Shown here one piece after another: positions 1 through 64,000 of a DNA stretch of 64,000 bases. The notes beneath the pieces were generated by a model. The model saw nothing but the letters and a program-made list of their open reading frames with translations, was not told the DNA's origin and searched no databases. The stretch's first letter is position 1, and each line of letters begins with the position of its first letter. Position numbers and translations under genes: made by a program. Where the stretch lies: NCBI GenBank assembly GCA_013813715.1, contig JACCRF010000178.1, positions 1-64,000 on the forward strand. The letters are read 5' to 3'. This DNA comes from Gemmatimonadaceae bacterium (GTDB lineage: Bacteria > Gemmatimonadota > Gemmatimonadetes > Gemmatimonadales > Gemmatimonadaceae).

Positions 1-236
1 GCCCACGTCGTCTCTTGCTCCCCGAAGCACGCGAACATCGTTCCCGTCGCATCATCAATCAGCGACATCAAACACGGGCGCGGCCCCCGGCCCTCGAACC
101 AGTCGTGGAAGCTCCCAACCAGCTGCAGCAACTCGCCGAATGCCGCGCGCCGCTGGCGACGCACGTGGACGGGGCGCGCCCGGCGCTGCCGACTCCAGAG
201 GTCCGCCGCGACCATCCACCGCCGCAACGTCGGCAT
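1..236 (-). mobile_element. ISNCY/IS481-like transposase fragment, runs off left edge
   Basis: In the minus-strand frame that ends at base 1 the reading is MPTLRRWMVAADLW, then ELLQLVGSFHDWFEGRGP, then SLIDDATGTM. This matches the start of the DDE core of ISNCY-type transposases, whose usual form is ELIQIDGSPHDWFEGRGP followed by FIDDAT. The first catalytic aspartate, normally in Q-I/L-D-G-S, is valine here, while the IDD aspartate remains. The fragment has no start region of its own and joins IS91 sequence at about base 240. It is a dead remnant. The family call rests on motif recognition only. Confidence 0.65.
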
Positions 237-243
237 CCGTGGT

Positions 244-411
244 CGCCTTGCGCCGCGTGCCGCGCGGCCGGTTGGCGTACCACCCGTAGTAGCGCGTCAT
301 CACCTGGTGCTTGTTCGGAATGTGCGTCACGAGGCGGGCCAGAAACTCCAGCGGATCGACGGTCTCCGTGCCCGCCGTCGGCCGGTCGCGCTTGTCGGAG
401 CGATACTGCTC
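244..411 (-). mobile_element. IS91-family (Y2/rolling-circle type) transposase C-terminal fragment
   Basis: The minus-strand reading EQYRSDK, TAGTETVDPLEFLARLVTHI, then QVMTRYYGWYANRPRG is characteristic of the C-terminal part of IS91/IS1294-type transposases, which carry zinc-binding and tyrosine-nuclease domains. Only about 55 residues remain. It is fused upstream to an IS110 N-terminus and downstream to ISNCY sequence, so the 189-aa ORF in the track (55..624) is a chimera and not a gene. The N-terminal end of an IS91-type transposase lies on the same strand at 7147-7560. Confidence 0.75.
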
Positions 412-420
412 CGGCGCTTT

Positions 421-543
421 GCCCCGAAGCCGCTCGACCAAGGTACGGACACCGCGCTCATCGTTCGCTACCGTCCACCGTTCCCCGCTCGGTCTGGCCG
501 CGACAACCAGTTCCGCCTTGGCGACATCAATGCCGATCAGCAT
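421..543 (-). mobile_element. IS110-family transposase N-terminal fragment
   Basis: The minus strand from 543 reads MLIGIDVAKAELVVAARPSG and continues through ERWTVANDERGV to LVERLR. This is the typical start of IS110 DEDD transposases, with GIDVAK holding the first catalytic Asp. The reading stops matching IS110 after about 40 residues, where IS91 sequence takes over. Nothing of the DEDD core or the C-terminal serine-containing domain is present, so this is a remnant. Confidence 0.75.
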
Positions 544-853
544 CCGCACCCTCCAAAGAGAGAATGTCGCCCTAGGCCCGTCCTTGTGAGAATTCGGGCT
601 CGACCTAGATGTCGGCCCCCGCAACTGTTCGGGCTCATGCGACCGACGATCAGAGACGCCGCTCCGGCTAACGCACGGTGTTCACCACCCAGACAGCATC
701 GAGCTGGCGCCCCGATCAGAATGTCTGCAAACTCTGCGAAGAGCTAGATACAAGACCGCCGGAACAGGTACGGCCCACGAGAGATCGAAGCTGCGCTACT
801 CCGAACGCCTGTGGGAGTTGTATCGCTTTGTCAGCGGAGCTTTAGGAGGAACC
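544..853. other. intergenic, IS debris to first gene
   Basis: No convincing gene is visible here. The track ORFs (307..747 and others) are shadows in unlikely frames. The stretch links the IS110 fragment to the ribosome-binding site (aggagg, 844-849) of the lipocalin-like gene. A remaining IS end may lie here, but I cannot define one. Confidence 0.4.
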
Positions 854-1384
854 ATGTTGCGCTGCATTTCTGTTGTTCTGACCGCCGCATTCTTCGCGGC
901 CGGTGCTTTCGCTCAGGAAAAACGTCTCGCGAATGCGGCCACCGCGGAAGAAAAGCAGACGTCCGCGCGCGCCAGCCTCCGCGGCGTGTGGAAGGTCACC
1001 GAGCTGTTGTCTAGAGCACCTGGCGAGGGCTGGAGGGCTGTCACCCCGAATTCGAGCTTGTACATCTTTACGGAAAAGCATTACAGCTACGTGTTTGCCA
1101 CCGGGGCAGGGCCGCGGCGGCTTTTCGCCGGTGACCCGAACAAACCGACCGACGCTGAGAAGGTCGGGGCTTACGATTCCTTCGTCGCTGCGTCAGGCAC
1201 CTACGTGTTGTCAGGGTCAACTCTCACACTCAACGCAATCCTTCACAAGAACCCGAATGAGATGGCCGGGGAACCGTTGACGTACACCTTCGAAATTGAC
1301 GGCAACACGCTGCGGATGACGATCGTGAATCCACCGTTCTCGCCGGGCCGCGAACGGCGCACTGTGCTCACAAGGGTAGAGTGA
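854..1384 (+). CDS. secreted lipocalin-like domain protein, probable gene-cassette product
   Basis: 176 aa. The start is ATG 854 because a strong aggagg sits four to nine bases upstream and a clean signal peptide follows (MLRCISVVLTAAFFAAGAFA, cleaved near AFA-QE). The track start at 818 lies before the RBS. The mature part (LRGVWKVTELLSRAPG, SSLYIFTEKHYSYV, then SGTYVLSGSTLTLNAILHKNP) resembles small lipocalin-like proteins with a beta-barrel fold and an opening G-x-W motif. Its ligand is unknown. It is a single gene with its own RBS, ending about 50 bp before an attC-like hairpin, which is how an integron cassette is built. Export is inferred from the signal peptide. Confidence 0.7.
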   Translation: MLRCISVVLTAAFFAAGAFAQEKRLANAATAEEKQTSARASLRGVWKVTELLSRAPGEGWRAVTPNSSLYIFTEKHYSYVFATGAGPRRLFAGDPNKPTDAEKVGAYDSFVAASGTYVLSGSTLTLNAILHKNPNEMAGEPLTYTFEIDGNTLRMTIVNPPFSPGRERRTVLTRVE

Positions 1385-1434
1385 AGGCGAGCGTCAGATC
1401 GCAGCGTGGTGTCACAACTAAGAGACACGCTGCG

Positions 1435-1520
1435 GTCTAACAACGGCATGCAGCGGACGCGCACCCAGCGATTCTCTTATCATCAAAGGTCTGTGCGGGC
1501 CGCTGATGCCGGGGTTTATG
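1435..1520 (+). repeat. attC-like integron recombination site
   Basis: The element opens with GTCTAAC, a perfect match to the 5' core RYYYAAC. CGGCATGCAGCGG (1444-1456) can pair with CCGCTGATGCCG (1500-1511) over 12 bp with one bulged G, the extrahelical base typical of attC stems. Pairing continues inward as CGCAC with GTGCG. The 3' core (GTTTATG at 1514-1520) is degenerate against GTTRRRY. The element lies 50 bp after one gene and 65 bp before a toxin-antitoxin pair. No integrase gene is in the window. Confidence 0.55.
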
Positions 1521-1584
1521 GGCGGTCAGACGGTATCTCGGACTTCCGCTTGCGACCTGTTTCGCCCCGTGACAGCTTTCGTTC

Positions 1585-1788
1585 ATGGCAGAGCATACCA
1601 GCATAAAGCCTGACGCCCGGCAGCTCGTCGACAGGCTACCCGACTCGGCAACGTGGGACGATCTGGCATACGAAGTCTACGTCCGCCAAGCGATCGAGCG
1701 CGGCGTAACAGAAGCCGACGCGGGACGAACCATGCCGCATGAGGAAGCCATCGGGCGCATCCGGAGCCGGATCCGCCGGGCGTCGTGA
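1585..1788 (+). CDS. antitoxin-like protein, type II TA (RelB/ParD-like)
   Basis: 67 aa (MAEHTSIKPDARQLVDRLPD, then ATWDDLAYEVYVRQAIERGV, ending RIRSRIRR). Small helical proteins of this form are commonly encoded just upstream of ParE/RelE toxins and neutralise them. The stop codon overlaps the start of the next gene (GTG inside cgtcGTGA), the usual translational coupling of TA operons. The central DDLAYEVYVRQAIERGVTEADAG segment resembles the antitoxin C-terminus that binds the toxin. The partner is truncated, so the antitoxin is probably an orphan. Confidence 0.6.
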   Translation: MAEHTSIKPDARQLVDRLPDSATWDDLAYEVYVRQAIERGVTEADAGRTMPHEEAIGRIRSRIRRAS

Positions 1789-1946
1789 GCCTCGAGCTCC
1801 GCTGGACGGAGCAGGCCGCGAATCAACTTGGCGCGATAGCCGAGTTTGTCAGTCTCACGTCGCCCGTGTACGCCGAGCAGTTGGTGGAGCGTCTCGTCGA
1901 CCGACTGAGCCAAGCGCAGGAGTTCACTGGCACACTATCTCTTTAG
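1785..1946 (+). pseudogene. truncated ParE/RelE-type toxin
   Basis: This is too short for the ORF track. GTG 1785 starts VSLELRWTEQAANQLGAIAE and continues VSLTSPVYAEQLVERLVDRL, the N-terminal half of a ParE-like toxin (L-x-W-T-x-x-A, then a helical hairpin with Y-A-x-x-L-V-x-R-L). It stops at 53 aa (EFTGTLSL), whereas the family is about 95-100 aa. The C-terminal beta-sheet with the active or binding residues (typically FPxxGR..PE and RxxxYRV) is missing. The sequence appears cut after QEF by a deletion or rearrangement. It overlaps the antitoxin stop by four bases. Confidence 0.65.
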
Positions 1947-2192
1947 GGATGACGACATGGCTTCATTGATTCGCTCGCGCACGCGTGCGTTCGTTGCCTA
2001 TTCGCTCGTCCATGTGACTGGCGATGCGACTGCTGCAGCTGCGCAAGCGCCCGTGAACGTCACTGCACCCTGCGTGTCGCGGTGTAGGTGCCCTGAACGC
2101 CCGCCCGGCATCCTCCCACCAGATACCCTGCAGGCTCGGGGAACTCGTGTCACTTCCAGAGCTTTCAGCAATCGTCTCCACCGTCAGAAATA

Positions 2193-2675
2193 CTATGTCG
2201 CCAGGATTCGAAAGGGGGCCGTCGGTGAAGAGAAGCGTAAAAGGGGGCGGCCTGACAAGAATTCCAGCCGGATTGTGCCGATACGCGACTGGCCGAGCGC
2301 CTCACCCGCGGGGGTCCGGAGCTGCCAGTCGGTGATTGTTCCTATGAGACCGACGGTGCCGCTCGGTCCCGGAAACGTGAACACTCCGGTGTACTTGAGA
2401 GTTTCACCCGCAGCGTTCGTCAGACAGCACGATACCAGCGCCTCGACGTCGTAGGTGCCGCTCACAGGCAACACCGGCTCGACGACCGACACAGCCATTG
2501 ATGCCGAGCGCGTGATAAGACCGATTGTGACGGTCGCAGTGATTTCCGCATTGCCCGATGCAACTGCCGTCACTACGCTGCGCTCGTCCACGGTCGCTAC
2601 CGCAGGCACACTGCTAGCGAAAGTGACGGATCGAGACACATCCATGCGTTGCCCTACCTGGTCGAGCGCCTCCAC
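2193..2675 (-). CDS. Ig-like (BIG2-type) domain protein, 5' end uncertain
   Basis: At least 160 aa. The reading RSVTFASSVPAVATVDERSV, then VVTAVASGNAEITATVTIG, is a bacterial Ig-like group 2 (BIG2) fold signature found in surface and adhesion proteins. The C-terminal half (SGTYDVEALVSCCLTNAAGE and onward) is unrecognised and resembles a small beta-rich lipoprotein domain. The frame stays open and domain-like upstream to 2801 (ISELRLSPAKGTLFTIGTPG), but it contains no ATG or signal peptide before the stop of the neighbouring gene at 2802. The true start is therefore missing or lies at GTG 2675. It may be a 5'-truncated gene. Confidence 0.5.
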   Translation of the reverse strand: MEALDQVGQRMDVSRSVTFASSVPAVATVDERSVVTAVASGNAEITATVTIGLITRSASMAVSVVEPVLPVSGTYDVEALVSCCLTNAAGETLKYTGVFTFPGPSGTVGLIGTITDWQLRTPAGEALGQSRIGTIRLEFLSGRPLLRFSSPTAPFRILAT

Positions 2676-2801
2676 AAAGAGCTGCAGGGTTCCGGGTGTC
2701 CCGATCGTGAATAGAGTGCCTTTGGCTGGGCTTAGACGGAGTTCGCTGATTGCCCTCGCTTCCGAAGAGCAGACCCTGGCGTCAACGCGCCCACTTCCGA
2801 T

Positions 2802-3491
2802 CTAGAGCAATTCGACCCGCACTCCACCGCCGGGCTTGTCGAGGATCAGCACGGTCTTCTTCTCGCCGCTCCCCAGGGGGATGACGACCCTCACCGGGGC
2901 GTTCGCCCACCCCGACTCGTCAGCCGGCGTTTCCCAGACGCGTACTTCCCAACTGCCGACAGTGCTCTGGTAGAACGGCGCGCTGGCGCTGGTGGGTTCG
3001 GGCTGGTAGTCGAAAGGAAACTGCCACGAAACGGGCTGCTGATAGTCGGGTTGCGTGCGGTACACCTGCAGAGTTCCCGCGTTCGCGGCGAGATGCAGCA
3101 CGCGCAGTTTCGTCGCCGCGGGCGGCACGACACTGTTGGTGTCATCGAGCACGGCGCCTGCCACCGCGCCATCCGAGCGGCGCACGGCTGCGATCGTCCT
3201 CAACGCACCGGTCGTGGTGGTAATCGACTGAAACGCCGACGCCCCCGAGCCGGTAGGGACCAGGGCGAGCGTATGGCTGCCTGACGCGGGCGCCGCAGTG
3301 CCGATCGCGCCCGGCGGCAATGACCCGATGGCCACCTGGCCATCGATCAGGACATCGACGGGACTCGTAAACGCGTTGACAACGCGCAGCGAGGCGGGGC
3401 CAGTGGTGCAGCAGGCAGTAGCGAGATCACTCCCGCAGCCCGCGATGAAGGACACCAACAGTAATGGAGCTACTGCGAGGAGCCGGGACAT
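2802..3491 (-). CDS. DUF4397 lipoprotein
   Basis: 229 aa. The start is Met at 3491 (MSRLLAVAPLLLVSFIAGC), which gives a lipoprotein signal with lipobox IAGC. The track start 16 codons upstream is arginine-rich and unlikely. After the cysteine comes ASLRVVNAFTSPVDVLIDGQ, the hallmark of DUF4397, a beta-sandwich of unknown function in exported proteins, often present as two repeats (the second here from TKLRVLHLAANAGTLQVYRT). The C-terminus (VVIPLGSGEKKTVLILDKPG) completes the fold. It is probably a periplasmic or outer-membrane lipoprotein. The Ig-like ORF lies directly downstream on the same strand. Confidence 0.75.
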   Translation of the reverse strand: MSRLLAVAPLLLVSFIAGCGSDLATACCTTGPASLRVVNAFTSPVDVLIDGQVAIGSLPPGAIGTAAPASGSHTLALVPTGSGASAFQSITTTTGALRTIAAVRRSDGAVAGAVLDDTNSVVPPAATKLRVLHLAANAGTLQVYRTQPDYQQPVSWQFPFDYQPEPTSASAPFYQSTVGSWEVRVWETPADESGWANAPVRVVIPLGSGEKKTVLILDKPGGGVRVELL

Positions 3492-3849
3492 GGTCGGACG
3501 GCGGCCGCGAACAGTTGCTGCACGACGTGGAGCTCGCATCAGAGTTTCCTCCGTTCATGGGGGTTCACCTTGTCTTTCGGATTCGTCCCGGGAATCGGCT
3601 CATGTGCCACGCGGATCGAGTTGCGGTCTCCCGCAAGCCATGTTGATGTATGCTGCCGCCCATCCCCGGTGCCGCGCTTGGGATATCACAGTCATCTGGA
3701 AATGGGAGCTCTCACCGGCGAAGGAGCCGTCCCCTCACGACGGCGCGGCTCCATCGTTCATCCTTACCTGCGCACGGCGGTGAACGTGCCTATCATCCCA
3801 TAACTCCGCCGGCAAGTCGGCTCACTCCTCGTTTCCGTCTGCTTGTTCC
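3492..3849. other. intergenic
   Basis: This lies between the HAF-repeat gene stop and the DUF4397 lipoprotein start, both minus strand, so it should hold the lipoprotein promoter. The plus-strand ORFs in the track here have no recognisable domains. I see no strong terminator. Confidence 0.4.
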
Positions 3850-5004
3850 TCAGAACACCATGCCGACTACTTGACCCTGCTGATTCATTGCCCGAGGTTC
3901 AACCGAGCGGTGTGTTGACGGTGGCCAAATGAACGTTACCGCGCCGGACTGCCTGAAGATGATGCCGCCACCCAGGTGGTTGGATGCGAGGATGCTGCCG
4001 TCGTCGGTCACATCAGCCACGTCGGTAAGGCAGCAGTGTCTCCGGGAGCCGAGGTACTCGACCCCCGTGCTACGCGACCAACGAAACGCGGCGGGAGGCC
4101 AGCCGTCGGTCGCGACTGACCCGACCGCTACGCCATTCGAGTTGATCGCTTTGAGACGGGCGAAGCAATCGTATTCACCGCTGCACGAAAACACGACGGT
4201 CCGTGTCCCCGCCTTATCCCATATTACGGCGTCTGAGGTTCCTCCAAAACCGTAGTTCACTTCGCCATCGTAGCCCACGCCTTCGCCGAGATCGTTGACG
4301 TCCAAAACACCACCGCCGACTTTGCTGAGGGCTTGTAACTGCTCAAAGCGATCAGAGGCGATGTCGAGGCGATAAGGCACGGCTTGACCCTGTATCACGG
4401 CATTCCCGAAAACCCGCCCTGCACGAATGCCGAGAAAGTTCAGTTCCGGTAGTCGGATGTCGAGAGGACGAAGTCCGCGTGCTTCGTTCCAGATGAATCC
4501 CTCTCTTACGCTTCCCTCGGTGAAACCGACGACATTGCCGTCGTCATCCAGGCCGGTGCCGTGGAAGCTGATTGTTCCGGGGCCGGGGAAGAAATTGAAC
4601 CCTCCTGCCTCCGACCATTTGAACGCCCGGAATCGTGGGCCGCCCGAAGCGGAGTCCATGATGACCGTGCCAGCAACCTCACCCTTGCCGTTGATCGCGA
4701 CCGCACTGACGAGGATCACCCCGGGTGGGTTCGGCAGAATGGTAAACCCGCGCTCCTCCGTCCAAATGAATGACCGCCGAGAATCAGCTACGGGCGCAGA
4801 GGGCGGGGATGGTGGCGCTGGCGGCGACACCGGCACGGATGGTTGCGCCCCCGGGCCCGTTGGAGTCGAGGGGTCCTCGGCGCAGGCAGTCGCTGCAATC
4901 AGCAACGCCACGGTCAGCACGAGAAAATGGGGTCGGCGGGAGATGGCGACAGGATGTCGCGCGTTCTCAGCGCGATGAACTTGTAGCTGGTTGCTGCTCC
5001 GCAT
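3850..5004 (-). CDS. HAF-repeat lipoprotein
   Basis: 384 aa from Met at 5004 (MRSSNQLQVHRAENARHP). A hydrophobic signal segment (FLVLTVALLIAATACAED) ends in lipobox ATAC, and a Pro/Ser-rich linker follows (PSVPVSPPAPPSPPSAPVAD). Five or so beta-propeller-like HAF repeats come next, each with an F/A-x-W motif and a later N-x-x-G-x-V-x-G: SFIWTEERGF with INGKGEVAGT, AFKWSEAGGF with DDDGNVVGF, GFIWNEARGL, AVIWDKAGTR with INSNGVAVGS, AFRWSRSTGV. The last is MNQQGQVVGM. The function of HAF proteins is unknown and extracellular exposure is assumed. The track start 21 codons upstream lacks a signal-like beginning. Confidence 0.75.
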   Translation of the reverse strand: MRSSNQLQVHRAENARHPVAISRRPHFLVLTVALLIAATACAEDPSTPTGPGAQPSVPVSPPAPPSPPSAPVADSRRSFIWTEERGFTILPNPPGVILVSAVAINGKGEVAGTVIMDSASGGPRFRAFKWSEAGGFNFFPGPGTISFHGTGLDDDGNVVGFTEGSVREGFIWNEARGLRPLDIRLPELNFLGIRAGRVFGNAVIQGQAVPYRLDIASDRFEQLQALSKVGGGVLDVNDLGEGVGYDGEVNYGFGGTSDAVIWDKAGTRTVVFSCSGEYDCFARLKAINSNGVAVGSVATDGWPPAAFRWSRSTGVEYLGSRRHCCLTDVADVTDDGSILASNHLGGGIIFRQSGAVTFIWPPSTHRSVEPRAMNQQGQVVGMVF

Positions 5005-5158
5005 TGGACCTCCACGATGGTGGGTGCTCAGACAGTGATGGCGGCAAGTACCCGATCCGCACCTCAATGCGGATCGCCGTCACCTCTATCCTCGTAGTCT
5101 TCGGTCCAGACGGCTCATAGTGGGAGAGCCGCTTCCCGGATCCGGCAGGGAGCGGGCG

Positions 5159-6511
5159 CTACGGCCTGAGCCCAAGTCCAATCAGGAGCTGCAGATAGCG
5201 GGGGTCCGACCGGAACGTCCGCAGCAGCGGAGAATGTCGTAGTTCCACGAGCGTGGGCACGTCCCACTGCGCGGTTTGCAGCATGGCGAACGCACTGTCA
5301 GCGGGACCGAGGAGAGCAAGCGCAAGCGCGTAGTTCAGCCGCGTGCGCTCGTCCACAATCGCGGAGCGTGCTTCGGCGAGGAGACGGCGCGCCTCCGTCG
5401 TGCGACCCATCCTGCCGTACACATACGCAAGAGCAGCTCGTACGCCGGGGAAATTCGGCGCCCGGGCCAGCGCCTGCTCGAGCACCTCGCGGGCCGCGTC
5501 GTCGTTGCCGAGTGCGGCTTCGACGGCGCCGAGAAAGTAGAGCGTAAGAGGAAACCCGGGATCGAGCTGCAGTGCGCGGCGGAGTTGGGCCCGTCCTTCC
5601 TGGAGGTTGCCCTCCGCGGCGAACTCTATGCCCAGCATTGCATTCCCGGCAAGCGAGAGCGGATCGATCGCCAGGGTTCTCCGGGTTTCCTCCTTCGCCT
5701 CAGCGAGCCGACCCATCATCGCCAAGAGGAGCGAATAGTAGTGATGCGCCCATTGCGAGTTGGGGTTCAGCTCTATAGCTCGCCGCAGCGATGCCTCGGC
5801 CCCGGCGAACTGTGCGCGCGCCGACAAGACGAAGCCGCGCGCCCAGTGTGCGTCTGCGAGCAAGCTGTCCAGAGCGAGTGCTCTGTCCGTAGCGACTTCC
5901 GCACGCGCGAGCGCCTGCTCCGAAGGCATGTAGCCGAAGTTCGCCATGTTGACGTAGATTCCTGCCATCCCGGTATGCGCCAACGCAAATTGCGGATCGC
6001 GCTCGAGTGCTGTGCGATAGAAGGCGAGTGCCTGTTGCATGTTCTCGCGAGTCCGCGGTCCCAGGTTCCAGGCATATAGTCCCTTGCGGTACAAATCGTA
6101 GGCTTCGCTGTCATCCGTCGGAAGCGGCGCCAAGGGTGCGCGCGCCATCCGCAGGCGAAGAACGCCAAGAACACCGTCCGCAACCTGGCGCTCGAGAGCG
6201 AACGCTTCGCTGACAGGAGCTGCGAAGTCGCGTGACCATACAGTGGCATCGTCGGCCACGCGGGTAAGCCGGACTGCGAGGCGGAGAGTGTCCGTTGAAA
6301 CTCGAACTGCTCCCCGGACCAGGTGCGCGACGCCAAGCTGCCGGCCGACCTCCAGTGGCGCCAACCCCTGCTCCTGCAGCGCCGCCGCCGAAGAACGGGC
6401 AGCAAGGCGCATCCCCGGCGTTCGCGCGAGAAGCGCGATCAGCTCATCCGTAACACCGGACACGATGTAGTCGTCCGCTGGATCGCCGCCATCGTTGACG
6501 AACGGCAGCAC
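5159..6511 (-). pseudogene. TolB/FlgO-like plus TPR module detached from Ser/Thr kinase
   Basis: 450 codons open from MLPFVNDGGDPADDYIVSGV. The first 110 residues (TDELIALLARTPGMRLAARS through VWSRDFAAPV) are the adenylate-cyclase/TolB-type domain that follows the membrane segment in many Gemmatimonadota and Acidobacteriota receptor kinases. About eight TPR units follow (for example ALAFYRTALERDPQFALAHT and SLRRAIELNPNSQWAHHYYS). In intact homologues this is the extracytoplasmic half of a kinase. Here the kinase half lies just upstream in another frame, and the membrane segment is absent. In this frame a TGA lies 16 codons before the ATG-equivalent GTG. It is probably part of a dead gene, although a shorter soluble TPR protein cannot be excluded. 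Confidence 0.6.
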
Positions 6512-6524
6512 CGCGACCGTCCGG

Positions 6525-7146
6525 TTAACATCCGGTCCTGGCGAGCGGAATCACTGCCCTGCGGACGTGCCTGTGACGCGCAGTGCGACTCCAGAACGGC
6601 GGTTTATGCGTCAGAGCCGCACCGCGCTTCAGCGCCACAATGTCGGTCAACAGCGCCTCCGCAGATTGATAGCGACCCTCGGGATCCTTCTGCAGGAGCG
6701 CACCGATCAGCTCGTCGAACGCCAGCGGGAGATCTGGATTCACCCGCGAAATCCGTGGCGGCTCTTCGTGCAGAACAGCATGCAGGATCGACACTTCGTG
6801 TTCGCCGCGGAATGGCGGCGTCCCGGCGAGCATCTCGTACAGCATCACTCCAATCGCCCACAGGTCGGCTCGGCCGTCCACACGGTCACCGCGTATCTGC
6901 TCGGGAGCGACGTACCTGATCGTTCCAAGCGTCGCGTGCGACTTCGTCAGACTGATGTCGGGGATCTTGGCAAGGCCGAAGTCGAGCACCTTTACGGTCC
7001 CGTCCGGGAGCAGCATGACGTTGCCCGGTTTCAGATCGCGGTGAACGATCCCAGCTACGTGCGCAGACGCGAGACCGGTCGTCATCTGCAGCACGATTTC
7101 AAGCGCCTCGGCCGGCGGCAGGATCCGTTCGCGACTGAGGCGGCCG
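6525..7146 (-). pseudogene. Ser/Thr protein kinase, 5'-truncated by IS91 sequence
   Basis: The frame from about 7146 reads GRLSRERILPPAEALEIVLQ, then GIVHRDLKPGNVML (catalytic HRDxKxxN), VKVLDFGLAKI (DFG), GTIRYVAPEQIRGDRVDGRA (APE), DLWAIGVMLYEML, and a C-lobe ending at EALLTDIVAL. The glycine loop, the ATP-binding lysine and helix C are missing, and the frame instead runs into antisense-like readings of an IS91 transposase. After the C-lobe it ends at TAA 6525, in a different frame from the TolB/TPR module, with no transmembrane helix. Such a fragment cannot be an active kinase. Confidence 0.8.
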
Positions 7147-7560
7147 CTTGGGGATCGTGAGCACCACTTGCCCGTGCGGCACGGGCGCGACGAGCGTCTC
7201 CTCCAGCCAGAGCGTCCACAGCGCGAGGCGTTTGGCGTGGCAACTGGGGCAGAAGTAGCGAGCCTTGCACGAAAGGGCGAGCAAGTACTCGTGCGCGCAC
7301 GCATCACAGCGCACGCGCGCAAAGCCATGCTCGAGGACGCCGCACGCGAGGAACTTGTCGGCGACCTCCGGCACGACGGCGCGCCACGCGCCGTACGCGG
7401 GGGCGAAGCGCTCGTCATACACGAGTTGCAGCGTGCGGAACTGATCCGCGACGAGGCGAAAGAGCGGCGACGCCTGCGGGCGTCGCGGCTTGTCCATGCG
7501 CACTGGCCCAGCACCGTCGGGGCGACACGCCGCCGTCGCGCCGGTGCCCATCGCGTCCAT
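7147..7560 (-). mobile_element. IS91-family transposase N-terminal fragment
   Basis: The reading runs from MDKPRRPQASPLFRLVADQF (Met at 7497; the frame is open from 7560) through FLACGVLEHGFARVRCDACA, CKARYFCPSCHAKR, TLWLEETLVAPVPHGQVVLT to IPKR. It carries the Cys-rich zinc-binding domain that opens IS91/IS801/IS1294 transposases. It breaks after IPKR, exactly where the kinase reading resumes. The catalytic tyrosine-containing part is absent here. A hairpin-containing 42-bp repeat sits 32 bp upstream of the ORF start, where an IS91 terminus is expected. Confidence 0.8.
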
Positions 7561-7591
7561 CGCCGGTGCTCCGGGAATACGGAGCGCCGAG

Positions 7592-7633
7592 TATGCGCGC
7601 CCCTGGCGCGAGGGGCGTCATCAACGCGTTGCG
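7592..7633 (+). repeat. 42-bp direct repeat copy 1 with hairpin (probable IS91-type end)
   Basis: It is identical over 42 bp to 10297-10338 in the same orientation. It contains GCCCCTGGCGCGAGGGGC, a 6-bp stem with a 6-nt loop, followed by GTCATCAACGCGTTGCG. It sits 32 bp upstream of the IS91-type transposase 5' end, where the terminal hairpin of these elements is expected. Confidence 0.75.
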
Positions 7634-7738
7634 TGCGCCCGTCGGCTTTACCGCGCTAGCTCAGTTGTCACGCGGCTTCATTTGCCCCTGAAAGGCCGGA
7701 TTGCGGCCCGAGCGTCTGCGGCCCATCTTCGCAACGTG

Positions 7739-9079
7739 ATGAACCGCTCGAATCGTCGTGACTTCGTGGGCACCGCTGCGCGCTTGGCCGTGGCAGGCCC
7801 AGCCGCTTTCGCGGTTCCCGTTGCAGCCCATGACCGTCAAGCGCTCGAGAAGTGGCTTTCGGAGCAGGGCGCGGACTCGCTGAATGACTCGCGTCCACAC
7901 ACCGCGATTGCACAGGACGAATCGTACTGGGCGCGCGTCCGCCGCCTGTACCACCTTCAGCAGGATGTGGTGAATCTCGACAATGGCTGGACAAATCCAG
8001 CACCCGCAGCCGCTGTCGACGAACTCACGCGCGGTGCCCGCAAACTCGAAGGCTTGCCCGCCGAGCATCTGCCAGGTATGTGGGAGCAGGTGAGCACGAC
8101 CAGACTGCGTGCCGCGCTTGCTTCGGCGATGAATGTGCCTGTCGCGGAAATTGCACTCGTGCGGAACGCGACAGAAGCTCTCAATACAGTGTTGCTTGGC
8201 TACCGGCTGAGCGCTGGGGATGAAGTTGTCTGCTCGGTTCACGATTACTACGCTATGCTGGACGCGCTCGAGCAGAGGCGCGCGCGCGATGGCATTGTGC
8301 TCAAAATTATCAACCCTCCGATTCCCGTGCCCTCGGCTGACGCGATAGCATCTCTCTACCGTGATGAAATCGGACAACGAACTCGTCTCGTATTGCTGAC
8401 TCATCCCAGCAATCTTACGGGCCAGCTGCTGCCTGTTCGACGCATCGCAGACATGGCTCACAGCGCCGGTGCACATGTTGTCTTGGACGGCGCACAATCG
8501 CTGGGGCTGCTGGAGGATCCTGTGCGCTCCCTGGGATGCGACTATTATGGCGCAAGCGCCCACAAGTGGCTCGGCACCCCGGTCGGTCTTGGTGTACTGT
8601 GGATGCGTCCCGAGCACGTGAGCGGGATATGGCCGCTCATCCCACCAATGCCGGGCGAGAAGGGAATGGGGCGCTTCGAATGGATCGGAACTGCCCCCGA
8701 ATACATCAACGTCGCATCGCTTCCGGCGCTCGCTGTTCACGCACGGCTCGGCCCGAGTCGCAAGGCTGCACGCCTTGTATACCTCGCTTCGATAGTGCGC
8801 GCGGCGATCGCCCGCTCGTTGCCAGATGCGAGATTCTATGCGTCGGCTCCGACGATGACGCTTGGACTTACGACCTTCGAGCTTCCAGGAGTCGATTCTA
8901 CCAAGCTTCAGCGGGCCCTGCGCGATCGGGAGCACATCCTCGTGCAGGCTATGACGGGTATTCGAAGTGATCCGAGAATTCGGGGAATACGAGTTTCGCC
9001 GAACGTCTACACGTCTACTGCCGAGATCCACCGATTCGCGGAAGCTTGCATCCGTCAGGTTTCGGCGATGCGGGCGTAG
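7739..9079 (+). CDS. secreted class V aminotransferase-like PLP enzyme
   Basis: 446 aa from ATG 7739. GTG 7736 is possible; the track start at 7490 reads through IS91 debris. The N-terminus MNRSNRRDFVGTAARLAVAG resembles a Tat signal (N-R-R-D-F followed by a hydrophobic stretch), suggesting export of the folded, cofactor-loaded protein. The rest is a class V aminotransferase/cysteine-desulfurase fold: EIALVRNATEALNTVL, LLTHPSNLTGQLLP, the PLP-nitrogen Asp in VVLDGAQS (D250), and the Schiff-base Lys in SAHKWLGTP (K276). Relatives include isopenicillin-N-epimerase-like proteins. The substrate is unknown. It lies between two copies of the 42-bp repeat. Confidence 0.75.
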   Translation: MNRSNRRDFVGTAARLAVAGPAAFAVPVAAHDRQALEKWLSEQGADSLNDSRPHTAIAQDESYWARVRRLYHLQQDVVNLDNGWTNPAPAAAVDELTRGARKLEGLPAEHLPGMWEQVSTTRLRAALASAMNVPVAEIALVRNATEALNTVLLGYRLSAGDEVVCSVHDYYAMLDALEQRRARDGIVLKIINPPIPVPSADAIASLYRDEIGQRTRLVLLTHPSNLTGQLLPVRRIADMAHSAGAHVVLDGAQSLGLLEDPVRSLGCDYYGASAHKWLGTPVGLGVLWMRPEHVSGIWPLIPPMPGEKGMGRFEWIGTAPEYINVASLPALAVHARLGPSRKAARLVYLASIVRAAIARSLPDARFYASAPTMTLGLTTFELPGVDSTKLQRALRDREHILVQAMTGIRSDPRIRGIRVSPNVYTSTAEIHRFAEACIRQVSAMRA

Positions 9080-9114
9080 CGATCGGGCTGCCCGCCGGGT
9101 CAGCAGGCCCTCGA

Positions 9115-9993
9115 TCAGCGCTTGCGGATCCCTTTTGCCCACACCTCGTCGTCCTCGCCTCTCACGACAAGGCTGACCGCTTTGCCGTTCGCGCGCGTGA
9201 ACTCGAAAACCATCTCGGGTTTCAGTACTTCGTAGAGCTCCCCTTTGTCGTCGTACACTCCGGGAGCGAACCAGTCCGGAGCGATTCGGACCAGGGCGAA
9301 CTTCTTGAAGTACGGATCCGCGGGCTTCCACTCTCCCTTCAGCGTTCCATCTTCGTGGGAGATCGTAAGCGTTGATACCTTGCCCGGCTTTCCCGTAGAA
9401 TCCTGCTCGGTGTAAGTGTACCGGCCCAGATATGGAGTCGCGTCGCCGGCGGGAAGCGTCATCACCAGCGACGGCTCGACTTCGACGTTTATCGGAATCC
9501 GGACTCGCTCCCATTGCATCGCGAGCGTGCCGCCACTCATACGAAGCTCGGGCATCGACCAAGTGAGAACGTCGGTGAACGGAACCGCTTCTACGCGGGC
9601 CGGGAATCGAATCTGTTTCACGCCCGAGTCGGGCGGCTCCATATGATATCGACGGGCGTCAGGCTCCAGCACGACGGTCCAGTCGCCAGTCTTTCGAACG
9701 ACCATCCATACTGAATACTTCCCCTTCGCGACTGGCTTTCCATTGAGTTTGATGTTCCTGTTGACATCGAATGTCGTCGCCCAGTTAGCGCCCGGCGTCC
9801 ACACCTCGTCCCAGCGAACTGCTTTCGTTCCAAAGAGCGGGTCGCGTCCACGCGATCGGGGGCGGGAATACTCGACGACGATCTTCGTCCCGTCGATCAT
9901 CTGGGACATCACCCCGATCTCGCTCGCCCGAATCTGTGCGGCGAGAGGAAGGGGGAGAACGAGTGATGCAAGTAAAGCGATACGAATGATCAT
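9115..9993 (-). CDS. DUF2911 secreted protein
   Basis: 292 aa with signal peptide MIIRIALLASLVLPLPLAAQ. The mature part (SEIGVMSQMIDGTKIVVEYS, PRSRGRDPLFG, VWTPGANWATTFDVNRNIKL, KGKYSVWMVVRKTGDWTVVL) is the DUF2911 signature, a periplasmic family of unknown function found in Bacteroidota and Gemmatimonadota. The C-terminal half (YLGRYTYTEQDSTGKPGKVS and onward) resembles the beta-barrel extension seen in some members. It is convergent with the aminotransferase-like gene, and a small CxCxC protein lies upstream on the same strand. Confidence 0.8.
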   Translation of the reverse strand: MIIRIALLASLVLPLPLAAQIRASEIGVMSQMIDGTKIVVEYSRPRSRGRDPLFGTKAVRWDEVWTPGANWATTFDVNRNIKLNGKPVAKGKYSVWMVVRKTGDWTVVLEPDARRYHMEPPDSGVKQIRFPARVEAVPFTDVLTWSMPELRMSGGTLAMQWERVRIPINVEVEPSLVMTLPAGDATPYLGRYTYTEQDSTGKPGKVSTLTISHEDGTLKGEWKPADPYFKKFALVRIAPDWFAPGVYDDKGELYEVLKPEMVFEFTRANGKAVSLVVRGEDDEVWAKGIRKR

Positions 9994-10039
9994 GAAATTC
10001 CCATTCAGGGTAGGCGATCAGGAGCGCTGATGCGTTCTA

Positions 10040-10291
10040 TCAGCCGAACTTGGCGTCGATCGCGGCACGAATCTGGTCGAGCGATTTGCCTTCCTTGTGC
10101 AGCCTTACCGCCAGCCGGCCCTGGCCCTGGCAGACAATGCAGTCTCGCGCCATTCCCTTGCCTTCGTAGCAGGATAGGAGGGAATAGAATTCGGGCGGAT
10201 TCGTGCAACCACAGTTGCACCGGAGACCATCGACGACTTGCGGAATTTCACGAATTGAATCGAACAGCGGGATCAGCTTCGGCGAGTTCAC
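10040..10291 (-). CDS. small PCYCGC-like cysteine-motif protein
   Basis: 83 aa. The core DGLRCNCGCTNPPEFYSLLS, then CYEGKGMARDCIVCQGQGRL, has a CxCxC cluster and a later CxxC, as in PCYCGC-motif proteins; the LRCNCGC start also recalls the heme-ligating motif of CcmH. The C-terminal helix HKEGKSLDQIRAAIDAKFG fits those families. There is no signal peptide, so it is either cytosolic or 5'-truncated. Upstream, the 42-bp repeat begins only 6 bp from the start codon, and the original 5' end may have been replaced by it. Metal or heme binding is inference. Confidence 0.6.
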   Translation of the reverse strand: MNSPKLIPLFDSIREIPQVVDGLRCNCGCTNPPEFYSLLSCYEGKGMARDCIVCQGQGRLAVRLHKEGKSLDQIRAAIDAKFG

Positions 10292-10296
10292 TCATT

Positions 10297-10338
10297 TATG
10301 CGCGCCCCTGGCGCGAGGGGCGTCATCAACGCGTTGCG
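10297..10338 (+). repeat. 42-bp direct repeat copy 2 (solo IS91-type end)
   Basis: This is a perfect copy of 7592-7633, including the GCCCCT/AGGGGC hairpin, with no transposase next to it. It lies between the small CxCxC gene and an attC-like hairpin, and together with copy 1 brackets 2.7 kb. Confidence 0.75.
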
Positions 10339-10365
10339 GGCGGGATGTTCGAACGCATCTTTGTG

Positions 10366-10462
10366 GTATGACACTCGTTGAAGCTGACAAGCGATTTGCG
10401 GAAGCGCGCCTTGCGCGCAATTGTATGAATCGCTCGCAGCTTCTTAACTTTCGGCGTTATAC
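10366..10462 (+). repeat. attC-like cruciform site
   Basis: The outer ends GTATGAC and GTTATAC pair 6 of 7. Two inner boxes pair perfectly: GAAGCTG (10380) with CAGCTTC (10437), and AGCGATT (10390) with AATCGCT (10428), separated by a small internal loop. The tip is GCGCGC-CTT-GCGCGC. The order of cores and inner boxes is that of integron attC sites, although both cores are one or two bases off consensus. A toxin-antitoxin pair starts 68 bp downstream. Confidence 0.45.
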
Positions 10463-10529
10463 AGCTACAGGCTTGCGCGCGACTGTATGGAAATGGTACG
10501 TTGTGGCCCCCCCGCTGAGGAGCCACCTG

Positions 10530-10748
10530 ATGGCCAGGCCACGTCGCATGCTGAAGCGCAAAAACATGCTTATGGACCAGCGTAAGCTGAACATGGCGAA
10601 GGCCGTGCTAGGGGTTGAGACCGAGACCGCCGCGGTGGAGGCTGCACTGGATATGGTCGTGTTCCGGGCCGAGGTGTTCCGCGGACTGGACGAACTTGCG
10701 GCGGCCGGTGGCGTGGCGAGCATTGAACCCATTCGCCGCACCGGGTGA
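10530..10748 (+). CDS. antitoxin, VapB-like
   Basis: 72 aa from ATG 10530, which follows a gctgaggag RBS; the longer track ORF runs through the attC-like hairpin. The sequence (MARPRRMLKRKNMLMDQRKL, NMAKAVLGVETETAAVEAAL, ending GGVASIEPIRRTG) resembles short antitoxins of the VapB family in which L-x-x-x-x-x-A-x-x-x-L-G-x-x-T-E-T-x-A-V-x-x-A-L is a ribbon-helix-helix. Its TGA overlaps the toxin start GTG by two bases (GTGA). The toxin is frameshifted, so the antitoxin may no longer have a partner. Confidence 0.7.
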   Translation: MARPRRMLKRKNMLMDQRKLNMAKAVLGVETETAAVEAALDMVVFRAEVFRGLDELAAAGGVASIEPIRRTG

Positions 10749-11174
10749 TCTACACGCTGGACACGAATGTGGTCGTTGACGCGCTTCGGGCAATCGCGTG
10801 AGTTGGACCGTCTCAAGACTTTTTTGAGCTGGGCTCTCCCATCGACGATGCTGTCCAGTGTCGTTGTCGCCGAACTCACCACGGGCGCAGGCACTGACCG
10901 GGCGCGGCGAGTTCTGGACGACGCTGTCCTGACGCCGTTCGATCGGCGGGGCCGCATCGTCGCGCCCTCGGCGGCGGCATCGCGGCGTACCGGCGCTCTC
11001 TTGGCACGCTCCGGCGCGACCGGGCTCACCGCGAGTCGCCAGAACGATGCGCTCCTCGCCACGCAAGCGCGCGAGCGGGGTTGGGTTGTCGTCACCCGCG
11101 ATCGCGATCTTCGGATGCTGCGCCCTCTGATCAGCGGGCTCCAGGTCGCCGCGCCGTATCCGGATCGCCCTTGA
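10745..11174 (+). pseudogene. vapC: VapC-like PIN toxin, frameshifted
   Basis: GTG 10745 starts VIYTLDTNVVVDALR (the PIN-domain start with its first metal-binding Asp) but meets TGA at 10801. One frame over the protein continues as QSRELDRLKTFLSWALP, VVVAELTTG (conserved Glu), RQNDALLATQARERGWVVVT and RDRDLRML (C-terminal Asp residues). The two halves join cleanly if one G is removed from the GGG near 10789, giving about 142 aa, normal for VapC. All four acidic positions of the RNase site are present across the two frames. It is either a real inactivation, a sequencing error, or rarely a recoding site. Confidence 0.8.
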
Positions 11175-11456
11175 CGGGTGCGAGCTGGATACGCCACCGC
11201 GGTCCATGTGTTCCCAGCATGGGCGATAATCCGGAGGTAAGAGTCCTCCCGGAACCTTGCTGCCGGAGATCGCCCGTTCAGCGCTGGAGGTCGTAATTCA
11301 GCACCTTTACCCCGGTCGTTCCACGCCTGAGATTCCCAACAAGCGAGCGCCGTGGACTAGTAGGCCGCTCGGCGGGTCGCGGCGGGTGAAGGACTCGACC
11401 GCCGCTCGGCATCATCGACGCCACCGGCCGCGCAGTCGGGCGCTAACTATCTTGAG

Positions 11457-12617
11457 CTACACAACCGCACGAATTCCCGCGAGCCGTTCGGCCGCCCTCT
11501 CGAGCGTCTCCCTCTTCTTGCAGAACGCAAACCGCGTCACTGCCTCACCCAGCTTTGGCTCGTGATAGAAGCTCGTCCCCGGCACCGTAGCGACACCGAC
11601 CTCCTTCGCCAGCCACATCGCGAACTCCACTCCCCGCAGGTCGCTCAGCTCCGTGAAATCGGCAAGTATGTAATACGCACCTTCCGGTGCCGAGAACTTG
11701 AACCCCGCTTCCTGTAACGCCGATACCATCACGTCCCGCCGCTCACGGTACTCCAGGGCTATTCCGTTGTAGTACTCGGTGCCGAATGCCATCCCGATCG
11801 CGCCCGCCGCCTGGAGCGGAGCCGGCGCGCCGACGGTAAGAAAGTCGTGCACCTTGCGGATGGGCGACGTCATCTCGAACGGCGCCACCGCGTACCCCAG
11901 CCGCCATCCGGTGCAGCTGAAGGTCTTCGACAACCCCGAAATCGTCACCGTCCGCTCGCGCATTCCCGGCCACGTCGCGAGGCAGTGATGACTGCCCGCG
12001 TAGCGGATGTGCTCGTAGATCTCGTCGGTGATCGCGATCGCGTCGTGCTGCTGGCACAGCTGAGCGATGAGCGAAATCTCGTCCCGCGTGAACACCCGCC
12101 CGGTGGGATTGTGCGGCGTATTCACGACGATCGCGCGGGTCCTGTCCGAGAACGCCGCGGCCAGCTTCGCGGGGTCGAGCCTCCATTCGAGCCCTTCGAG
12201 CGGAACGAACACCGGCTTCGCGCCGGCGAGAATCGCGTCGGGTCCGTAGTTCTCGTAGAACGGCTCGAACACGATCACTTCGTCGCCCGGATCGATGAGC
12301 GCGAGGAAAACCGCCGCCATGGCTTCGGTCGCGCCGCAGGTCACGGTTATCTCGCGATCGGGATCGACTTCCATTCCGTACCATTTTCTGTACTTCTCGG
12401 CGATTGCGAGCCGCAGAGCGGGCGTGCCCCACGTGATCGCGTACTGGTTGATGTCGCCATGGATCGCCGCGCACGCGGCGTCCTTCATCGGCGCGGGCAT
12501 CGGGAAATCGGGGAATCCCTGAGCGAGGTTAACGGCGCCGTGGGCGTTGGCGACCCGTGTCATCTCACGGATGACGGACTCCTGGAAAGTCGAGGCGCGG
12601 TGGGCTGTATTGATCAT
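11457..12617 (-). CDS. class I/II pyridoxal-phosphate aminotransferase
   Basis: 386 aa from Met at 12617 (MINTAHRASTFQESVIREMT); the track ORF extends upstream only by chance. Fold type I: NLAQGFPDFPMP, TVTCGATEAM, VVNTPHNPTGRVF, ITDEIYEHI, and the PLP lysine in SGLSKTFSCTGWRLGY (K231). The LAQGFPDF opening and C-terminal KEVGVATVPGTSFY fit the methionine/kynurenine aminotransferase group (YbdL-like) rather than AspC. The exact amino donor is not readable from sequence. It is transcribed away from the neighbouring vapBC pair. Confidence 0.9.
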   Translation of the reverse strand: MINTAHRASTFQESVIREMTRVANAHGAVNLAQGFPDFPMPAPMKDAACAAIHGDINQYAITWGTPALRLAIAEKYRKWYGMEVDPDREITVTCGATEAMAAVFLALIDPGDEVIVFEPFYENYGPDAILAGAKPVFVPLEGLEWRLDPAKLAAAFSDRTRAIVVNTPHNPTGRVFTRDEISLIAQLCQQHDAIAITDEIYEHIRYAGSHHCLATWPGMRERTVTISGLSKTFSCTGWRLGYAVAPFEMTSPIRKVHDFLTVGAPAPLQAAGAIGMAFGTEYYNGIALEYRERRDVMVSALQEAGFKFSAPEGAYYILADFTELSDLRGVEFAMWLAKEVGVATVPGTSFYHEPKLGEAVTRFAFCKKRETLERAAERLAGIRAVV

Positions 12618-12864
12618 CTGGGGTCGGAAGCGATTACCGGAGAAGTTATCCCGTGAGTTACCCTGAAGGGAACTTGCGCCGCACTCTCCTACGTATAGAT
12701 TATGATATATACCAGTGCGGACGGGCGGGGGGATGAAGAAGAAGAAAGAGACAAAAAGAGAGCCGAAAGAGAAGAGCTTGAAACCGGAAACGTCGCTGAG
12801 GCGCCTGATAGAGGTGGCGAGAAAGGCGCCGATAGCAGCGCGGAAGCCCGCTCTGGAAGGGGGG

Positions 12865-13113
12865 ATGAAGAAAGCGTCCCTGTTCATGAACGGGCGCAGC
12901 CAGGCTGTGCGGCTCCCAAAGGAGTTTCGGTTCGAGGGTACCCATGTATACGCGCGAAAGGACGGAAATCGGGTGATTCTTTCGCCAGAAGACGACAGGA
13001 TCGAGAGGCTTATCGCGTTGATCGGATCGGCGCCGGATTTTCCTGATATCCCCAGGGACCCACCCGAACCGATACGCCCCGAGATCAGGGAGTTCTTCGG
13101 TGTTTCTGATTGA
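12865..13113 (+). CDS. vapB: VapB-type AbrB-fold antitoxin
   Basis: 82 aa from ATG 12865, chosen because a purine-rich ggaagggggg lies directly upstream and because the AbrB/MazE swapped-hairpin fold starts here: [20 protein letters not shown], then [18 protein letters not shown]. The C-terminal tail ([16 protein letters not shown]) wraps the toxin in this family. The frame is open to 12715 and would add a 50-residue Lys-rich extension ([20 protein letters not shown]), with another plausible start at 12733. The gene overlaps the toxin by 14 bp. The AT-rich stretch 12695-12716 is the likely promoter/operator, and autoregulation is usual for this family. Confidence 0.85.
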
Positions 13114-13498
13114 CAGCAGCACCTGCATTTCGATCCTGAGAAATCGGCTCCCTCACGCGACGGAACGCCTCCGCGCAACTCACATCGAGGATCTGGCCAT
13201 TTCTTCGATCAGCGCCGCGGAGCTGTATCACGGCGCATCAAGGAGTGTCGACTCCGAACGCGAGATCAGGAGAATTCAGGACCTGTTGACTCTTGTTCGG
13301 CTGGTCGAATTCGGGAGCGATGCGGCGATCTCGTATGGATTCGTGCGCAGCGTTCTGGAGCGAACAGGTCAGGTCATTGGCTTGATGGACATGCTGATCG
13401 CGGCCCACGCTCTGGCGAAAGGAGCGATCGTCGTCACGCACAACACCCGCGAATTTCGGCGTGTGCCAGGCCTGGAAGTGGAAGACTGGAATGCGTGA
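13100..13498 (+). CDS. vapC: VapC-type PIN-domain toxin
   Basis: 132 aa, GTG start inside the antitoxin gene. PIN RNase residues are all visible: [13 protein letters not shown] (first Asp), [10 protein letters not shown] (Glu), [20 protein letters not shown] (Asp), and [17 protein letters not shown] (the last acidic position is occupied by N-T-x-E-F, as in many VapC). It resembles VapC proteins of the tRNA(fMet)-cleaving group, but the target is unproven. With the 12865 antitoxin it makes an apparently intact module, in contrast to the two broken modules further left. It ends 12 bp from the convergent ruvA. Confidence 0.88.
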
Positions 13499-13510
13499 AA
13501 CGTCTGCGAA

Positions 13511-14110
13511 CTACCGTCCTCCCAGCTTCGCCAGCGCCGACCTGATGAGATCAGTCGCCGAAAGGCCGCCCCCCCCCGCGTCCAGCGCCGCGCGTACTCC
13601 CTTTTCAGCGTCACCATTGGAGTAGCCGAGCGAGATCAACGCCCGCAACGCATCCTCCGACGCGCCGGCTGCGGGACGCGCCTTGCCCGGCTCCTCACCG
13701 CCGATCGAATCCAGCTTGTCGGCGAGGTCGAGTATCAGCCGCTCCGCTTTCTTGCGCCCCACCCTCGGAACGCGCTGAAGGGTCGGGATGTCCTTTTCCT
13801 GAATCGCGCGCACGAGACGTTGCGGGGAAAGCGCGGACATGAGTCCGAGCGCGAGCGACGGCCCGACACCATTTGCCGTGAGCAGCTTCTGGAACAGCCG
13901 ACGCTCGAACACCGTCGAGAATCCGAAAAGCTGCCAGGCGTCCTCCTTCACGACGAGCGACGTGTGAAGAAAGATCTGCTCGCCCTGCTTCGGCAGCGTC
14001 TCGAAAACACCGAGCGGAATCAGGAGCTCGTAGGCGACGCCGCCGGCCGTCATCACCTCGACGCGATCCAAGTCCTTCGTGGCCAGGGTCCCTGTGAGCT
14101 GCGAGATCAT
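13511..14110 (-). CDS. ruvA: Holliday junction helicase subunit RuvA
   Basis: 199 aa, normal length. The OB domain starts MISQLTGTLATKDLDRVEVM, followed by the two helix-hairpin-helix motifs (LLTANGVGPSLALGLMSALS and TLQRVPRVGRKKAERLILDL) that contact the Holliday junction, and a C-terminal UBA-like domain (ASEDALRALISLGYSNGDAE) that binds RuvB. It follows ruvC with a 4-bp ATGA overlap, the classic ruvC-ruvA arrangement. ruvB is not in the window, at least not adjacent. Confidence 0.95.
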   Translation of the reverse strand: MISQLTGTLATKDLDRVEVMTAGGVAYELLIPLGVFETLPKQGEQIFLHTSLVVKEDAWQLFGFSTVFERRLFQKLLTANGVGPSLALGLMSALSPQRLVRAIQEKDIPTLQRVPRVGRKKAERLILDLADKLDSIGGEEPGKARPAAGASEDALRALISLGYSNGDAEKGVRAALDAGGGGLSATDLIRSALAKLGGR

Positions 14111-14640
14111 CTTCGCAGCGGGACCGTCCGCGCCGGCCTCGCGTCCATCTCCCGGTCGATGCGCGGAAGCGCGGCGATCATCAGGTACGCGAGCGCGGCC
14201 GCGACGCCGTCGGACGCATCAGCCGGCTCCGGCGCCGTCTTCAACCTGAGCAGTCGCGCAACCATGAACTGCACCTGCTCCTTCGTCGCCCCACCCGTGC
14301 CCACCACCGCCTTCTTGATCTCTGCCGGCGGATACTCGGCGATCTCGAGCCGGGCGTTCGCCGCGGCAAGCAGAATCACGCCGCGCGCATGGCCGAGCAC
14401 GACGGTGGTGCGCACGTTCCGCGCATAGAACACATCTTCGATCGCGAGCACGTGGGGACAGTGACGCTGTATCAGCTCCGCGATTCCCGCGTGAATCTCC
14501 TGAAGCCGCGACGCGAGTGAGTCCCGCGGACGCGTCCGGATGATACCGCATTCGACGAGCCGCGGCGGCACCATCCGCTCGCCCACCACCACTCCGTATC
14601 CGGTGACGGCCGTTCCCGGATCGATCCCAAGGACAATCAC
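14107..14640 (-). CDS. ruvC: Holliday junction resolvase RuvC
   Basis: 177 aa. The DEDD nuclease core is visible: VLGIDPGTAVTGYGVV (first Asp), LAIEDVFYARNVRTTVVLGH (Glu), and the C-terminal DASDGVAAALAYLM (Asp pair). It cuts Holliday junctions bound by RuvAB. It overlaps both ruvA (downstream) and yebC (upstream) by four bases, implying coupled translation. Confidence 0.95.
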   Translation of the reverse strand: MIVLGIDPGTAVTGYGVVVGERMVPPRLVECGIIRTRPRDSLASRLQEIHAGIAELIQRHCPHVLAIEDVFYARNVRTTVVLGHARGVILLAAANARLEIAEYPPAEIKKAVVGTGGATKEQVQFMVARLLRLKTAPEPADASDGVAAALAYLMIAALPRIDREMDARPARTVPLRR

Positions 14641-15365
14641 TCAGGTTCTATAGAACAATTGGCGGCCACCTTCTGGACGTCGTCGAGGTCCTCGAGCTCC
14701 TCCAGCAGTTTCACCAGCGAGTCGGCGGTCTTGCCGCTCACGCTCACGAGATTCTTCGGCACCGAGGCAATCTCTGCTTCGGCGACCTCGTAGCCCTTCG
14801 CCTCGAGCGCTGTTCTCACCCCGTGCATGCCCGCCGGGTCGGTCGTGATCTCGTACTGATCCTCCTCGGCATTGAAATCCTCTGCCCCCGCGTCGAGCGC
14901 CGCCTCGAGCGCTTCATCCTCGGGATACTTCGTCGAGTCGAGGTAGAGCTGGCCCTTCCGCTCGAACATCCACGACACCGAGTTTGCTGCGCCGAGATTG
15001 CCGCCCGCGCGCGAGAGTTTGTGCCGAATCTCGGCGACGGTGCGGTTTGCGTTGTCAGTCAGCGCGAAGATGAGGATTGCCACGCCGCCCGGTCCGTAGC
15101 CCTCGTAGGTGACCTCGGCGTACTCAACCCCTTCCAGCTCCCCGGTGCCCTTTTTTACCGCGCGCTCGATGTTGTCCTTCGGCATCGAGGCCGCCTTCGC
15201 AGCTTCGATCGCAGTGCGAAGCCGTGGGTTTCCTGTGGGATCGCCGCCGCCCAGTTTGGCGGCCATCGTGATCTCCCGGATGAGCTTGGTGAAATGCGCG
15301 CCGCGCTTCGCGTCAGCGGCCGCCTTGTAATGCTTGATCTGCTTCCACTTGCTGTGACCGGCCAT
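14637..15365 (-). CDS. yebC: YebC/PmpR-family transcriptional regulator or translation factor
   Basis: 242 aa. It opens with the diagnostic MAGHSKWKQIKHYKAAADAK, continues GGDPTGNPRLRTAIEAAKAA, MPKDNIERAVKKG and YEGYGPGGVAILI, and ends EELEDLDDVQKVAANC. The family was described as DNA-binding regulators, and related proteins help ribosomes through proline stretches. It heads the yebC-ruvC-ruvA operon, an arrangement common across bacteria. Confidence 0.95.
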   Translation of the reverse strand: MAGHSKWKQIKHYKAAADAKRGAHFTKLIREITMAAKLGGGDPTGNPRLRTAIEAAKAASMPKDNIERAVKKGTGELEGVEYAEVTYEGYGPGGVAILIFALTDNANRTVAEIRHKLSRAGGNLGAANSVSWMFERKGQLYLDSTKYPEDEALEAALDAGAEDFNAEEDQYEITTDPAGMHGVRTALEAKGYEVAEAEIASVPKNLVSVSGKTADSLVKLLEELEDLDDVQKVAANCSIEPE

Positions 15366-15394
15366 GTTCTCTAAAGAGTTGTGTGCCTGAGTGT

Positions 15395-15829
15395 CTAGCG
15401 GCGAAGTGAGGGGGGGCAGGTGAATTCGGTCGAGTCGTGAGCGAGCTCGTCTATCAGCTCCCGAATCTCGGTGAACGATCCTTCGTCCAGATGCACCGAA
15501 GCTATCAGCAGAAGGTCGGCGAGAGCCTGCGCCGCGACGACATCCTGGCCGTCGGCGGAGGCGTCAATCGCCGCTCCCGCCGCGGACTTCAGCGCCGGCG
15601 GCATGGAGAGCGACGCCAGCCATTGCCGGGCGCCCGCGGCGCGGCGACCGGCGTCGGCGGCTACGAAGCTGAACGGCGGGAGCAGGCCGGCCCCAAGTCT
15701 CGAGGCCACGAAGCATGCGAGCGCGATCTCTCTGTCCCCGCCGAGCGAAGCGCGCCCAGCGTGAGAAGCGAGCGCGCGGAAGCGAAACCTCGACGGCGCG
15801 ATAGCGAACGGTGGCAGGTGTCCGATCAC
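15395..15829 (-). CDS. hypothetical helical protein upstream of yebC
   Basis: 144 aa, no recognised family. It is alanine-rich and mostly helical (REIALACFVASRLGAGLLPP, ALKSAAGAAIDASADGQDVV, AQALADLLLIASVHLDEGSF), ending in an acidic helix (TEIRELIDELAHDSTEF). No signal peptide, transmembrane helix or metal motif is clear. It lies 29 bp upstream of yebC on the same strand and may be the first gene of that operon. It is separated from the divergent porX-like gene by 49 bp, which must hold both promoters. Confidence 0.6.
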   Translation of the reverse strand: MIGHLPPFAIAPSRFRFRALASHAGRASLGGDREIALACFVASRLGAGLLPPFSFVAADAGRRAAGARQWLASLSMPPALKSAAGAAIDASADGQDVVAAQALADLLLIASVHLDEGSFTEIRELIDELAHDSTEFTCPPSLRR

Positions 15830-15878
15830 CCCCGCAATCTAGGCATTACACAGGCACCCGGCTACATTCTCAAAACCA

Positions 15879-17447
15879 ATGGCACCAGTCGCAAAATCCA
15901 TCCTTTGGGTGGACGACGAAGGAGAGCTCCTCGAGTCGCATCGCATCTTTTTGCGGTCCAAGGGCTACGAAGTGGAGTGGGCGAGCAACGCCGACGATGC
16001 AGTCGAGATGCTGCGCCGCCGGACATTCGACATCATGCTGCTCGACGAGCAGATGCCGGGCAAGCGGGGGCTCGAGGCCTACCGCGACGTGCGTGACATC
16101 GCCCCCAACCTGCCGGTCGTGATGGTCACCAAGAGCGAGGAGGACGGCACGCTCAAGGAAGCGATCGGCGCCAACATCCGCGACTACCTCGTCAAGCCAA
16201 TCAATCCGCGGCAGGTGCTGAGCATCGTGACGCAGATTCTGGAAGGCCCGCGCATCCGGCAACAGGCCATCGCCCGCCGGTTTGTCGAGCGGTTTCGCGC
16301 AATCGAGCTCGATCGCGACCGGAACCTCGATTGGCGCGGGTGGATCGACCGCTTCGACGAGCTCATGCGCTGGGACGTTGACCTCGCTGCCGCAGGCGAG
16401 ATGGGCCTCTACGATTCGCTGCGCGGTCTCTATCCCGCCATGCACCGCGAGTTCGCCGCGTACATGAAGACCGAGTATCCGCTCTGGCTGAAGAATCTGG
16501 AGGGAAACAGGCCGCCGCTGTCGATCGATGTAGTGAGCGAGTTCCTGCTGCCGATTCTGCAGCGCGACCGCGCCGCGGTGTTCGTCGTCGTCGACTGCCT
16601 CCGCCTCGATCAGTGGCGAGTCCTCGAGCCGCTGCTGGCGCCCTGGTTCGACACCGAGACGACGCACTATTTCGCGGTTCTCCCCACCGCTACGCCGTAC
16701 TCACGGAATGCGCTGTTCAGCGGACTCTTTCCCGGCGAGATCGCCGCCCGGCTGCCGGACTGGTGGGGCAATGCGGACAGGGAGGACGAGTCGCTCAACG
16801 CCCACGAGAAGGAGCTGCTCGAGAATCACCTTACCGAGCTCTGCGGTGCGACGCCAGTCCGATATCAGAAGATTTCCACCGCCAGCAACTCCGACGAGCT
16901 CGAGCGACACCTCGGCACCGCGATCGGTAACGAAGGCGTGAGCGCATTCGTGTTCAACTTCGTCGATCTGCTCACGCACGGACGCAGCGAATCACAGATC
17001 CTCTACGAAGTGGCACGCGACGAGATCGCGCTCCGGCAGATCACGCGCCAGTGGTTTCAGCGGTCGGCGCTGCTGAGCGTCCTGAAGGAAGCGTCGCGCC
17101 GCAAGATCTCCGTTCTGCTCACTACCGATCACGGTTCGATCCACTGCAATACGCCGGCGACTGTCTTCGCCAAGCGCGACGCGACCGCGAACCTGCGCTA
17201 CAAGTTCGGCGAGGATCTGCGCGCCGAGCGTCCCGAGCAGGCGCTGATGTTCACCAACGAAGACGATCTCCGGCTCCCGCGCCGCGGATCCGGCGGCAAC
17301 ACGCTCCTCGCGACCAATGATTGCTTCTTCGTGTATCCCACCAAGCTGCGCGAGTATCAGAGCCGCTACCGCGGGTCGTTTCTCCACGGTGGCGTGACTC
17401 CGGAGGAAGTGATTCTCCCACTCGCGCTGCTGACCCCAAGAAAGTAG
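15879..17447 (+). CDS. porX: PorX-like response regulator with PglZ/alkaline-phosphatase domain
   Basis: 522 aa. The N-terminal receiver (ILWVDDEGELLESHRIFLRS, phospho-acceptor D56 in DIMLLDEQMPG, VTKSEEDGT, LVKPINP) is followed by a helical segment and a C-terminal PglZ domain (AAVFVVVDCLRLDQWRVLEP, LPTATPYSRNALFSGLFPG, FNFVDLLTHGRSES, LLTTDHGSIHCNTP, SFLHGGVTPEEVILPL). The VDxxxxDQW, TxTPYSRNA and TDHG motifs are the metal/nucleophile positions of the alkaline-phosphatase superfamily. In Bacteroidota PorX controls the type IX secretion system. Here it is first in a run of surface-lipid genes, with no kinase adjacent. Confidence 0.88.
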   Translation: MAPVAKSILWVDDEGELLESHRIFLRSKGYEVEWASNADDAVEMLRRRTFDIMLLDEQMPGKRGLEAYRDVRDIAPNLPVVMVTKSEEDGTLKEAIGANIRDYLVKPINPRQVLSIVTQILEGPRIRQQAIARRFVERFRAIELDRDRNLDWRGWIDRFDELMRWDVDLAAAGEMGLYDSLRGLYPAMHREFAAYMKTEYPLWLKNLEGNRPPLSIDVVSEFLLPILQRDRAAVFVVVDCLRLDQWRVLEPLLAPWFDTETTHYFAVLPTATPYSRNALFSGLFPGEIAARLPDWWGNADREDESLNAHEKELLENHLTELCGATPVRYQKISTASNSDELERHLGTAIGNEGVSAFVFNFVDLLTHGRSESQILYEVARDEIALRQITRQWFQRSALLSVLKEASRRKISVLLTTDHGSIHCNTPATVFAKRDATANLRYKFGEDLRAERPEQALMFTNEDDLRLPRRGSGGNTLLATNDCFFVYPTKLREYQSRYRGSFLHGGVTPEEVILPLALLTPRK

Positions 17448-19286
17448 ATGTCGCTTTACCGGCGGCTGCTGCCGTTCGTCCGCCCGCACGGCTGGCGGAT
17501 GGCTGGCGCGATCGCCGGCAACATCGGCGCGGCGATCCTCGAGGCTTTCTCGCTCGCGCTGCTGATTCCGTTCCTCAACACCCTCTTCGACCAGCCGCCG
17601 ATCGGACTCGGCGGGGGCGGCCTGTCGGCCCTGCTTCGGGCGACCGTCGGCACGATGCTCGATCCCGCGGACAAGATGGGATCGCTGCGAAACGTCATCC
17701 TCATCGTGCTCGCTCTGGTCGTTGTGAAGAATCTGCTCTCATGGCTGGCCGGACAGCTCGGCGCCAGTCTCCAGGAGCTCGTCACGCGCGATCTGCGCAA
17801 TGCGCTGTACTCGCATATCGGCCAGTTGCCGCTCGCCTTCTTCACGCGGACGAAGACCGGCCAGATCCTGTCTCGCGTCATCACCGATACGGCCGAGACG
17901 CGCCTCATCCTCACGCAGCTCGTCACGTCGTCGCTTCAGAACTCGGCGCTGGTGCTGAGCTACCTCGCGTTTCTCTTCCTCATTTCGTGGAAGATGACGC
18001 TTGGCGCGCTAATTCTTCTTCCTCTCCTCGCCGCGGTTCTTCAGCCGCTCCTCAGAAAATTGCGAAAGGGCAATCGCCGCCGCGGAAATCAGCACGGCGA
18101 GATGACGAGCGTGGTGCAGGAAACGGTGAGTGGGATCCGCCTCGTGAAATCGTTCGGCGCCGAGGCGATCGAGGAAGGGCGCTTCGCCGAGGCGAGTAAC
18201 CGCTACGCGGCGAGCACGATCCGTCTCACCAGGCTGTCGTTCCTTGCATCTCCGGTAACGGAGATTCTCGGAACGTCAATCGCGGTCGCGCTGCTCTGGT
18301 ATGGTGCCCGTGAAGTGCTCGTCGAGCGCGCGATGTCAGGTGGCGACCTGATCGCGTTCCTGCTTTACGCGCTTCGGCTGCTGCAGCCGCTCAAACAGCT
18401 CTCGCAGATGCCTACGACCGCTCAGTCGTCGCTCGCCGCGGCCGAGCGGTTGTTCGAGATACTCGATTCGCCGTCGGAAGCGCAGACGGATGGCGGAACG
18501 CGCGAGACGGCCACGTTCAGGAGCGATATCCGCTTTGACAATGTCGCGTTTGCCTACGAGACAGAGCTGGTGTTGTCGGATATCTCGTTCACGGCAAAAA
18601 GCGGCGAGGTCGTCGCGCTGGTGGGGCCGAGCGGCGCGGGAAAGTCGACGCTGGTTGACCTCATTCCCCGATTCTATGAAGCGCAATCGGGGCGGATTCT
18701 GATAGACGGTGTCGATGTGAAAGAGATCAGGCTGCCGGCGCTGCGCGCGCTAACCGGGATCGTCAGCCAGGACACCGTCCTGTTCAACGACACGGTGCGC
18801 AATAACATCGCGTACGGTGGAACGCGGAGGTACGCCGACGAGGACGTCGAGACGGCTGCGCGGGCCGCTAACGCCCATCAGTTCATCGTCGCGTTGCCTG
18901 AGGGGTATGCCACGATTCTCGGCGAGAGGGGCACGCGGCTGTCGGGCGGGCAGCGCCAGCGCCTCGCGATTGCACGGGCCTTGCTCAGGGACCCACCGAT
19001 CCTCATTCTCGACGAAGCCACGTCGGCGCTCGACTCCGAGTCGGAGCGTCTCGTTCAGGAGGCCGTGGATAGATTGTTGCGCGGGCGGACAGTGTTCGTG
19101 ATCGCGCATCGTCTCTCGACGATCGTGCACGCCGACCAGATTCTCTTTCTCGAGCGTGGAAGGATAATCGAGCGCGGCACGCATGCCGAGCTGCTCGCCG
19201 CGCGAGGAGAATATCATCGGCTCTATTCGATGCAATTCGGAGGTACGGGCAAGTTGACCGATTTCATGGTTTCGGCGGCGGTATAG
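17448..19286 (+). CDS. msbA: ABC transporter, MsbA-like lipid flippase (fused TMD-NBD)
   Basis: 612 aa; ATG directly follows the porX stop. Six transmembrane helices (for example MAGAIAGNIGAAILEAFSLA and NVILIVLALVVVKNLLSWL), then a nucleotide-binding domain from about 360: FDNVAFAYETELVLSDISFT, Walker A GPSGAGKST, Q-loop IVSQDTVLFN, signature LSGGQRQRLAIARA, Walker B ILILDEATSALD, H-loop IAHRLSTI. In this context, with glycosyltransferases and an acyltransferase downstream, export of lipid A or another glycolipid is likely; the substrate is inferred. Confidence 0.85.
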   Translation: MSLYRRLLPFVRPHGWRMAGAIAGNIGAAILEAFSLALLIPFLNTLFDQPPIGLGGGGLSALLRATVGTMLDPADKMGSLRNVILIVLALVVVKNLLSWLAGQLGASLQELVTRDLRNALYSHIGQLPLAFFTRTKTGQILSRVITDTAETRLILTQLVTSSLQNSALVLSYLAFLFLISWKMTLGALILLPLLAAVLQPLLRKLRKGNRRRGNQHGEMTSVVQETVSGIRLVKSFGAEAIEEGRFAEASNRYAASTIRLTRLSFLASPVTEILGTSIAVALLWYGAREVLVERAMSGGDLIAFLLYALRLLQPLKQLSQMPTTAQSSLAAAERLFEILDSPSEAQTDGGTRETATFRSDIRFDNVAFAYETELVLSDISFTAKSGEVVALVGPSGAGKSTLVDLIPRFYEAQSGRILIDGVDVKEIRLPALRALTGIVSQDTVLFNDTVRNNIAYGGTRRYADEDVETAARAANAHQFIVALPEGYATILGERGTRLSGGQRQRLAIARALLRDPPILILDEATSALDSESERLVQEAVDRLLRGRTVFVIAHRLSTIVHADQILFLERGRIIERGTHAELLAARGEYHRLYSMQFGGTGKLTDFMVSAAV

Positions 19287-19287
19287 C

Positions 19288-20436
19288 TTGGTAACCCTCT
19301 TCCTTCACTGCGCGCGAGAATGGTCGGGGACAGCGCGCGCGTTCGCCGTCGCCGCGCGGGGGCTGGCCGCCCGCGGATATCACGTGACATATCTCGCCGA
19401 GCCGGACAGCAACGTCCAGCAGTCGGCGTCGCGAATTGCCAATGTCGCGTCGAAGGCGGGTGGGGATGATCCCGGAGCGCCGCGCGATGTGGCGCCGTTT
19501 GATGTCACGTCGTTCTCGTGCGACGGGTTCTGGTTCGCGTGCGCGTGGCGGCTCCGGCACATGTTCCGGATGTGGGAAGCGGACGTCGTATTCGTCAGCA
19601 CCGACCGTGAGCATCTCATCGCCGCCACCGCCTGCCGGCTGGGCAGGAGAGGAACGGTCGTCCGCCGCACGCCGGCGAGCTGCGCACTTCGGATGGGCGG
19701 GGCGGGCCGGCTCGCGTCATGGCTCAGAAAGACCGTTTTCCTTTTTGCGAGTGAGGATGACGTCAGACTGGCTACGATTCCGGGCAGGAGCGGCAAGCCG
19801 GCGCTGGCGGTACTGGGCGTCGACGCCAGCCGGTATCCCGACCGGTCGGCCACGAAATCCGACGGTGTCGAGTCGGATGGGCTGCGCTACATCATCTGCG
19901 TGTATGACCCGACTTCACGCGGGCGCGCGGCGACGGCTATCCGTACGGTCTCGATGCTCGCCCCGAGGCATCCCTATCTTCGACTCATCATCTTCGGCTC
20001 CGGCTCCGACAGCGAGGATCTGCGGATGCAGGCGGCCGCTCTCGACGTGATGCACCTGGTGAGCTTCCTCGGCGAACGGGACGATCATCTGTCGCTCATG
20101 CGCGACGCCGAGCTTGGCTGGGTCGTCGCTGAAGCCGATACAGCGGCTTACGGAATTCTCGACCTGATGGCGCTCGGGGTTCCGGTGATCGCCGCCGGCG
20201 ACAGCATCGCCGACACTTATGTCGCGAATCTGATCAGTGGCGCACTCATCCCGGCCGATGATGCGGCAACCACCGCGGCGACCGTCGTGTCACTGCTCAC
20301 GAGCGAAGAGCAGCGTGCGGCGATGGGCGCCGCGGCGCGGGCGCGCGTGGCGCGCGAGTTTCCGGAGCACGCGATGATCGACGGATTCGAGGGCGCGATC
20401 GGACTCGCCGCCGGCCGTACCCGTTCCAAGAGGTGA
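19288..20436 (+). CDS. glycosyltransferase, GT4-like
   Basis: 382 aa with a probable TTG start 2 bp after the transporter stop. N-terminal Rossmann half: TLFLHCAREWSGTARAFAVA. C-terminal donor-binding half: LRLIIFGSGSDSEDLRMQAA, VSFLGERDDHLSLMRDAELG, WVVAEADTAAYGILDLMALG, VPVIAAGDSI. The E-x-x-x-x-x-x-x-E acidic pair of GT4 is not clean (it reads A-D-T-A-A-Y-G-I-L-D), so the family call is approximate. It is likely to act on LPS or glycolipid sugars at the cytoplasmic face. Confidence 0.7.
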   Translation: MVTLFLHCAREWSGTARAFAVAARGLAARGYHVTYLAEPDSNVQQSASRIANVASKAGGDDPGAPRDVAPFDVTSFSCDGFWFACAWRLRHMFRMWEADVVFVSTDREHLIAATACRLGRRGTVVRRTPASCALRMGGAGRLASWLRKTVFLFASEDDVRLATIPGRSGKPALAVLGVDASRYPDRSATKSDGVESDGLRYIICVYDPTSRGRAATAIRTVSMLAPRHPYLRLIIFGSGSDSEDLRMQAAALDVMHLVSFLGERDDHLSLMRDAELGWVVAEADTAAYGILDLMALGVPVIAAGDSIADTYVANLISGALIPADDAATTAATVVSLLTSEEQRAAMGAAARARVAREFPEHAMIDGFEGAIGLAAGRTRSKR

Positions 20437-21194
20437 GCGGGGAGAAATCAGTAGACGTATCGGTCGTCATCGCCGCCAGGAACGAGGCGTCGAACATCGA
20501 AGCGTGCATGGCGAGTGTTCGGTGGGCCCGCGAGATACTCGTGGTGGAGAACGATTCGATTGATGACACGTTGGGCATCGCGACGCGCGCTGGCGCGAGC
20601 GTGTTCTCGAATCCCTTCTCCACCATTGGCGCTCAGCGGAACGCGGCGATCGATCGAGCGACGTCCGACTGGATTCTCGTTCTGGACGCAGACGAGAGAG
20701 CCACGGACGCCCTCGGCAAGGCGGTGCGCTCGACGATTGCCAGCCCTGCGCACGAGGCGTATCGAATTCCGCGCCGCAACTTTTTTCTCGGCCGCGAGAT
20801 TCGGCACGGCGGCTGGGAGCGCGACCGGCCGGTGCGGCTCTTTCGCCGGTCGCTTCGCTACGACGCGAGCCGCGTCCACGAGCGCGTCGAGACGCTCGGC
20901 GCACCGGGAGTGCTGAGCGAGCCGCTGCTACACTACACCTACACGTCGCTCGATCAGTACTTCGAGAAGTTCGATCGTTACAGCAAGTGGTGGGCGGCGG
21001 ACCGGTTCGCGCGCGGCAGGCGCGCGGGGCCGGTGGACGTATTCTTTCGTCCGCGGCTCAGATTCTTCAGCATGTACGTGCTTCGAGGCGGCTGGATGGA
21101 CGGAGCGGCGGGCGCGGTGCTGGCCTCGCTGGCGAGCGCGAGCGTGCTGGCGAAGTACGCGCGGCTGTGGGCGCTGTCGCGGAAGGATGAGTAA
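20433..21194 (+). CDS. family 2 glycosyltransferase, WaaE/KdtX-like
   Basis: 253 aa, GTG start overlapping the previous stop by four bases. GT-A fold: VSVVIAARNEASNIEACMAS, DWILVLDADERATDALGKAV (DxD-type DAD), then RIPRRNFFLGREIRHGGWER and DRPVRLFRRSLRYDASRVHE. The RRNFFLGR and GGWERDRPVRLFR blocks are typical of lipopolysaccharide core beta-1,4-glucosyltransferases (WaaE group). A hydrophobic C-terminal part (FFSMYVLRGGWMDGAAGAVL) suggests membrane contact. Confidence 0.85.
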   Translation: MSGEKSVDVSVVIAARNEASNIEACMASVRWAREILVVENDSIDDTLGIATRAGASVFSNPFSTIGAQRNAAIDRATSDWILVLDADERATDALGKAVRSTIASPAHEAYRIPRRNFFLGREIRHGGWERDRPVRLFRRSLRYDASRVHERVETLGAPGVLSEPLLHYTYTSLDQYFEKFDRYSKWWAADRFARGRRAGPVDVFFRPRLRFFSMYVLRGGWMDGAAGAVLASLASASVLAKYARLWALSRKDE

Positions 21195-21454
21195 GAGCGA
21201 TGGCTGGGAGCGGCAGAACGGAGAACAACCGGGCCGCCGGCGGCCGGCCCGGTGGGGCGCTACCGGCCGCGCGCTCAAACGGAAGCAATGGGCGCTGCGC
21301 TGTCGCGACTGCCTGGGCAGTTCAACAGTCGACATCCGTCGTTGTGGCTGGGCCGGAAGCCGGCAGCGCCGTTTGTGGCCGGCAGCCGGAAACGGGGTAG
21401 TTCTATGTTCGGTCGTTATCAGTTGATTTTTTGTTTTGCTGCCCGCCGCCCTTA
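21195..21454. other. intergenic with GC-rich hairpin
   Basis: 260 bp. CCGGGCCG (21229) pairs with CGGCCCGG (21245) across an 8-nt loop, which could pause transcription after the WaaE-like gene, although no T-run follows. A second inverted set (GCCGGAAGCCGGCAG and GGCCGGCAGCCGG) occurs near 21353-21390. The T-rich run before 21455 may be promoter sequence. Confidence 0.45.
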
Positions 21455-22414
21455 ATGCGTGTCCTGCTGATCGGCAGCAGCAACCCATGGCGCATGGAAA
21501 CCGCGATCGACCGTGCGCTGAAGCGAGCCGGCCACACTACCCTGCTGCTCGACGACCGCAGAGCCAAGCGGCTCGCCGGATGGAGACTCACGCAGCGCTG
21601 GGTGAAATGGCAGGCGAAGAAATTCGGCGCCGACTTCGTGTTCCTGTCGAAATGCCTGGCCCTCGATCCCGCAACAGTCGCTGGCGTGATCAAGGGAAAG
21701 CCGAACGCGATGTGGTACCACGATCCACAGTGGCATCGCGACCTCGATCGACCCGACATCGCCCACATCGCAGCGGTCGGTCGCCTCGCGCGCACGTTTT
21801 TCGTCACCGGGTTCGACGCGGAATGGAAAGCGAACGGTTTGCCGGCCCTCTTCCTGCCGGCGGCGGGTGACGCAGGCATTCGCCCCGTTGCCCCCGACAA
21901 CCGGTTCGCTGCGGACGTGGCGTTCATCGGCACCGGGTACGATCCCGACCGAGCCGCCATGCTCATCGAAGTCGCGCGACATTACGACATGAGGGTCTGG
22001 GGATTGGGTTGGGAGAAGTGGGCGGCCGAGCTGCGCTGGAGCGGGCGCCCAGTGGAAGGGAAAGAGTTCGCCGCCGTGTGCTCGAGCAGCGGCATCGTAC
22101 TCGGGGTGAATCCCGCGCGCGCGGCGGGCGGAACGACCTACACCTCCGACCGAACCTGGATGGTGATCCTCGGCGGAGGCTTCTACCTCACGCAGCGAAC
22201 CCCTGGCGTCGCGCACATGCTGAGTGATGGCGAGCACTGCGCCTTTTACGACGATGCCCCTGGCTGCGTCGGAGAATGCGCACACTATCTCGCAAACCCA
22301 ACCGAACGCGAGCGGATTCGCGCGAGGGGAGAGTCGTTCGTAAGGACCCATCATACGTACGATCAGCGAATCTCCAATATCCTGGAGAACCGCGCGTTCG
22401 AGAATCCCCTGTGA
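21455..22414 (+). CDS. CgeB-like glycosyltransferase
   Basis: 319 aa from ATG 21455 (MRVLLIGSSNPWRMETAIDR); the track start eight codons earlier has no RBS. The N-terminal half (VFLSKCLALDPATVAGVIKG, MWYHDPQWHRDLD) and the C-terminal half (VAFIGTGYDPDRAAMLIEVA, RVWGLGWEKWAAELRWSGRP, SSGIVLGVNPARAAGG, RTWMVILGGGFYLTQRTPGV, YDDAPGCVGECAHYLANPTE) match CgeB-type glycosyltransferases (DUF3880 plus group 1 domain). These act on spore coats, capsules or glycans in different bacteria. It sits 7 bp upstream of another transferase. Confidence 0.8.
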   Translation: MRVLLIGSSNPWRMETAIDRALKRAGHTTLLLDDRRAKRLAGWRLTQRWVKWQAKKFGADFVFLSKCLALDPATVAGVIKGKPNAMWYHDPQWHRDLDRPDIAHIAAVGRLARTFFVTGFDAEWKANGLPALFLPAAGDAGIRPVAPDNRFAADVAFIGTGYDPDRAAMLIEVARHYDMRVWGLGWEKWAAELRWSGRPVEGKEFAAVCSSSGIVLGVNPARAAGGTTYTSDRTWMVILGGGFYLTQRTPGVAHMLSDGEHCAFYDDAPGCVGECAHYLANPTERERIRARGESFVRTHHTYDQRISNILENRAFENPL

Positions 22415-22421
22415 CGCACGC

Positions 22422-23627
22422 ATGAATCATCTTTTTGTCACGCAGGACTTCGGCCCCGATCTCGGCGGAATGTCGCGGCGGCACGTCGAGCTGTGTCGGA
22501 GGTTCGGCGAAGGAAGCGACACAATGCAGGTCTCGACAGTGGCTTCGGCGCGCTCAGACGCGTACGACGGCCGCGAGCCTTACCCGATCCACCGACAGCC
22601 CTTCCCGTTCTCCGAGGCGAACCGGCTCACCAACCAGATAAAATGGGGGCGTTGGATCACCCGCTTCTGCCGTGACCGGGTAGATGTGATTCACTGCGGT
22701 AACATCCGGCCGGTAGGATACGCGGTGTGGTGGGCGCACAAGCGGCTCGAAATTCCCTACCTCGTTTACGTCAACGGGGGCGATCTGCTGCGCGAGCGGC
22801 AGAAGTCTGCTCGCGGGAGGCTCAAGCGCGTGACCGCCCGCAGGATCCTGGGCAGTGCCGCAGGAATAGTCGCGACATCGCGCTGGGTGGCCGAGCTTGC
22901 GGGGGAGGTAATGGACGCGGTGGGCGTCACCAGCATGCCCCCGGTTTCCGCCCTGGACCTCGGCACCGATCCGGCAGTTTTTCATCCCGGGCGTGATACG
23001 GCGGTTCTTCGGGAGAGATGGGGGGTCGGCGATGCTCCACTGATGCTCACGGTAGCGCGACTCGTTCCCCACAAAGGGCAGGACATCGGGATCGAGGCGC
23101 TCGCGACATTGAAGGATGAGTTTCCGAGCCTGCGCTACGTTCTCGTGGGTGACGGGCACGATGAGGAACGGCTGCGCGAGCTGGCGAACGATCGTGGAGT
23201 GCGCGGCCGGGTGGTTTTCGCCGGTTCGCTCGCCGATGACGAACTCCCCGAGGCGTATGCGACGTCTACACTCTATGTCGGTACCTCACGCATCGACAAT
23301 GAGATCAACGCGGAAGGATTCGGAATATCGTTCCTCGAGGCGGCGTCCTCGGGGTTGCCTGTCGTGGCGGGCGATTCAGGCGGAGTCAGATCTGCCGTCC
23401 AGAACGGCGAGACCGGCGTAGTGGTACCGCCGACCGATGTTGCGGCGGTTGCCGGCGCGATAGCCGGCTTCCTGCGCGACGAGGCACGGCGGGCGGCGTT
23501 CGGCGCGGCGGGACGGCTGGCAGTCGAGACACACTATAACTGGGATCGAGTCGCGCGCGAGACTCGGGATTTCACTCACGTCGTCGTTCGCAACAGCGGC
23601 CAAGTGACGCAAAATGTTCGGGCGTGA
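22422..23627 (+). CDS. GT4 glycosyltransferase
   Basis: 401 aa. N-terminal acceptor domain with the glycine-rich MNHLFVTQDFGPDLGGMSRR; C-terminal donor domain with LTVARLVPHKGQDIGIEAL (the R/K pair that contacts the phosphate), RYVLVGDGHDEERLRELAND, VVFAGSLADDELPEAYATST, and the E-x7-E-type motif in INAEGFGISFLEAASSGLPV. This is a textbook GT4 retaining transferase. It overlaps the next gene by four bases (GTGA), so acyltransferase and transferase are made together. The sugar is unknown. Confidence 0.88.
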   Translation: MNHLFVTQDFGPDLGGMSRRHVELCRRFGEGSDTMQVSTVASARSDAYDGREPYPIHRQPFPFSEANRLTNQIKWGRWITRFCRDRVDVIHCGNIRPVGYAVWWAHKRLEIPYLVYVNGGDLLRERQKSARGRLKRVTARRILGSAAGIVATSRWVAELAGEVMDAVGVTSMPPVSALDLGTDPAVFHPGRDTAVLRERWGVGDAPLMLTVARLVPHKGQDIGIEALATLKDEFPSLRYVLVGDGHDEERLRELANDRGVRGRVVFAGSLADDELPEAYATSTLYVGTSRIDNEINAEGFGISFLEAASSGLPVVAGDSGGVRSAVQNGETGVVVPPTDVAAVAGAIAGFLRDEARRAAFGAAGRLAVETHYNWDRVARETRDFTHVVVRNSGQVTQNVRA

Positions 23628-24580
23628 CTGACGTCGCCGCGGAGGCCGCGCCCGCGCCGACGTTTGCGCACCGCGCAGAATATTTCGCGCTGCGCAGCGT
23701 CATTCGTGCACTGTCTTCCCTGGATTGGAACACGGCGTGCGCAATCGGCGGAAGACTGGGCGCGTTGGGGTACAGACCGCTCGGTGTCCGAAAGCGTGTT
23801 GCCGAGAAACAGATCGCCGCGGCGTTCCCCGAGCTCGACCGGAAAGGAGTTCAACGCATCGCCCGGGCATCGTTCGACCATCTTGGCCGGGCGAGCATCG
23901 AAACTGCGCTGCTGCCTTCGCTTGGCGAGAAAGGCGTCCTCGGCATCGTTACCCAGGTGGACGGCTGGGAGCACATGGAGCGGGCGATTGCGGCCAGGAA
24001 GGGGGTCGTAATGGTCGCCGGGCATCACGGAAACTGGGAGCTCCTCGGCGCGTACGTCGCGGCGCGCGGCGTCCCGTTGGACGTCATCGCGCGCGGGATG
24101 GCCAACAAGCTCTTCGACCGGTACCTCAACGAAACGCGCACGCGGCTGGGCATGGTCGTCGTCCATGACTCCGAGGCGGTGAGGCGAACGCCCAGATCTT
24201 TGCGAGAAGGGCGGGCGGTGGGGTTCGTCGCGGATCAGGGAGTTCTCGGACTGGCTTCTACATTCGTGCCATTCTTCGGACGGCCCGCCAAGACTCCCCG
24301 CGGCGCCGCGGTATTCGCCTTGCGATTCAATGCGCCGGTACTGTTCGTAGACGCGATCCGCCTGCCGGACGGCAAGTACCGTATCATCATCGAGCCTGTC
24401 GAGGCGACACCGACGGGGAACCGTGAAGAGGACGTGGATGCGATCATACGGCGGTTCAGCCAGTTGCTCGAGGGCTGGGTGAGACGCTTTCCGGAACAGT
24501 ATTTCTGGCAGCATCGCCGGTGGCGCAGGCAGCCGCCGAACACGCCACCTGAGCTGAGGGATCCGACGCGTGCCGATTGA
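23624..24580 (+). CDS. LpxL/HtrB-like lipid A acyltransferase
   Basis: 318 aa, GTG start. The Kdo2-lipid A acyltransferase family is shown by MVAGHHGNWELLGAYVAARG (the H-x4-E/D catalytic motif, HHGNWE), ARGMANKLFDRYLNETRTRL, the RxG substrate block LREGRAVGFVADQGV, VPFFGRPAKTPRGAAVFALR, and a C-terminus WVRRFPEQYFWQHRRWRRQP. It adds a secondary acyl chain to lipid A or a related lipid at the inner membrane, which agrees with the MsbA-like exporter at the head of the cluster. Confidence 0.9.
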   Translation: MTDVAAEAAPAPTFAHRAEYFALRSVIRALSSLDWNTACAIGGRLGALGYRPLGVRKRVAEKQIAAAFPELDRKGVQRIARASFDHLGRASIETALLPSLGEKGVLGIVTQVDGWEHMERAIAARKGVVMVAGHHGNWELLGAYVAARGVPLDVIARGMANKLFDRYLNETRTRLGMVVVHDSEAVRRTPRSLREGRAVGFVADQGVLGLASTFVPFFGRPAKTPRGAAVFALRFNAPVLFVDAIRLPDGKYRIIIEPVEATPTGNREEDVDAIIRRFSQLLEGWVRRFPEQYFWQHRRWRRQPPNTPPELRDPTRAD

Positions 24581-24598
24581 GCCGAGTGTGGAAAGCTG

Positions 24599-25462
24599 AT
24601 GCTGGACCATGCGCAGCAGCGACGGTTGTGGGGAGATTCCCGCGCGCGGTTCGGAGTCGCAGTGGTCGTCATCATGACGCTTGCCGCCCTCACCGCGCCT
24701 TTGATCGCGACGCACGATCCGCTCAAGATTGATCTGACCGACTTTCTATCGCGGCCGTCGGCGTCGCATTGGCTCGGCACGGACGTCCAGGGTCGCGACA
24801 TATGGTCGCGGCTTGTGTTCGGCGCGCGCGTCTCGCTCACCGTCGGCCTCATCTCCCAGGGCATCGCGCTGTTGCTCGGCGTCACGCTCGGGCTGCTTGC
24901 CGGCTACTACGGAAAGTGGGTTGATGAGATCATCATGCGACTTGCCGATGTCACGCTTGCGTTTCCGACGCTTCTCCTGCTCATCGCGATGGTGGCGGCG
25001 TTCCAGCCGTCGATGGGAGTCGTGTTCGCGACAATCGGCGTCGTTGGCTGGGCGGGGATGGCGCGTCTCGTTCGCGGGCAGGTGCTGGTAGTGAGGCAGC
25101 TGGAGTATGTGCAGGCCATCCGTGCACTCGGCGCGCGCGATATTCGCGTAATGCTTCAGCACGTGCTGCCCAATGTGATTGCGCCGGTCGTCATCGCGGC
25201 AACCCTTGGGGTTGCGGGAGCGATCATGGCCGAGGCGGCGCTGTCGTTCCTTGGGCTCGGTGTTCCTCCGCCGACTCCGAGTTGGGGGTCGATGATCGCG
25301 GACGGCCGCGACCTCGACCAGTTGAGGCGCGCCCCGTGGACGTCCGTGTTTCCGGGAGTGGCGATCGGGCTCGCGGTGCTCGGCTTCAACCTCCTTGGCG
25401 ATGCGTTGCGCGACGCGCTCGATCCGAGGCAGCAGCGGCGGAATCCGCGGAACGTGATCTAA
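24599..25462 (+). CDS. ABC transporter permease, DppC/OppC family
   Basis: 287 aa with about six transmembrane helices. Family blocks: HWLGTDVQGRDIWSRLVFGA (the H-x-x-G-T-D-x-x-G-R-D signature), ARVSLTVGLISQGIALLLGV, and the EAA loop IRALGARDIRVMLQHVLPNV. It ends FNLLGDALRDALDPR. In known systems it pairs with a DppB permease, two ATPases and a binding protein for peptide or nickel import. None of these is visible nearby, so it is an orphan subunit or its partners are encoded elsewhere. Confidence 0.9.
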   Translation: MLDHAQQRRLWGDSRARFGVAVVVIMTLAALTAPLIATHDPLKIDLTDFLSRPSASHWLGTDVQGRDIWSRLVFGARVSLTVGLISQGIALLLGVTLGLLAGYYGKWVDEIIMRLADVTLAFPTLLLLIAMVAAFQPSMGVVFATIGVVGWAGMARLVRGQVLVVRQLEYVQAIRALGARDIRVMLQHVLPNVIAPVVIAATLGVAGAIMAEAALSFLGLGVPPPTPSWGSMIADGRDLDQLRRAPWTSVFPGVAIGLAVLGFNLLGDALRDALDPRQQRRNPRNVI

Positions 25463-25465
25463 AGA

Positions 25466-25518
25466 GACCCGGTACCCGGTGCCGGTTTACCCGGTGCCAA
25501 TTGCCGGTTACCCGTTGA
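25466..25518. repeat. class A intergenic repeat (GGTACCC/GGTGCC-rich)
   Basis: A short array of imperfect units such as CCCGGTACCCGGTGCCGG and CCCGGTGCCAATTGCCGG fills the gap between the permease and the sugar dehydrogenase. Similar arrays occur at 28172, 46838 and 59086 and within the ntrX-like gene. Confidence 0.65.
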
Positions 25519-25528
25519 GGAGGGCGGA

Positions 25529-26740
25529 ATGCGGAAGCACAAGTCACGAGAAACCGTACTCGCAATCATGGCCGCGGCGGCTGCGGCTTGCGCCGATTCG
25601 AACGCGGGGACGGCGCGCGCGGGTCTGGCCGACTCTGCGGCGAGTATCGCGGGAGCTGGCTCCGCGATTCCGGTGGCTGCGGAGATGCGACTCGAGCGGG
25701 TTGGCGGGCGTTTCGATCAGCCCCTGCAGGTCGTTTCCCCGCCTGGAGATCCTCGTCTCTTCGTTGTCGAGCAGGATGGCCGCATCCGTTTGATTCGCGG
25801 TGGTTCCGTGGTGCCCGCCGCGTTTCTCGACATCTCAACGCGCGTGCGGAGCGGGGGAGAGCAGGGTTTGTTGAGCATGGCGTTTCATCCAGGCTATCGC
25901 ACGAATGGCCAGTTCTTCGTGAACTTCACCGATCGCAACGGCGATACCCACGTCGAGCGGTTCATGGTGAGCTCGAATCCCGACGTGGCGGATCCCGCCT
26001 CGGCGAAGCTGATCCTGAAGATCGATCAACCGTACTCCAATCATAACGGCGGACTCGTGATGTTTGGCGCCGACGGCATGCTGTACGTGGGGATGGGCGA
26101 CGGCGGTTCGGGAGGCGATCCGCGAGGCAACGGGCAGGACCCACGAGCGCTGCTCGGCAAGATTCTTCGGATCGATGTGAGCCGAGGCGATCCGTATTCC
26201 ATTCCGCCGGGGAACCCGTTCGCGGATGGGGCCGCGGGACGGCGCGAGATCTGGGCGACGGGCATGCGAAACCCGTGGAGGTTTTCTTTCGATCGGAGCG
26301 CGAGCCTGCTCTACATCGCCGACGTGGGGCAGAATGAGCAGGAGGAGATCAGCGTCGTCCCGGCGAATCGTGCCGGAGTCAACTTCGGCTGGAACATCAT
26401 GGAGGGTGACCGCTGCTATCGTCCGCGAAACTGCAGGCGCGATGGGCTGGAGATGCCGGCTCTTACGTACGGCCGCGACGGTGGCTCCTGCTCCGTCACT
26501 GGCGGGTTCGTCTATCGGGGGAAGAGAATCCCGGCGATTGCCGGCCATTACTTCTACTCGGACTACTGTGCGGGATGGTTACGCAGCTTCCGCTACCAGA
26601 ACGGTGCGGCAACCGATCGGCGCGAGTGGAAGACTGAGGAAGAGATTGGAAACGTCACGTCGTTCGGAGAGGATGCCGCGGGCGAGCTATACATTGTGAC
26701 ACATGGCGGGCGGGTGTATCGGATGATAGGAGTGAATTGA
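25529..26740 (+). CDS. PQQ-dependent sugar dehydrogenase-like lipoprotein
   Basis: 403 aa, ATG after a gttgaggagg RBS. The N-terminal signal MRKHKSRETVLAIMAAAAAA is followed by lipobox cysteine AAAC. The six-bladed soluble-GDH/sorbosone-dehydrogenase propeller follows: DQPLQVVSPPGDPRLFVVEQ, GLLSMAFHPGY, LKIDQPYSNHNGG (the conserved NHNGG), YVGMGDGGSGGDPRGNGQDP, EIWATGMRNPWRFSFDR, IADVGQNEQEEI, GVNFGWNIMEG. It would oxidise a sugar in the periplasm with PQQ and calcium; PQQ synthesis genes are not in the window. Confidence 0.88.
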   Translation: MRKHKSRETVLAIMAAAAAACADSNAGTARAGLADSAASIAGAGSAIPVAAEMRLERVGGRFDQPLQVVSPPGDPRLFVVEQDGRIRLIRGGSVVPAAFLDISTRVRSGGEQGLLSMAFHPGYRTNGQFFVNFTDRNGDTHVERFMVSSNPDVADPASAKLILKIDQPYSNHNGGLVMFGADGMLYVGMGDGGSGGDPRGNGQDPRALLGKILRIDVSRGDPYSIPPGNPFADGAAGRREIWATGMRNPWRFSFDRSASLLYIADVGQNEQEEISVVPANRAGVNFGWNIMEGDRCYRPRNCRRDGLEMPALTYGRDGGSCSVTGGFVYRGKRIPAIAGHYFYSDYCAGWLRSFRYQNGAATDRREWKTEEEIGNVTSFGEDAAGELYIVTHGGRVYRMIGVN

Positions 26741-26796
26741 GCTCTGCCAGGATATCGCATCTGTGAGTTCCTCGCTGGGCAGAGATCTGGCGGTTG

Positions 26797-26855
26797 CCAC
26801 GAGGTGCCCTCGGTGCCCTCGGTGCCTCTGTGTCTCTGTGGCAACTGCTAGATCC
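26797..26855. repeat. class B intergenic repeat (CTCGGTGCC/CTCTGTG-rich) with flanking inverted arms
   Basis: Units of GTGCCCTCG and CTCTGTGTCTCTGTGG are repeated, bounded by GGTTGCCAC at the left and GTGGCAAC at the right, which can pair. It lies in the convergent gap after the sugar dehydrogenase and before the tyrS stop, where it could also serve as a terminator-like fold. Confidence 0.55.
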
Positions 26856-26893
26856 TTCGCGAGTGGAGAGGCCCGGATTGTGGACTCTCGTCG

Positions 26894-28144
26894 CTACCGG
26901 GAGACCCGTATCAGCCCATACTCACGCGCCCCTTTCCTCAACAGATAGTACGACCCCGCGAGCGGATCCCCCGGCGATTCCGCGACCGCACCGATGCGCC
27001 GGCCGTTAATCGACGCGCCGCCCTGCTCGATCAGCCGACGAGCCGCGCCCTTCGACGCCGCAAGCTTCAGCTCGACCAGACCATCCACCACAGTCACCAA
27101 CTCCGAAATCTCCGCGAAGGGCACCTCGCGACTGAGCGCATCGAGCGCACTGGCGGAGAGCGACGCGGGATCGCCCCTGGCGAAGAGCAGGCGCGAAACG
27201 TCCTCCGCGATCCTCGCCGCATCGGCTCCATGGACGCGCGTCGTCACCTCGCGCGCGAGCGCCTGCTGGGCAGCCCGCTCCTGCGGCTTCTTCAGAATGT
27301 CACGCTCGAGTGACTCGATCTCCCCGCGCGATAACAAGGTGAAAAAGCGCAGGTATTTTCCTGCGTCTCTATCGTCAACGTTGATCCAGAACTGATAGAA
27401 GCGATACGGCGACGTGCGATCGGCGTCGAGCCACACGTTGCCCGATTCGGTTTTCCCGAACTTCGTTCCCGATGCCGTCGCCACCAATGGGAAGGTGAGC
27501 GCATGTGCCTCCGCGGCCTCTGTCCTCCGGATCAATTCGAGGCCGGCGGTGATGTTGCCCCACTGGTCGCTGCCCCCGACCTGAAGCGTCACGCCATCGC
27601 GCAGGTATAGCTCACGGAAATCGTACGCCTGCAGGAGCATGTACGAAAACTCGGTGTACGATATTCCGGACTCCATTCGCTGCTGTACCGATTCCTTCGC
27701 CAGCATGTAGTTGATCGTGAAGTGCTTGCCGACATCGCGCATCAACTCGATCGCGCTCAACGGTCGCAGCCAGTCGGCGTTGTTTCGCATCTGCGCGGCA
27801 TTGGTTCCCGTGAAATCCAGAAACCGTTCGAGCTGGCGCTTCAGTGCCCGCGTATTTTCCTCGACGACATCGAGCGTGTTGAGCTGCCGCTCGGCAGTCT
27901 TTCCGCTGGGATCTCCGATCAGTCCCGTGCCGCCGCCGACCAGCGCGAACGGCGTATTGCCAGCGCGCTGGAGGTGCATCAGGCCCATGACGGGAATGAG
28001 GCTGCCGACATGAAGACTCGACGCGGTGGGATCGAATCCGCAGTACGCCGAGAGCGGTCCCCGGTCGAGGGCATCCTGAAGCGGCTCGGTATGCTGATGG
28101 AGCAGCCCGCGCCACGCGAGCTCCTCGAGAAGACTGGCGGTCAT
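26894..28144 (-). CDS. tyrS: tyrosyl-tRNA synthetase
   Basis: 416 aa from Met at 28144 (MTASLLEELAWRGLLHQHTE); the track extension upstream is not supported. Class I signatures: YCGFDPTASSLHVGSLIPVM (HIGH motif as HVGS), GGGTGLIGDPSGK, tyrosine-site YMLLQAYDFRELY, LQVGGSDQWGNITAGLELIR, and the KMSKS loop as SGTKFGKTESGNVWLD (KFGKT, the usual bacterial form). A C-terminal S4-like RNA-binding domain follows (GAARRLIEQGGASINGRRIG). Length and layout are standard for bacterial TyrRS. Confidence 0.96.
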   Translation of the reverse strand: MTASLLEELAWRGLLHQHTEPLQDALDRGPLSAYCGFDPTASSLHVGSLIPVMGLMHLQRAGNTPFALVGGGTGLIGDPSGKTAERQLNTLDVVEENTRALKRQLERFLDFTGTNAAQMRNNADWLRPLSAIELMRDVGKHFTINYMLAKESVQQRMESGISYTEFSYMLLQAYDFRELYLRDGVTLQVGGSDQWGNITAGLELIRRTEAAEAHALTFPLVATASGTKFGKTESGNVWLDADRTSPYRFYQFWINVDDRDAGKYLRFFTLLSRGEIESLERDILKKPQERAAQQALAREVTTRVHGADAARIAEDVSRLLFARGDPASLSASALDALSREVPFAEISELVTVVDGLVELKLAASKGAARRLIEQGGASINGRRIGAVAESPGDPLAGSYYLLRKGAREYGLIRVSR

Positions 28145-28171
28145 TCCACCAAGATAGATGTTCTTCAGGCA

Positions 28172-28219
28172 CGGGGCACCACGCACCGGGTACCAGGCAC
28201 CAGGTACCGGGGGGCCGGG
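28172..28219. repeat. class A repeat in tyrS/PBP1A divergent gap
   Basis: CACGGGGCACCACGCACCGG and CAGGCACCAGGTACCGG units of the GGTACC/GGTGCC family occupy about half of the 91 bp between the divergent tyrS and PBP1A starts, so they sit within or between the two promoters. Confidence 0.65.
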
Positions 28220-28235
28220 TTAGTTTACTCTTCGC

Positions 28236-30467
28236 ATGGCTAAGCGCTCCGTTTCCTTCCGCCGGCGCCACCCAACACTGGTTCGGTCGGTCGTCCTTCT
28301 CATCGTCTTCGGCGCGGCGGTCGCGATGGGACTCGCCTACGGCGCGTGGGCGCTCGTCTGCCGCGGCGGCCAGTGCCCTCCCGTCGAGGCGCTCGGCGAT
28401 TACACTCCGCGCCAGACGTCCAAACTCTATGCCGCCGACGGCCGCTTCATCGCCGAGCTCGGCATCGAGCGCCGGACGCTCATCAAGCTCGACGAGATTC
28501 CCGAGACGGTGAAGCAGGCGTTTGTCATCACCGAAGACAAGCGCTTCTACCGGCACGCCGGCATCGACTGGCGCCGCGTCGTCGGTGCGCTGGTGCGCGA
28601 CGTCCTCGCGGGCAGCTGGGACGAGGGCTTCTCCACGATCACCATGCAGCTTGCCAGGAACGTCTTTCCCGAGCGAATCTCGCGCGAAAAGACGCTCGTG
28701 CGAAAGATCAAGGAGGCGAAGGTCGCGCGCGGAATCGAGGCCAAGTACAGCAAGGAGAAGATTCTCGAGCTCTACATGAATCAGATCTCGCTGGGAAACG
28801 GCGCCCACGGCGTCGAGACCGCGTCCCAGCGGTACTTCGGAAAATCGGTGCGAGATCTGAACATCGCCGAAGCGGCCACACTGGCTGCGCTGCCGAAGGC
28901 GCCGGAGAGGTACAATCCCCGAAAGCATCCTGACCGCGCGATTCAGAGGCGCAATACGGTGATCGAGCTGATGCGCCGGAATGGCGCGATCAGCGATGCC
29001 GACGCCAGCGGCGCAAAGGCGTTTCCACTTCAGCTTGCGGACAAGACGGACGCCGGCGACACCGCTCCCTACTTCGTCGAATGGATAAGGCAGCAGCTCG
29101 ACGCCCAGTTCGGACGCCAGCTCTACGAGCAGGGCCTGAGGGTTTACACCACCCTCGACCTCGACATGCAGCTCGCCGCGGAGCGTGCGCTGGAGCGCCA
29201 GCTCAAGCGCATCGAGGGCGGAAGCTACGGCCGTTTCTCGAATGAAAGCTACGAGCGCTACATCGCCCGGAGCCTCGCCGACGGCGGAGCCGCGCAGAAC
29301 TCGCCGTACCTCCAGGGAGCGTTTGTTGCGCTCGATCCACGCAACGGTGCCGTTCGCGCGATGGTCGGCGGCCGCGATTTCTACGACTCGAAGTTCAATC
29401 GCGCAACGCAGGCGCGTCGCCAGCCGGGCTCGGCGTTCAAGCCCATCGTCTACGCGACAGCCGTCCAGAACGGACGCTCTCCGTCATACATGGTGGATGA
29501 TGCACCCCTTGAGGTTCCGCAGGGCGGCGGCAAACCGTGGGCACCGAGGAACTACGATGGTCGTTTTGGCGGGCTGATGACGATGCGCCACGGCCTCTAC
29601 GACTCGCGCAACCTCGTTGCAATCCGTGTCGGGATGGAGTTGGGTGAGCAGACCGTCATTAACGAAGCTCGCAACTTCGGCATTTCGACGCCGATTCCAC
29701 CCTACCCGTCCATCTTCATCGGCTCGGCCGATGTATACCCGCTGGAGATGATCGCCGCGTACGGGCCGTTCGCGAACCAGGGGATCCGTGCTGCACCTGG
29801 CGCTATCCTGCGCGTCGAAAACGCGCGTCAGGAGGTTCTCTGGCAGCAGACGCCCAGCCGCAGCCAGGTGTTGTCCCCTGAGGAGGCATGGATCATGGTC
29901 GACATGATGAAGGACGTCGTTCGCCGTGGCACAGCGTCGGGGAGCGTGTGGGGAGCCGGATTCCGGCTGCCGGCCGGAGGAAAGACCGGAACCACGAACG
30001 ACGGCACCGACGTGTGGTTCATTGGATACACGGCCGACCTCGTCGCCGGACTGTGGATCGGGTTCGACCGCCCGCGAAAGATCATGAACGATGCGCAAGG
30101 GGGACGCCTCGCCGCCCCAGCGTGGACGTCGTTCATGTCGGAGGTCTATCGAAGAAAGCCCGCGTCGCCCGACTGGCCGCGCCCCCCCTCACTGATCATC
30201 CGCGAGATCGACGCCAGTACCGGACTCCTTCAAACGCCCTACTGTCCACGCGAGTCGATCAGATCCGAGTTCTTCATTCCCGGAACCGAACCCGCGCGGG
30301 AATGCGACCGGCACCTTGGCTACATGTCGCCTGAGTTCGGGGACACGCTCGGACTGGAGCCGCCGCCCGGCTACGGTCAGCCGGTCGTTCCTCCCGTTCG
30401 CGGACCGGCGCGACCCGACACCATTCGCTCGCCGACTGACTCAGTCCGGATTCAGCGCACGCCATGA
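28236..30467 (+). CDS. mrcA: penicillin-binding protein 1A (bifunctional)
   Basis: 743 aa, one N-terminal transmembrane anchor (VVLLIVFGAAVAMGLAYGAW). The glycosyltransferase-51 domain has AFVITEDKRFYRHAGIDWRR (catalytic Glu E100), TITMQLARNVF and KYSKEKILELYMNQISLGNG. The transpeptidase domain has RRQPGSAFKPIVYATAV (nucleophile S399 in SxxK), YDSRNLVAIRVG (SxN) and GGKTGTTNDGTDVWFIGYT (KTG at 583). A proline-rich tail ends the protein. It polymerises and cross-links peptidoglycan. The stop overlaps the amidohydrolase start by four bases. Confidence 0.95.
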   Translation: MAKRSVSFRRRHPTLVRSVVLLIVFGAAVAMGLAYGAWALVCRGGQCPPVEALGDYTPRQTSKLYAADGRFIAELGIERRTLIKLDEIPETVKQAFVITEDKRFYRHAGIDWRRVVGALVRDVLAGSWDEGFSTITMQLARNVFPERISREKTLVRKIKEAKVARGIEAKYSKEKILELYMNQISLGNGAHGVETASQRYFGKSVRDLNIAEAATLAALPKAPERYNPRKHPDRAIQRRNTVIELMRRNGAISDADASGAKAFPLQLADKTDAGDTAPYFVEWIRQQLDAQFGRQLYEQGLRVYTTLDLDMQLAAERALERQLKRIEGGSYGRFSNESYERYIARSLADGGAAQNSPYLQGAFVALDPRNGAVRAMVGGRDFYDSKFNRATQARRQPGSAFKPIVYATAVQNGRSPSYMVDDAPLEVPQGGGKPWAPRNYDGRFGGLMTMRHGLYDSRNLVAIRVGMELGEQTVINEARNFGISTPIPPYPSIFIGSADVYPLEMIAAYGPFANQGIRAAPGAILRVENARQEVLWQQTPSRSQVLSPEEAWIMVDMMKDVVRRGTASGSVWGAGFRLPAGGKTGTTNDGTDVWFIGYTADLVAGLWIGFDRPRKIMNDAQGGRLAAPAWTSFMSEVYRRKPASPDWPRPPSLIIREIDASTGLLQTPYCPRESIRSEFFIPGTEPARECDRHLGYMSPEFGDTLGLEPPPGYGQPVVPPVRGPARPDTIRSPTDSVRIQRTP

Positions 30468-31819
30468 GGCGGTATCGCGCGCGCTGGGTTATCCCGGTAA
30501 CGCGTCCGCCGATCGAGCTTGGATGCGTCGTCGAGCACGAGGGACGCATCGTGTTCGTCGGAGACCGGTCGAACGCTCCCGACGGAGAGGACTGCGATCT
30601 CGGAGAGTGTGTACTCCTCCCCGGGCTGATCAACGCGCACACGCACCTCGAGCTCACGGCTATGCGCGGCTTCCTCGAGGATCTTTGCTTCAACGACTGG
30701 ATTGACAAGCTGAGAAGCAGCCGCAACGAGGCGCTCACGACGGAGATGCTCCTCGACGCGGCGCGATTCGGGATCGTCGAGGGTCTGCATTCGGGGGTTA
30801 CGACATACGCCGACACCTGCTCGTCGGGCGTGGTGATGCAGGCGCTGCTCGAAATGGGTGTCCGCGGCATCATGTACCAGGAGACATTCGGTTCGTCGCC
30901 CGCGCAGTGTAGCGCCTCCATGGACAAGCTTCGCCTGATGGTCGACGAGCTGGCTCCGGCGCAGACGGACATGGTTCGGCTCGGAATATCGCCGCACGCG
31001 CCCTACACGATCTCCGACGACCTGTACGAGGCGTGTGCTCTTTTTGCGGCCGACTGCGGATTGCCGATGGGCCTCCACATATCGGAGAGCGCGGCGGAAC
31101 ACGAGCTCGTCTCGGCCGGCACGGGTCCGTTCGCCGTCGAATGGCATGCACGCGGCCTCGAGGTCGTGCCACGCGCTCGCTCGCCGATCGCCTTGCTCGA
31201 GCGCACGGGGTGTCTCGACGGCTCTCCGCTGCTCATCCACTGTGTGCGCCTCGACTCGGAGGACATCGCAACGATCCTCCGGCACGAGTGCGCCGTGGCG
31301 CATTGCCCGGCGTCGAACGCGAAATTCGGGCATGGCATTGCGCCCATCACCGAGCTTCTCGAGCGCGGCGTGACGGTCGCGCTCGGCTCCGATTCAGTGG
31401 CCAGCAACAACCGCATGGACATCCTGGAGGAGGCGCGTCTGGCCGCGCTCTTTCAGCGCGCCGGAAAACAGAGCGAGCGCGTTCTCCCCGCTCGACAGGC
31501 GCTCGAGCTCGCGACTATCGCCGGGGCGCGCGCGCTCGGCATCGATGACAGAGTGGGATCGCTCGAAACCGGCAAGGACGCTGACCTGGCCGCCTTCTCG
31601 CTTGCTGCCGCGCGCGTCACTCCAATCGGCGATGTTGTCGCTGCGATTCTCTTTGCTGTGGCTGGAACTCCTGCAGAGTTCGTTGCGGTCAAGGGCAGGC
31701 CGCTGATATCCGGCGGACGTCACGTCGGCGGCGATCCCACGGTGCGCGAGAGAGTCAGCGCGGCCGGGGATGCCCTCGCGGCCTGGGAACGGAGACTGCC
31801 GAAGAGCACACGCCTGTAG
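30464..31819 (+). CDS. amidohydrolase, SAH/MTA or aminofutalosine deaminase-like
   Basis: 451 aa. Metal site of the ATZ/TRZ subgroup: LLPGLINAHTHLELTAMRGF (HxH), GISPHAPYTISDDLYEACAL and GLHISESAAEHEL (His on the strand), LLIHCVRLDSEDIATI, CPASNAKFGHGIAPI, VALGSDSVASNNRMDILEEA (catalytic Asp). It deaminates a purine-like ring in known relatives; aminodeoxyfutalosine deaminase of the futalosine menaquinone route is one candidate, S-adenosylhomocysteine deaminase another. No mqn gene is adjacent. It overlaps the PBP1A stop by ATGA. Confidence 0.8.
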   Translation: MRRYRARWVIPVTRPPIELGCVVEHEGRIVFVGDRSNAPDGEDCDLGECVLLPGLINAHTHLELTAMRGFLEDLCFNDWIDKLRSSRNEALTTEMLLDAARFGIVEGLHSGVTTYADTCSSGVVMQALLEMGVRGIMYQETFGSSPAQCSASMDKLRLMVDELAPAQTDMVRLGISPHAPYTISDDLYEACALFAADCGLPMGLHISESAAEHELVSAGTGPFAVEWHARGLEVVPRARSPIALLERTGCLDGSPLLIHCVRLDSEDIATILRHECAVAHCPASNAKFGHGIAPITELLERGVTVALGSDSVASNNRMDILEEARLAALFQRAGKQSERVLPARQALELATIAGARALGIDDRVGSLETGKDADLAAFSLAAARVTPIGDVVAAILFAVAGTPAEFVAVKGRPLISGGRHVGGDPTVRERVSAAGDALAAWERRLPKSTRL

Positions 31820-32062
31820 CAAGAGCCTTGCAGCGTGAGCCGCTGGCCGCAGACGACACTGACCGTTCGTTCAGGGAGCCCGCGGTCCGGGTTCGCGATG
31901 GATACTGCGACCCGAATCGAACGGTCAGAGTCGCATGCAGCCGAGGGCTCAAGCTCGAAAGCTCCAGCTACGAGCGTGTGCTTTTCTCGTTGTGGCCTTT
32001 CCTTGGTAGCGGGGCACCGGGCTACGTGAATAGCTTTCCTCTTCCCAACGCGCACAGGAAAA
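31820..32062. other. ilvE leader with inverted repeat
   Basis: GACCGTTCG (31861) and CGAACGGTC (31918) are perfect 9-bp inverted arms 48 bp apart, and CGGGTTCGC/GCGACCCG lies inside them. This could form a large stem-loop upstream of ilvE. I see no leader peptide rich in branched-chain codons and no T-box motif. Confidence 0.4.
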
Positions 32063-33010
32063 ATGCCTCGAGCTGACAACCATCACCGAATCTGGCGCGA
32101 CGGACAGTTCGTGAACTGGGAGGACGCGACCATTCACGTCATGAGTCACGTCGTCCATTACGGATCCAGCGTGTTCGAGGGCATTCGCGCGTACGCGACC
32201 CCCGCGGGTCCAGCGGTGTTCCGGGTAGGCGATCACATGAAGCGGTTCGCGGACTCGTGCCGCATTTACCGGATGCCGCTCGCTCATTCGCACGAGACGC
32301 TCGTGCAGGCGTGCGTTGACACCGTCGCCGAGAACGAGCTGCCGCATTGCTATCTGCGCCCGATCGCCGTGCGCACCGGCGAGCAGATGGGCGTGTTGCC
32401 CAACGACACACCGCTGGAGGTGTTCATCATTCCGTGGACTTGGGGCCGGTATCTCGGCCACGACGCACTCTCGGCCGGCGTTGACGTGTGCGTGTCGAGT
32501 TGGAGACGGCCGGCGCCGGATACCTTTCCAACAATGGCAAAGGCCGGGGGTAACTATCTCAACTCCCAGCTCTCGAAGATGGAGGCCAGGCTCGACGGCT
32601 ACTCCGAGGGGATCATGCTCGACTCATTCGGCCATGTCTCGGAGGGAAGTGGCGAGAACCTGTTCGTCGTCCGCGACGGTCGCCTGATAACGGCCCCGCT
32701 TGGCGCCGGAATCCTGAACGGTGTCACCCGTGATTCCGTCAGGCTCATTGCCCGCGATCTCGGGTACGAAGTTGTCGAGCAGATCATGCCCCGCGAGATG
32801 CTGTACATCGCCGACGAGCTGTTCTTCACGGGGACCGCCGCCGAGATCACCCCGATTCGTTCGGTTGACCGCATTCCGGTCGGTACTGGGCGGCCCGGAC
32901 CCATCACGCTGGCTATTCAGGACCAGTATATGGGAATCGCCGAGGGCCGCATTCCCGATCGTTACAGCTGGCTGACGCATGTACCTTCTGGAGTTCACGC
33001 GGGTGTTTAA
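32063..33010 (+). CDS. ilvE: branched-chain amino acid aminotransferase
   Basis: 315 aa, class IV PLP aminotransferase. The blocks VMSHVVHYGSSVFEGIRAYA, YLRPIAVRTGEQMGV, TMAKAGGNYLNSQLSKMEAR (PLP lysine K160), EGIMLDSFGHVSEGSGENLF, LNGVTRDSVRLIARDLGYEV and ELFFTGTAAEITPIRSVDRI are those of IlvE, which makes Leu, Ile and Val from their 2-oxo acids. The AKAGGNYLNS form rather than KASGNYLNS is a small variant. Single gene; flanking genes are unrelated. Confidence 0.95.
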   Translation: MPRADNHHRIWRDGQFVNWEDATIHVMSHVVHYGSSVFEGIRAYATPAGPAVFRVGDHMKRFADSCRIYRMPLAHSHETLVQACVDTVAENELPHCYLRPIAVRTGEQMGVLPNDTPLEVFIIPWTWGRYLGHDALSAGVDVCVSSWRRPAPDTFPTMAKAGGNYLNSQLSKMEARLDGYSEGIMLDSFGHVSEGSGENLFVVRDGRLITAPLGAGILNGVTRDSVRLIARDLGYEVVEQIMPREMLYIADELFFTGTAAEITPIRSVDRIPVGTGRPGPITLAIQDQYMGIAEGRIPDRYSWLTHVPSGVHAGV

Positions 33011-33066
33011 CAGTCAGCGGTTATATATTGTAGCGTCGCCAGTAGAGGGCAAACACGGAGGAGTGC

Positions 33067-33705
33067 TTGATCGTAGGCTGTCTCGCACTTAACGCGTCGT
33101 TCGAGCCGTTAACCATGGTTCCGCTCAGACGGGCGTTACGGCTGGTTATTGACGGGAAGGCTGAGATCGTCGAGGCGGACCACGAGAGAGTGGTTCGTTC
33201 CGAGCGGCTCACCCTGCCACGCCCTGCGGTAATCCGGCTGATGCGGTTCATCCACGTGCCGCGCCGCTTCCGCAGACAGGTGACCAACACCTTCCTCTTC
33301 GCGCGCGATCGCTACCGGTGCCAGTTCTGCGGGCGCATGCAGATCGAGCTCAAGCCCCGCGAGTCGCTTACCCGCGACCATCTCATTCCGCTGTCACGCG
33401 GCGGCACGAATGATTGGACGAATGTTGTGACCGCGTGCAGTCCTTGCAACACGCGCAAGGCGAACTGCCTGCCGAGCGAGATCGGGATGCATCCGATTCA
33501 CGTTCCGGCTGAGCCGCACTTCGTGCATCTGAGCTGGGCAGTGCGGCGTCTGACGCCGACGCAGGCGCACTACATCCGGATGTTCTACGGCGAGGAGACC
33601 CTGCATTACCTCGAGGATCTGGAGCATCGGCATCCTCACGCTGCGCATGTGCAGCATGGCCATTCGCAGCACGCCCATTCGTCTCACGGCCGGAAGGGGG
33701 CGTAG
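33067..33705 (+). CDS. HNH endonuclease with His-rich tail
   Basis: 212 aa, TTG start. The N-terminal part (LALNASFEPLTMVPLRRALR, LVIDGKAEIV) and the HNH core (YRCQFCGRMQIELKPRESLT, RDHLIPLSRGGTNDWTNVVT, ACSPCNTRKANCLPSEIGM, with CxxC and CxxC zinc pairs) match a very common HNH family encoded singly in many genomes. The C-terminus is unusual, an alternating His tail (EHRHPHAAHVQHGHSQHAHS). DNA nicking is the expected activity, but the biological role is not known. Confidence 0.85.
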   Translation: MIVGCLALNASFEPLTMVPLRRALRLVIDGKAEIVEADHERVVRSERLTLPRPAVIRLMRFIHVPRRFRRQVTNTFLFARDRYRCQFCGRMQIELKPRESLTRDHLIPLSRGGTNDWTNVVTACSPCNTRKANCLPSEIGMHPIHVPAEPHFVHLSWAVRRLTPTQAHYIRMFYGEETLHYLEDLEHRHPHAAHVQHGHSQHAHSSHGRKGA

Positions 33706-33813
33706 GCGTACAGGCGTCCCCGCGCGACTCGTTGGCCTTCGCCGAGAAAGGCACGCCATTGACGAGCGCCTGGCTGCCGCAACGCAAATCACGATGGATG
33801 CCTGCCGAGCGAT

Positions 33814-33857
33814 GGGCGCATTAGCGGCGGGCGCATTAGCGGCGGGCGCATTAACGG
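33814..33857 (+). repeat. 15-bp tandem repeat, three copies
   Basis: The unit GGGCGCATTAGCGGC is repeated twice and is followed by a third copy with one base changed (TTAACGG). It is upstream of the lipoprotein gene at 33929. Confidence 0.85.
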
Positions 33858-33928
33858 TTCGCCTCACGCGGCTGACCATTCAGCCGACCGAGCCGGCGTC
33901 GGGAACGGCATTTGCCCCGTTTGGGCCC

Positions 33929-34600
33929 ATGAGATTGCAATCCGTTGTCGCGGTCCTGATTGTCGCCGCGGGATGCACGATTTCGGAAAAGTCTCAGCCG
34001 CCGGAGGTCGATACCGTAGCAGTTGGATCTGCCACCGAACCGACGGAGTCAACCGGATTTGGCGGCTCGACACCCTCACCGGCGCCGGGCACGGGGAGCG
34101 ATTCCGCATCGGGGTCCAGCCGCACATGCGGAGCGTACGGCATGCCACTCCTAACCGACAGGGGAATTGGCGCGCTGACTCCTGGAATGACAGTCGACGA
34201 GGCCAAGCGACTCTGCGACGTGACCAGCGATGCTCGCGTGCCTGGAAGTGAAGGAATGATGGAACGGATTCTCGTCGTAGACGTCGCTGGCGAGACCGTG
34301 CGCGCGCTCGTGAACGAAAACAGGATAATACGCCTCGACGTCCGGACGCCGCGCTATCTCACCCGCGACTCACTCGGCGTGGACACGTCACTCGGTCGCC
34401 TCGCGGCCATGCGCGGAGCGCAGTTTCACCCCGGTGAGGATGGTATCTACGCCTTCGTCGCCGCACACTGCGCTCTGAGCTTCCGATTCTCTCTGCCGAT
34501 GCGGCCGCCCGCGGGAGGTGTGTGGACCGCGCGCACGATCAACGCTGCGCACGGCGACGCCGCAGTGAACAGGATTCTAGTCACCGAGTGCCGGACCTAA
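33929..34600 (+). CDS. lipoprotein of unknown function
   Basis: 223 aa from ATG 33929 (MRLQSVVAVLIVAAGCTISE), giving a lipoprotein signal with lipobox AAGC. The ORF is open further upstream but that part is low complexity and reads through the tandem repeat. A Ser/Thr/Pro/Gly linker follows (GSTPSPAPGTGSDSASGSS), then a small domain: TDRGIGALTPGMTVDEAKRL, VLVNENRIIRLDVRTPRYLT, RDSLGVDTSLGRLAAMRGAQ, GIYAFVAAHCALSFRF. The final block, G-x-D-x-x-x-x-x-L, recalls domains found in small Gemmatimonadota lipoproteins, but I cannot name the family. Confidence 0.7.
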   Translation: MRLQSVVAVLIVAAGCTISEKSQPPEVDTVAVGSATEPTESTGFGGSTPSPAPGTGSDSASGSSRTCGAYGMPLLTDRGIGALTPGMTVDEAKRLCDVTSDARVPGSEGMMERILVVDVAGETVRALVNENRIIRLDVRTPRYLTRDSLGVDTSLGRLAAMRGAQFHPGEDGIYAFVAAHCALSFRFSLPMRPPAGGVWTARTINAAHGDAAVNRILVTECRT

Positions 34601-34847
34601 CGGAGCACATCTCGTACGAGACTCTCGATGGCCGAGTCCGCAGCGGCGCGGGCACCGCCGAGCGGACACCACGCGTGCACCGGCGGGCAGAATTCCGCGC
34701 TCGTCCCAGGAATGCCGTAGATGAATCCCCCATCTACAGTGTTGCGTAGAACCCATCGAAGCGTTGACACGCTAGCCAACGCCAAGCTCTGGAAGCGTCT
34801 CCGGAGTGCAAGTGCCCACTTATGCCGTACAATCGAGGAGTGGCCCC

Positions 34848-35312
34848 GTGATCGATCGTATCCTTCCGGCGTGCATCGACAACCGCTACCGTGGTCACCG
34901 CCTGGGGCTCTGGTTGTTCGTGCCGATCACCTTCATAAACGTGTCGAGGAGCCTTACTCACCTCTTCAAGGCTGACGGCGGGGCACAGTCGATCTCCACG
35001 ATACCGCTCGATACCTATTCATCCTCCGCGGCGCAGAACATCGTGGGACTTTTCGCGCGCATCGGGCTCGAGCAGTTGCTGCTGGCGTCGCTGTTTGTCC
35101 TGGTCCTCGTCCGGTATCGGGCGATGATTCCGCTCATGTACGTCCTGATCGTGGCGCACTACATTGGCGCAAGAGTCGTCTCGCAAGTAAAGCCGCTCGT
35201 ATTAACCGGGACGTCAGGCGTGAGGACGCCGTTTCTGGTGATCGCGGTTCTGAGCGTCGCGGGTCTCGTTTTATCACTGATCGGACGAGGGTATGCGGAG
35301 AAGTCTCAATGA
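34848..35312 (+). CDS. small integral membrane protein
   Basis: 154 aa from GTG 34848, chosen because of the gaggag RBS at 34835-34840; the track start is earlier. Four hydrophobic helices are visible: GLWLFVPITFINVSRSL, GLEQLLLASLFVLVLVRY, MIPLMYVLIVAHYIGARVVS, and FLVIAVLSVAGLVLSLIGRG. The family is unknown. The stop overlaps nothing important, but an ATG frame 75 bp downstream begins the next gene, so the two may be co-transcribed. Confidence 0.65.
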   Translation: MIDRILPACIDNRYRGHRLGLWLFVPITFINVSRSLTHLFKADGGAQSISTIPLDTYSSSAAQNIVGLFARIGLEQLLLASLFVLVLVRYRAMIPLMYVLIVAHYIGARVVSQVKPLVLTGTSGVRTPFLVIAVLSVAGLVLSLIGRGYAEKSQ

Positions 35313-35387
35313 CCACCGACGTCCGTGAAATCGCACCACCGACCCTGTTGCGCGCCGGCCGGGCCTGCCCCCGCGAGGAGTTTTCAT

Positions 35388-36778
35388 ATGTACCGACGCT
35401 TCAAAGTATCTCTGATCGCCGCGTGCGCATTCGTCCCGGCTTCCGTCGTCGCACAAGGCTCGATTGCCATCCGAAACGTCACGGTTATTTCGATGACCGA
35501 CGCAAAACCGTCGGTGAGTCAGACCGTCAGCGTTCGCAACGGCCGTATCGTCGAAATCGGTGCGACGGCGAGAGTCCGAGTGCCTGCTGGCGCGACCGTG
35601 GTGGACGGAAGCGGCAAGTATCTCATCCCCGGGTTGTTCGAGATGCATGGCCACGCATCGAAAACCAGATCCTCCGCCCTCGGACTATACGTCCTGAATG
35701 GTGTCACGACCATTCGGGATCAGGGGAGCGAGCACGCCGAAGTGGTTCGCTGGCGCAGGGAGGTTACGGCTGGCACGCGCGTGGGACCGCGGATGCTGAT
35801 TGCCGGGCCCTATCTCGAGTCACTCAGAAACATCGAACGCATGCGCCGCGACCCTCCCGAGTCGCGCGTCGAGCCGTTCGAGCGCGCCCGCATCGCGATC
35901 GGCTCGCCTGACGAGGCGTGGCGGGTCGTCGATTCGCTGGCCGTCCTCGAGATTGACCATTCAAGATCCGCACGGTGCAAGACCGCGAGACCTATCTGGC
36001 AATCGCCAAAGCCGTGCACGCTCACGGGAAACGGCTTACCGGGCATGTCGTGAGCGGGTCACCCGCGACGTTCCTCGAGGCTGGACAGGACGGGGCTGAC
36101 CACGGTTTCCCACTTACAATGGACTCCCTGGCGCGCGCGGAGCGAATGACGTTCTGGCGCGCACTCGCTACGCGGGACGTAGGCGTCGTTCCCACCCTCG
36201 TCACGATCACGGAGTCGGTGATCCGACCGTTGGATTATTTCCACGCTCTCATGTCTGACACGACCGGGGCGGTGCATCCCCTGCGACCGTACATTTCGGC
36301 TTTCTTGATTCTCGATTGGCGCGAGCAAGTCGAGGAAGTCACTCCCGAGCGCCGCACGGCCCTGGAGGGCGCCTGGCCCATCTGGCTCAAGCACCTCCGC
36401 GAGATGCGCGAGGCCGGCGTTCGGATCATGGCAGGGTCTGATGTCGCCGTCCTGAACATCTTTCCCGGCGCTTCGCTCCACGAGGAGCTCCGCCTCTTCG
36501 TCGACTCGGTCGGAATGACGCCGAGGGAGGCGCTGGCGAGCGCCACCCGCAAACCTGCCGAATGGCTCGGCCTGGCTGACTCAGTGGGGACAATTGAAAC
36601 AGGCAAGGTGGCAGATCTTGTCCTGCTTGACGGCGATCCGCTCTCCGATATCACCAACACGCGTCGCATTGCCGCCGTTGTACTGCGTGGACGCCTCTTT
36701 CAACGGCGAGATCTCGATGAACTCCTCGCGAGCGTAGCGGCGATGCCGGACCAGCGCGTGAACGATTGGGTCCGCTAA
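35388..36778 (+). pseudogene. secreted amidohydrolase (imidazolonepropionase-like), frameshifted
   Basis: The gene starts at ATG 35388 with signal MYRRFKVSLIAACAFVPASVVAQ. First frame: IAIRNVTVISMTDAKPSVSQ, LIPGLFEMHGHASKT (metal HxH), LNGVTTIRDQGSEHA. It continues to LAVLEIDH, after which the conserved FKIRTVQDRETYL appears in the next frame, carrying KRLTGHVVSGSPATFLEAG, AGVRIMAGSDVAVLNIFPGA (catalytic Asp) and LGLADSVGTIETGKVADLVL. Restoring one T at CATT near 35961 joins the frames to about 463 aa. It is a single-base lesion in an otherwise intact gene, or a sequencing error. Confidence 0.85.
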
Positions 36779-36792
36779 AGCGCAGTTAGCGG
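36772..36792. terminator. hairpin between convergent genes
   Basis: CCGCTAA (36772-36778, including the amidohydrolase stop) pairs with TTAGCGG (36786-36792) across a 7-nt loop. It is symmetric, so it could serve both the amidohydrolase and blaI transcripts. There is no U-run, so it would be a weak or Rho-assisted stop. Confidence 0.35.
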
Positions 36793-36810
36793 CCCGGGTC
36801 GGATCGCCGC

Positions 36811-37185
36811 CTATCGCCGCTTCGCGGGGCGCTTCAACAAGTCGCGCATGCGCGCGAGCTCCTTTTCCGACAGCCGATTCTGCTCCATGAGATGAGCTAG
36901 GAGCTTGATCGGCGACCCGCCATAGATCTTGTCCAACACGCGGCTTAGCGCCGACTCGCCGGCTGTCTCGGGGTCGATCGCGGGAAAATAGACGTGCGTC
37001 TTCCCCTCGCCGCGTCGATGCGAAACGTAACCCTTCATCTCCAGCGTCCGAATCATGCTGGAGATGCTCGTGTACGCCAAATCTGGGTCTATCCGATCGC
37101 GGACCTCGGTCACGGTCGCCTCGCCAAGGTCCCAGAGCACGCTCATTATGTCCAGCTCGCGCTGGGTCAGATGGAGGTCGGTCAT
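36811..37185 (-). CDS. blaI: BlaI/MecI-family repressor
   Basis: 124 aa from Met at 37185 (MTDLHLTQRELDIMSVLWDL), the normal start; the track extension of 26 residues is arginine-rich noise. Winged-helix signature: LGEATVTEVRDRI, LAYTSISSMIRTLEMKGYVS, RRGEGKTHVYFPAI. The C-terminal dimer part (SALSRVLDKIYGGSPIKLLA) follows. In the family an M56 sensor protease cleaves the repressor on a cell-wall signal. The M56 gene upstream here is broken, so the repressor may be constitutive. Confidence 0.9.
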   Translation of the reverse strand: MTDLHLTQRELDIMSVLWDLGEATVTEVRDRIDPDLAYTSISSMIRTLEMKGYVSHRRGEGKTHVYFPAIDPETAGESALSRVLDKIYGGSPIKLLAHLMEQNRLSEKELARMRDLLKRPAKRR

Positions 37186-37199
37186 CGTTGAGGTACGAT

Positions 37200-37700
37200 A
37201 ACCTCTGCAGCCCGCACGGTCAGGGTGTCGTCGTCGGGCCCGATGCGATCGTGACATGCGCACCGGACCTCCGTGCGACTACGGGGTGCGGCATCGACAA
37301 CACAATGAACAGGAGGACGCATGCCATGCTGGGCAGCAGGAATCGCTGAACATGCCGGCGCGTGGCACCGGTGCCAGGAGTAAGGTAAGGCGTCGCTCGA
37401 GCGACCCCATCCCTCCCAGAAGCGCCGGTTGAAGGCGCGGACCACGGCTCGCGGCCTCCGCGACCTTGAGCAGAAGCTCTCCGTATGCGGTCGCGTCGCC
37501 GAGCGCCGACACCACCCGATTGTCGCAGTCCATCTCAACCGCCAGCCGCAGCCGCCGTAGCTGCCACCAGAGGGCGAGATTCCACGGCGTCAGGTTATCA
37601 AGAGCGATATCGCGAAAAGAAGACGCGCGTCGTGTGCCGTCCGATGCTCATCCTCGTGACGCAGGACATATCGCCGCTGGACTGAGGGCCAAGCCTACGA
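37200..37700 (-). pseudogene. broken BlaR1-like M56 membrane protease
   Basis: Frame-broken pieces in order on the minus strand: QRRYVLRHEDEHRTAHDARL LFAISLLI (M56 helix with HExxH as HEDEH), LTPWNLALWWQLRRLRLAVE with MDCDNRVVSALGDATAYGEL (the E-x-D-C-D region), LLGGMGSLERRLTLLLAP, then FLLPSMACVLLFIVLSMPHP, a last transmembrane helix. At least two frame changes lie between them, and nothing upstream of 37700 resembles the N-terminal helices. In known systems the order is blaI then blaR1; here the remnant is 5' of blaI. Confidence 0.65.
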
Positions 37701-37905
37701 CATCGCTTCGGTGTTTTTCGGATTGCAGTGCGTCCTGTTTGCGATGCCAACCGGATACGGTTTGAAATCCAACGGCGATGAGCCGTGTTATTGATCGTGT
37801 TCTTGAATTACTCTTTTCTTGGAGACTTGACAGATGGCGCCTCATAGGAGAGCGCCGCGGCTGATCGCAACCTGCGGTCTACGCAACCGTTTCTCTTAAC
37901 AGCCT

Positions 37906-38529
37906 TTGAACATCCGGGCCAGTTACGATTCTGCGGCCAGCGCATACGCTGAGCACCTGTTCCTGGAGCTCGAGCAGAAACCCTTGGACCGCCATATCCT
38001 CAACCGCTTCGCTGAATCCGTGCAGGGGCGAGGCCTCGTCGCCGATCTGGGCTGCGGGCCGGGCCATGTAGCGAAGCATTTGTACGAGCAAAACGTCACT
38101 GTTCTTGGTATCGACCTCTCTCCGGAAATGGTTCGCTGCGCGACGCGCTTGTGCCCGGGTGTCGAATTCCGGGTAGGCGATATGCAGTCGCTCGATCTCC
38201 CAGCAGCAGGTCTCGCCGGAATCGTGGCGTTCTACTCCATCGTGCATTTCGAGACGTTCGACCTGGGTCCGGTTTTCCTCGAATGCCGGCGGGTTCTTGC
38301 ACGCCACGGTTTGATGCTGCTGGCGTTCCACATCGGCGATCAGGCGGTCCACGTAGATGATTTGTGGGGCAGGCCAGTCGATCTCGATTTCCATTTTCAC
38401 CAACCGAGTGACGTGATCGGTGAGCTGGAGGCCGCGGGCTTTGTCGTCACCGAATCAATAGAGCGCGAGCCCTACGAAGGCGCCGAATACCGCAGCCGCC
38501 GGTGTTACCTGCTCGCCACCGCCGTTTAG
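37906..38529 (+). CDS. class I SAM-dependent methyltransferase
   Basis: 207 aa, TTG start. Rossmann methyltransferase motifs: VADLGCGPGHVAKHLYEQNV (motif I), VLGIDLSPEMVRCATRLCPG (acidic end of strand 2), EFRVGDMQSLDLPAAGLAGI, VAFYSIVHFE, CRRVLARHGLMLLAFHIG. It resembles the UbiE/MenG-like superfamily used on small molecules. The substrate is unknown. It is isolated, and an ATT-poor stretch precedes it, so its promoter is unclear. Confidence 0.85.
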   Translation: MNIRASYDSAASAYAEHLFLELEQKPLDRHILNRFAESVQGRGLVADLGCGPGHVAKHLYEQNVTVLGIDLSPEMVRCATRLCPGVEFRVGDMQSLDLPAAGLAGIVAFYSIVHFETFDLGPVFLECRRVLARHGLMLLAFHIGDQAVHVDDLWGRPVDLDFHFHQPSDVIGELEAAGFVVTESIEREPYEGAEYRSRRCYLLATAV

Positions 38530-38894
38530 CGACAAGCAGTTTTTCGGATGCAGCTTCCGGCGCGAAAGTTATTGTGTGCTTGCAGCCAGTTTGGCAGGGG
38601 GCGGCCGGGTCAAGCCAACCGTTTGCTGCACCCGCATTCCACCCCCTTACCGGTGCCGGCGGCCTGATCTTGGAATCACCAGGTCATTTTGATGAAGCCG
38701 AGTACCAGCGCCAGCTGAGCACGGGGTCCCGCCTTCGCCGGCGTCAGTACGGACAAACTGAGCGTTCCGTTCACTGAGTGCGGCCAAGGACGGGGATTGC
38801 GGGCGGCGATGCCGACGCCGCGCCGAGGCGGCGATTATCCGCGCCGAGGCGGCGATTATCCGCGCCGAGTTCTGCTAGAGCGGCCGGCCTGTGA
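38530..38894. other. intergenic with 21-bp tandem repeat
   Basis: From 38822 to 38863 a 21-bp unit (begins GCCGAGGCGGCG, ends ATTATCCGC) occurs twice perfectly, plus a partial third copy. The rest has no recognisable gene. It precedes the DUF5996 remnant stop. Confidence 0.6.
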
Positions 38895-39268
38895 TCACGC
38901 CGGTGGTACGTTCTCTCCACTGCTTGACACTCGCTCGAGGTCGGCGCTCCACGAGCCCAGCCTTGAAGCAATCTCATAAGTGGCTTGCAGGAACTCATGT
39001 ACCAAGGCGTCGGGGTCATCAGCCTCAATCACCTCTTCGTACGGAAGTATCCACTCACGCAGGGTCTGATCGTATCGCGCAGCGGACGGACGTATCGGGG
39101 CCGTGGCGCAACCCGCCGGCTCTGGGTAGGCATACGCATAGAATGCGGGCTCCTGAACCGGCCCCTCCGCTGAGCCCGGCCACCACCCCGCGCTAATGCA
39201 TTCGTGCGAATACGCCTCGCGCGCCACGAAATCGGCGAGGCGTGGGATGCCTCCGGGATGCCGCGGTC
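38895..39268 (-). pseudogene. DUF5996 C-terminal fragment
   Basis: The reading PRHPGGIPRLADFVAREAYS, CISAGWWPGSAEG, EPAFYAYAYPEPAGCATAPI, RPSAARYDQTLREWILPYEE, VIEADDPDALVHEFLQATYE is the C-terminal half of DUF5996 proteins (normal length about 290-310 aa). A TGA precedes PRHPGG at 39269, so the N-terminal part is lost. The track shows only the portion after the internal GTG. The function of the family is unknown. Confidence 0.7.
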
Positions 39269-39479
39269 AGGTGTACCCAGTTGCTGCCGATCGCCAGGCA
39301 TTCCTCGCAACCTTCCGGCGTTCGGGGCTCGACATCGCGGATGTCAGCCAGATGTGCGCAGCGTTGTGTCATTCCAGGCTCTCCTCGGCGCTTCTTTCCG
39401 AAGGTAGCGTTGCGACCTGACTGCCGCGAGTCGTCAGCTGGCTGACCCGCCAACCTTTTGTCGGGGCCGACGGTCGCGG

Positions 39480-40124
39480 TCACGGACGGAATGCGCCGGT
39501 GCGGGCCTCGTAGCGACGCTTCTCTCCGCCTAGGAGCCGCACGACCACCGTCCGGACGCCGCGTGATACCGCGGTGCCCGGATTCTTCTTGCCCCGCACC
39601 GCGGGCTTGAGCTCGCCGCGAAGCCATCGCTCCACTTCATCCAGCTCGGTGAGCGAAAGCATCTCGATGTCGAGTACCAGATTGTAATAGCTCTTCTGCG
39701 CGCGCTTCGGCGGCGAGACGGGCGCTGGAAAAGGAGCGTCGATCGCCGCAGAGGCCCCCGCAATGTCGGCAAAAGTGCCGAGGGCGGCGGTGCGTCTTCC
39801 AACTGCGCGGAAAACCTGATACACGCCGGCCAGTGCGTCATAGCGGACGACAACATCCCACTCGGCAACAGCCTTGATGTCGTCGAACCAACCGCCGCCC
39901 TCCCATCGCTCCATGCGGTAGTGCAGTCGCGCCGGGAAACCGTTGCGCAGCAAATCCCGCATCCCACCGTCAGCTATCAGCGCGGAAGAGCGCACCATCG
40001 GCGGCTCGGACGCGAGCCGCGCGCGTTCCGGCAGAACGATGTGGAGTTGCGGCTTCTGTGCTCCTGCCGCCGCGGCGCGAAACAGCAGAACGGCGCCGCA
40101 GAGAATTACATGCGTGTTGCGCAC
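39480..40124 (-). CDS. DUF4390 secreted protein
   Basis: 214 aa with signal peptide MRNTHVILCGAVLLFRAAAAGA. Family features: LRNGFPARLHYRMERWEGGG, WFDDIKAVAEWDVVVRYDAL, SYYNLVLDIEMLSLTELDEV, ERWLRGELKP. DUF4390 proteins are usually encoded beside the NtrY/NtrX two-component genes, as here, where this is the last gene of that operon, 3 bp after the barrel gene. The function is unknown; periplasmic location is inferred. Confidence 0.85.
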   Translation of the reverse strand: MRNTHVILCGAVLLFRAAAAGAQKPQLHIVLPERARLASEPPMVRSSALIADGGMRDLLRNGFPARLHYRMERWEGGGWFDDIKAVAEWDVVVRYDALAGVYQVFRAVGRRTAALGTFADIAGASAAIDAPFPAPVSPPKRAQKSYYNLVLDIEMLSLTELDEVERWLRGELKPAVRGKKNPGTAVSRGVRTVVVRLLGGEKRRYEARTGAFRP

Positions 40125-40127
40125 GAA

Positions 40128-41510
40128 TCAGAAGCGGTTGCGAATCCGAACGAAGAAGTTCGCGGGCTCCTTCGATGCTGAAACCGCTTTCGCGACGTAG
40201 ATGCCCGCGATGCCGAGATCGAGGCCAAGTCCGACGTCGGTCCTGAACGTGTCGAACGAGGGAAATGACCCCGATGGATACCGAAGGATTCCCTCGCGTT
40301 CACCGACAAGCCACCCGCGGCCGGCATCCACGAAGGCGACAGCGGACGGTTTCACCCGGAACACCGCCCCACGCACACGCAGTCCGTTCCGCGTAAACAC
40401 GTCTATCAGTTCCGACTGGAGCTCGTGGCGGTACTCGAGCTGCGCCAGCGCGATCCGCTCGCAGAGAGCCGGCCTTCCTGCCGGGGCGTTGGGATCGGTG
40501 CTGCATTGGCCGACATCCGTGCCTAGCGAGGTCCTTCTGAAATCGAATCCGGGGACGGTTCCTATTCCGCCCACGGAGAGCCTTCGCTGTAGTGGCAGCG
40601 GATCGCCGTGCAGCCATCCCGCGAGCACTAGTCTCCCGTTGAGCTGTCGCAGCGGGGAGATGCGGTTGTACTTGCGAAGGTCCACAAATGCGCGACCGTA
40701 GCTGACGCGAAGGGGTAGTCGCGGCGGGTCAGTGACTCCGCTGCGATCCTCCAGCTCACCGACCGCACGCTCGTACCTCGCGCTCACGAACCATCCCGAC
40801 CACGGATTGAAATCGCTGTTGCGCGAGTCCATATCCACCAGGATGTCCGCGACGTGCATCCTCCCATCGTCCATTCGAGGATTGGTTCGCCACGACTCGT
40901 CGCCGCGGAACAGCGTGAACACGTCGCGCGCAGAACGAGAGCTCCAGCGCTCGTCGCTGTATCCGACGGCGACGGTGGCGTTGTCGCCGGCGAACGCGGA
41001 TACGTGGAGCCTTCCGCCGTGCCGCCCGAAATAGTCGAGGTAGTCGCGCTTGAGAAAGAACGCGGCGAGCCCGGCATCCGGCTCTCCGAGTTGCCATCTC
41101 TCGACCGGAGCGACCTCGTCGAATGTCGACGCGCCGACGGTGACCCCCTGATTGTGTCCGAATCGCAGATCGGCGGTAAGACGATGTCCCAGGTTCTCGG
41201 CGTCCCAGTGAAAGCCATGGGCACTTCGGATGATTCCGAGGGCCGCAACGAAAAGCTCGGTGTCGTGGATGACGCCGCGGTACGTCGGTCCAACGAGCAC
41301 CGGAAGCCCTTCGACGCGGTTGTATGTCTTTCCCGACGTGATCGTGAGCCCGCCACGGTCACCCTCCCGGTACAGCAGGGACCAGATGTTGCTGCTGGTG
41401 TCGCGAACGGCCGTATCGGGCGGAATGCCCGGCTGCTGCGCTCCCGCTGCGGCAACCGACGCGACGAGCGCGACGCCGAACGCAGCTGCCCGTACGATTC
41501 GGGGGGTCAC
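40128..41510 (-). CDS. outer-membrane beta-barrel protein (BamA/Omp85-type surface antigen)
   Basis: 460 aa with signal peptide MTPRIVRAAAFGVALVASVA. Repeated amphipathic strands fill the rest, with Omp85-like blocks: RLSVGGIGTVPGFDFRRTSL (the L6 V/I-R-G-F region, here PGFDFR), LAQLEYRHELQS, AVAFVDAGRGWL, YPSGSFPSFDTFRTDVGLGL, ending with the C-terminal aromatic RIRNRF that targets barrels to Bam. POTRA domains are absent or reduced. The start overlaps the ntrX-like stop by four bases. Confidence 0.8.
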   Translation of the reverse strand: MTPRIVRAAAFGVALVASVAAAGAQQPGIPPDTAVRDTSSNIWSLLYREGDRGGLTITSGKTYNRVEGLPVLVGPTYRGVIHDTELFVAALGIIRSAHGFHWDAENLGHRLTADLRFGHNQGVTVGASTFDEVAPVERWQLGEPDAGLAAFFLKRDYLDYFGRHGGRLHVSAFAGDNATVAVGYSDERWSSRSARDVFTLFRGDESWRTNPRMDDGRMHVADILVDMDSRNSDFNPWSGWFVSARYERAVGELEDRSGVTDPPRLPLRVSYGRAFVDLRKYNRISPLRQLNGRLVLAGWLHGDPLPLQRRLSVGGIGTVPGFDFRRTSLGTDVGQCSTDPNAPAGRPALCERIALAQLEYRHELQSELIDVFTRNGLRVRGAVFRVKPSAVAFVDAGRGWLVGEREGILRYPSGSFPSFDTFRTDVGLGLDLGIAGIYVAKAVSASKEPANFFVRIRNRF

Positions 41511-43021
41511 TCTTCGGCGGGTAATGACGTTCGATCCACGGTTCGTACGTTCCGCGTGTCCTGCGTGGCTTCAGCCCTCTGCGTTCTCTGCGTATCGAGT
41601 CCGAGTCGCTTCATCCTGCGATAAAGATTGGGACGATCTGTCTGCAGACGTCGCGCGGCCTCCGCGATGTTGCCGGCGGCGGCGGCGAGCGCCCGTTCGA
41701 TGGTTCTCCGCTCGAACTCATCGAGGAGAGCGGCGAGTCCGTGGTTGTACCCGCCGTGCGACGCCGTGCTTCCTGTTGTCTCTGGTAACGGGTGACCGGC
41801 ATCGGATATCGGGAAACCGGGATCGGGTATCGCGTACCGGGCGTCGGGTACCCGATCCCCGTCCCCCAGCACGCCGCGTACGTCAAGCCCTGAGACTTCG
41901 GTCCCGGAATGCATGATAGCGATGCGCTCGACGATGTTCGCGAGCTCGCGAACATTGCCGGGCCACCGGTGGCGCTCCAGCGCCTCGAGAGCGCTGGCTG
42001 TCCAGGCGGGAGGAATCCGGCCTGTGCGCTTGAAGTGAAGCAGCGAGAAGTGACGCACCAGGAGTGGAACATCGCCTCGCCGGTCGCGCAGCGGAGGCAA
42101 CGAAATCGGAATCACGTTGAGACGGAAGAGCAGGTCCTCGCGGAACCGCCCGTCGCGCACAGCGCGGTCGAGGTCGTGATTCGTCGCGGCGATGACGCGA
42201 ACGTCCACCCGTATCACGCGGCTCCCGCCGACCCGCTGGATCTCCTTCGCTTCGATGGCGCGGAGCAGCTTCGCCTGCGCGTCGCCGCTCAGATCGCCGA
42301 TCTCGTCAAGAAACAGAGTGCCCATGTGCGCAAGTTCGAACCGTCCGATTCTCGTTTGCGTGGCGCCGGTGAACGAGCCACGCTCGTGTCCGAACATCTC
42401 GCTCTCGACGAGGTCGCGTGGGATGGCGGCGCAGTTGACGCGGACGAACGGCCTGTCGCGCCGCGTGCCGGCGTCATGAATCGCGCTCGCCACGAGCTCT
42501 TTCCCGGTTCCCGACTCACCGGTGATCAGCACACGGGCATCACTCGCCGCGACCCGTCTGATCAGTTCGCGCACAGCATCCATCTCGGCGCTGTCACCCA
42601 CCATGTCGCCGGCGAGGCCGAGCTCCTCGCGCAGCTCGCGTGCTACGCGGCGTGTCTGCTTTAGCTCGACCGCCGAGCTGATCGCGAAGAGCACGCCTTC
42701 GGGAGTGAGCGGCTTCTCGAGGAAGTTCACGGCTCCGAGTTTTGTCGCATTCACCGCGTCACTGAGCGCGGCACGCCCGCTCATCATTATTACGGGAAGC
42801 TCTGGGTGGCTCAGCCGGAGTCTGGCGAGCGTCGCCATTCCGTCGAGCTCGCCCGGCATCATCAGGTCGAGCAGAACTGCGTCCGGCTCGTCTTCCGCGG
42901 CGCGAACAATTGCCTGAGCGCCGTTCGCTGCGTCGCGCACCTCATGGCCCTCGGCGGCGAGGAGCGCCCCGACCATTCGACGAATGTTGGGCTCGTCGTC
43001 GACGATCAGGACGCTCGCCAC
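41507..43021 (-). CDS. ntrX: NtrX/NtrC-family sigma54-dependent response regulator
   Basis: 504 aa. Receiver (VLIVDDEPNIRRMVGALLAA, D52 in AVLLDLMMPG), AAA+ domain (VLITGESGTGKELVASAIHD Walker A, EMFGHERGSFTGATQT with the sigma54-contact loop as GSFTGA, GTLFLDEIGDL Walker B, RHRWPGNVRELANIVERIAI), then a Fis-type HTH (FERRTIERALAAAAGNIAEA, ARRLQTDRPNLYRRMKRLGL). Residues 388-414 (RVPDARYAIPDPGFPISDAG) and the tail 477-504 (DTQRTQRAEATQDTRNVR) are encoded by copies of intergenic repeats. It activates sigma54 promoters; targets are unknown. Confidence 0.9.
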   Translation of the reverse strand: MASVLIVDDEPNIRRMVGALLAAEGHEVRDAANGAQAIVRAAEDEPDAVLLDLMMPGELDGMATLARLRLSHPELPVIMMSGRAALSDAVNATKLGAVNFLEKPLTPEGVLFAISSAVELKQTRRVARELREELGLAGDMVGDSAEMDAVRELIRRVAASDARVLITGESGTGKELVASAIHDAGTRRDRPFVRVNCAAIPRDLVESEMFGHERGSFTGATQTRIGRFELAHMGTLFLDEIGDLSGDAQAKLLRAIEAKEIQRVGGSRVIRVDVRVIAATNHDLDRAVRDGRFREDLLFRLNVIPISLPPLRDRRGDVPLLVRHFSLLHFKRTGRIPPAWTASALEALERHRWPGNVRELANIVERIAIMHSGTEVSGLDVRGVLGDGDRVPDARYAIPDPGFPISDAGHPLPETTGSTASHGGYNHGLAALLDEFERRTIERALAAAAGNIAEAARRLQTDRPNLYRRMKRLGLDTQRTQRAEATQDTRNVRTVDRTSLPAEE

Positions 43022-43028
43022 GCGGTCG

Positions 43029-43340
43029 CTATGCCGGCTCGCGCGACGCCTGCGCCGACTGCGGCAGGGCGGCAGGCTGGCGGGTCTCGGAGAGCAGCCT
43101 GGTGGTGAAGCGCTGTCCCTCCGAGATACGCTCGATCTCGACAGCGATCGCGTCGAGCGACTGCTCCATGCGTTCCATCCGCGCCGTCAGCTCCTGCGGT
43201 ACCGGCGGCCGTTTCGACTCATTCTCAACGCGCGTCGCCATCGCTTTCACCATCGGCCTGCCGACGACGATCGCGATGACCATCGCGAAAAATCCAAGTG
43301 GCACGAACAGCCCGATCATTTCAGGACCCATTTCCGTCAA
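43029..43340 (-). CDS. small membrane protein with coiled coil, in two-component operon
   Basis: 103 aa. One transmembrane helix near the start (MIGLFVPLGFFAMVIAIVVG) then a helical, heptad-like segment (PPVPQELTARMERMEQSLDA, IAVEIERISEGQRFTTRLLS). The start at 43340 overlaps the kinase stop by 20 bp; Met at 43331 is an alternative. No family is recognised. Its position between kinase and regulator suggests a membrane-tethered accessory of the pair. Confidence 0.7.
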   Translation of the reverse strand: MTEMGPEMIGLFVPLGFFAMVIAIVVGRPMVKAMATRVENESKRPPVPQELTARMERMEQSLDAIAVEIERISEGQRFTTRLLSETRQPAALPQSAQASREPA

Positions 43341-44562
43341 CTCCTTTCGTTGTTACCGGGCGAGCCGGCAGAATGAATCGAATGCGTGTACCAGTTCCCA
43401 ACGCGCTATCGGCCTCTACGGTTCCATCATGCGCGAGCACCGCCTGCCGCGCAATCGCCAGCCCGAGGCCCGTTCCTCCCGGTTTGTGCGTCGTGTAGGG
43501 CTCCCAGATGTGCGCGAGCGTACCCGGTTCCATGCCATCTCCGTCGTCGCTCACCTCGATTCGCACGGCGTCCCTGCCACCAAGCATCGCGCGTGTCGCG
43601 CTGACGACGATGCGTCCCTTGCCGTCGCAGGCATCCACCGCGTTGAGGACAACGTTGGACAGCGCGCCGGCGAGAGCGTCGTGATGGCCCGTGAGCCGCG
43701 GGAGCCCGTCTTCCACCTGCACGTCAAGCTCGATGCCGGGCGGAACCGTCGCGGCCGCAGAATACCGGGCGAGCTCTCCGACATCTATCTCCGACGCCGG
43801 GCCGTCGGGCAGACGCCCGAATTCGGCGAAGCTCTTCGCGATGCGTTCGAGTCGCCGCGTCTCTGTCTCGAGCACGTCAATCATGTCGCTCAGCCCGTGG
43901 GGCGCGTCGCGCCTGAGGCGGGCAAGCGCGAATCGTATCGGTGTCAGTGGATTCTTCAACTCGTGGGCGACCCGCCGCGCGCTCTCGCGGTAAGCGGCGA
44001 GTCGCTCGGCTTCGGCCACGCGCTGGCGCCCAGCCTCAATCTCACCGGCCATGTCGCGCATTCGTGCGCGCAGTGTCGCGAACTCGGGTGCGCCGCGCGC
44101 GGGTTGCACCGCCGGTTCCGGTAGCCGCTCGCCACGTCCGATCATTGCGGTCCAGCGGACGATCTCATCGAGTGGGCGGCTCATCTGACGGCTGAGGTGA
44201 CCGGCAACGCGGGACGCGATGACGCCGAACACGATGAGCGCGAGCAGTGCGACGGCGAGGACGAGCCTGACCGAGCGTCCGGCAATGAAGCTGTAACGGC
44301 GTGCCTGCTCCAGCGAAGTGCGAAGTTCGCGCTCATGGTCGTCGATCCGCTGGCGTTGCGAAGGCTCCAGTGGCGCGGCGCGCGCGGCTTCGATCGCCCG
44401 CTGGCCGCTCGATGCGACACTCTCCCAGGCTGCTCTGCCGCTGACAAGTGGAAGAGCGCTGCTGACGGTGCCGCTCCAGAGCAACGTCAGCAGAGCCGTC
44501 GGCACTATCGCGAACAGCGACAGGATGACGATGAGGCGGGTGCGATACCGGAGTTGTCTCAC
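43321..44562 (-). CDS. ntrY: NtrY-like sensor histidine kinase
   Basis: 413 aa. Two transmembrane helices (LIVILSLFAIVPTALLTLLW and VRLVLAVALLALIVFGVIA) flank a short periplasmic helix region, then HAMP, and a HisKA domain with ARRVAHELKNPLTPIRFALA (H200; the E-L-K-N-P-L-T-P form is typical of NtrY/NtrB). Catalytic domain: ALSNVVLNAVDAC (N box), IEVSDDGDGMEPGTL (G1), GTGLGLAIARQAV (G2). First gene of the minus-strand operon; it would phosphorylate the NtrX-like regulator. Full-length NtrY is longer, so this is a compact version without PAS. Confidence 0.9.
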   Translation of the reverse strand: MRQLRYRTRLIVILSLFAIVPTALLTLLWSGTVSSALPLVSGRAAWESVASSGQRAIEAARAAPLEPSQRQRIDDHERELRTSLEQARRYSFIAGRSVRLVLAVALLALIVFGVIASRVAGHLSRQMSRPLDEIVRWTAMIGRGERLPEPAVQPARGAPEFATLRARMRDMAGEIEAGRQRVAEAERLAAYRESARRVAHELKNPLTPIRFALARLRRDAPHGLSDMIDVLETETRRLERIAKSFAEFGRLPDGPASEIDVGELARYSAAATVPPGIELDVQVEDGLPRLTGHHDALAGALSNVVLNAVDACDGKGRIVVSATRAMLGGRDAVRIEVSDDGDGMEPGTLAHIWEPYTTHKPGGTGLGLAIARQAVLAHDGTVEADSALGTGTRIRFILPARPVTTKGVDGNGS

Positions 44563-44886
44563 AATGCGCCTTGCTTCGCTGGTGTCCCGAGGTTTGATGG
44601 ACGGGACAAGGTCAACCGAGAACTACAAAGGTGAGAGACGCCAGAAGCATAGGTTACGAGTTGCCAGGCCGTCGCCGAGTTGCTTCATCGGCATTCCCGT
44701 ATAAATTACATGGGTTGACGCGACTTCGAGGATTCGGGGGATTGCGTGTCGCATTAGACACGGCTCTCCCTGACTGGACCTGAAGACGCGTTCCCCGCGG
44801 CACGACGCCGCGGGATCACATCCGGCTCGTGTAGTACCGCCGCACGAAGTGCGGCCTGCGACCGCGTACCACACCAACAAACATTA
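44563..44886. promoter_or_regulatory. divergent regulatory region with three leader hairpins and a 24-bp dispersed repeat
   Basis: 324 bp between the divergent ntrY-like and NYN genes. On the NYN side three perfect stems follow one another: CGTGTC/GACACG (44745-44762), CCCGCGGC/GCCGCGGG (44794-44814) and GCCGCAC-GAA-GTGCGGC (44839-44855), the last ending 31 bp before the ATG. A TATAAAT at 44700 could be a -10 element. A 24-bp repeat shared with 61252-61275 lies at 44629-44652. Confidence 0.55.
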
Positions 44887-46836
44887 ATGCCATTTCGTCC
44901 CTCTCGGACCGCGCCCCCAATGCCGCGCCGTCCGGTCGCCCCGATTCATCGCGGGCCTCAGGCAGTAACACAACATCATGCAGGTAACCACACGATCCAC
45001 CACGCGCCGAACGCAGCGCTCCTCATCGACTTCGACAACGTCACGATGGGAATCCGCTCCGATCTCCAGACGGAGCTGAAGAACCTCCTCGCTTCAGACA
45101 TCATCAAGGGAAAAGTCTCCGTCCAGCGCGCCTACGCCGACTGGAGGCGTTATCCCCAGTACATCGTTCCGCTCGCCGAGTCTTCGATCGACATGATCAT
45201 GGCGCCGGCGTACGGGTCGGCGAAGAAGAACGCGACCGACATCCGGCTTGCAATCGATGCCCTGGAGCTCGTGTTCGTGCGCCCAGAGATCGGAACTTTC
45301 ATCCTGCTCTCCGGCGACTCGGATTTCTCGAGTCTCGTCATCAAGCTCAAGGAGTACGGCAAGTACGTAATCGGCGTCGGCATTCGCGAGTCATCGAGCG
45401 ATCTGCTGGTGATGAACTGCGACGAGTACTACTCCTACAGTTCACTTGCTGGCCTCGTGAAATCGGGCGAGGAAGAAGTCCTCAAGCACGACCCATGGGA
45501 GCTCGTCACTGAAGCCGTGCAGCGCATGAAGCGCAACGGCGACGTCATGCGCGCCGACCGGCTCAAGCAGGTGATGCAGCAGATCGACAGCTCGTTCGAC
45601 GAGAAGAACGTCGGCAAATCGAAATTCTCGCTGTTCGTCTCCGAAGCGGCGAAGCGAGGCCTGCTCTCGCTCGCGAAGCTGGAGAATGGCCAGCTCGAGG
45701 TAGACGTTCCGCGCGCCGGCGCGCAACCCTCCGTTGACGGACAGGACGGCGCTCCGCTGGCCGTCATCCCACTCACGGTGCCCGCCGACGCCGCCGAGGA
45801 ATCGGATCGGGCGCGCCGCGGCCGCCGCGGCGGACGCGGCCGATCGAGGGAGCGCGACGAACGGACGCCGCGCGAGCCAACATCATCTTCGTCTCCCAGC
45901 GCGACCGATATTGCAGCGATTTCCCCCGATTCGGCCGCGGTCATGGGCACTGACGCGATGGACGTTGGCACGGCGCCACCGCGGCACAGTCGCTCACGAG
46001 ATAGCCACGCTGGTTCGTCACGCACCGGGCCTGCAAAGTCCGCTGCGGCGACTGCGGCGACTGCGGCGACTGCGGCGACTGCGGCGACTGCGGCGACTGC
46101 GGCGACTGCGGCGACTGCGGCGACTGCGCCTGACGACGGGATCGGAACCAGCGGCATCCGCCTGACTCGCGAGGAGGCGTTTGATCTCGTCCGCCGCGCC
46201 GTCGCATCGCTCGCCAAGGGTGATTCACCGGTCGCCGCGAGCAAGGTTCGCGGCGCGGCGCGTTCTCTGCTCGGGCGCGACACCGAGAGTCTGGGCGAGC
46301 GCAACTTCGTTCGCATTCTTCACGACGCGCACGATGCGGACGTCATCGACCTTCGCCGCCGCGGCGGTGACTACGAGGTCGCGGCTTCGGTGTCGGCACC
46401 ACCGGTGGAGAGTCAGCTCGAGGCGGCTGCGGTTGCAAACACGCCAGCGGCGAAACCCGTCGTGCCAACCGCACGCGGAATGTCGGCCCGGGGCACCGGG
46501 CGCGGACCGCTGGGAGCAAAGGGCGCCATGCCGGCCCATCTCCTGAGCCTCGGTGTAGTTGCGGCCAGGGTTGCACCGGCCTCCGCTGCATCGGCTCCAG
46601 TGAACCGGGGGAAGCCCGCTGAAGACGCGGACGCGGTGACGAATGCTCGCGAAGCCGCGCAGGAAGTGCCGGCGCCAGCCGCACGCAAGCGCGGCGCAGC
46701 GAAGAAGGCGAACACCGGCCCGAAGACAAAGGCGGCAGGCGAAGCGAAAGCTCCGGTTGCAAAGCGGGCGAGGACGGTGCGAAAGAAGGCAAAAAGCTCC
46801 GCCAAATCCCCGGCTGGCGCGGGCGGCGAGGGCTGA
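44887..46836 (+). CDS. NYN-domain RNase with two OST-HTH/LOTUS domains
   Basis: 649 aa. Residues about 42-190 form a NYN/PIN-like nuclease (NAALLIDFDNVTMGI with its Asp residues, NATDIRLAIDAL, TFILLSGDSDFSSLVIKLKE, GKYVIGVGI), as in LabA/MARF1-type proteins. A first OST-HTH domain is at 203-275 (DPWELVTEAVQRMKRNGDVM, ADRLKQVMQQID, FSLFVSEAAKRGLL) and a second at about 425-498 (TREEAFDLVRRAVASLAKGD, ERNFVRILHDAHDADVIDLR). Between them are an Arg/Gly stretch (RRGRRGGRGRSRERDE) and an AAT repeat tract. The C-terminal 80 residues are Lys/Ala-rich, histone-H1-like. RNA binding and cleavage are inferred from the domains. Confidence 0.88.
   Translation: MPFRPSRTAPPMPRRPVAPIHRGPQAVTQHHAGNHTIHHAPNAALLIDFDNVTMGIRSDLQTELKNLLASDIIKGKVSVQRAYADWRRYPQYIVPLAESSIDMIMAPAYGSAKKNATDIRLAIDALELVFVRPEIGTFILLSGDSDFSSLVIKLKEYGKYVIGVGIRESSSDLLVMNCDEYYSYSSLAGLVKSGEEEVLKHDPWELVTEAVQRMKRNGDVMRADRLKQVMQQIDSSFDEKNVGKSKFSLFVSEAAKRGLLSLAKLENGQLEVDVPRAGAQPSVDGQDGAPLAVIPLTVPADAAEESDRARRGRRGGRGRSRERDERTPREPTSSSSPSATDIAAISPDSAAVMGTDAMDVGTAPPRHSRSRDSHAGSSRTGPAKSAAATAATAATAATAATAATAATAATAATAPDDGIGTSGIRLTREEAFDLVRRAVASLAKGDSPVAASKVRGAARSLLGRDTESLGERNFVRILHDAHDADVIDLRRRGGDYEVAASVSAPPVESQLEAAAVANTPAAKPVVPTARGMSARGTGRGPLGAKGAMPAHLLSLGVVAARVAPASAASAPVNRGKPAEDADAVTNAREAAQEVPAPAARKRGAAKKANTGPKTKAAGEAKAPVAKRARTVRKKAKSSAKSPAGAGGEG
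46045..46125 (+). repeat. 9-bp tandem repeat, nine perfect copies, in coding sequence
   Basis: GCGGCGACT is repeated nine times without change, encoding (Ala-Ala-Thr)9 between the two OST-HTH domains of the NYN protein. Because the unit is a multiple of three, copy-number change alters linker length without a frameshift. Confidence 0.95.
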
Positions 46837-46837
46837 A

Positions 46838-46886
46838 ACGGGTACCAGGTACCAGGTACCAGGTGTCCGGTGCCAGTCGCCAGGTG
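46838..46886. repeat. class A repeat after the NYN gene
   Basis: CGGGTACCAGGTACCAGGTA and GGTGTCCGGTGCCAGTCGCC units fill the gap between the NYN stop and the Mpg start; it is the most regular of the class A arrays (three ACCAGGT steps). Confidence 0.7.
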
Positions 46887-46905
46887 AACTAACCCCGCAC
46901 TCCAG

Positions 46906-47508
46906 ATGGGACGGATTCTTCCGCGCGATTTCTACGATCGCGACACCGAGATTGTAGCCCGGGAGCTGCTGGGCGCCGTTCTCGAATCGAACACTTCCGA
47001 GGGACGCGCGAGCGGCATCATCGTCGAGACTGAAGCCTACGTCGGCGAGCACGACCCCGCCTGCCACGCCGCCGCCGGCCGCACTCGCCGCACCGCTCCG
47101 CTCTACGGGCGTCCGGGAACGTCGTACGTGTACTTCATCTACGGCGTGCACTGGTGCATCAACGCGGTCACCCGCGAAGAAGGTCTGCCGAGCGCAGTCT
47201 TGGTCCGCGCCGTTGAGCCGCTCTCAGGAATTCATCTGATGCAACGCCGCCGCGGCCAGCAGATACACGGCGTAAACCTGACGAACGGCCCCGGAAAGCT
47301 TTGCGCGGCGCTCGGCATCGATGGGACGATGAACGACCTGCCGCTTCAGAAAGGACGGCTGGTCGTGAGGGAGGGAAGGTCAGTGGCGGCGGATGAGATC
47401 GACGTCACGCCGCGGATCGGTATCACCAAGGCGGCGGACTGGCCGTTACGCTACCTGATACGCGGAAGCCGTTACGTGTCCCGCTCTCGCGTAACGGGCA
47501 GCGTGTAA
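46906..47508 (+). CDS. mpg: 3-methyladenine DNA glycosylase (Mpg/AAG family)
   Basis: 200 aa. AAG-type fold: ILPRDFYDRDTEIVARELLG, SGIIVETEAYVGEHDPACHA (catalytic Glu in VETEAY), GTSYVYFIYGVHWCINAVTR, AVLVRAVEPL, NGPGKLCAALGI. It excises alkylated purines in base-excision repair. The C-terminal end (YVSRSRVTGSV) runs into a 14-bp tandem repeat and the TAA stop lies within the second copy, so the natural C-terminus may have been altered by the repeat. Confidence 0.92.
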   Translation: MGRILPRDFYDRDTEIVARELLGAVLESNTSEGRASGIIVETEAYVGEHDPACHAAAGRTRRTAPLYGRPGTSYVYFIYGVHWCINAVTREEGLPSAVLVRAVEPLSGIHLMQRRRGQQIHGVNLTNGPGKLCAALGIDGTMNDLPLQKGRLVVREGRSVAADEIDVTPRIGITKAADWPLRYLIRGSRYVSRSRVTGSV

Positions 47509-47532
47509 CGGGCAGCGTGTAACGGGCAGCGT
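47491..47532 (+). repeat. 14-bp tandem repeat, three copies, across mpg stop
   Basis: GTAACGGGCAGCGT occurs three times in a row, then GTAAACGG. The mpg stop TAA (47506-47508) is in the second copy. Each unit contains TAA, and the period is not a multiple of three. Confidence 0.9.
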
Positions 47533-47579
47533 GTAAACGGCAACGGTAACGGGCGCGTACCTCAGCGCCCTGAGACGTC

Positions 47580-47841
47580 TCACCGTATCGCTTCGCGTGA
47601 TCCGCTGAAGTTGTACCGGATGCCAGCTTCGAAGAAGCCGAGCGGCTGGTCGTTCAGTAGAAAGCGCGAGCTGCTGGGGACGATGGACTCCTGCACGAAC
47701 ACAGCGAGCTTCTGGAACTGCGCCTGAACTCCTCCCATTCCGAGGAACGACGCCTGGCTTCGGCGCTCGTCGACACGCTCGAAAACCGCGTCGTCAACGG
47801 TCTCGTCGGCGAAACTGGCCAGCGGGAGAGTCACACGATTC
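47580..47841 (-). pseudogene. C-terminal remnant of an outer-membrane barrel protein
   Basis: The reading LASFADETVDDAVFERVDER, FLGMGGVQAQFQKLAVFVQE, then PLGFFEAGIRYNFSGSREAI looks like the last two or three strands of a barrel (alternating residues, terminal aromatic Y-N-F). It directly abuts the kbl stop at 47842. No start or signal peptide can precede it, since upstream is kbl. A truncated gene is the simplest reading; the family is not identified. Confidence 0.5.
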
Positions 47842-49047
47842 TTAGATAATCCCCAGCTTCCCTCCCACGCGCCTGAACGCGGCAATCGCCTCGTCGATAT
47901 CGTCGCGCGAATGGGCCGCGCTGAGCTGGCAGCGTATCCGCGCCTGGCCCTGCGGCACCACCGGAAAGCCAAATCCCGTAACAAAGACGCCTTCATCCAG
48001 CAACATGTCACTCATCCGGATGGCGGTGGCCGTTTCGCCGACAATTATTGGCACGATCGGAGTTTCACCGGCGAGGGGTTTGAATCCCGCCTCCGTAATC
48101 TGACCGCGAAAGTAGCTCGCGTTGCCGCGCAGCTTTCGCACGCGGTCGGGGTTCGCTTCGAGAAACCGGATTGCGGCGAGCGCGCTCGCGGCAACGGTCG
48201 GCGGCAGCGCATTCGAGAAAAGCTGGGGCCGCGATCTCTGCGTGAGCATGTCGCAGAGCGATTCCGGCCCGGCGACGAATCCGCCGGCAGCGCCGCCCAG
48301 CGCCTTGCCGAGTGTGGACGTGATGACGTCCACCTCACCCGCCAGGCCGAAGTGCTCGGCGGTGCCGCGACCGGTGTCGCCGAGCACACCGGTGCCGTGT
48401 GAATCGTCGACGACGACGATCGCATCGTGCTCTCGCGCGATGTCGAGGATATCGGGGAGCGGAGTGATGCTCCCTTCCATCGAGAAGACGCCGTCAGTCC
48501 AGATGATACGCCGCTTCGCGTCGCGCGCGCTTTCGAGCTTCGCCGTGAGATCGGACATGTCAGCATGCGCATACACCGCGGTCGTGCACTTCGTGATCGC
48601 CTTTGCCAGGCGGAGCGAGTCGATAATCGATGCGTGGTTGAGCGCGTCCGACAGAACAAAGTCTCCCGGCTCGACGACGGTCGCCGTCAGCCCCTCGTTC
48701 GCATTCCAGGCTGATACATATGAGAGCGACGCCGGCGTGCCTACGAAGGCAGCGATCGCGTCCTCCAGCTCGCGGTGAACCGTGAACGTCCCGCAGATGA
48801 AGCGTACGCTGCCGGTACCGGCGCCGAACTTCTCGAGTCCGTCGACTCCCGCCCGAACGACTGCCGGCTCGTCACACAGTCCGAGATAGTTGTTCGACGA
48901 GAGGTTCAGCACTTCGCCTCTGCCTTCCATCATCACTCGCGCACGTTGTGGCGAATCTATGTAGTTCAGCTTCTTGTAGACGCGATCGGCTTTGAGCTTG
49001 TCAATGCCGGCGCTGATGTCGTCGTCGAATTGTCTGTTGAGCGCCAC
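47842..49047 (-). CDS. kbl: 2-amino-3-ketobutyrate CoA ligase (glycine C-acetyltransferase)
   Basis: 401 aa, alpha-oxoamine synthase fold: NLSSNNYLGLCDEPAVVRAG, GTGSVRFICGTFTVHRELED, LSDALNHASIIDSLRLAKA, VVDDSHGTGVLG, and the PLP lysine in ITSTLGKALGGAAGGFVAG. It cleaves 2-amino-3-oxobutyrate with CoA to glycine and acetyl-CoA, the second step after Tdh. It lies 15 bp downstream of tdh in the same operon, which makes the route from threonine to glycine complete. Confidence 0.95.
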   Translation of the reverse strand: MALNRQFDDDISAGIDKLKADRVYKKLNYIDSPQRARVMMEGRGEVLNLSSNNYLGLCDEPAVVRAGVDGLEKFGAGTGSVRFICGTFTVHRELEDAIAAFVGTPASLSYVSAWNANEGLTATVVEPGDFVLSDALNHASIIDSLRLAKAITKCTTAVYAHADMSDLTAKLESARDAKRRIIWTDGVFSMEGSITPLPDILDIAREHDAIVVVDDSHGTGVLGDTGRGTAEHFGLAGEVDVITSTLGKALGGAAGGFVAGPESLCDMLTQRSRPQLFSNALPPTVAASALAAIRFLEANPDRVRKLRGNASYFRGQITEAGFKPLAGETPIVPIIVGETATAIRMSDMLLDEGVFVTGFGFPVVPQGQARIRCQLSAAHSRDDIDEAIAAFRRVGGKLGII

Positions 49048-49062
49048 TGTCTCCCCGTTTTG

Positions 49063-50088
49063 TTACGCGATCTCGAAGATCACTTTGCCGGCGTCCCCCG
49101 ACTTTATCGCCTCGATTGCCGCCTCGGCCTCAGTCATCGGGAACCGGTGCGTGATGACCGGCGACGGATCGAACTCGCCGGCGCGCAGGAATCGCGTCAT
49201 CTGATGCCATGTGTCATACATCCTGCGGCCGACCACGCCGTAGATGGTTATCCCTTTGAAGATGACCTCGTTCGCCAGGTCTATCTCGATCGGCTTGACG
49301 GGTATGCCGAGCATCTGAACGCGTCCGCCGGCACGCACCAGCGCGAATGCCTGATGGATCGCCGACGGTACTCCTGACATCTCGAGTACGACGTCTACAC
49401 CGAGCCCATCGGTGGCCTTCATCACTGCCTGCTCGGCTTCCCCAGCCATGACCGCGTCGTGCGCTCCCATCTGGAGTGCCAGCTCGAGTCGGCGCTCGTT
49501 GATGTCGGAGGCGATGATACGCGATGCGCCAGCCACGCGGCAGATGCCGACGGCGAAGATCCCGATCGGACCGCAGCCGGTGACGAGAACCGTCGCGCCG
49601 GCGATCTCCGCGGTGAGCGCAGTGTGAAATGCGTTGCCCATCGGGTCGTGAATGCCGCCGACGTCATAGCTGATAGCATCGTCGAGATGCCAGACGTTTG
49701 TCGCCGGCATCGCGATGTACTCGGCGAAGCAGCCGTCACGATCGACGCCGATGATCTTCGTGTACGGGCAGACGTGGGCGTTGCCGGTGCGGCAGAGCAG
49801 GCAGCGGCCGTCGACGATGTGGCCTTCGGCGGTCACACGATCTCCTTCCTTGACATCGGTCACGAGTCGTCCAGCTTCGACGACATCGCCCGCGAACTCA
49901 TGCCCGACGACGAATGGCGGCCGGCACCTTCCGCTCGCCCAGGCGTCCCAGTCGTAGATATGGACATCGGTTCCGCAGACACCGGCGCGGCGAACACGAA
50001 TCAGTACTTCATTCTCTCGAATCGTCGGCTTGGGCACGTCTCGAAGCACGAAACCGGGCCCGGCTGTTTCCTTCACGAGAGCTTTCAC
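49063..50088 (-). CDS. tdh: L-threonine 3-dehydrogenase
   Basis: 341 aa from GTG 50088 (VKALVKETAGPGFVLRDVPK), the same length as E. coli Tdh; the track start adds 28 unlikely residues. Catalytic zinc site: VCGTDVHIYDWDAW and VVGHEFAGDVVEAG; NAD site VLVTGCGPIGIFAVGICRVA with SDINERRLELA. The structural zinc region reads HIVDGRCLLCRTGNAHVC, so the first of the four cysteines usual in this lobe is Asp here. It oxidises threonine to 2-amino-3-oxobutyrate, passed to Kbl. Confidence 0.93.
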   Translation of the reverse strand: MKALVKETAGPGFVLRDVPKPTIRENEVLIRVRRAGVCGTDVHIYDWDAWASGRCRPPFVVGHEFAGDVVEAGRLVTDVKEGDRVTAEGHIVDGRCLLCRTGNAHVCPYTKIIGVDRDGCFAEYIAMPATNVWHLDDAISYDVGGIHDPMGNAFHTALTAEIAGATVLVTGCGPIGIFAVGICRVAGASRIIASDINERRLELALQMGAHDAVMAGEAEQAVMKATDGLGVDVVLEMSGVPSAIHQAFALVRAGGRVQMLGIPVKPIEIDLANEVIFKGITIYGVVGRRMYDTWHQMTRFLRAGEFDPSPVITHRFPMTEAEAAIEAIKSGDAGKVIFEIA

Positions 50089-50523
50089 TGGGTCGCGTTC
50101 TCCGAATTGTCGTTGAAAAAGTTTCCCGTGTCGCCTTCTCTGTGTCCCCCGCATGCCGCTGGCCGCAGTCATCTCCGCGCTACCGGCCGCTGATCAACCG
50201 GTCAGACGCTCGCGGCGAATCGTAAGCTGGCATTCACAGCCATGGATTGGAAGAGTAGTGAACGCACATGCGGTAAGCGTGAAGCGAATGCAATCTGCGT
50301 GTGACGGCTGCATTGCGAACATGATCGTCGTGCGAGCTTCGTGTGATGATGCAAAGAAAATTGTTGCGCGCGATTTCTGTTGCTTCTATATTCGCGCGTG
50401 GTTACGAAAGGCGTTCCGTGAATGACGCGCTTCGTGATCGCGCGTGCCTCGATGGACGCGAGCAGTAAGCGTCGGTTCCACCGGGGAGCCGGCGTGACGT
50501 CAACTCCATCACGGAGAGGTATC
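50089..50523. other. intergenic, tdh upstream and histone-like gene leader
   Basis: 435 bp between divergent genes. It holds the tdh promoter and, for the + strand gene, a promoter candidate at 50364-50392 and a leader of about 125 nt. No gene is supported; the ORF 50422..50682 includes part of the leader. Confidence 0.5.
50364..50392 (+). promoter_or_regulatory. sigma70-like promoter of histone-like gene
   Basis: TTGCGC (50364-50369), 17-bp spacer, TATATT (50387-50392). The -10 is strong and the -35 is weak. Transcription would start near 50400 and run to the terminator at 50715-50741. Confidence 0.45.
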
Positions 50524-50682
50524 ATGGCAGCAGCAAAGAAGGGCGGTCGCAAGGCAGCGAAGAAGGGAGCAAGGAAGAGCGCCGCGAAGAAGGGCGCACG
50601 CAAGGGCGCCGCGAAGAAGGGCGGCCGCAAAGCCGCGAAGAAGGGCGCTCGCAAAGCCGCCAAGAAGGGCGGCCGTCGGTAG
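50524..50682 (+). CDS. small Lys/Arg/Ala-rich histone-H1-like protein
   Basis: 52 aa from ATG 50524, preceded by ggagaggt. Almost the whole sequence is an AAKKG-x-RK repeat (MAAAKKGGRKAAKKGARKSA, then AKKGARKGAAKKGGRKAAKK). This composition is that of bacterial H1-like (HctA/AlgP C-terminal-like) DNA-condensing proteins, but there is no globular domain. The track ORF starts 34 codons earlier in the leader. The gene has its own promoter and a strong terminator, hence a monocistronic, probably abundant transcript. Confidence 0.8.
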   Translation: MAAAKKGGRKAAKKGARKSAAKKGARKGAAKKGGRKAAKKGARKAAKKGGRR

Positions 50683-50714
50683 CAGTCTGCCAGTAGTCTG
50701 AATGCTTCAACAGG

Positions 50715-50741
50715 AAAGCCGGCCCGTGAGCCGGCTTTTTT
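50715..50741 (+). terminator. Rho-independent terminator
   Basis: AAAGCCGGC (50715-50723) and GCCGGCTTT (50730-50738) form a 9-bp stem with loop CCGTGA, followed by a run of T to 50741. It ends the histone-like transcript and lies 22 bp from the convergent ATP-grasp gene stop. Confidence 0.9.
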
Positions 50742-50762
50742 GTCGCGCGAGCGTTTCTCACG

Positions 50763-51746
50763 TCACCGCGAGTATCGTGCGCTCGCGAGCTCGACTATCC
50801 GCTGGATCAGAGTCGGATAATCAATCCCGTCCTTCGCGGCGGCCGACGCGAACTCGCTCTTCTCCTCCAGATAGCAGTTCGGATTCACCTCGATGACGTA
50901 AATCTCCTCACGATCGTTGACGCGCAGATCAACCCGCGCGTAGTCGCGAAGTCTCAGCGCGTTGAAGGCGTCCATCGCGACACGCTGTATTCTCGTCGCG
51001 AGCTCCTCGGGAAGATCAGTTGGAAATACCGATTTCGTGCCCGCAAACTCCTCGCCCTTCTCGTCGCCGTCGTCACCCCACTTCGCCTCCCAGCTAGCGA
51101 TCCGGGGGCGGTCGGCGGGATACCCCGAGAAGTCGAGCTCGATGATCGGAAGCGCCTTCACATCGCTGTTGCCGAGCACGCCCACATAGAACTCGCGGCC
51201 GTCGATGAACTCCTCGGCAAGTACGGGCGACTGATACTCGGTCTGGAGCGAGCTGATCGTCTGGAGAAGCTCCTTTACGTCGTTGACGATCGACTTCTGA
51301 TTGATGCCAAGCGACGCGTCTTCCTGCGGCGGCTTGAGAATGAGCGGAAAGCTGATGTCGCCCGCCCAGTCCACGTTGCCGCGGAACACCGTTGCGAAAC
51401 GAGCAGTTAGGATGTCGTGGAACGAGAGCACTTTTTTCGTCAGTGTCTTGTCGCCTGCGAGAATGAGTCCAGCCGGACTCGATCCGGTGTACCGCAGTCC
51501 GAGCAGATTCAACAGCGCCGCCACGTTCGACTCGAGGGCGCTCTTTCCCCCGAACGATTCGGCGATGTTGAACACCAGGTCTGGGCGGTCTTCGCTGAGC
51601 GACGTCACCAGGGGCTGAACGGTGTCGTCCACAACGAGACGCCGCGCTTCGTGGCCGCCCGTCCGGAGCGCTGACTCGAGCTGATCGAGCACCGGGTCCA
51701 CCGGCGGCTCGAGGGCATCCTGCGTGTGGAGAAGTGCGATCTTCAT
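50763..51746 (-). CDS. ATP-grasp ligase, D-Ala-D-Ala ligase-like
   Basis: 327 aa. Fold of D-alanine-D-alanine ligase: MKIALLHTQDALEPPVDPVL, DLVFNIAESFGGKSALESNV, LLNLLGLRYTGSSPAGLILA, GDKTLTKKVLSFHDILTARF, ATP-grasp FPLILKPPQEDASLGINQKS, VLAEEFIDGREFYVGVLGNS, YARVDLRVNDREEIYVIEVN PNCYLEEKSEFA (metal-binding E and N). It differs from Ddl in active-site loops and is translated from an ATG overlapping the metallopeptidase stop. This gene pair recurs in unrelated bacteria; the product is not known. Confidence 0.85.
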   Translation of the reverse strand: MKIALLHTQDALEPPVDPVLDQLESALRTGGHEARRLVVDDTVQPLVTSLSEDRPDLVFNIAESFGGKSALESNVAALLNLLGLRYTGSSPAGLILAGDKTLTKKVLSFHDILTARFATVFRGNVDWAGDISFPLILKPPQEDASLGINQKSIVNDVKELLQTISSLQTEYQSPVLAEEFIDGREFYVGVLGNSDVKALPIIELDFSGYPADRPRIASWEAKWGDDGDEKGEEFAGTKSVFPTDLPEELATRIQRVAMDAFNALRLRDYARVDLRVNDREEIYVIEVNPNCYLEEKSEFASAAAKDGIDYPTLIQRIVELASARYSR

Positions 51747-52768
51747 TCGTCGGTATCGATGCCTTCGATGGAATTGGTGTGACGGTAGTTCATCATGACC
51801 GCGGTCCCGAATGCAGTGATCTCGATCAGGGTGGACGCTTCGAGACCGCGCACCCGCAGCTCGAGCGTGCGGGCACGGTCGCGGAGGAAGTCCACGAACT
51901 GCTTCACGGCTGATGAGCTTTCACCGGTCCAGTAGGATATGCGCCCGACTATTTCGCGGCGATGCGCAACGATGAACTCCTGGGCAGCCTGTCCGTCAGG
52001 AGATTCTGTCGCAGTCGCGAAGATGTTTCTCAGATCCCCATCGAAGATGCGCGAGTCACGGATCGGGATCACTTCTGCTGTGTCGCGGTAGTGCTCCTCC
52101 AGAGGGTAACGCATGGCGTCCACCGGAAGATCCTCGTCTGTGGGGACGGCAACGGGCGGGGGCTCGTCGCCGACGTCTCGGACGACGCGATCGACGTACT
52201 CCAGCTTCTGCAGCGCGGGCCAGCCGGAGTACGCCTCACGCCATTCGCTTCCCGGCGTCAGCCAGACTGCGAAAGTCTCGGCGAAATCCTCATCGGGATG
52301 CTTCTGTGCATACCAGCCGAGTATGTGGCGGACGAAGTCGTGCGAGAAGGGGTCGGCAGGGTAGCGATCCCGGTATGGTCGCGAGTAAGGGCCGAAAGTC
52401 TGACGCCAGTCGGGTCGTTCGTAGAGACGATAGGCATAGTTAAATGCATGACCAGCTTCATGCCTCAGGTAGCGCATCGCCTCATCGTCAGACTCGATCC
52501 CTTCGGCGAAGTCATCTTCGATGCGCGCCAGGCGCAAATCCGCGAGATAGAACGGAACGCCAATGAGCGGAATTCCGTCGGGACAACCCCATTGATCGCT
52601 CAGGTAGACCGGGGGTCGGAAGGTGAGTCCCTGGGCGGCGAGCTCGCCATAGAGCTGTTCGACCATTCTCTCGACCCGGGTGCCGGCGATTGCAAGCCCG
52701 AAATCGGAGATGTTCTGCGCCATCAGAGTTCGGCGCTCACCCTCCCAATTTGAGAAGATCTCATCCAC
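51743..52768 (-). CDS. putative zinc-binding metallopeptidase
   Basis: 341 aa from GTG 52768; Met at 52723 is an alternative, while the track start 65 codons upstream reads a Pro/Arg-rich shadow. Family blocks: ISDFGLAIAGTRVERMVEQL, LTFRPPVYLSDQWGCPDGIP, AMRYLRHEAGHAFNYAYRLY (HExxH zincin site), FGPYSRPYRDRYPADPFSHD, WYAQKHPDEDFAETFAVWLT (the downstream Glu as third ligand), YSGWPALQKLEYVDRVV. A conserved C-terminal domain follows. It is translationally coupled to the ATP-grasp ligase. I assign the family from these motifs, and its substrate is unknown. Confidence 0.85.
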   Translation of the reverse strand: MDEIFSNWEGERRTLMAQNISDFGLAIAGTRVERMVEQLYGELAAQGLTFRPPVYLSDQWGCPDGIPLIGVPFYLADLRLARIEDDFAEGIESDDEAMRYLRHEAGHAFNYAYRLYERPDWRQTFGPYSRPYRDRYPADPFSHDFVRHILGWYAQKHPDEDFAETFAVWLTPGSEWREAYSGWPALQKLEYVDRVVRDVGDEPPPVAVPTDEDLPVDAMRYPLEEHYRDTAEVIPIRDSRIFDGDLRNIFATATESPDGQAAQEFIVAHRREIVGRISYWTGESSSAVKQFVDFLRDRARTLELRVRGLEASTLIEITAFGTAVMMNYRHTNSIEGIDTDE

Positions 52769-53240
52769 GAGGGCGGAAACGGGGCAAGGGGCGTACCGGG
52801 TTGGGTGGCCCCTATACCATAGAAGAGGTTGTGGCTGGAGAAGAGGTTCTGGCTGGGCCCTTGGTCGTCTATGCGACCTTGGAGGCCGGGTCGACGGCAG
52901 GCTCAGGCGCCGGGCCCCAGATGTAAGCGGAAAAGACGGAGGGCTGCTCGCCCCTCTCGCCACGGGATATGATGATTCCGAGCGGTTCCTGCGGCTCGGG
53001 GGACTGACGTGTTTTCTTCATTAGTAGTTCTCGCGGAATATTCGCCCGAACCCGGGCCGGTCACACGAGATTAAGCACCCCCGATGCCAGGTGTCGCATT
53101 TTTATTAAAGCGTTGTCGCTTCATGCTTTGGGAGACGGACGGCCATTGGGCATGAGGCTCGCTGTTGCGATTTGACACGCAGTTGGGGGACACTGACTGT
53201 GTCGAAATGATACGTTGGAGTGAGGCGCCGCCGCGGCGCG
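52769..53240. other. intergenic with 18-bp tandem repeat
   Basis: 472 bp. GAAGAGGTTGTGGCTGGA and GAAGAGGTTCTGGCTGGG (52822-52857) form a near-perfect tandem pair. The part from 53040 to 53240 shows no gene. It must contain the metallopeptidase promoter and the end of the methyltransferase transcript. Confidence 0.5.
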
Positions 53241-54023
53241 TCAGGCGACTGCTTTTCGGGCGAGAAAGCTGCGCGAGTTGTTGCCGTCATCCATGACGGA
53301 GATCGTCCAGCCCTTGTAGCTGCGGCGAAGCTCGGACAGCGAGGGCTCGGAGCGCGAAGCGATACGAGTGTCGACGAGGTGAATACCGCCGTCACGCGTG
53401 GCGCTCTGGAGAATCTCAATCACTTTCGAGCGCTCGGACGCGGTGAGTCCGGCGAATGCGGTAGTCGTGCAGACGACGGCGCTGAGCAGTTCGACCGGCT
53501 CCCACTCCTTCAGCCCCATCGAGACGTTCTCGATGCGGCCGGCGAGCCGCGCCGCTTCCGCTCCCCAACGGGCTGGATCGGCAGGACCGTTCGCCGAGTC
53601 GATCGCGGTGACCGAGCATCCCTGAGCGGCAAGGTACAAGGCGGCATTCCCGCCCTCCGCCCCGGCAACGAGCACGCGCGACTCGGCGGGAAGATGAACT
53701 TCGCGGGCCAGCATACTGTCGGGACGAACACCCCAATGCTCGGGCCGCCGGAATTCCGCCTGCTCCTTCAGCCGTTTGAGCTCTCTCCTGCGCCACGTTG
53801 CATACGTGGGGGTTCGCAGGCGCTTGCGGATGATCCGATCCACTTCGTCGCAAAGCACCAGCTCGTTCATCGCGAACTGAGCTTCTGCGCGCAGGGACGC
53901 GACTGCCTCATCTCCTATCTTGAGGAGATTGGCGCGCGAGATCGAATCCTTGTACCTCTCGATCTCATTTTCCACGAACAGGTCGTACTCGTACTTGGGC
54001 GATCGTGGTGCTGACTGATCCAT
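53241..54023 (-). CDS. SAM methyltransferase-like protein
   Basis: 260 aa. The N-terminal half is a helical, basic domain (YEYDLFVENEIERYKDSISR, RIIRKRLRTPTYATWRRREL, KRLKEQAEFRRPEHWG). The C-terminal half is a Rossmann methyltransferase: ESRVLVAGAEGGNAALYLAA (motif I with A-G-A-E-G-G instead of G-x-G-x-G), GCSVTAIDSANGPADPARWG, ENVSMGLKEWEPVELLSAVV, LQSATRDGGIHLVDTRIASR. Substrate unknown. It is divergent from the mutM-like gene. Confidence 0.65.
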   Translation of the reverse strand: MDQSAPRSPKYEYDLFVENEIERYKDSISRANLLKIGDEAVASLRAEAQFAMNELVLCDEVDRIIRKRLRTPTYATWRRRELKRLKEQAEFRRPEHWGVRPDSMLAREVHLPAESRVLVAGAEGGNAALYLAAQGCSVTAIDSANGPADPARWGAEAARLAGRIENVSMGLKEWEPVELLSAVVCTTTAFAGLTASERSKVIEILQSATRDGGIHLVDTRIASRSEPSLSELRRSYKGWTISVMDDGNNSRSFLARKAVA

Positions 54024-54135
54024 CTAGAAGGGGACGGAGAGAGTGCGTACTCCGAGCGCTGCGAGGAAACTAGAGCAACATGCGCTTCGCGCAAGTATTT
54101 TGTTTCGAGCTTTTTTCAAGCATTCGAGAGCACAG

Positions 54136-54921
54136 ATGCCCGAACTACCTGAAGTCGAGCAGGCCATGCACCGCCTGCGAAACGCGATCGAAGGCAAGAC
54201 GATCGCGACAGCAACCGCGCTGCATCCCTCCTTTGTGCGACAGCTTCCCGCCGCCAGCACGCGACGATTGCGGCAGCAGAAAATCGAGAAAGTGGAACGG
54301 CGTGGCAAGCATCAGCTGATCCACCTCAGCAACGGCTCAATTCTCCACGCGCACTTCCGGATGAACGGCGACTGGCTGGTGACACGTGCGGGAGATCCGG
54401 TGGACAGATTCACGCGCGCCTTTGTCGACTTTACCGACGGAACGCGCATCGAGCTGCAGGATTCACGCGCGCTCTCGGCTCTGTCGCTCCACGCCGCCGG
54501 CACCGATCCACTCCCTAAGCTTGGCATCGAAGCAAACGACGATGCGCTGGATGCCCAGTACCTGCAGGCAAAGCTGAAAGCACGCCGAGGCCCCATCAAG
54601 CCCGCGCTGATGGATCAGGCAGTGATCGCCGGACTCGGCAACATCTATGCGGCCGAATCGCTCTGGCACGCCAGGATCAGCCCGAAGGCCGTCGCGGCGT
54701 CGGTTTCCCGGACGAGACTGGAGCGACTGATCGAGGGAATACGACGAGTACTCGATCCAGATCATCGTCCGCCCGGTCGCTACACCGAGCGCGAGGGACG
54801 GGATCGATTCGAGGTCTACGACCGCCAGGGCATGCCATGCTCGCGCTGCGGAACGTCCATCAGGCGTATCCCGCAAGCGGGAAGGTCCACCTACTACTGT
54901 CCAAGGTGCCAGCGATCATGA
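54136..54921 (+). CDS. mutM: formamidopyrimidine-DNA glycosylase (Fpg/Nei family)
   Basis: 261 aa from ATG 54136 so that Pro-2 is the catalytic imino group (MPELPEVEQAMHRLRNAIEG). Other features: ERRGKHQLIHLSNGSILHAH, H2TH domain MDQAVIAGLGNIYAAESLWH, and a C-terminal zinc finger PCSRCGTSIRRIPQAGRSTY YCPRCQRS (C-x2-C, C-x2-C). It removes oxidised purines, or pyrimidines if Nei-like. The track start adds 31 residues ahead of the active-site proline, which would inactivate the enzyme. Confidence 0.92.
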   Translation: MPELPEVEQAMHRLRNAIEGKTIATATALHPSFVRQLPAASTRRLRQQKIEKVERRGKHQLIHLSNGSILHAHFRMNGDWLVTRAGDPVDRFTRAFVDFTDGTRIELQDSRALSALSLHAAGTDPLPKLGIEANDDALDAQYLQAKLKARRGPIKPALMDQAVIAGLGNIYAAESLWHARISPKAVAASVSRTRLERLIEGIRRVLDPDHRPPGRYTEREGRDRFEVYDRQGMPCSRCGTSIRRIPQAGRSTYYCPRCQRS

Positions 54922-55033
54922 CGAGAGAGGTGATGACTTGTTGGCCGCGACTGGCCCCGGAATCGCCGAAACCGGGACGACTGTTGGGGGCACGGTGCCT
55001 CCGTGGCCAACGCAACGACAATCCGCGGATGCT

Positions 55034-56203
55034 CTAGTCCAGCGCTTGTAGCAAAGCGCCCTTGATGTACCCGGTCTCGGGAATGGTAAGAATTTCCGGA
55101 TGATCCACCGGTTGCCCCCGGATCTCCCGGATGGCGATGCGCCGCCCGGTGTCGGCCGCGGCCGCCTGCAGCATCTCGAGGAATAGCGCCTTCGTCAGAT
55201 GGAAGCTGCAACTCGCGGTGAACAGCATTCCACCCGGCGCGAGAAGGCGCATCGCACGCATGTTGATGTCCTTGTAACCGCGCAGCGCGGACGCAACGGA
55301 GCTGCGCGTTTTGGCGAAGGCCGGCGGATCCAGGACGATGGTGTCGAACGCGGCACCGTCCTCCTCGGCCTTTGTCTTGAGGAAATCGAAAGCGTCCATC
55401 TGAACAAACTCGATGCTGTCGATCCCATTTATGGCGGCAATGTGACGGGCTCGTTCGAGCGCCTTCGCGGACGAGTCGAGAGCGATGACCATGTCCGCAT
55501 TGCGCGTGAGGTGCATCGCGAACGCGCCGTGATAACTGAAGCAGTCGAGCGCCCGGCCGCGCGCGATGTCGCCGGCGAGCCGACGGTTTTCCCGCTGGTC
55601 GAGAAACGCCCCCGTTTTCTGACCAGTCCATGGCGCGGCAAGATAGCGGATGCCGTGCTCGTCAACCTCGATCTCGGTCGGAACCTCGCCATGCAGTAGA
55701 ACCGTCTCGCGCGCCAGTCCCTCCTTGCCGCGCAGCATGGCATCGTTGCGCGCGAGAATCCCGTCGGCTCGTGTAGCGCTCAGCACCGCTTCGACGATCT
55801 CCGCGCGGAATGCCTCGAGCCCGGCGCTCATCAGTTGCACCACGGCCCATCGGTCGTACCTATCGACGACGAGCGACGGACACCCGTCTGCCTCCCCATG
55901 AACCACCCGGTATGCGTTGGTGACAGTATCGAGACCCACCCTCCGCGACGCAGCCAGCGAGATTCTCTCGTGCCACCATTCGGCGTCGATCGTCGCGTCA
56001 ACATCCACCTCGATGAGCCTGAGCGAGATCTCCGACAGCGGACTCCACAGCGCCCAGCCAATCGGCCGATTTCTGTTGTCGCGTACCAGCACCGCCCCGG
56101 CATCGCATTCCGGGCGCTCGGTGACATCGCTTCTATAGATCCAGGGATGGCCCGCCTGCCAACGCCGGAGACCTTTTGCCGTGACCGTCGCAGTGTTTCG
56201 CAT
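55034..56203 (-). CDS. rlmI: RlmI-like class I rRNA methyltransferase (PUA plus SAM domain)
   Basis: 389 aa from Met at 56203 (MRNTATVTAKGLRRWQAGHP). PUA-like domain first (LRRWQAGHPWIYRSDV, VLVRDNRNRPIGWALWSPLS), then the conserved core VVHGEADGCPSLVVDRYDRW, GQKTGAFLDQRENRRLAGDI, ALDCFSYHGAFAMHLTRNAD, VQMDAFDFLKTKAEEDGAAF, DTIVLDPPAFAKTRSSVASA and MLFTASCSFHLTKALFLEML with the target-side Cys in TASCS. RlmI modifies C1962 of 23S rRNA in E. coli; this is the closest family, RlmK-like close relatives are possible. Confidence 0.9.
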   Translation of the reverse strand: MRNTATVTAKGLRRWQAGHPWIYRSDVTERPECDAGAVLVRDNRNRPIGWALWSPLSEISLRLIEVDVDATIDAEWWHERISLAASRRVGLDTVTNAYRVVHGEADGCPSLVVDRYDRWAVVQLMSAGLEAFRAEIVEAVLSATRADGILARNDAMLRGKEGLARETVLLHGEVPTEIEVDEHGIRYLAAPWTGQKTGAFLDQRENRRLAGDIARGRALDCFSYHGAFAMHLTRNADMVIALDSSAKALERARHIAAINGIDSIEFVQMDAFDFLKTKAEEDGAAFDTIVLDPPAFAKTRSSVASALRGYKDINMRAMRLLAPGGMLFTASCSFHLTKALFLEMLQAAAADTGRRIAIREIRGQPVDHPEILTIPETGYIKGALLQALD

Positions 56204-56239
56204 TCGGTGAATGTAACGCGCGTGAGCTGCTCCTTTGCC

Positions 56240-56292
56240 CCGATCCGAGAAGGCCGGAACGCAGGGAACGGAGGGAAACACAGCGAGTCCAG
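56240..56292. repeat. class B repeat upstream of rlmI
   Basis: On the minus strand it reads GTGTTTCCCTCCGTTCCC and CTGCGTTCC, of the CTCTGTG/CTGCGTTC family, about 40 bp upstream of the methyltransferase start. Confidence 0.5.
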
Positions 56293-56371
56293 GAATCGCT
56301 CATATTCGGTCGGCGGTCTCTCGGGCACGGCCTCTTTTGACCTCTTAGCGGCGACATGTACGGTTCTTGCC

Positions 56372-57172
56372 ATGCAACAGGACATGCTGCGACTCGTTCC
56401 TTTCCTGCTCGGTGCGGTCGGCGGAGCGTTCTTTCTCCGGGAGCGGCGGTTGAGGCTTGGCGCTGAGCGCCTTGGAGGGGCTACGCTGGAGACGCTTCTC
56501 GAGGCGATTGCCGCGAACGATCCCGGCACCGGCGCTCATGTCCGCCGCGTCGCGGACTATTCGCTACTCCTTGCCGAGGCCGCCGACCTCGACGCTCACA
56601 CCCAGCGCAGCATCGAGCGCGTCGCGTTGTTTCACGACATCGGCAAGCTCGACAGCGCGATCACGGATATCATCGACGACGCCCGCGGTCTGACCCCGGA
56701 CGAGCGTCGCGCGATCATGCGACATCCGCGAATGGGAGCGGAAGTGCTGAGCCCGTTGGCGCAATTCTACCCCGACCTTCCCGAGGGCGTGCTTTCTCAC
56801 CACGAGCGATGGGACGGAACCGGGTACCCGCGCCATCTCAAGGGGAAACGGATTCCGATCTCCGCTCGCGTGGTCGCCATTGCGGACAGCTTCGATGCGA
56901 TCACGCACGCGCGCGCCTACAGCCACGCGCGCACGCTCAAGACCGCGGTCGAAAAGATCGCTGCCGGCCGCGGCGGCCAGTTCGATCCCGAGCTCACCGA
57001 TCTCTTTCTGAGCCCGCCAGTGCTGGAATCGGTGGCAAAATCGATGAGGGAATCGCACACGCGACACAGTGGCCCGCAGCGGAGGCGGCCTGCCGGGTCA
57101 AAGGCCGCAGCACCGGATATCACATTCCGCTGGCGGACCGCAACGCACGGGCGGCTTCCTTCGGGTCGGTAG
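56372..57172 (+). CDS. HD-GYP-type phosphohydrolase
   Basis: 266 aa from ATG 56372 (MQQDMLRLVPFLLGAVGGAF); the track ORF runs antisense through rlmI. One short hydrophobic N-terminal segment, then an HD-GYP domain: AANDPGTGAHVRRVADYSLL, VALFHDIGKLDSAITDIIDD (HD), HPRMGAEVLSPLAQFYPDLP, VLSHHERWDGTGYPRHLKGK (HHERWDGTGYP), RVVAIADSFDAITHARAYSH. The GYP motif is complete, so it may hydrolyse cyclic-di-GMP. The C-terminal 50 residues overlap thiE on the other strand and look like readthrough. Confidence 0.85.
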   Translation: MQQDMLRLVPFLLGAVGGAFFLRERRLRLGAERLGGATLETLLEAIAANDPGTGAHVRRVADYSLLLAEAADLDAHTQRSIERVALFHDIGKLDSAITDIIDDARGLTPDERRAIMRHPRMGAEVLSPLAQFYPDLPEGVLSHHERWDGTGYPRHLKGKRIPISARVVAIADSFDAITHARAYSHARTLKTAVEKIAAGRGGQFDPELTDLFLSPPVLESVAKSMRESHTRHSGPQRRRPAGSKAAAPDITFRWRTATHGRLPSGR

Positions 57173-57734
57173 CGCCGAAAATGGGGCTGATGGCGGCTAT
57201 TCCGGCGCCGCCGGCATCGATCACCAGACGCGCCACGTCCATCGTTATGCCACCGATGCCGACTGCAGGCAATCCAGTAGCGGTGGCCAGACGCGAGAAT
57301 TCCCTGACTCCGATCGCGACTCCGGCGTCATCCTTCGACACCGTGGCGAAGACCGGCCCGATTCCGACGTAATCCGCCCCCACCGCGTATGGCACCTCGG
57401 CGTCGCAGCCCACCGATGCACCGATAAAGAAGCCCGGCGGCGCAATCAGCCGCACGTTGCTCACTGGCATGTCGTCGGCACCGAGGTGGACGCCCGCCGC
57501 ACCCGCTGCGATGGCGACGTCCGCACGGTCGTTAACGATCACCGGTACGGCGACTGCGCGCACGAGCTCGCGCGCCACTCCCACGAGGTCGCGGGCCGAG
57601 ACATCTTTCAGCCGGAGCTGCACGCAGGTCGCGCCGCCCTCTACCGCTGCAGACGCGCGCGCGACGAGCCCAGCCTGACCGTCACGCACGTTATCGGTGA
57701 TCGCGATCAGGCGCAGAATGCGGACGTCAATCAC
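57120..57734 (-). CDS. thiE: thiamine-phosphate synthase
   Basis: 204 aa. TIM-barrel ThiE motifs: CVQLRLKDVSARDLVGVARE, VPVIVNDRADVAIAAGAAGV, HLGADDMPVSNVRLIAPPGF, VGADYVGIGPVFATVSKDDA, GLPAVGIGGITMDVARLVID. It joins HMP-pyrophosphate and thiazole phosphate. Its stop lies inside the 3' end of the HD-GYP gene (53-bp antisense overlap). No other thi gene is nearby. Confidence 0.92.
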   Translation of the reverse strand: MIDVRILRLIAITDNVRDGQAGLVARASAAVEGGATCVQLRLKDVSARDLVGVARELVRAVAVPVIVNDRADVAIAAGAAGVHLGADDMPVSNVRLIAPPGFFIGASVGCDAEVPYAVGADYVGIGPVFATVSKDDAGVAIGVREFSRLATATGLPAVGIGGITMDVARLVIDAGGAGIAAISPIFGATDPKEAARALRSASGM

Positions 57735-57749
57735 GCGGGTCGGCTGAGC

Positions 57750-58121
57750 ATGGAGAAAAGATTGTGCGGCCTTCGCGGCGCGACAACCGTCGATGCCGAT
57801 TCACCGGACTTGATCGCCGACGCAACCCGCGAGCTCCTCTCCGAGCTGATCAGACTCAACGGGCTGGAGCCCGATGACGTGATCAGCGCTATCTTCACCG
57901 TGACGCCCGACCTGACTAGTGAGTTTCCCGCTCGTGCAGCGCGCGGCATCGGGTGGGACGACACCTCGCTGTTGTGCACCGTCGAGATTCCGGTGCCCGG
58001 AGCGCTCAGCCGCTGCATCAGGGTACTCATCCACGCCAACAGCGCTCGCGAGCGCACCGCTCTGCGCCATGCCTACCTGCGCGCGGCGCGTTCGCTCCGT
58101 CCGGATATCGTCACCGATTAG
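57750..58121 (+). CDS. aroH: chorismate mutase, AroH type
   Basis: 123 aa, normal for the trimeric AroH class. MEKRLCGLRGATTVDADSPD (the conserved Arg-Gly-Ala-Thr start), ELIRLNGLEPDDVISAIFTV, TPDLTSEFPARAARGIGWDD, LLCTVEIPVPGALSRCIRVL (Arg near the active site), YLRAARSLRPDI. It turns chorismate into prephenate for Phe/Tyr synthesis. It is divergent from thiE by 15 bp and overlaps the convergent mltG by 11 bp. Confidence 0.93.
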   Translation: MEKRLCGLRGATTVDADSPDLIADATRELLSELIRLNGLEPDDVISAIFTVTPDLTSEFPARAARGIGWDDTSLLCTVEIPVPGALSRCIRVLIHANSARERTALRHAYLRAARSLRPDIVTD

Positions 58122-59073
58122 CGCGCGCGGCCCGCACTGCGATCTCGTGCTCGGCGAGCGTTGTCCGGAATTCGTGATGACCGTCGGGATACGCTACGAA
58201 GTAGAGCCACGGAACGTCGGCGGGGTACAACGCGGCGATGAGACTCGCCGCACCGGGTGACGCAATGGGGCCCGGCGGGAGACCAGGAGATCGGTACGTG
58301 TTGTACGGCGAATTCACTTCCAGATCCTTAAGGAACACGCGCGCAGAATGCCTGCCGAGGGCGTATTGCACCGTCGGGTCGGCCTGGAGGAGCATGCGAG
58401 CGCGCAGCCGGTTCAGATACACGCCCGATATCACCGGGCGCTCCTCGGCCTTCTTCGCTTCGCGCTCGATAATCGACGCGAGTGTAACCACCTCATGCCG
58501 GTTGAGTGCGAGCTGTGACAGGCGTGTTGTCCACTCCCGCTTCCATTCTCGCTCGAAACGTTTCACCATTTCGATCACCGCTTGCCGCGCTGTAGTCCCC
58601 TCCGGAAATGCATAGGTGTCAGGAAACAGATAGCCTTCGAGCGTCGGCGTCGGTATTCCAAGTCGCGCAATGAGTGCAGTGTCGCGCACCGCCGCCTTGA
58701 CCGAATCTGCTGGAACGCGAAGCGCGCCCGCGAGTTGCGGCACGATCTGGAGCAGAGTGAAACCTTCGGGGATCGTGACGGTGTTGACGAGACCGCGGCC
58801 GCCGTTCAGCGCGCTGACGATGTCTGGCCACGGCGTGCCACGCTTCAGGAGATAAGTGCCGGGCTTGATGTTGCGGTCGTCGCGCGTCACCCGACCGTAT
58901 AGCCGAAAGAGCTGAGGTGAGCTGACGAGACCAGCCTTGCTCAGCGAGTCGGCTGCCGTCGAGAAGCTCGCGCCTTTGGGAATTATCACCCGAATAGGCG
59001 CCCCGTGCGGCGAGCTTGAGCATCCGAGCACAGCAGCCCCAAGCAAGGCGAAAATCATGGGGTAACCGGTCAC
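58111..59073 (-). CDS. mltG: endolytic murein transglycosylase MltG (YceG-like)
   Basis: 320 aa. Short N-terminal lipoprotein-type signal (MIFALLGAAVLGCSSS, lipobox VLGC), so here the anchor is probably a lipid instead of the usual helix. LysM-like start (VIIPKGASFSTAADSLSKAG, TYLLKRGTPWPDIVSALNGG, VTIPEGFTLLQIVPQL) and the YceG core: EGYLFPDTYAFPEGTTARQA, HEVVTLASIIEREAKKAEER (catalytic Glu), LLQADPTVQYALGRHSARVF, NSPYNTYRSPGLPPGPIASP. It cuts nascent glycan strands. Confidence 0.9.
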   Translation of the reverse strand: MTGYPMIFALLGAAVLGCSSSPHGAPIRVIIPKGASFSTAADSLSKAGLVSSPQLFRLYGRVTRDDRNIKPGTYLLKRGTPWPDIVSALNGGRGLVNTVTIPEGFTLLQIVPQLAGALRVPADSVKAAVRDTALIARLGIPTPTLEGYLFPDTYAFPEGTTARQAVIEMVKRFEREWKREWTTRLSQLALNRHEVVTLASIIEREAKKAEERPVISGVYLNRLRARMLLQADPTVQYALGRHSARVFLKDLEVNSPYNTYRSPGLPPGPIASPGAASLIAALYPADVPWLYFVAYPDGHHEFRTTLAEHEIAVRAARANR

Positions 59074-59085
59074 GCGCAGCGCTCA

Positions 59086-59140
59086 ACGGGTGCCCGGCAA
59101 CAGGTACCTGGCACCGGGTAGCCGGTACCGGCCACCCGTT
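59086..59140. repeat. class A repeat between mltG and ruvX
   Basis: GGGTGCCCGGCAACAGGTAC and GGCACCGGGTAGCCGGTACC units of the GGTACC/GGTGCC family lie immediately before the mltG start, directly after the ruvX stop region. Confidence 0.65.
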
Positions 59141-59568
59141 CAGTCGTCGACATTCAGCGCGTGCTGAAGAAGCAGCGCCGCCGCCATCGAATCGACGTCT
59201 CCCTTGCGGCCGCGGGTAGACCCGCCCATCTCGCGAACCGCCCTCAGTACCGCCGCCGTCGTGTACCGCTCATCCGCGAATCTCACCGGCAGGCCTGTAC
59301 GCTTCTCCAGCTCGGCGCCTACCCGGCGGATTTCGCTCGTCCACGCCGTCTCCTCTCCATTCCCGTCGAGCGGGAGCCCGATGACGAAACCGCGCGCCGC
59401 GGCCGATTCCGCTCGCCTGATGATCTCGGCGATTGGCGCTCGCTTGCCGGCGCGCCGGGCGATGACGCCGGCCGGCGTGGCGATCATGCCGAGCGGATCG
59501 CTCAACGCGAGGCCGATGCGCTTCTCGCCGTAATCCACGCCGAGGTAGCGCGCGAGCGACGGCCTCAC
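59140..59568 (-). CDS. ruvX: RuvX/YqgF Holliday junction resolvase-like protein
   Basis: 142 aa. YqgF family signature: [20 protein letters not shown] (first Asp), [37 protein letters not shown] (Glu), [19 protein letters not shown] (Asp). It functions in 16S rRNA 5'-end maturation in E. coli and resembles resolvases. It overlaps the rho stop by four bases and is transcribed from the rho promoter. Confidence 0.95.
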
Positions 59569-60824
59569 GAGCCGCCCTGCGCCATCTGCTGAAAGAACTC
59601 GGCGTTGTTCTTCGACTTCTTCATCTGCCGGAGAAGAAACTCGACCGCCTCGGTCTCCGGCATGTCTGCAAGGAAGTTGCGCAGCAGAAACACCCGATTG
59701 ATCTCTTCCTGTGTGAGCAGGAGCTCTTCTTTGCGCGTTCCCGATTTGAGAATGTCCACCGCCGGAAAGACGCGCCGATCGGCGATTTTCCGGTCTAGCA
59801 CCAGCTCCATGTTGCCGGTTCCCTTGAACTCCTCGAAGATCACGTCATCCATGCGTGAGCCGGTTTCCGTGAGAGCGGTTGCGATGATGGTGAGTGAGCC
59901 GCCGCCGTCGATCTTCCGGGCGCTGCCGAAGAACCGCTTGGGTTTGTGAAGCCCGGCCGCGTCGACACCACCGGAAAGAATCTTGCCTGTCTGGGGAGCG
60001 ACGGCGTTGTGCGCGCGGGCAAATCGGGTAAGCGAATCGAGCAGGATCACGACGTCCATTCCGGTCTCGACGAGGCGCTTAGCCTTCTCCAGCACCATGT
60101 CCGCAACCTGTACGTGCCGCGTGGGTCCCTCGTCGAACGTCGAGCTGATAACCTCTGCTTTCTTCGCGCTCCTGATCATCTCCGTCACTTCCTCGGGGCG
60201 CTCGTCGATCAGGAGGATGATCGTCCTGACCTCGGGGTGATTCTCCGCGATCGAGTTGGCGATTTTCTCGAGGAGGATTGTCTTTCCGGCGCGCGGCGGC
60301 GAGACGATGATCCCGCGCTGCCCCTTGCCGATCGGCGCGAAGATATCCACCACACGCATCGACAGATCGCCGTCGCTCGACTCGAGGCGCAGCCGCGTGT
60401 CAGGATAGCGGGGCCGCAAGTTGTCGAACGGCACTCGAGACTTCGCGGCCTCGGGGTCCTGCTCGTTGACGCTCTCGACCTTGAGGAGCGCCAGATAGCG
60501 CTCCCACGGTTTCGGCGGGCGGACCTGACCTCGGATGAGATCGCCGGTGAGCAGCCCGAACCGCTTGATTTGCGACGGCGAGACGTAGATGTCGTCGGGG
60601 CCGGCGAGATAGCTGTAATCCTGGCTGCGCAGAAACCCGTACCCCTCGGGCAGGACCTCGAGAACTCCCTCGCCGTGAAGAGCGATGTTCGTGTCGAGCA
60701 GGTTTTGCTCGATGCGGAAGATCAGCTCCGGCTTGCTCACCACGGTGGCGTCGGAAATCTTTAGGCCGTCCGCCATGTCCTGAAGCTCGGCGACGGATTT
60801 GCGCTTTAACTCTGCGATGTCCAC
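59565..60824 (-). CDS. rho: transcription termination factor Rho
   Basis: 419 aa, typical length. N-terminal Rho_N helix bundle ([20 protein letters not shown]), RNA-binding OB domain ([40 protein letters not shown]), P-loop [20 protein letters not shown], Walker [22 protein letters not shown]-loop [20 protein letters not shown] and R-loop [20 protein letters not shown]. No acidic or repetitive insertion is visible. The 480-bp upstream stretch leaves room for a long leader, in which Rho could autoregulate. Confidence 0.96.
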
Positions 60825-61303
60825 TTGTGACGCGGGGTTGTGCTGGAGCGGCGGGATCTTCGAGCGAGCCGCACTCGAGGAGTGATGGGATTCTGCGGTG
60901 GGACGGCGTGAGCCGGTATCAGGCGAAGCTAACGGCGGCAGGGAAACGCGGCAAGACAGGCGCGCAGAAAGGTAATTCGTCTGTTTCGAGAACGGTTCAA
61001 CCTAGAAAGACACAGGCAAGAGGAGACAGAAGCATGGGATGTCGAGTTTCGAGTTAGTTACAGCTGCGATCCGATCATGGCGTGTGCATGTCGGGCCTGC
61101 GCCCGATTTAACGGTGAGGCACGAGTTGGACGCACAAAGCGCGAGTCAGCGGCTTTTGAAGACCCTGGCCTCTCGCCATAGGACAGGATGATACTCCTCC
61201 ACCGGCGAGGCCACGGATTGACGGAAGTTTTTCGTTCTAGAAACTCGCTGACTATGCTTCTGGCGTCTCTCACCTGTGTATTTCCTGGTTGATCTTTGTG
61301 CTT
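60825..61303. other. rho upstream region with a copy of the 24-bp dispersed repeat
   Basis: 479 bp with no supported gene. It contains the rho promoter/leader. At 61252-61275 is a sequence identical, in reverse complement, to 44629-44652; a looser relative (gagacagaagcatggg) is at 61026-61041. ORFs on both strands here read like noise. Confidence 0.5.
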
Positions 61304-62254
61304 TCAGGGCGACAGGAATCGCAGCGGCTTCCGCTTGATCTCGCGAATGAGTGAGTCGAGCTGTATCCGCGCGCGCGCGAGCTCGAGCGTCAGTGACGAA
61401 TCGCCGCGAGCGCGTGCCATGGTGCCGCCCGTCGTGGAAAAGAGAGCGCGGAGCGAATCGATCCCGGCGCCGATGCGTTCGGCAGTCTGAAGCAAGGTGG
61501 AGTCGCTGCGGAACCTCCCGACGTTGCCGCTGCCCGTCGAAAGCAGCAGCGCGATCGAGTCCGTTGCTGCCATCAGACTTGCGAGTCTGGCCCCGAAGTT
61601 CCCGCGCATCGCGAGGCCTGTTGTTCCGCTCCCTCTCATGGCCTTGTCCATAAGTCCCGACGCGGTGGATGCGGCGGTCGTCGCCCGTGGCAGCCCGCTT
61701 CGGGCGAACGCGCCGATGGTATTTGTCTGAGCCGACAGGAGCGCTATGAGTTTCCTGCTGGTATCGGCCAATGCGGTCAGCCGCGGGGCGAGCGAGTCGA
61801 CACGCGCCGCGAGTTCCACCACCGGCCCATACGAGCTCGTCACCAGCGTGTCGCCGCTTCTCACGGCCGGCGATTCGGACGTGCCTGAGCTCAGATACAC
61901 CACCGGACTGCCGATGAGATTACCGCCTGGCCGGATGTCGGCGCGCGAATTCGTCCGGATCAGCGCAAGACGGTCGGCCAGAATCTCGGTCTCGATGGCC
62001 AGGCGCTGCGATGTGTCGGTGCTCGCTACCCGGAAGTGTATCTGTTTCACGAGGCCCACCTTTTCTCCGGACAGCCACACTTCGGTGCCCCCGAGAACGC
62101 CAGTCGCGCGGTCAGTCAGGATGTACAGGGTGCCAGTGTCGCCGTGCAACGCGCCAACGCGCGCGAAGATGAGAGTTCCGAGCGCGATCGTGACGAGAAT
62201 CGCCAGTCCGATGGTTCCCGTCTTGAGCTCGTTCCAGCCGACTGTGCGCGCCAT
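61304..62254 (-). CDS. mlaD: MlaD/MCE-domain lipid transport protein
   Basis: 316 aa. One N-terminal transmembrane helix (KTGTIGLAILVTIALGTLIF), then an MCE domain: LYILTDRATGVLGGTEVWLS, GEKVGLVKQIHFRVASTDTS, IRTNSRADIRPGGNLIGSPV. The long C-terminal part is helical, Ala/Ser/Thr-rich and probably coiled (VELAARVDSLAPRLTALADT, LLSTGSGNVGRFRSDSTLLQ). MCE proteins ferry phospholipids between membranes with an ATPase/permease pair (MlaE/MlaF), which is not in the window but may lie upstream. Confidence 0.88.
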   Translation of the reverse strand: MARTVGWNELKTGTIGLAILVTIALGTLIFARVGALHGDTGTLYILTDRATGVLGGTEVWLSGEKVGLVKQIHFRVASTDTSQRLAIETEILADRLALIRTNSRADIRPGGNLIGSPVVYLSSGTSESPAVRSGDTLVTSSYGPVVELAARVDSLAPRLTALADTSRKLIALLSAQTNTIGAFARSGLPRATTAASTASGLMDKAMRGSGTTGLAMRGNFGARLASLMAATDSIALLLSTGSGNVGRFRSDSTLLQTAERIGAGIDSLRALFSTTGGTMARARGDSSLTLELARARIQLDSLIREIKRKPLRFLSP

Positions 62255-62603
62255 GACGCGAAATTACGCAGCCGTTGCATGCCGGGGCAATGTCGCGACA
62301 CTCCTGCGCGCCGGGTTACTCTTGGAGGCGATGCCGACAACGGCGACGCGAGACACCGACAACAGGCGCCACCAGGATCCTGAGTGCCAACTTCAGGTTG
62401 TCGCACAGAAGCCAGCGGTCTGGCATCCGGCTTCGCCAGCTTCGGGCGCCCCGCTACGACGGGAAAGGAATAACGACATAGTGGGTAGCCGCCAGCCGGG
62501 TCAGCGTTCGGCTTCGAGCCTTTGCATCGAAATTCCACTCAAATCCGCGATAAACCTTTTTTCGCATCGACCGCGACCACCCATTTCTCAGGCACACGAA
62601 CCG
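62255..62603. other. intergenic
   Basis: 349 bp between the divergent mlaD and M28 genes, presumably with both promoters. The ORFs in the track here (62116..62538 and others) have no family features. I see no clear terminator or repeat. Confidence 0.4.
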
Positions 62604-64000
62604 ATGCCGTTATTAAAGCCGATACTGACTGCCGCGTTTCTCCTGATCTGCACCACTGCCACCAACCGGGCACGAGCGCAGACTACTCCGCGCGCCGACT
62701 CGATGATCGCGCGAATCCGCGCCGAAGGCACGGATCGGTCGCAACTCTATCGCATTTCTCAGGTCCTCTCCGATTCCATCGGTCCCCGCCTGAGCGGCAC
62801 TCCGGGCCTGAAGGCCGGTAACGACTGGCTTGTATCCCAGTACAGATCGTGGGGGATTCCGGCGCGCCTCGAGCGATTCGGCACCTGGCGCGGCTGGAAG
62901 CGCGGCGTCTCGCACGCGGACCTGATTTCTCCGCGCGTCCGATCGCTCGAAGCGACGTTGCTCGCGTGGAGTCCCGGTACCAGCGGCGCGCGGGTGGAGG
63001 GTCCGGTGGTGATTCTGGCGGACGCCGCGGACAGCGCGGCGTTCATGCGATGGCTTCCGGCGGTGAAGGGCCGGATCGTACTGATGTCGGCCGCCTCCAC
63101 TTCGTGCCGGCCGGACGCCGACCTCGCTACACACGCGCGGCCGGCAACCCTGGCGGCGATGCGCGAGCAGCGCGCCGCGACTACGGCGGCGTGGAATGCG
63201 CGCGTCGCGCGCACGGGCTCCACCACCCGCACCCTCCCGCGTGCACTGGAGCGCGCCGGAGCCGTAGGAATTCTCACCAATACCTGGGCCGGCGGGTGGG
63301 GAAGCGACCGGATCTTCCGCGGCCGGGCCAATGGCATCCCGACATTCGATGTGAGCTGCGAAGACTATGGGCTTCTCTATCGCCTGGCGGAGAACAATCA
63401 GGGCCCGATCGTTCGTCTCCGTGCCGATGCTTCATGGCAGGGAACCGTGCCGATGTTCAACGCCGTCGCCGAGATTCGCGGCGCGGAGAAGCCGGAGGAG
63501 TATGTATTTCTCTCCGCGCATTTCGATACCTGGGAAGGCGCGTCGGGAAGCACGGACAACGGCACCGGTACGGCGATCATGCTCGAGGCGATGCGGATCC
63601 TGCGTACAGTCTATCCGAATCCCAGGCGCACAATCATCGCCGGACATTGGAGCGGGGAAGAGCAGGGGCTGATCGGATCGCGCGCATTTTCGGAGGACCA
63701 TCCGGAAGTCGTGAGCGGGCTTCACGCGCTCTTCAATCAGGACAATGGAACAGGCCGGATCGAGTCCATCTCGTCGCTCGGCCTGCCAGACGCGGGGGCT
63801 CACCTCGAGCGATGGATGGCGTCTGTGCCTTTGGACTTCAAGAGCGGCATCACCCTGCAGGTTCCGGGAACGCCGAGTAGCGGGGGTACCGATCACGCGG
63901 CGTTCGTTTGTCACGGCGCCCCGGCTTTCGACCTCGAGTCGGTGAACTGGAGCTACAACAATTACACCTGGCACACGAATCGGGACACGTTCGACAAGAT
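62604..64000 (+). CDS. M28 family metallopeptidase, incomplete at right edge
   Basis: Absent from the ORF track because it has no stop before the window end. From ATG 62604 it reads MPLLKPILTAAFLLICTTAT (signal peptide), then SQLYRISQVLSDSIGPRLSG, then a PA-like domain (ARVEGPVVILADAADSAAFM, RAGAVGILTNTWAGGWGSDR). The zinc site follows: YVFLSAHFDTWEGASGSTDN GTGTA (His and Asp ligands), IIAGHWSGEEQGLIGSRAFS (catalytic Glu pair), LHALFNQDNGTG (Asp), and LQVPGTPSSGGTDHAAFVCH with WHTNRDTFDK. At least 465 residues are visible. It is a secreted aminopeptidase or carboxypeptidase-like enzyme. Confidence 0.9.
   Translation, partial: MPLLKPILTAAFLLICTTATNRARAQTTPRADSMIARIRAEGTDRSQLYRISQVLSDSIGPRLSGTPGLKAGNDWLVSQYRSWGIPARLERFGTWRGWKRGVSHADLISPRVRSLEATLLAWSPGTSGARVEGPVVILADAADSAAFMRWLPAVKGRIVLMSAASTSCRPDADLATHARPATLAAMREQRAATTAAWNARVARTGSTTRTLPRALERAGAVGILTNTWAGGWGSDRIFRGRANGIPTFDVSCEDYGLLYRLAENNQGPIVRLRADASWQGTVPMFNAVAEIRGAEKPEEYVFLSAHFDTWEGASGSTDNGTGTAIMLEAMRILRTVYPNPRRTIIAGHWSGEEQGLIGSRAFSEDHPEVVSGLHALFNQDNGTGRIESISSLGLPDAGAHLERWMASVPLDFKSGITLQVPGTPSSGGTDHAAFVCHGAPAFDLESVNWSYNNYTWHTNRDTFDK

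Follow-up and report, generated by a model that had tools for sequence, protein, structure and literature searches.

Bacterial LK-nucleases, in which a DUF88/NYN domain is combined with a single or duplicated OST-HTH domain, have already been described (Anantharaman, Zhang, Aravind 2010, PMC2848206). As described there, these proteins carry one or two OST-HTH domains after an N-terminal NYN domain, occur sporadically, lack an RNA-processing neighbourhood and are predicted to be standalone RNA degradation enzymes. In animals, MARF1 (Limkain b1) joins an NYN endoribonuclease domain, which in the human protein requires Mn2+/Mg2+, to RRMs and eight LOTUS domains (PMC6294520), while TDRD5, TDRD7 and Oskar have the LOTUS winged-helix fold in proteins with Tudor or SGNH hydrolase domains and without an NYN nuclease. 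G-quadruplex RNA is bound in vitro by LOTUS domains, also by those of bacteria (Ding 2020 as cited in PMC12247748). For control of an endoribonuclease by its own transcript, PMC10989929 describes how the level of Escherichia coli RNase E is fed back through the rne 5' UTR.

The gene analysed here lies in a 64 000-nucleotide stretch of a Gemmatimonadaceae contig, referred to below as the window, and its features are listed in Table 1. Its product resembles the LK-nucleases of the 2010 study in domain order and in the lack of RNA-processing neighbours, but differs from them in being encoded by a class-wide single-copy core gene, in a second LOTUS domain (LOTUS2) without the Ghxph motif, in an Arg/Gly-rich linker, in a helix-hairpin-helix (HhH, other orders) or Lys-rich tail (the window's family) and in a structured leader. 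A previous sequence-only reading of this DNA started from the premise that bacterial NYN proteins have just one OST-HTH domain; this premise does not hold against the 2010 study, and since duplicated OST-HTH with NYN is known in bacteria the two-LOTUS layout is not in itself new. The same reading likened the protein to MARF1 and TDRD proteins. The likeness stands for the joining of an NYN domain to several LOTUS domains, but it is generic, as a Pfam scan of the window protein found no RRM or Tudor domains, and the eight-LOTUS array of MARF1 and the SGNH hydrolase are also absent. We regard as new the core status, the HhH-to-tail exchange, the LOTUS2 motif loss and a covarying leader missing from Rfam, none of which was found described in the open-licence literature.

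Table 1. Features of the NYN-LOTUS-LOTUS locus, with positions in the window
Feature	Position	Strand	Basis or remark
-10-like TATAAAT just 5' of leader	44700..44706	+	conserved in 13 relatives
Structured leader, helices P1-P3	44712..44816	+	covariation, slide control, covariance model R1 84 bits
P1 arms	~44717-44735 with 44776-44792	+	leader alignment
P2	~44744-44763	+	leader alignment
P3	44794-44814	+	leader alignment
Hairpin P4 (GCCGCAC-GAA-GTGCGGC)	44839..44855	+	stem in window; similar hairpin folds in L001
NYN-LOTUS-LOTUS protein gene	44887..46836	+	649 aa; ORF and orthologue alignment
NYN nuclease domain, residues 43-183	45013..45435	+	PF01936 E 4.4e-24; D48, D50, D118, D144, D146 invariant
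LOTUS1 / OST-HTH, residues 201-274	45487..45708	+	PF12872 in 59/62 orthologues; AF2 winged helix
Arg/Gly-rich linker segment, residues 305-327	45799..45867	+	R/G run of at least 5 in 64/64 orthologues
9-bp tandem repeat, 9.6 perfect copies, coding (ATA)n in linker	46043..46128	+	absent from L001, L004
LOTUS2, divergent OST-HTH, residues 418-503	46138..46395	+	AF2, Foldseek, hhalign to canonical second LOTUS
Conserved motif between LOTUS2 and tail, residues 549-558	46531..46560	+	consensus PPxLLxxGVV; window PAHLLSLGVV
Lys/Ala/Pro-rich disordered tail, residues 561-649	46567..46833	+	occupies helix-hairpin-helix position of other orders

Taken together, the product is probably a housekeeping single-copy endoribonuclease of the class Gemmatimonadetes that binds structured RNA and is possibly feedback-controlled through its leader. 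A stronger version, in which a class-wide core LOTUS-NYN endoribonuclease is under tighter constraint than RNase E/G, it recognizes its own structured leader as a new cis-acting feedback element, LOTUS2 has been repurposed and the basic tail has replaced the HhH, is put forward only tentatively. The lineage offers a single-copy core gene that exceeds RNase E/G in conservation, a candidate natural RNA ligand in the form of the gene's own leader and a traceable domain replacement, so that LOTUS recognition in bacteria becomes directly testable.

Relatives were the best 80 of 352 matching places in contigs from one genome per species, nearly all of them Gemmatimonadota, and the protein alignment consisted of the window protein and 63 complete orthologues. 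One relative (L046) lies on a contig labelled Candidatus Kuenenia; its protein is 78 % identical to that of the window and the contig is most likely mis-binned Gemmatimonadota. The start codon is supported by the invariant M1 and the conserved HRGPQA at residues 21-26 of the aligned orthologues. The open reading frame and the layout previously claimed for it are real, comprising the NYN domain, LOTUS1, an R/G run, a divergent LOTUS2 and a basic tail. For the nuclease domain, the PF01936 profile was covered at positions 2-143 of 145 in the window protein, and the aspartates listed in Table 1, which we take from family knowledge to be the active-site acidic residues, did not vary in 50 aligned sequences, in agreement with the earlier assignment. 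In the AlphaFold2 (AF2) model of the whole protein, made from a shallow alignment, the NYN domain did not come out folded, probably because the alignment was too uniform.

The first LOTUS domain of the window was below the PF12872 cut-off (E 0.03), while the cut-off was passed by LOTUS1 of relatives in the class, the best of the matching orthologues reaching 2e-6. At the Ghxph site, an insert between helices 2 and 3, most orthologues have GMSKF, which fits the motif, and in the window the site reads GKSKF, K standing at the hydrophobic position. The winged helices of both LOTUS domains were predicted by AlphaFold with pLDDT mostly 90-96. PDB sequence searches with the LOTUS1 and LOTUS2 profiles returned chance matches only.

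The second LOTUS domain was less straightforward. It has no OST-HTH match in the window or in 59 close orthologues, for which Pfam gave nothing consistent, and, because PF12872 is not matched, the check proposed with the sequence-only reading goes against LOTUS2 if taken literally. The fold, however, is a winged helix also when LOTUS2 is modelled separately (mean pLDDT 80, pTM 0.69), and the top PDB match in Foldseek was the LOTUS domain of TDRD7 (TM 0.66-0.69 to target). Bacterial BVU3908, TDRD5 and Oskar were among the further matches, but the E-values were weak (0.02-0.2) and generic winged helices scored nearly as well. The second domain in other orders of the class does match PF12872, as in L094 and L096 (protein E 6e-9 and 7e-9, with the second domain as the best stretch), and a gradient was observed from canonical in those orders through intermediate in the second family of the window's order to divergent in the window's family. 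In hhalign comparisons the window-type LOTUS2 aligned with the intermediate form at 98.7 % and with the canonical form at 97.9 %, and the canonical second domain aligned with LOTUS1 at 99.1 %, whereas the direct comparison of window LOTUS2 with LOTUS1 gave just 31 %. Judged by this chain of profiles, LOTUS2 is a LOTUS domain by descent, descent being the deciding evidence beside the fold model and Foldseek. The claim of a second LOTUS domain is thus upheld in fold and ancestry and not in its profile match.

The defining Ghxph motif, as read from the alignments, is lost from LOTUS2 in the window's order: the site reads GERNF in the window and SERNF in the majority of close relatives, against GFSKF in other orders. 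A second LOTUS domain was detectable in 114/122 complete ORFs. Two of the other eight (L044 and L057) are split over two frames, and L015, L016, L017 and L147 keep NYN and LOTUS1 and seem to have lost LOTUS2.

Runs of at least five R/G residues were expected in 6.9 linkers from shuffling, compared with the full set observed (Table 1), which bears out the Arg/Gly-rich region that had been proposed. The 9-bp repeat further along the linker is likely a length-variable site. In the motif that precedes the tail, P549, L553, G556 and V558 are kept across the orthologue alignment. The tail of the window protein has a net charge of +13 over 89 aa and low pLDDT, and the orthologue mean is +12.7 (last 90 residues); by family, the mean is +13.2 in the window's family and +7.5 in the other family of the order. 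The description of the tail as histone-like is accurate as a statement of composition (Lys/Ala/Pro-rich, basic, disordered), with no H1 homology claimed.

An HhH towards the C-terminal end was present in 37/37 complete ORFs from other orders of the class (HHH_5 in Pfam, E 1e-4 in L089) and in 0/85 from the window's order. It seems, then, that the window's order has swapped a folded nucleic-acid-binding module for a disordered tail, the direction of this apparent exchange being inferred and not read from a rooted tree. We suggest that structured or G-rich RNA would be held by LOTUS1, the R/G run and the tail together, with the NYN domain cutting adjacent single-stranded RNA with Mg2+/Mn2+. Given the loss of both the LOTUS2 motif and the HhH, some of the binding to nucleic acids has probably shifted to the disordered tail.

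The gene was found exactly once in 112/121 sampled genomes of the phylum, equivalent to 112/115 of the class Gemmatimonadetes; of the nine genomes without a match, six belong to a separate class (f8) and three to this class. Identity to the window in the other orders was 66-77 % for the NYN-LOTUS1 region vs 50-66 % for the catalytic domain of RNase E/G. By these comparisons of sequence, it is a single-copy core gene of the class, under strong purifying selection and more conserved than RNase E/G. The genome from which the window derives encodes RNase E/G and RNase Y, and no match to the RNase J family was found in it (96.5 % complete). With RNase Y and RNase E/G present, the protein is not the only decay enzyme, and a role as the sole initiator of decay was rejected for this reason. 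Plasmid-borne proteobacterial NYN proteins stand at ~34 % over the NYN and LOTUS1 region, and the two that were checked contain NYN only (Pfam).

The strong hairpin leader noted earlier is better supported than the letters alone could show. RNA from the TATAAAT to the start codon had an MFE z of -4.18, and none of 200 shuffles was as low. Helices P1, P2 and P3 are common to 13 distinct sequences. P1 has a core that does not vary and that keeps a mismatch and a bulge; the letters of P2 change with its pairs kept, and one P3 pair covaries. Over all leader pairs 97.4 % of cells pair vs only 28-44 % in slid structures, a control that removes relatedness, but one applied to a structure derived from the same alignment. 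Covarying cells numbered 23 vs 7.4 +/- 2.1 in shuffles, which leave relatedness in, and 0/500 shuffles reached 23. The TATAAAT is a putative promoter element by its conservation and placement; a sigma-70 scan gave no full promoter match there. Three other readings of the leader were rejected: a terminator, as the + strand is without a terminator-like match; a known RNA family, as Rfam gave no match even at E 1; and non-conservation, as judged by perfect stems of at least 7 bp, since the alignment shows a long P1 with mismatch and bulge. The ~120 bases that lie between the start of the histidine kinase gene and the putative promoter of the leader (44557-44677) are missing in the close relatives L001, L004 and L102.

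The leader is narrowly distributed, being confined to the window's genus and a few relatives. The covariance model found one leader per genome, before this gene, in the window's genus and, as P1 alone, in one other genus; a weak match in G026 is on a different contig from the gene and is probably due to chance. In total, 16/109 distinct upstream regions contained the leader, and with the covariance model on upstream regions no full leader was detected in the rest of the family. Upstream regions of other orthologues were only mildly structured (mean z -0.87 vs 0.03 inside the ORF). The leader may control the gene in the window's close relatives.

By analogy with the rne 5' UTR, also a structured leader before an endoribonuclease gene, the protein itself might bind or cut its own leader and so exert negative feedback. 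We consider this possible, but less likely than not. The proposal is one of working alike only, as the RNA is a different one and the nuclease belongs to a different family. Such feedback would not be a general property of the gene, because the leader is missing from most of the family.

A leader that acts independently of the encoded protein is a possible alternative to feedback, though again less likely than not. The 5' stem would then stabilize the mRNA, tune translation without a Shine-Dalgarno or bind another ligand or protein. P1 starts a few bases past the -10-like element, as a protective 5' stem would, and the stretch from the leader to the ATG is unpaired and A/C-rich, with no visible Shine-Dalgarno (44870-44890). 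Against this, the near-invariant sequence of P1 with its conserved mismatch and bulge exceeds the needs of a plain protective stem.

The conserved neighbours of the gene are not RNA genes. Upstream lies a two-component pair on the opposite strand, made up of a sigma-54 response regulator and a histidine kinase; downstream, the next gene encodes a methylpurine-DNA glycosylase (adjoining in 53 loci), followed by two metabolic enzymes resembling a Kbl/Tdh pair for threonine catabolism. The neighbourhood is conserved, as had been proposed for checking, yet neither its gene content nor PADLOC, which gave no match, supports a multigene system dedicated to RNA targeting.

The glycosylase would suit a protein that acts on DNA or the nucleoid, as a NYN/PIN-like structure-specific nuclease whose HhH or Lys-rich tail binds DNA, a reading that we judge improbable. 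HhH domains and Lys/Ala-rich tails are frequent DNA binders. DNA nucleases also exist in the PIN/NYN superfamily (PMC2848206). However, studied LOTUS domains bind RNA, an R/G linker is a typical feature of proteins that bind RNA, and MARF1, the nearest NYN-LOTUS protein to have been characterized, cuts RNA (PMC6294520), all of which favour the endoribonuclease reading.

Although some conflict systems contain OST-HTH and NYN domains (PMC8195603), an anti-phage or mobile-element defence nuclease is highly improbable for a single-copy core gene with conserved neighbours, and the defence and viral readings were rejected, as no PADLOC defence model matched and viral contigs contained no relative.

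Two further observations were made elsewhere in the window. A small, very basic frame at 50524-50682 (+) (MAAAKKGGRKAAKKGARKSAAKKGARKG..., ~52 aa), with imperfect repeats, resembles a histone H1-like or nucleoid protein. Short tandem repeats containing GGTACC (GGTACCAGGTACCAGG and similar) occur at 46838-46880, 28169-28208 and 25467-25514 and are intergenic-looking.
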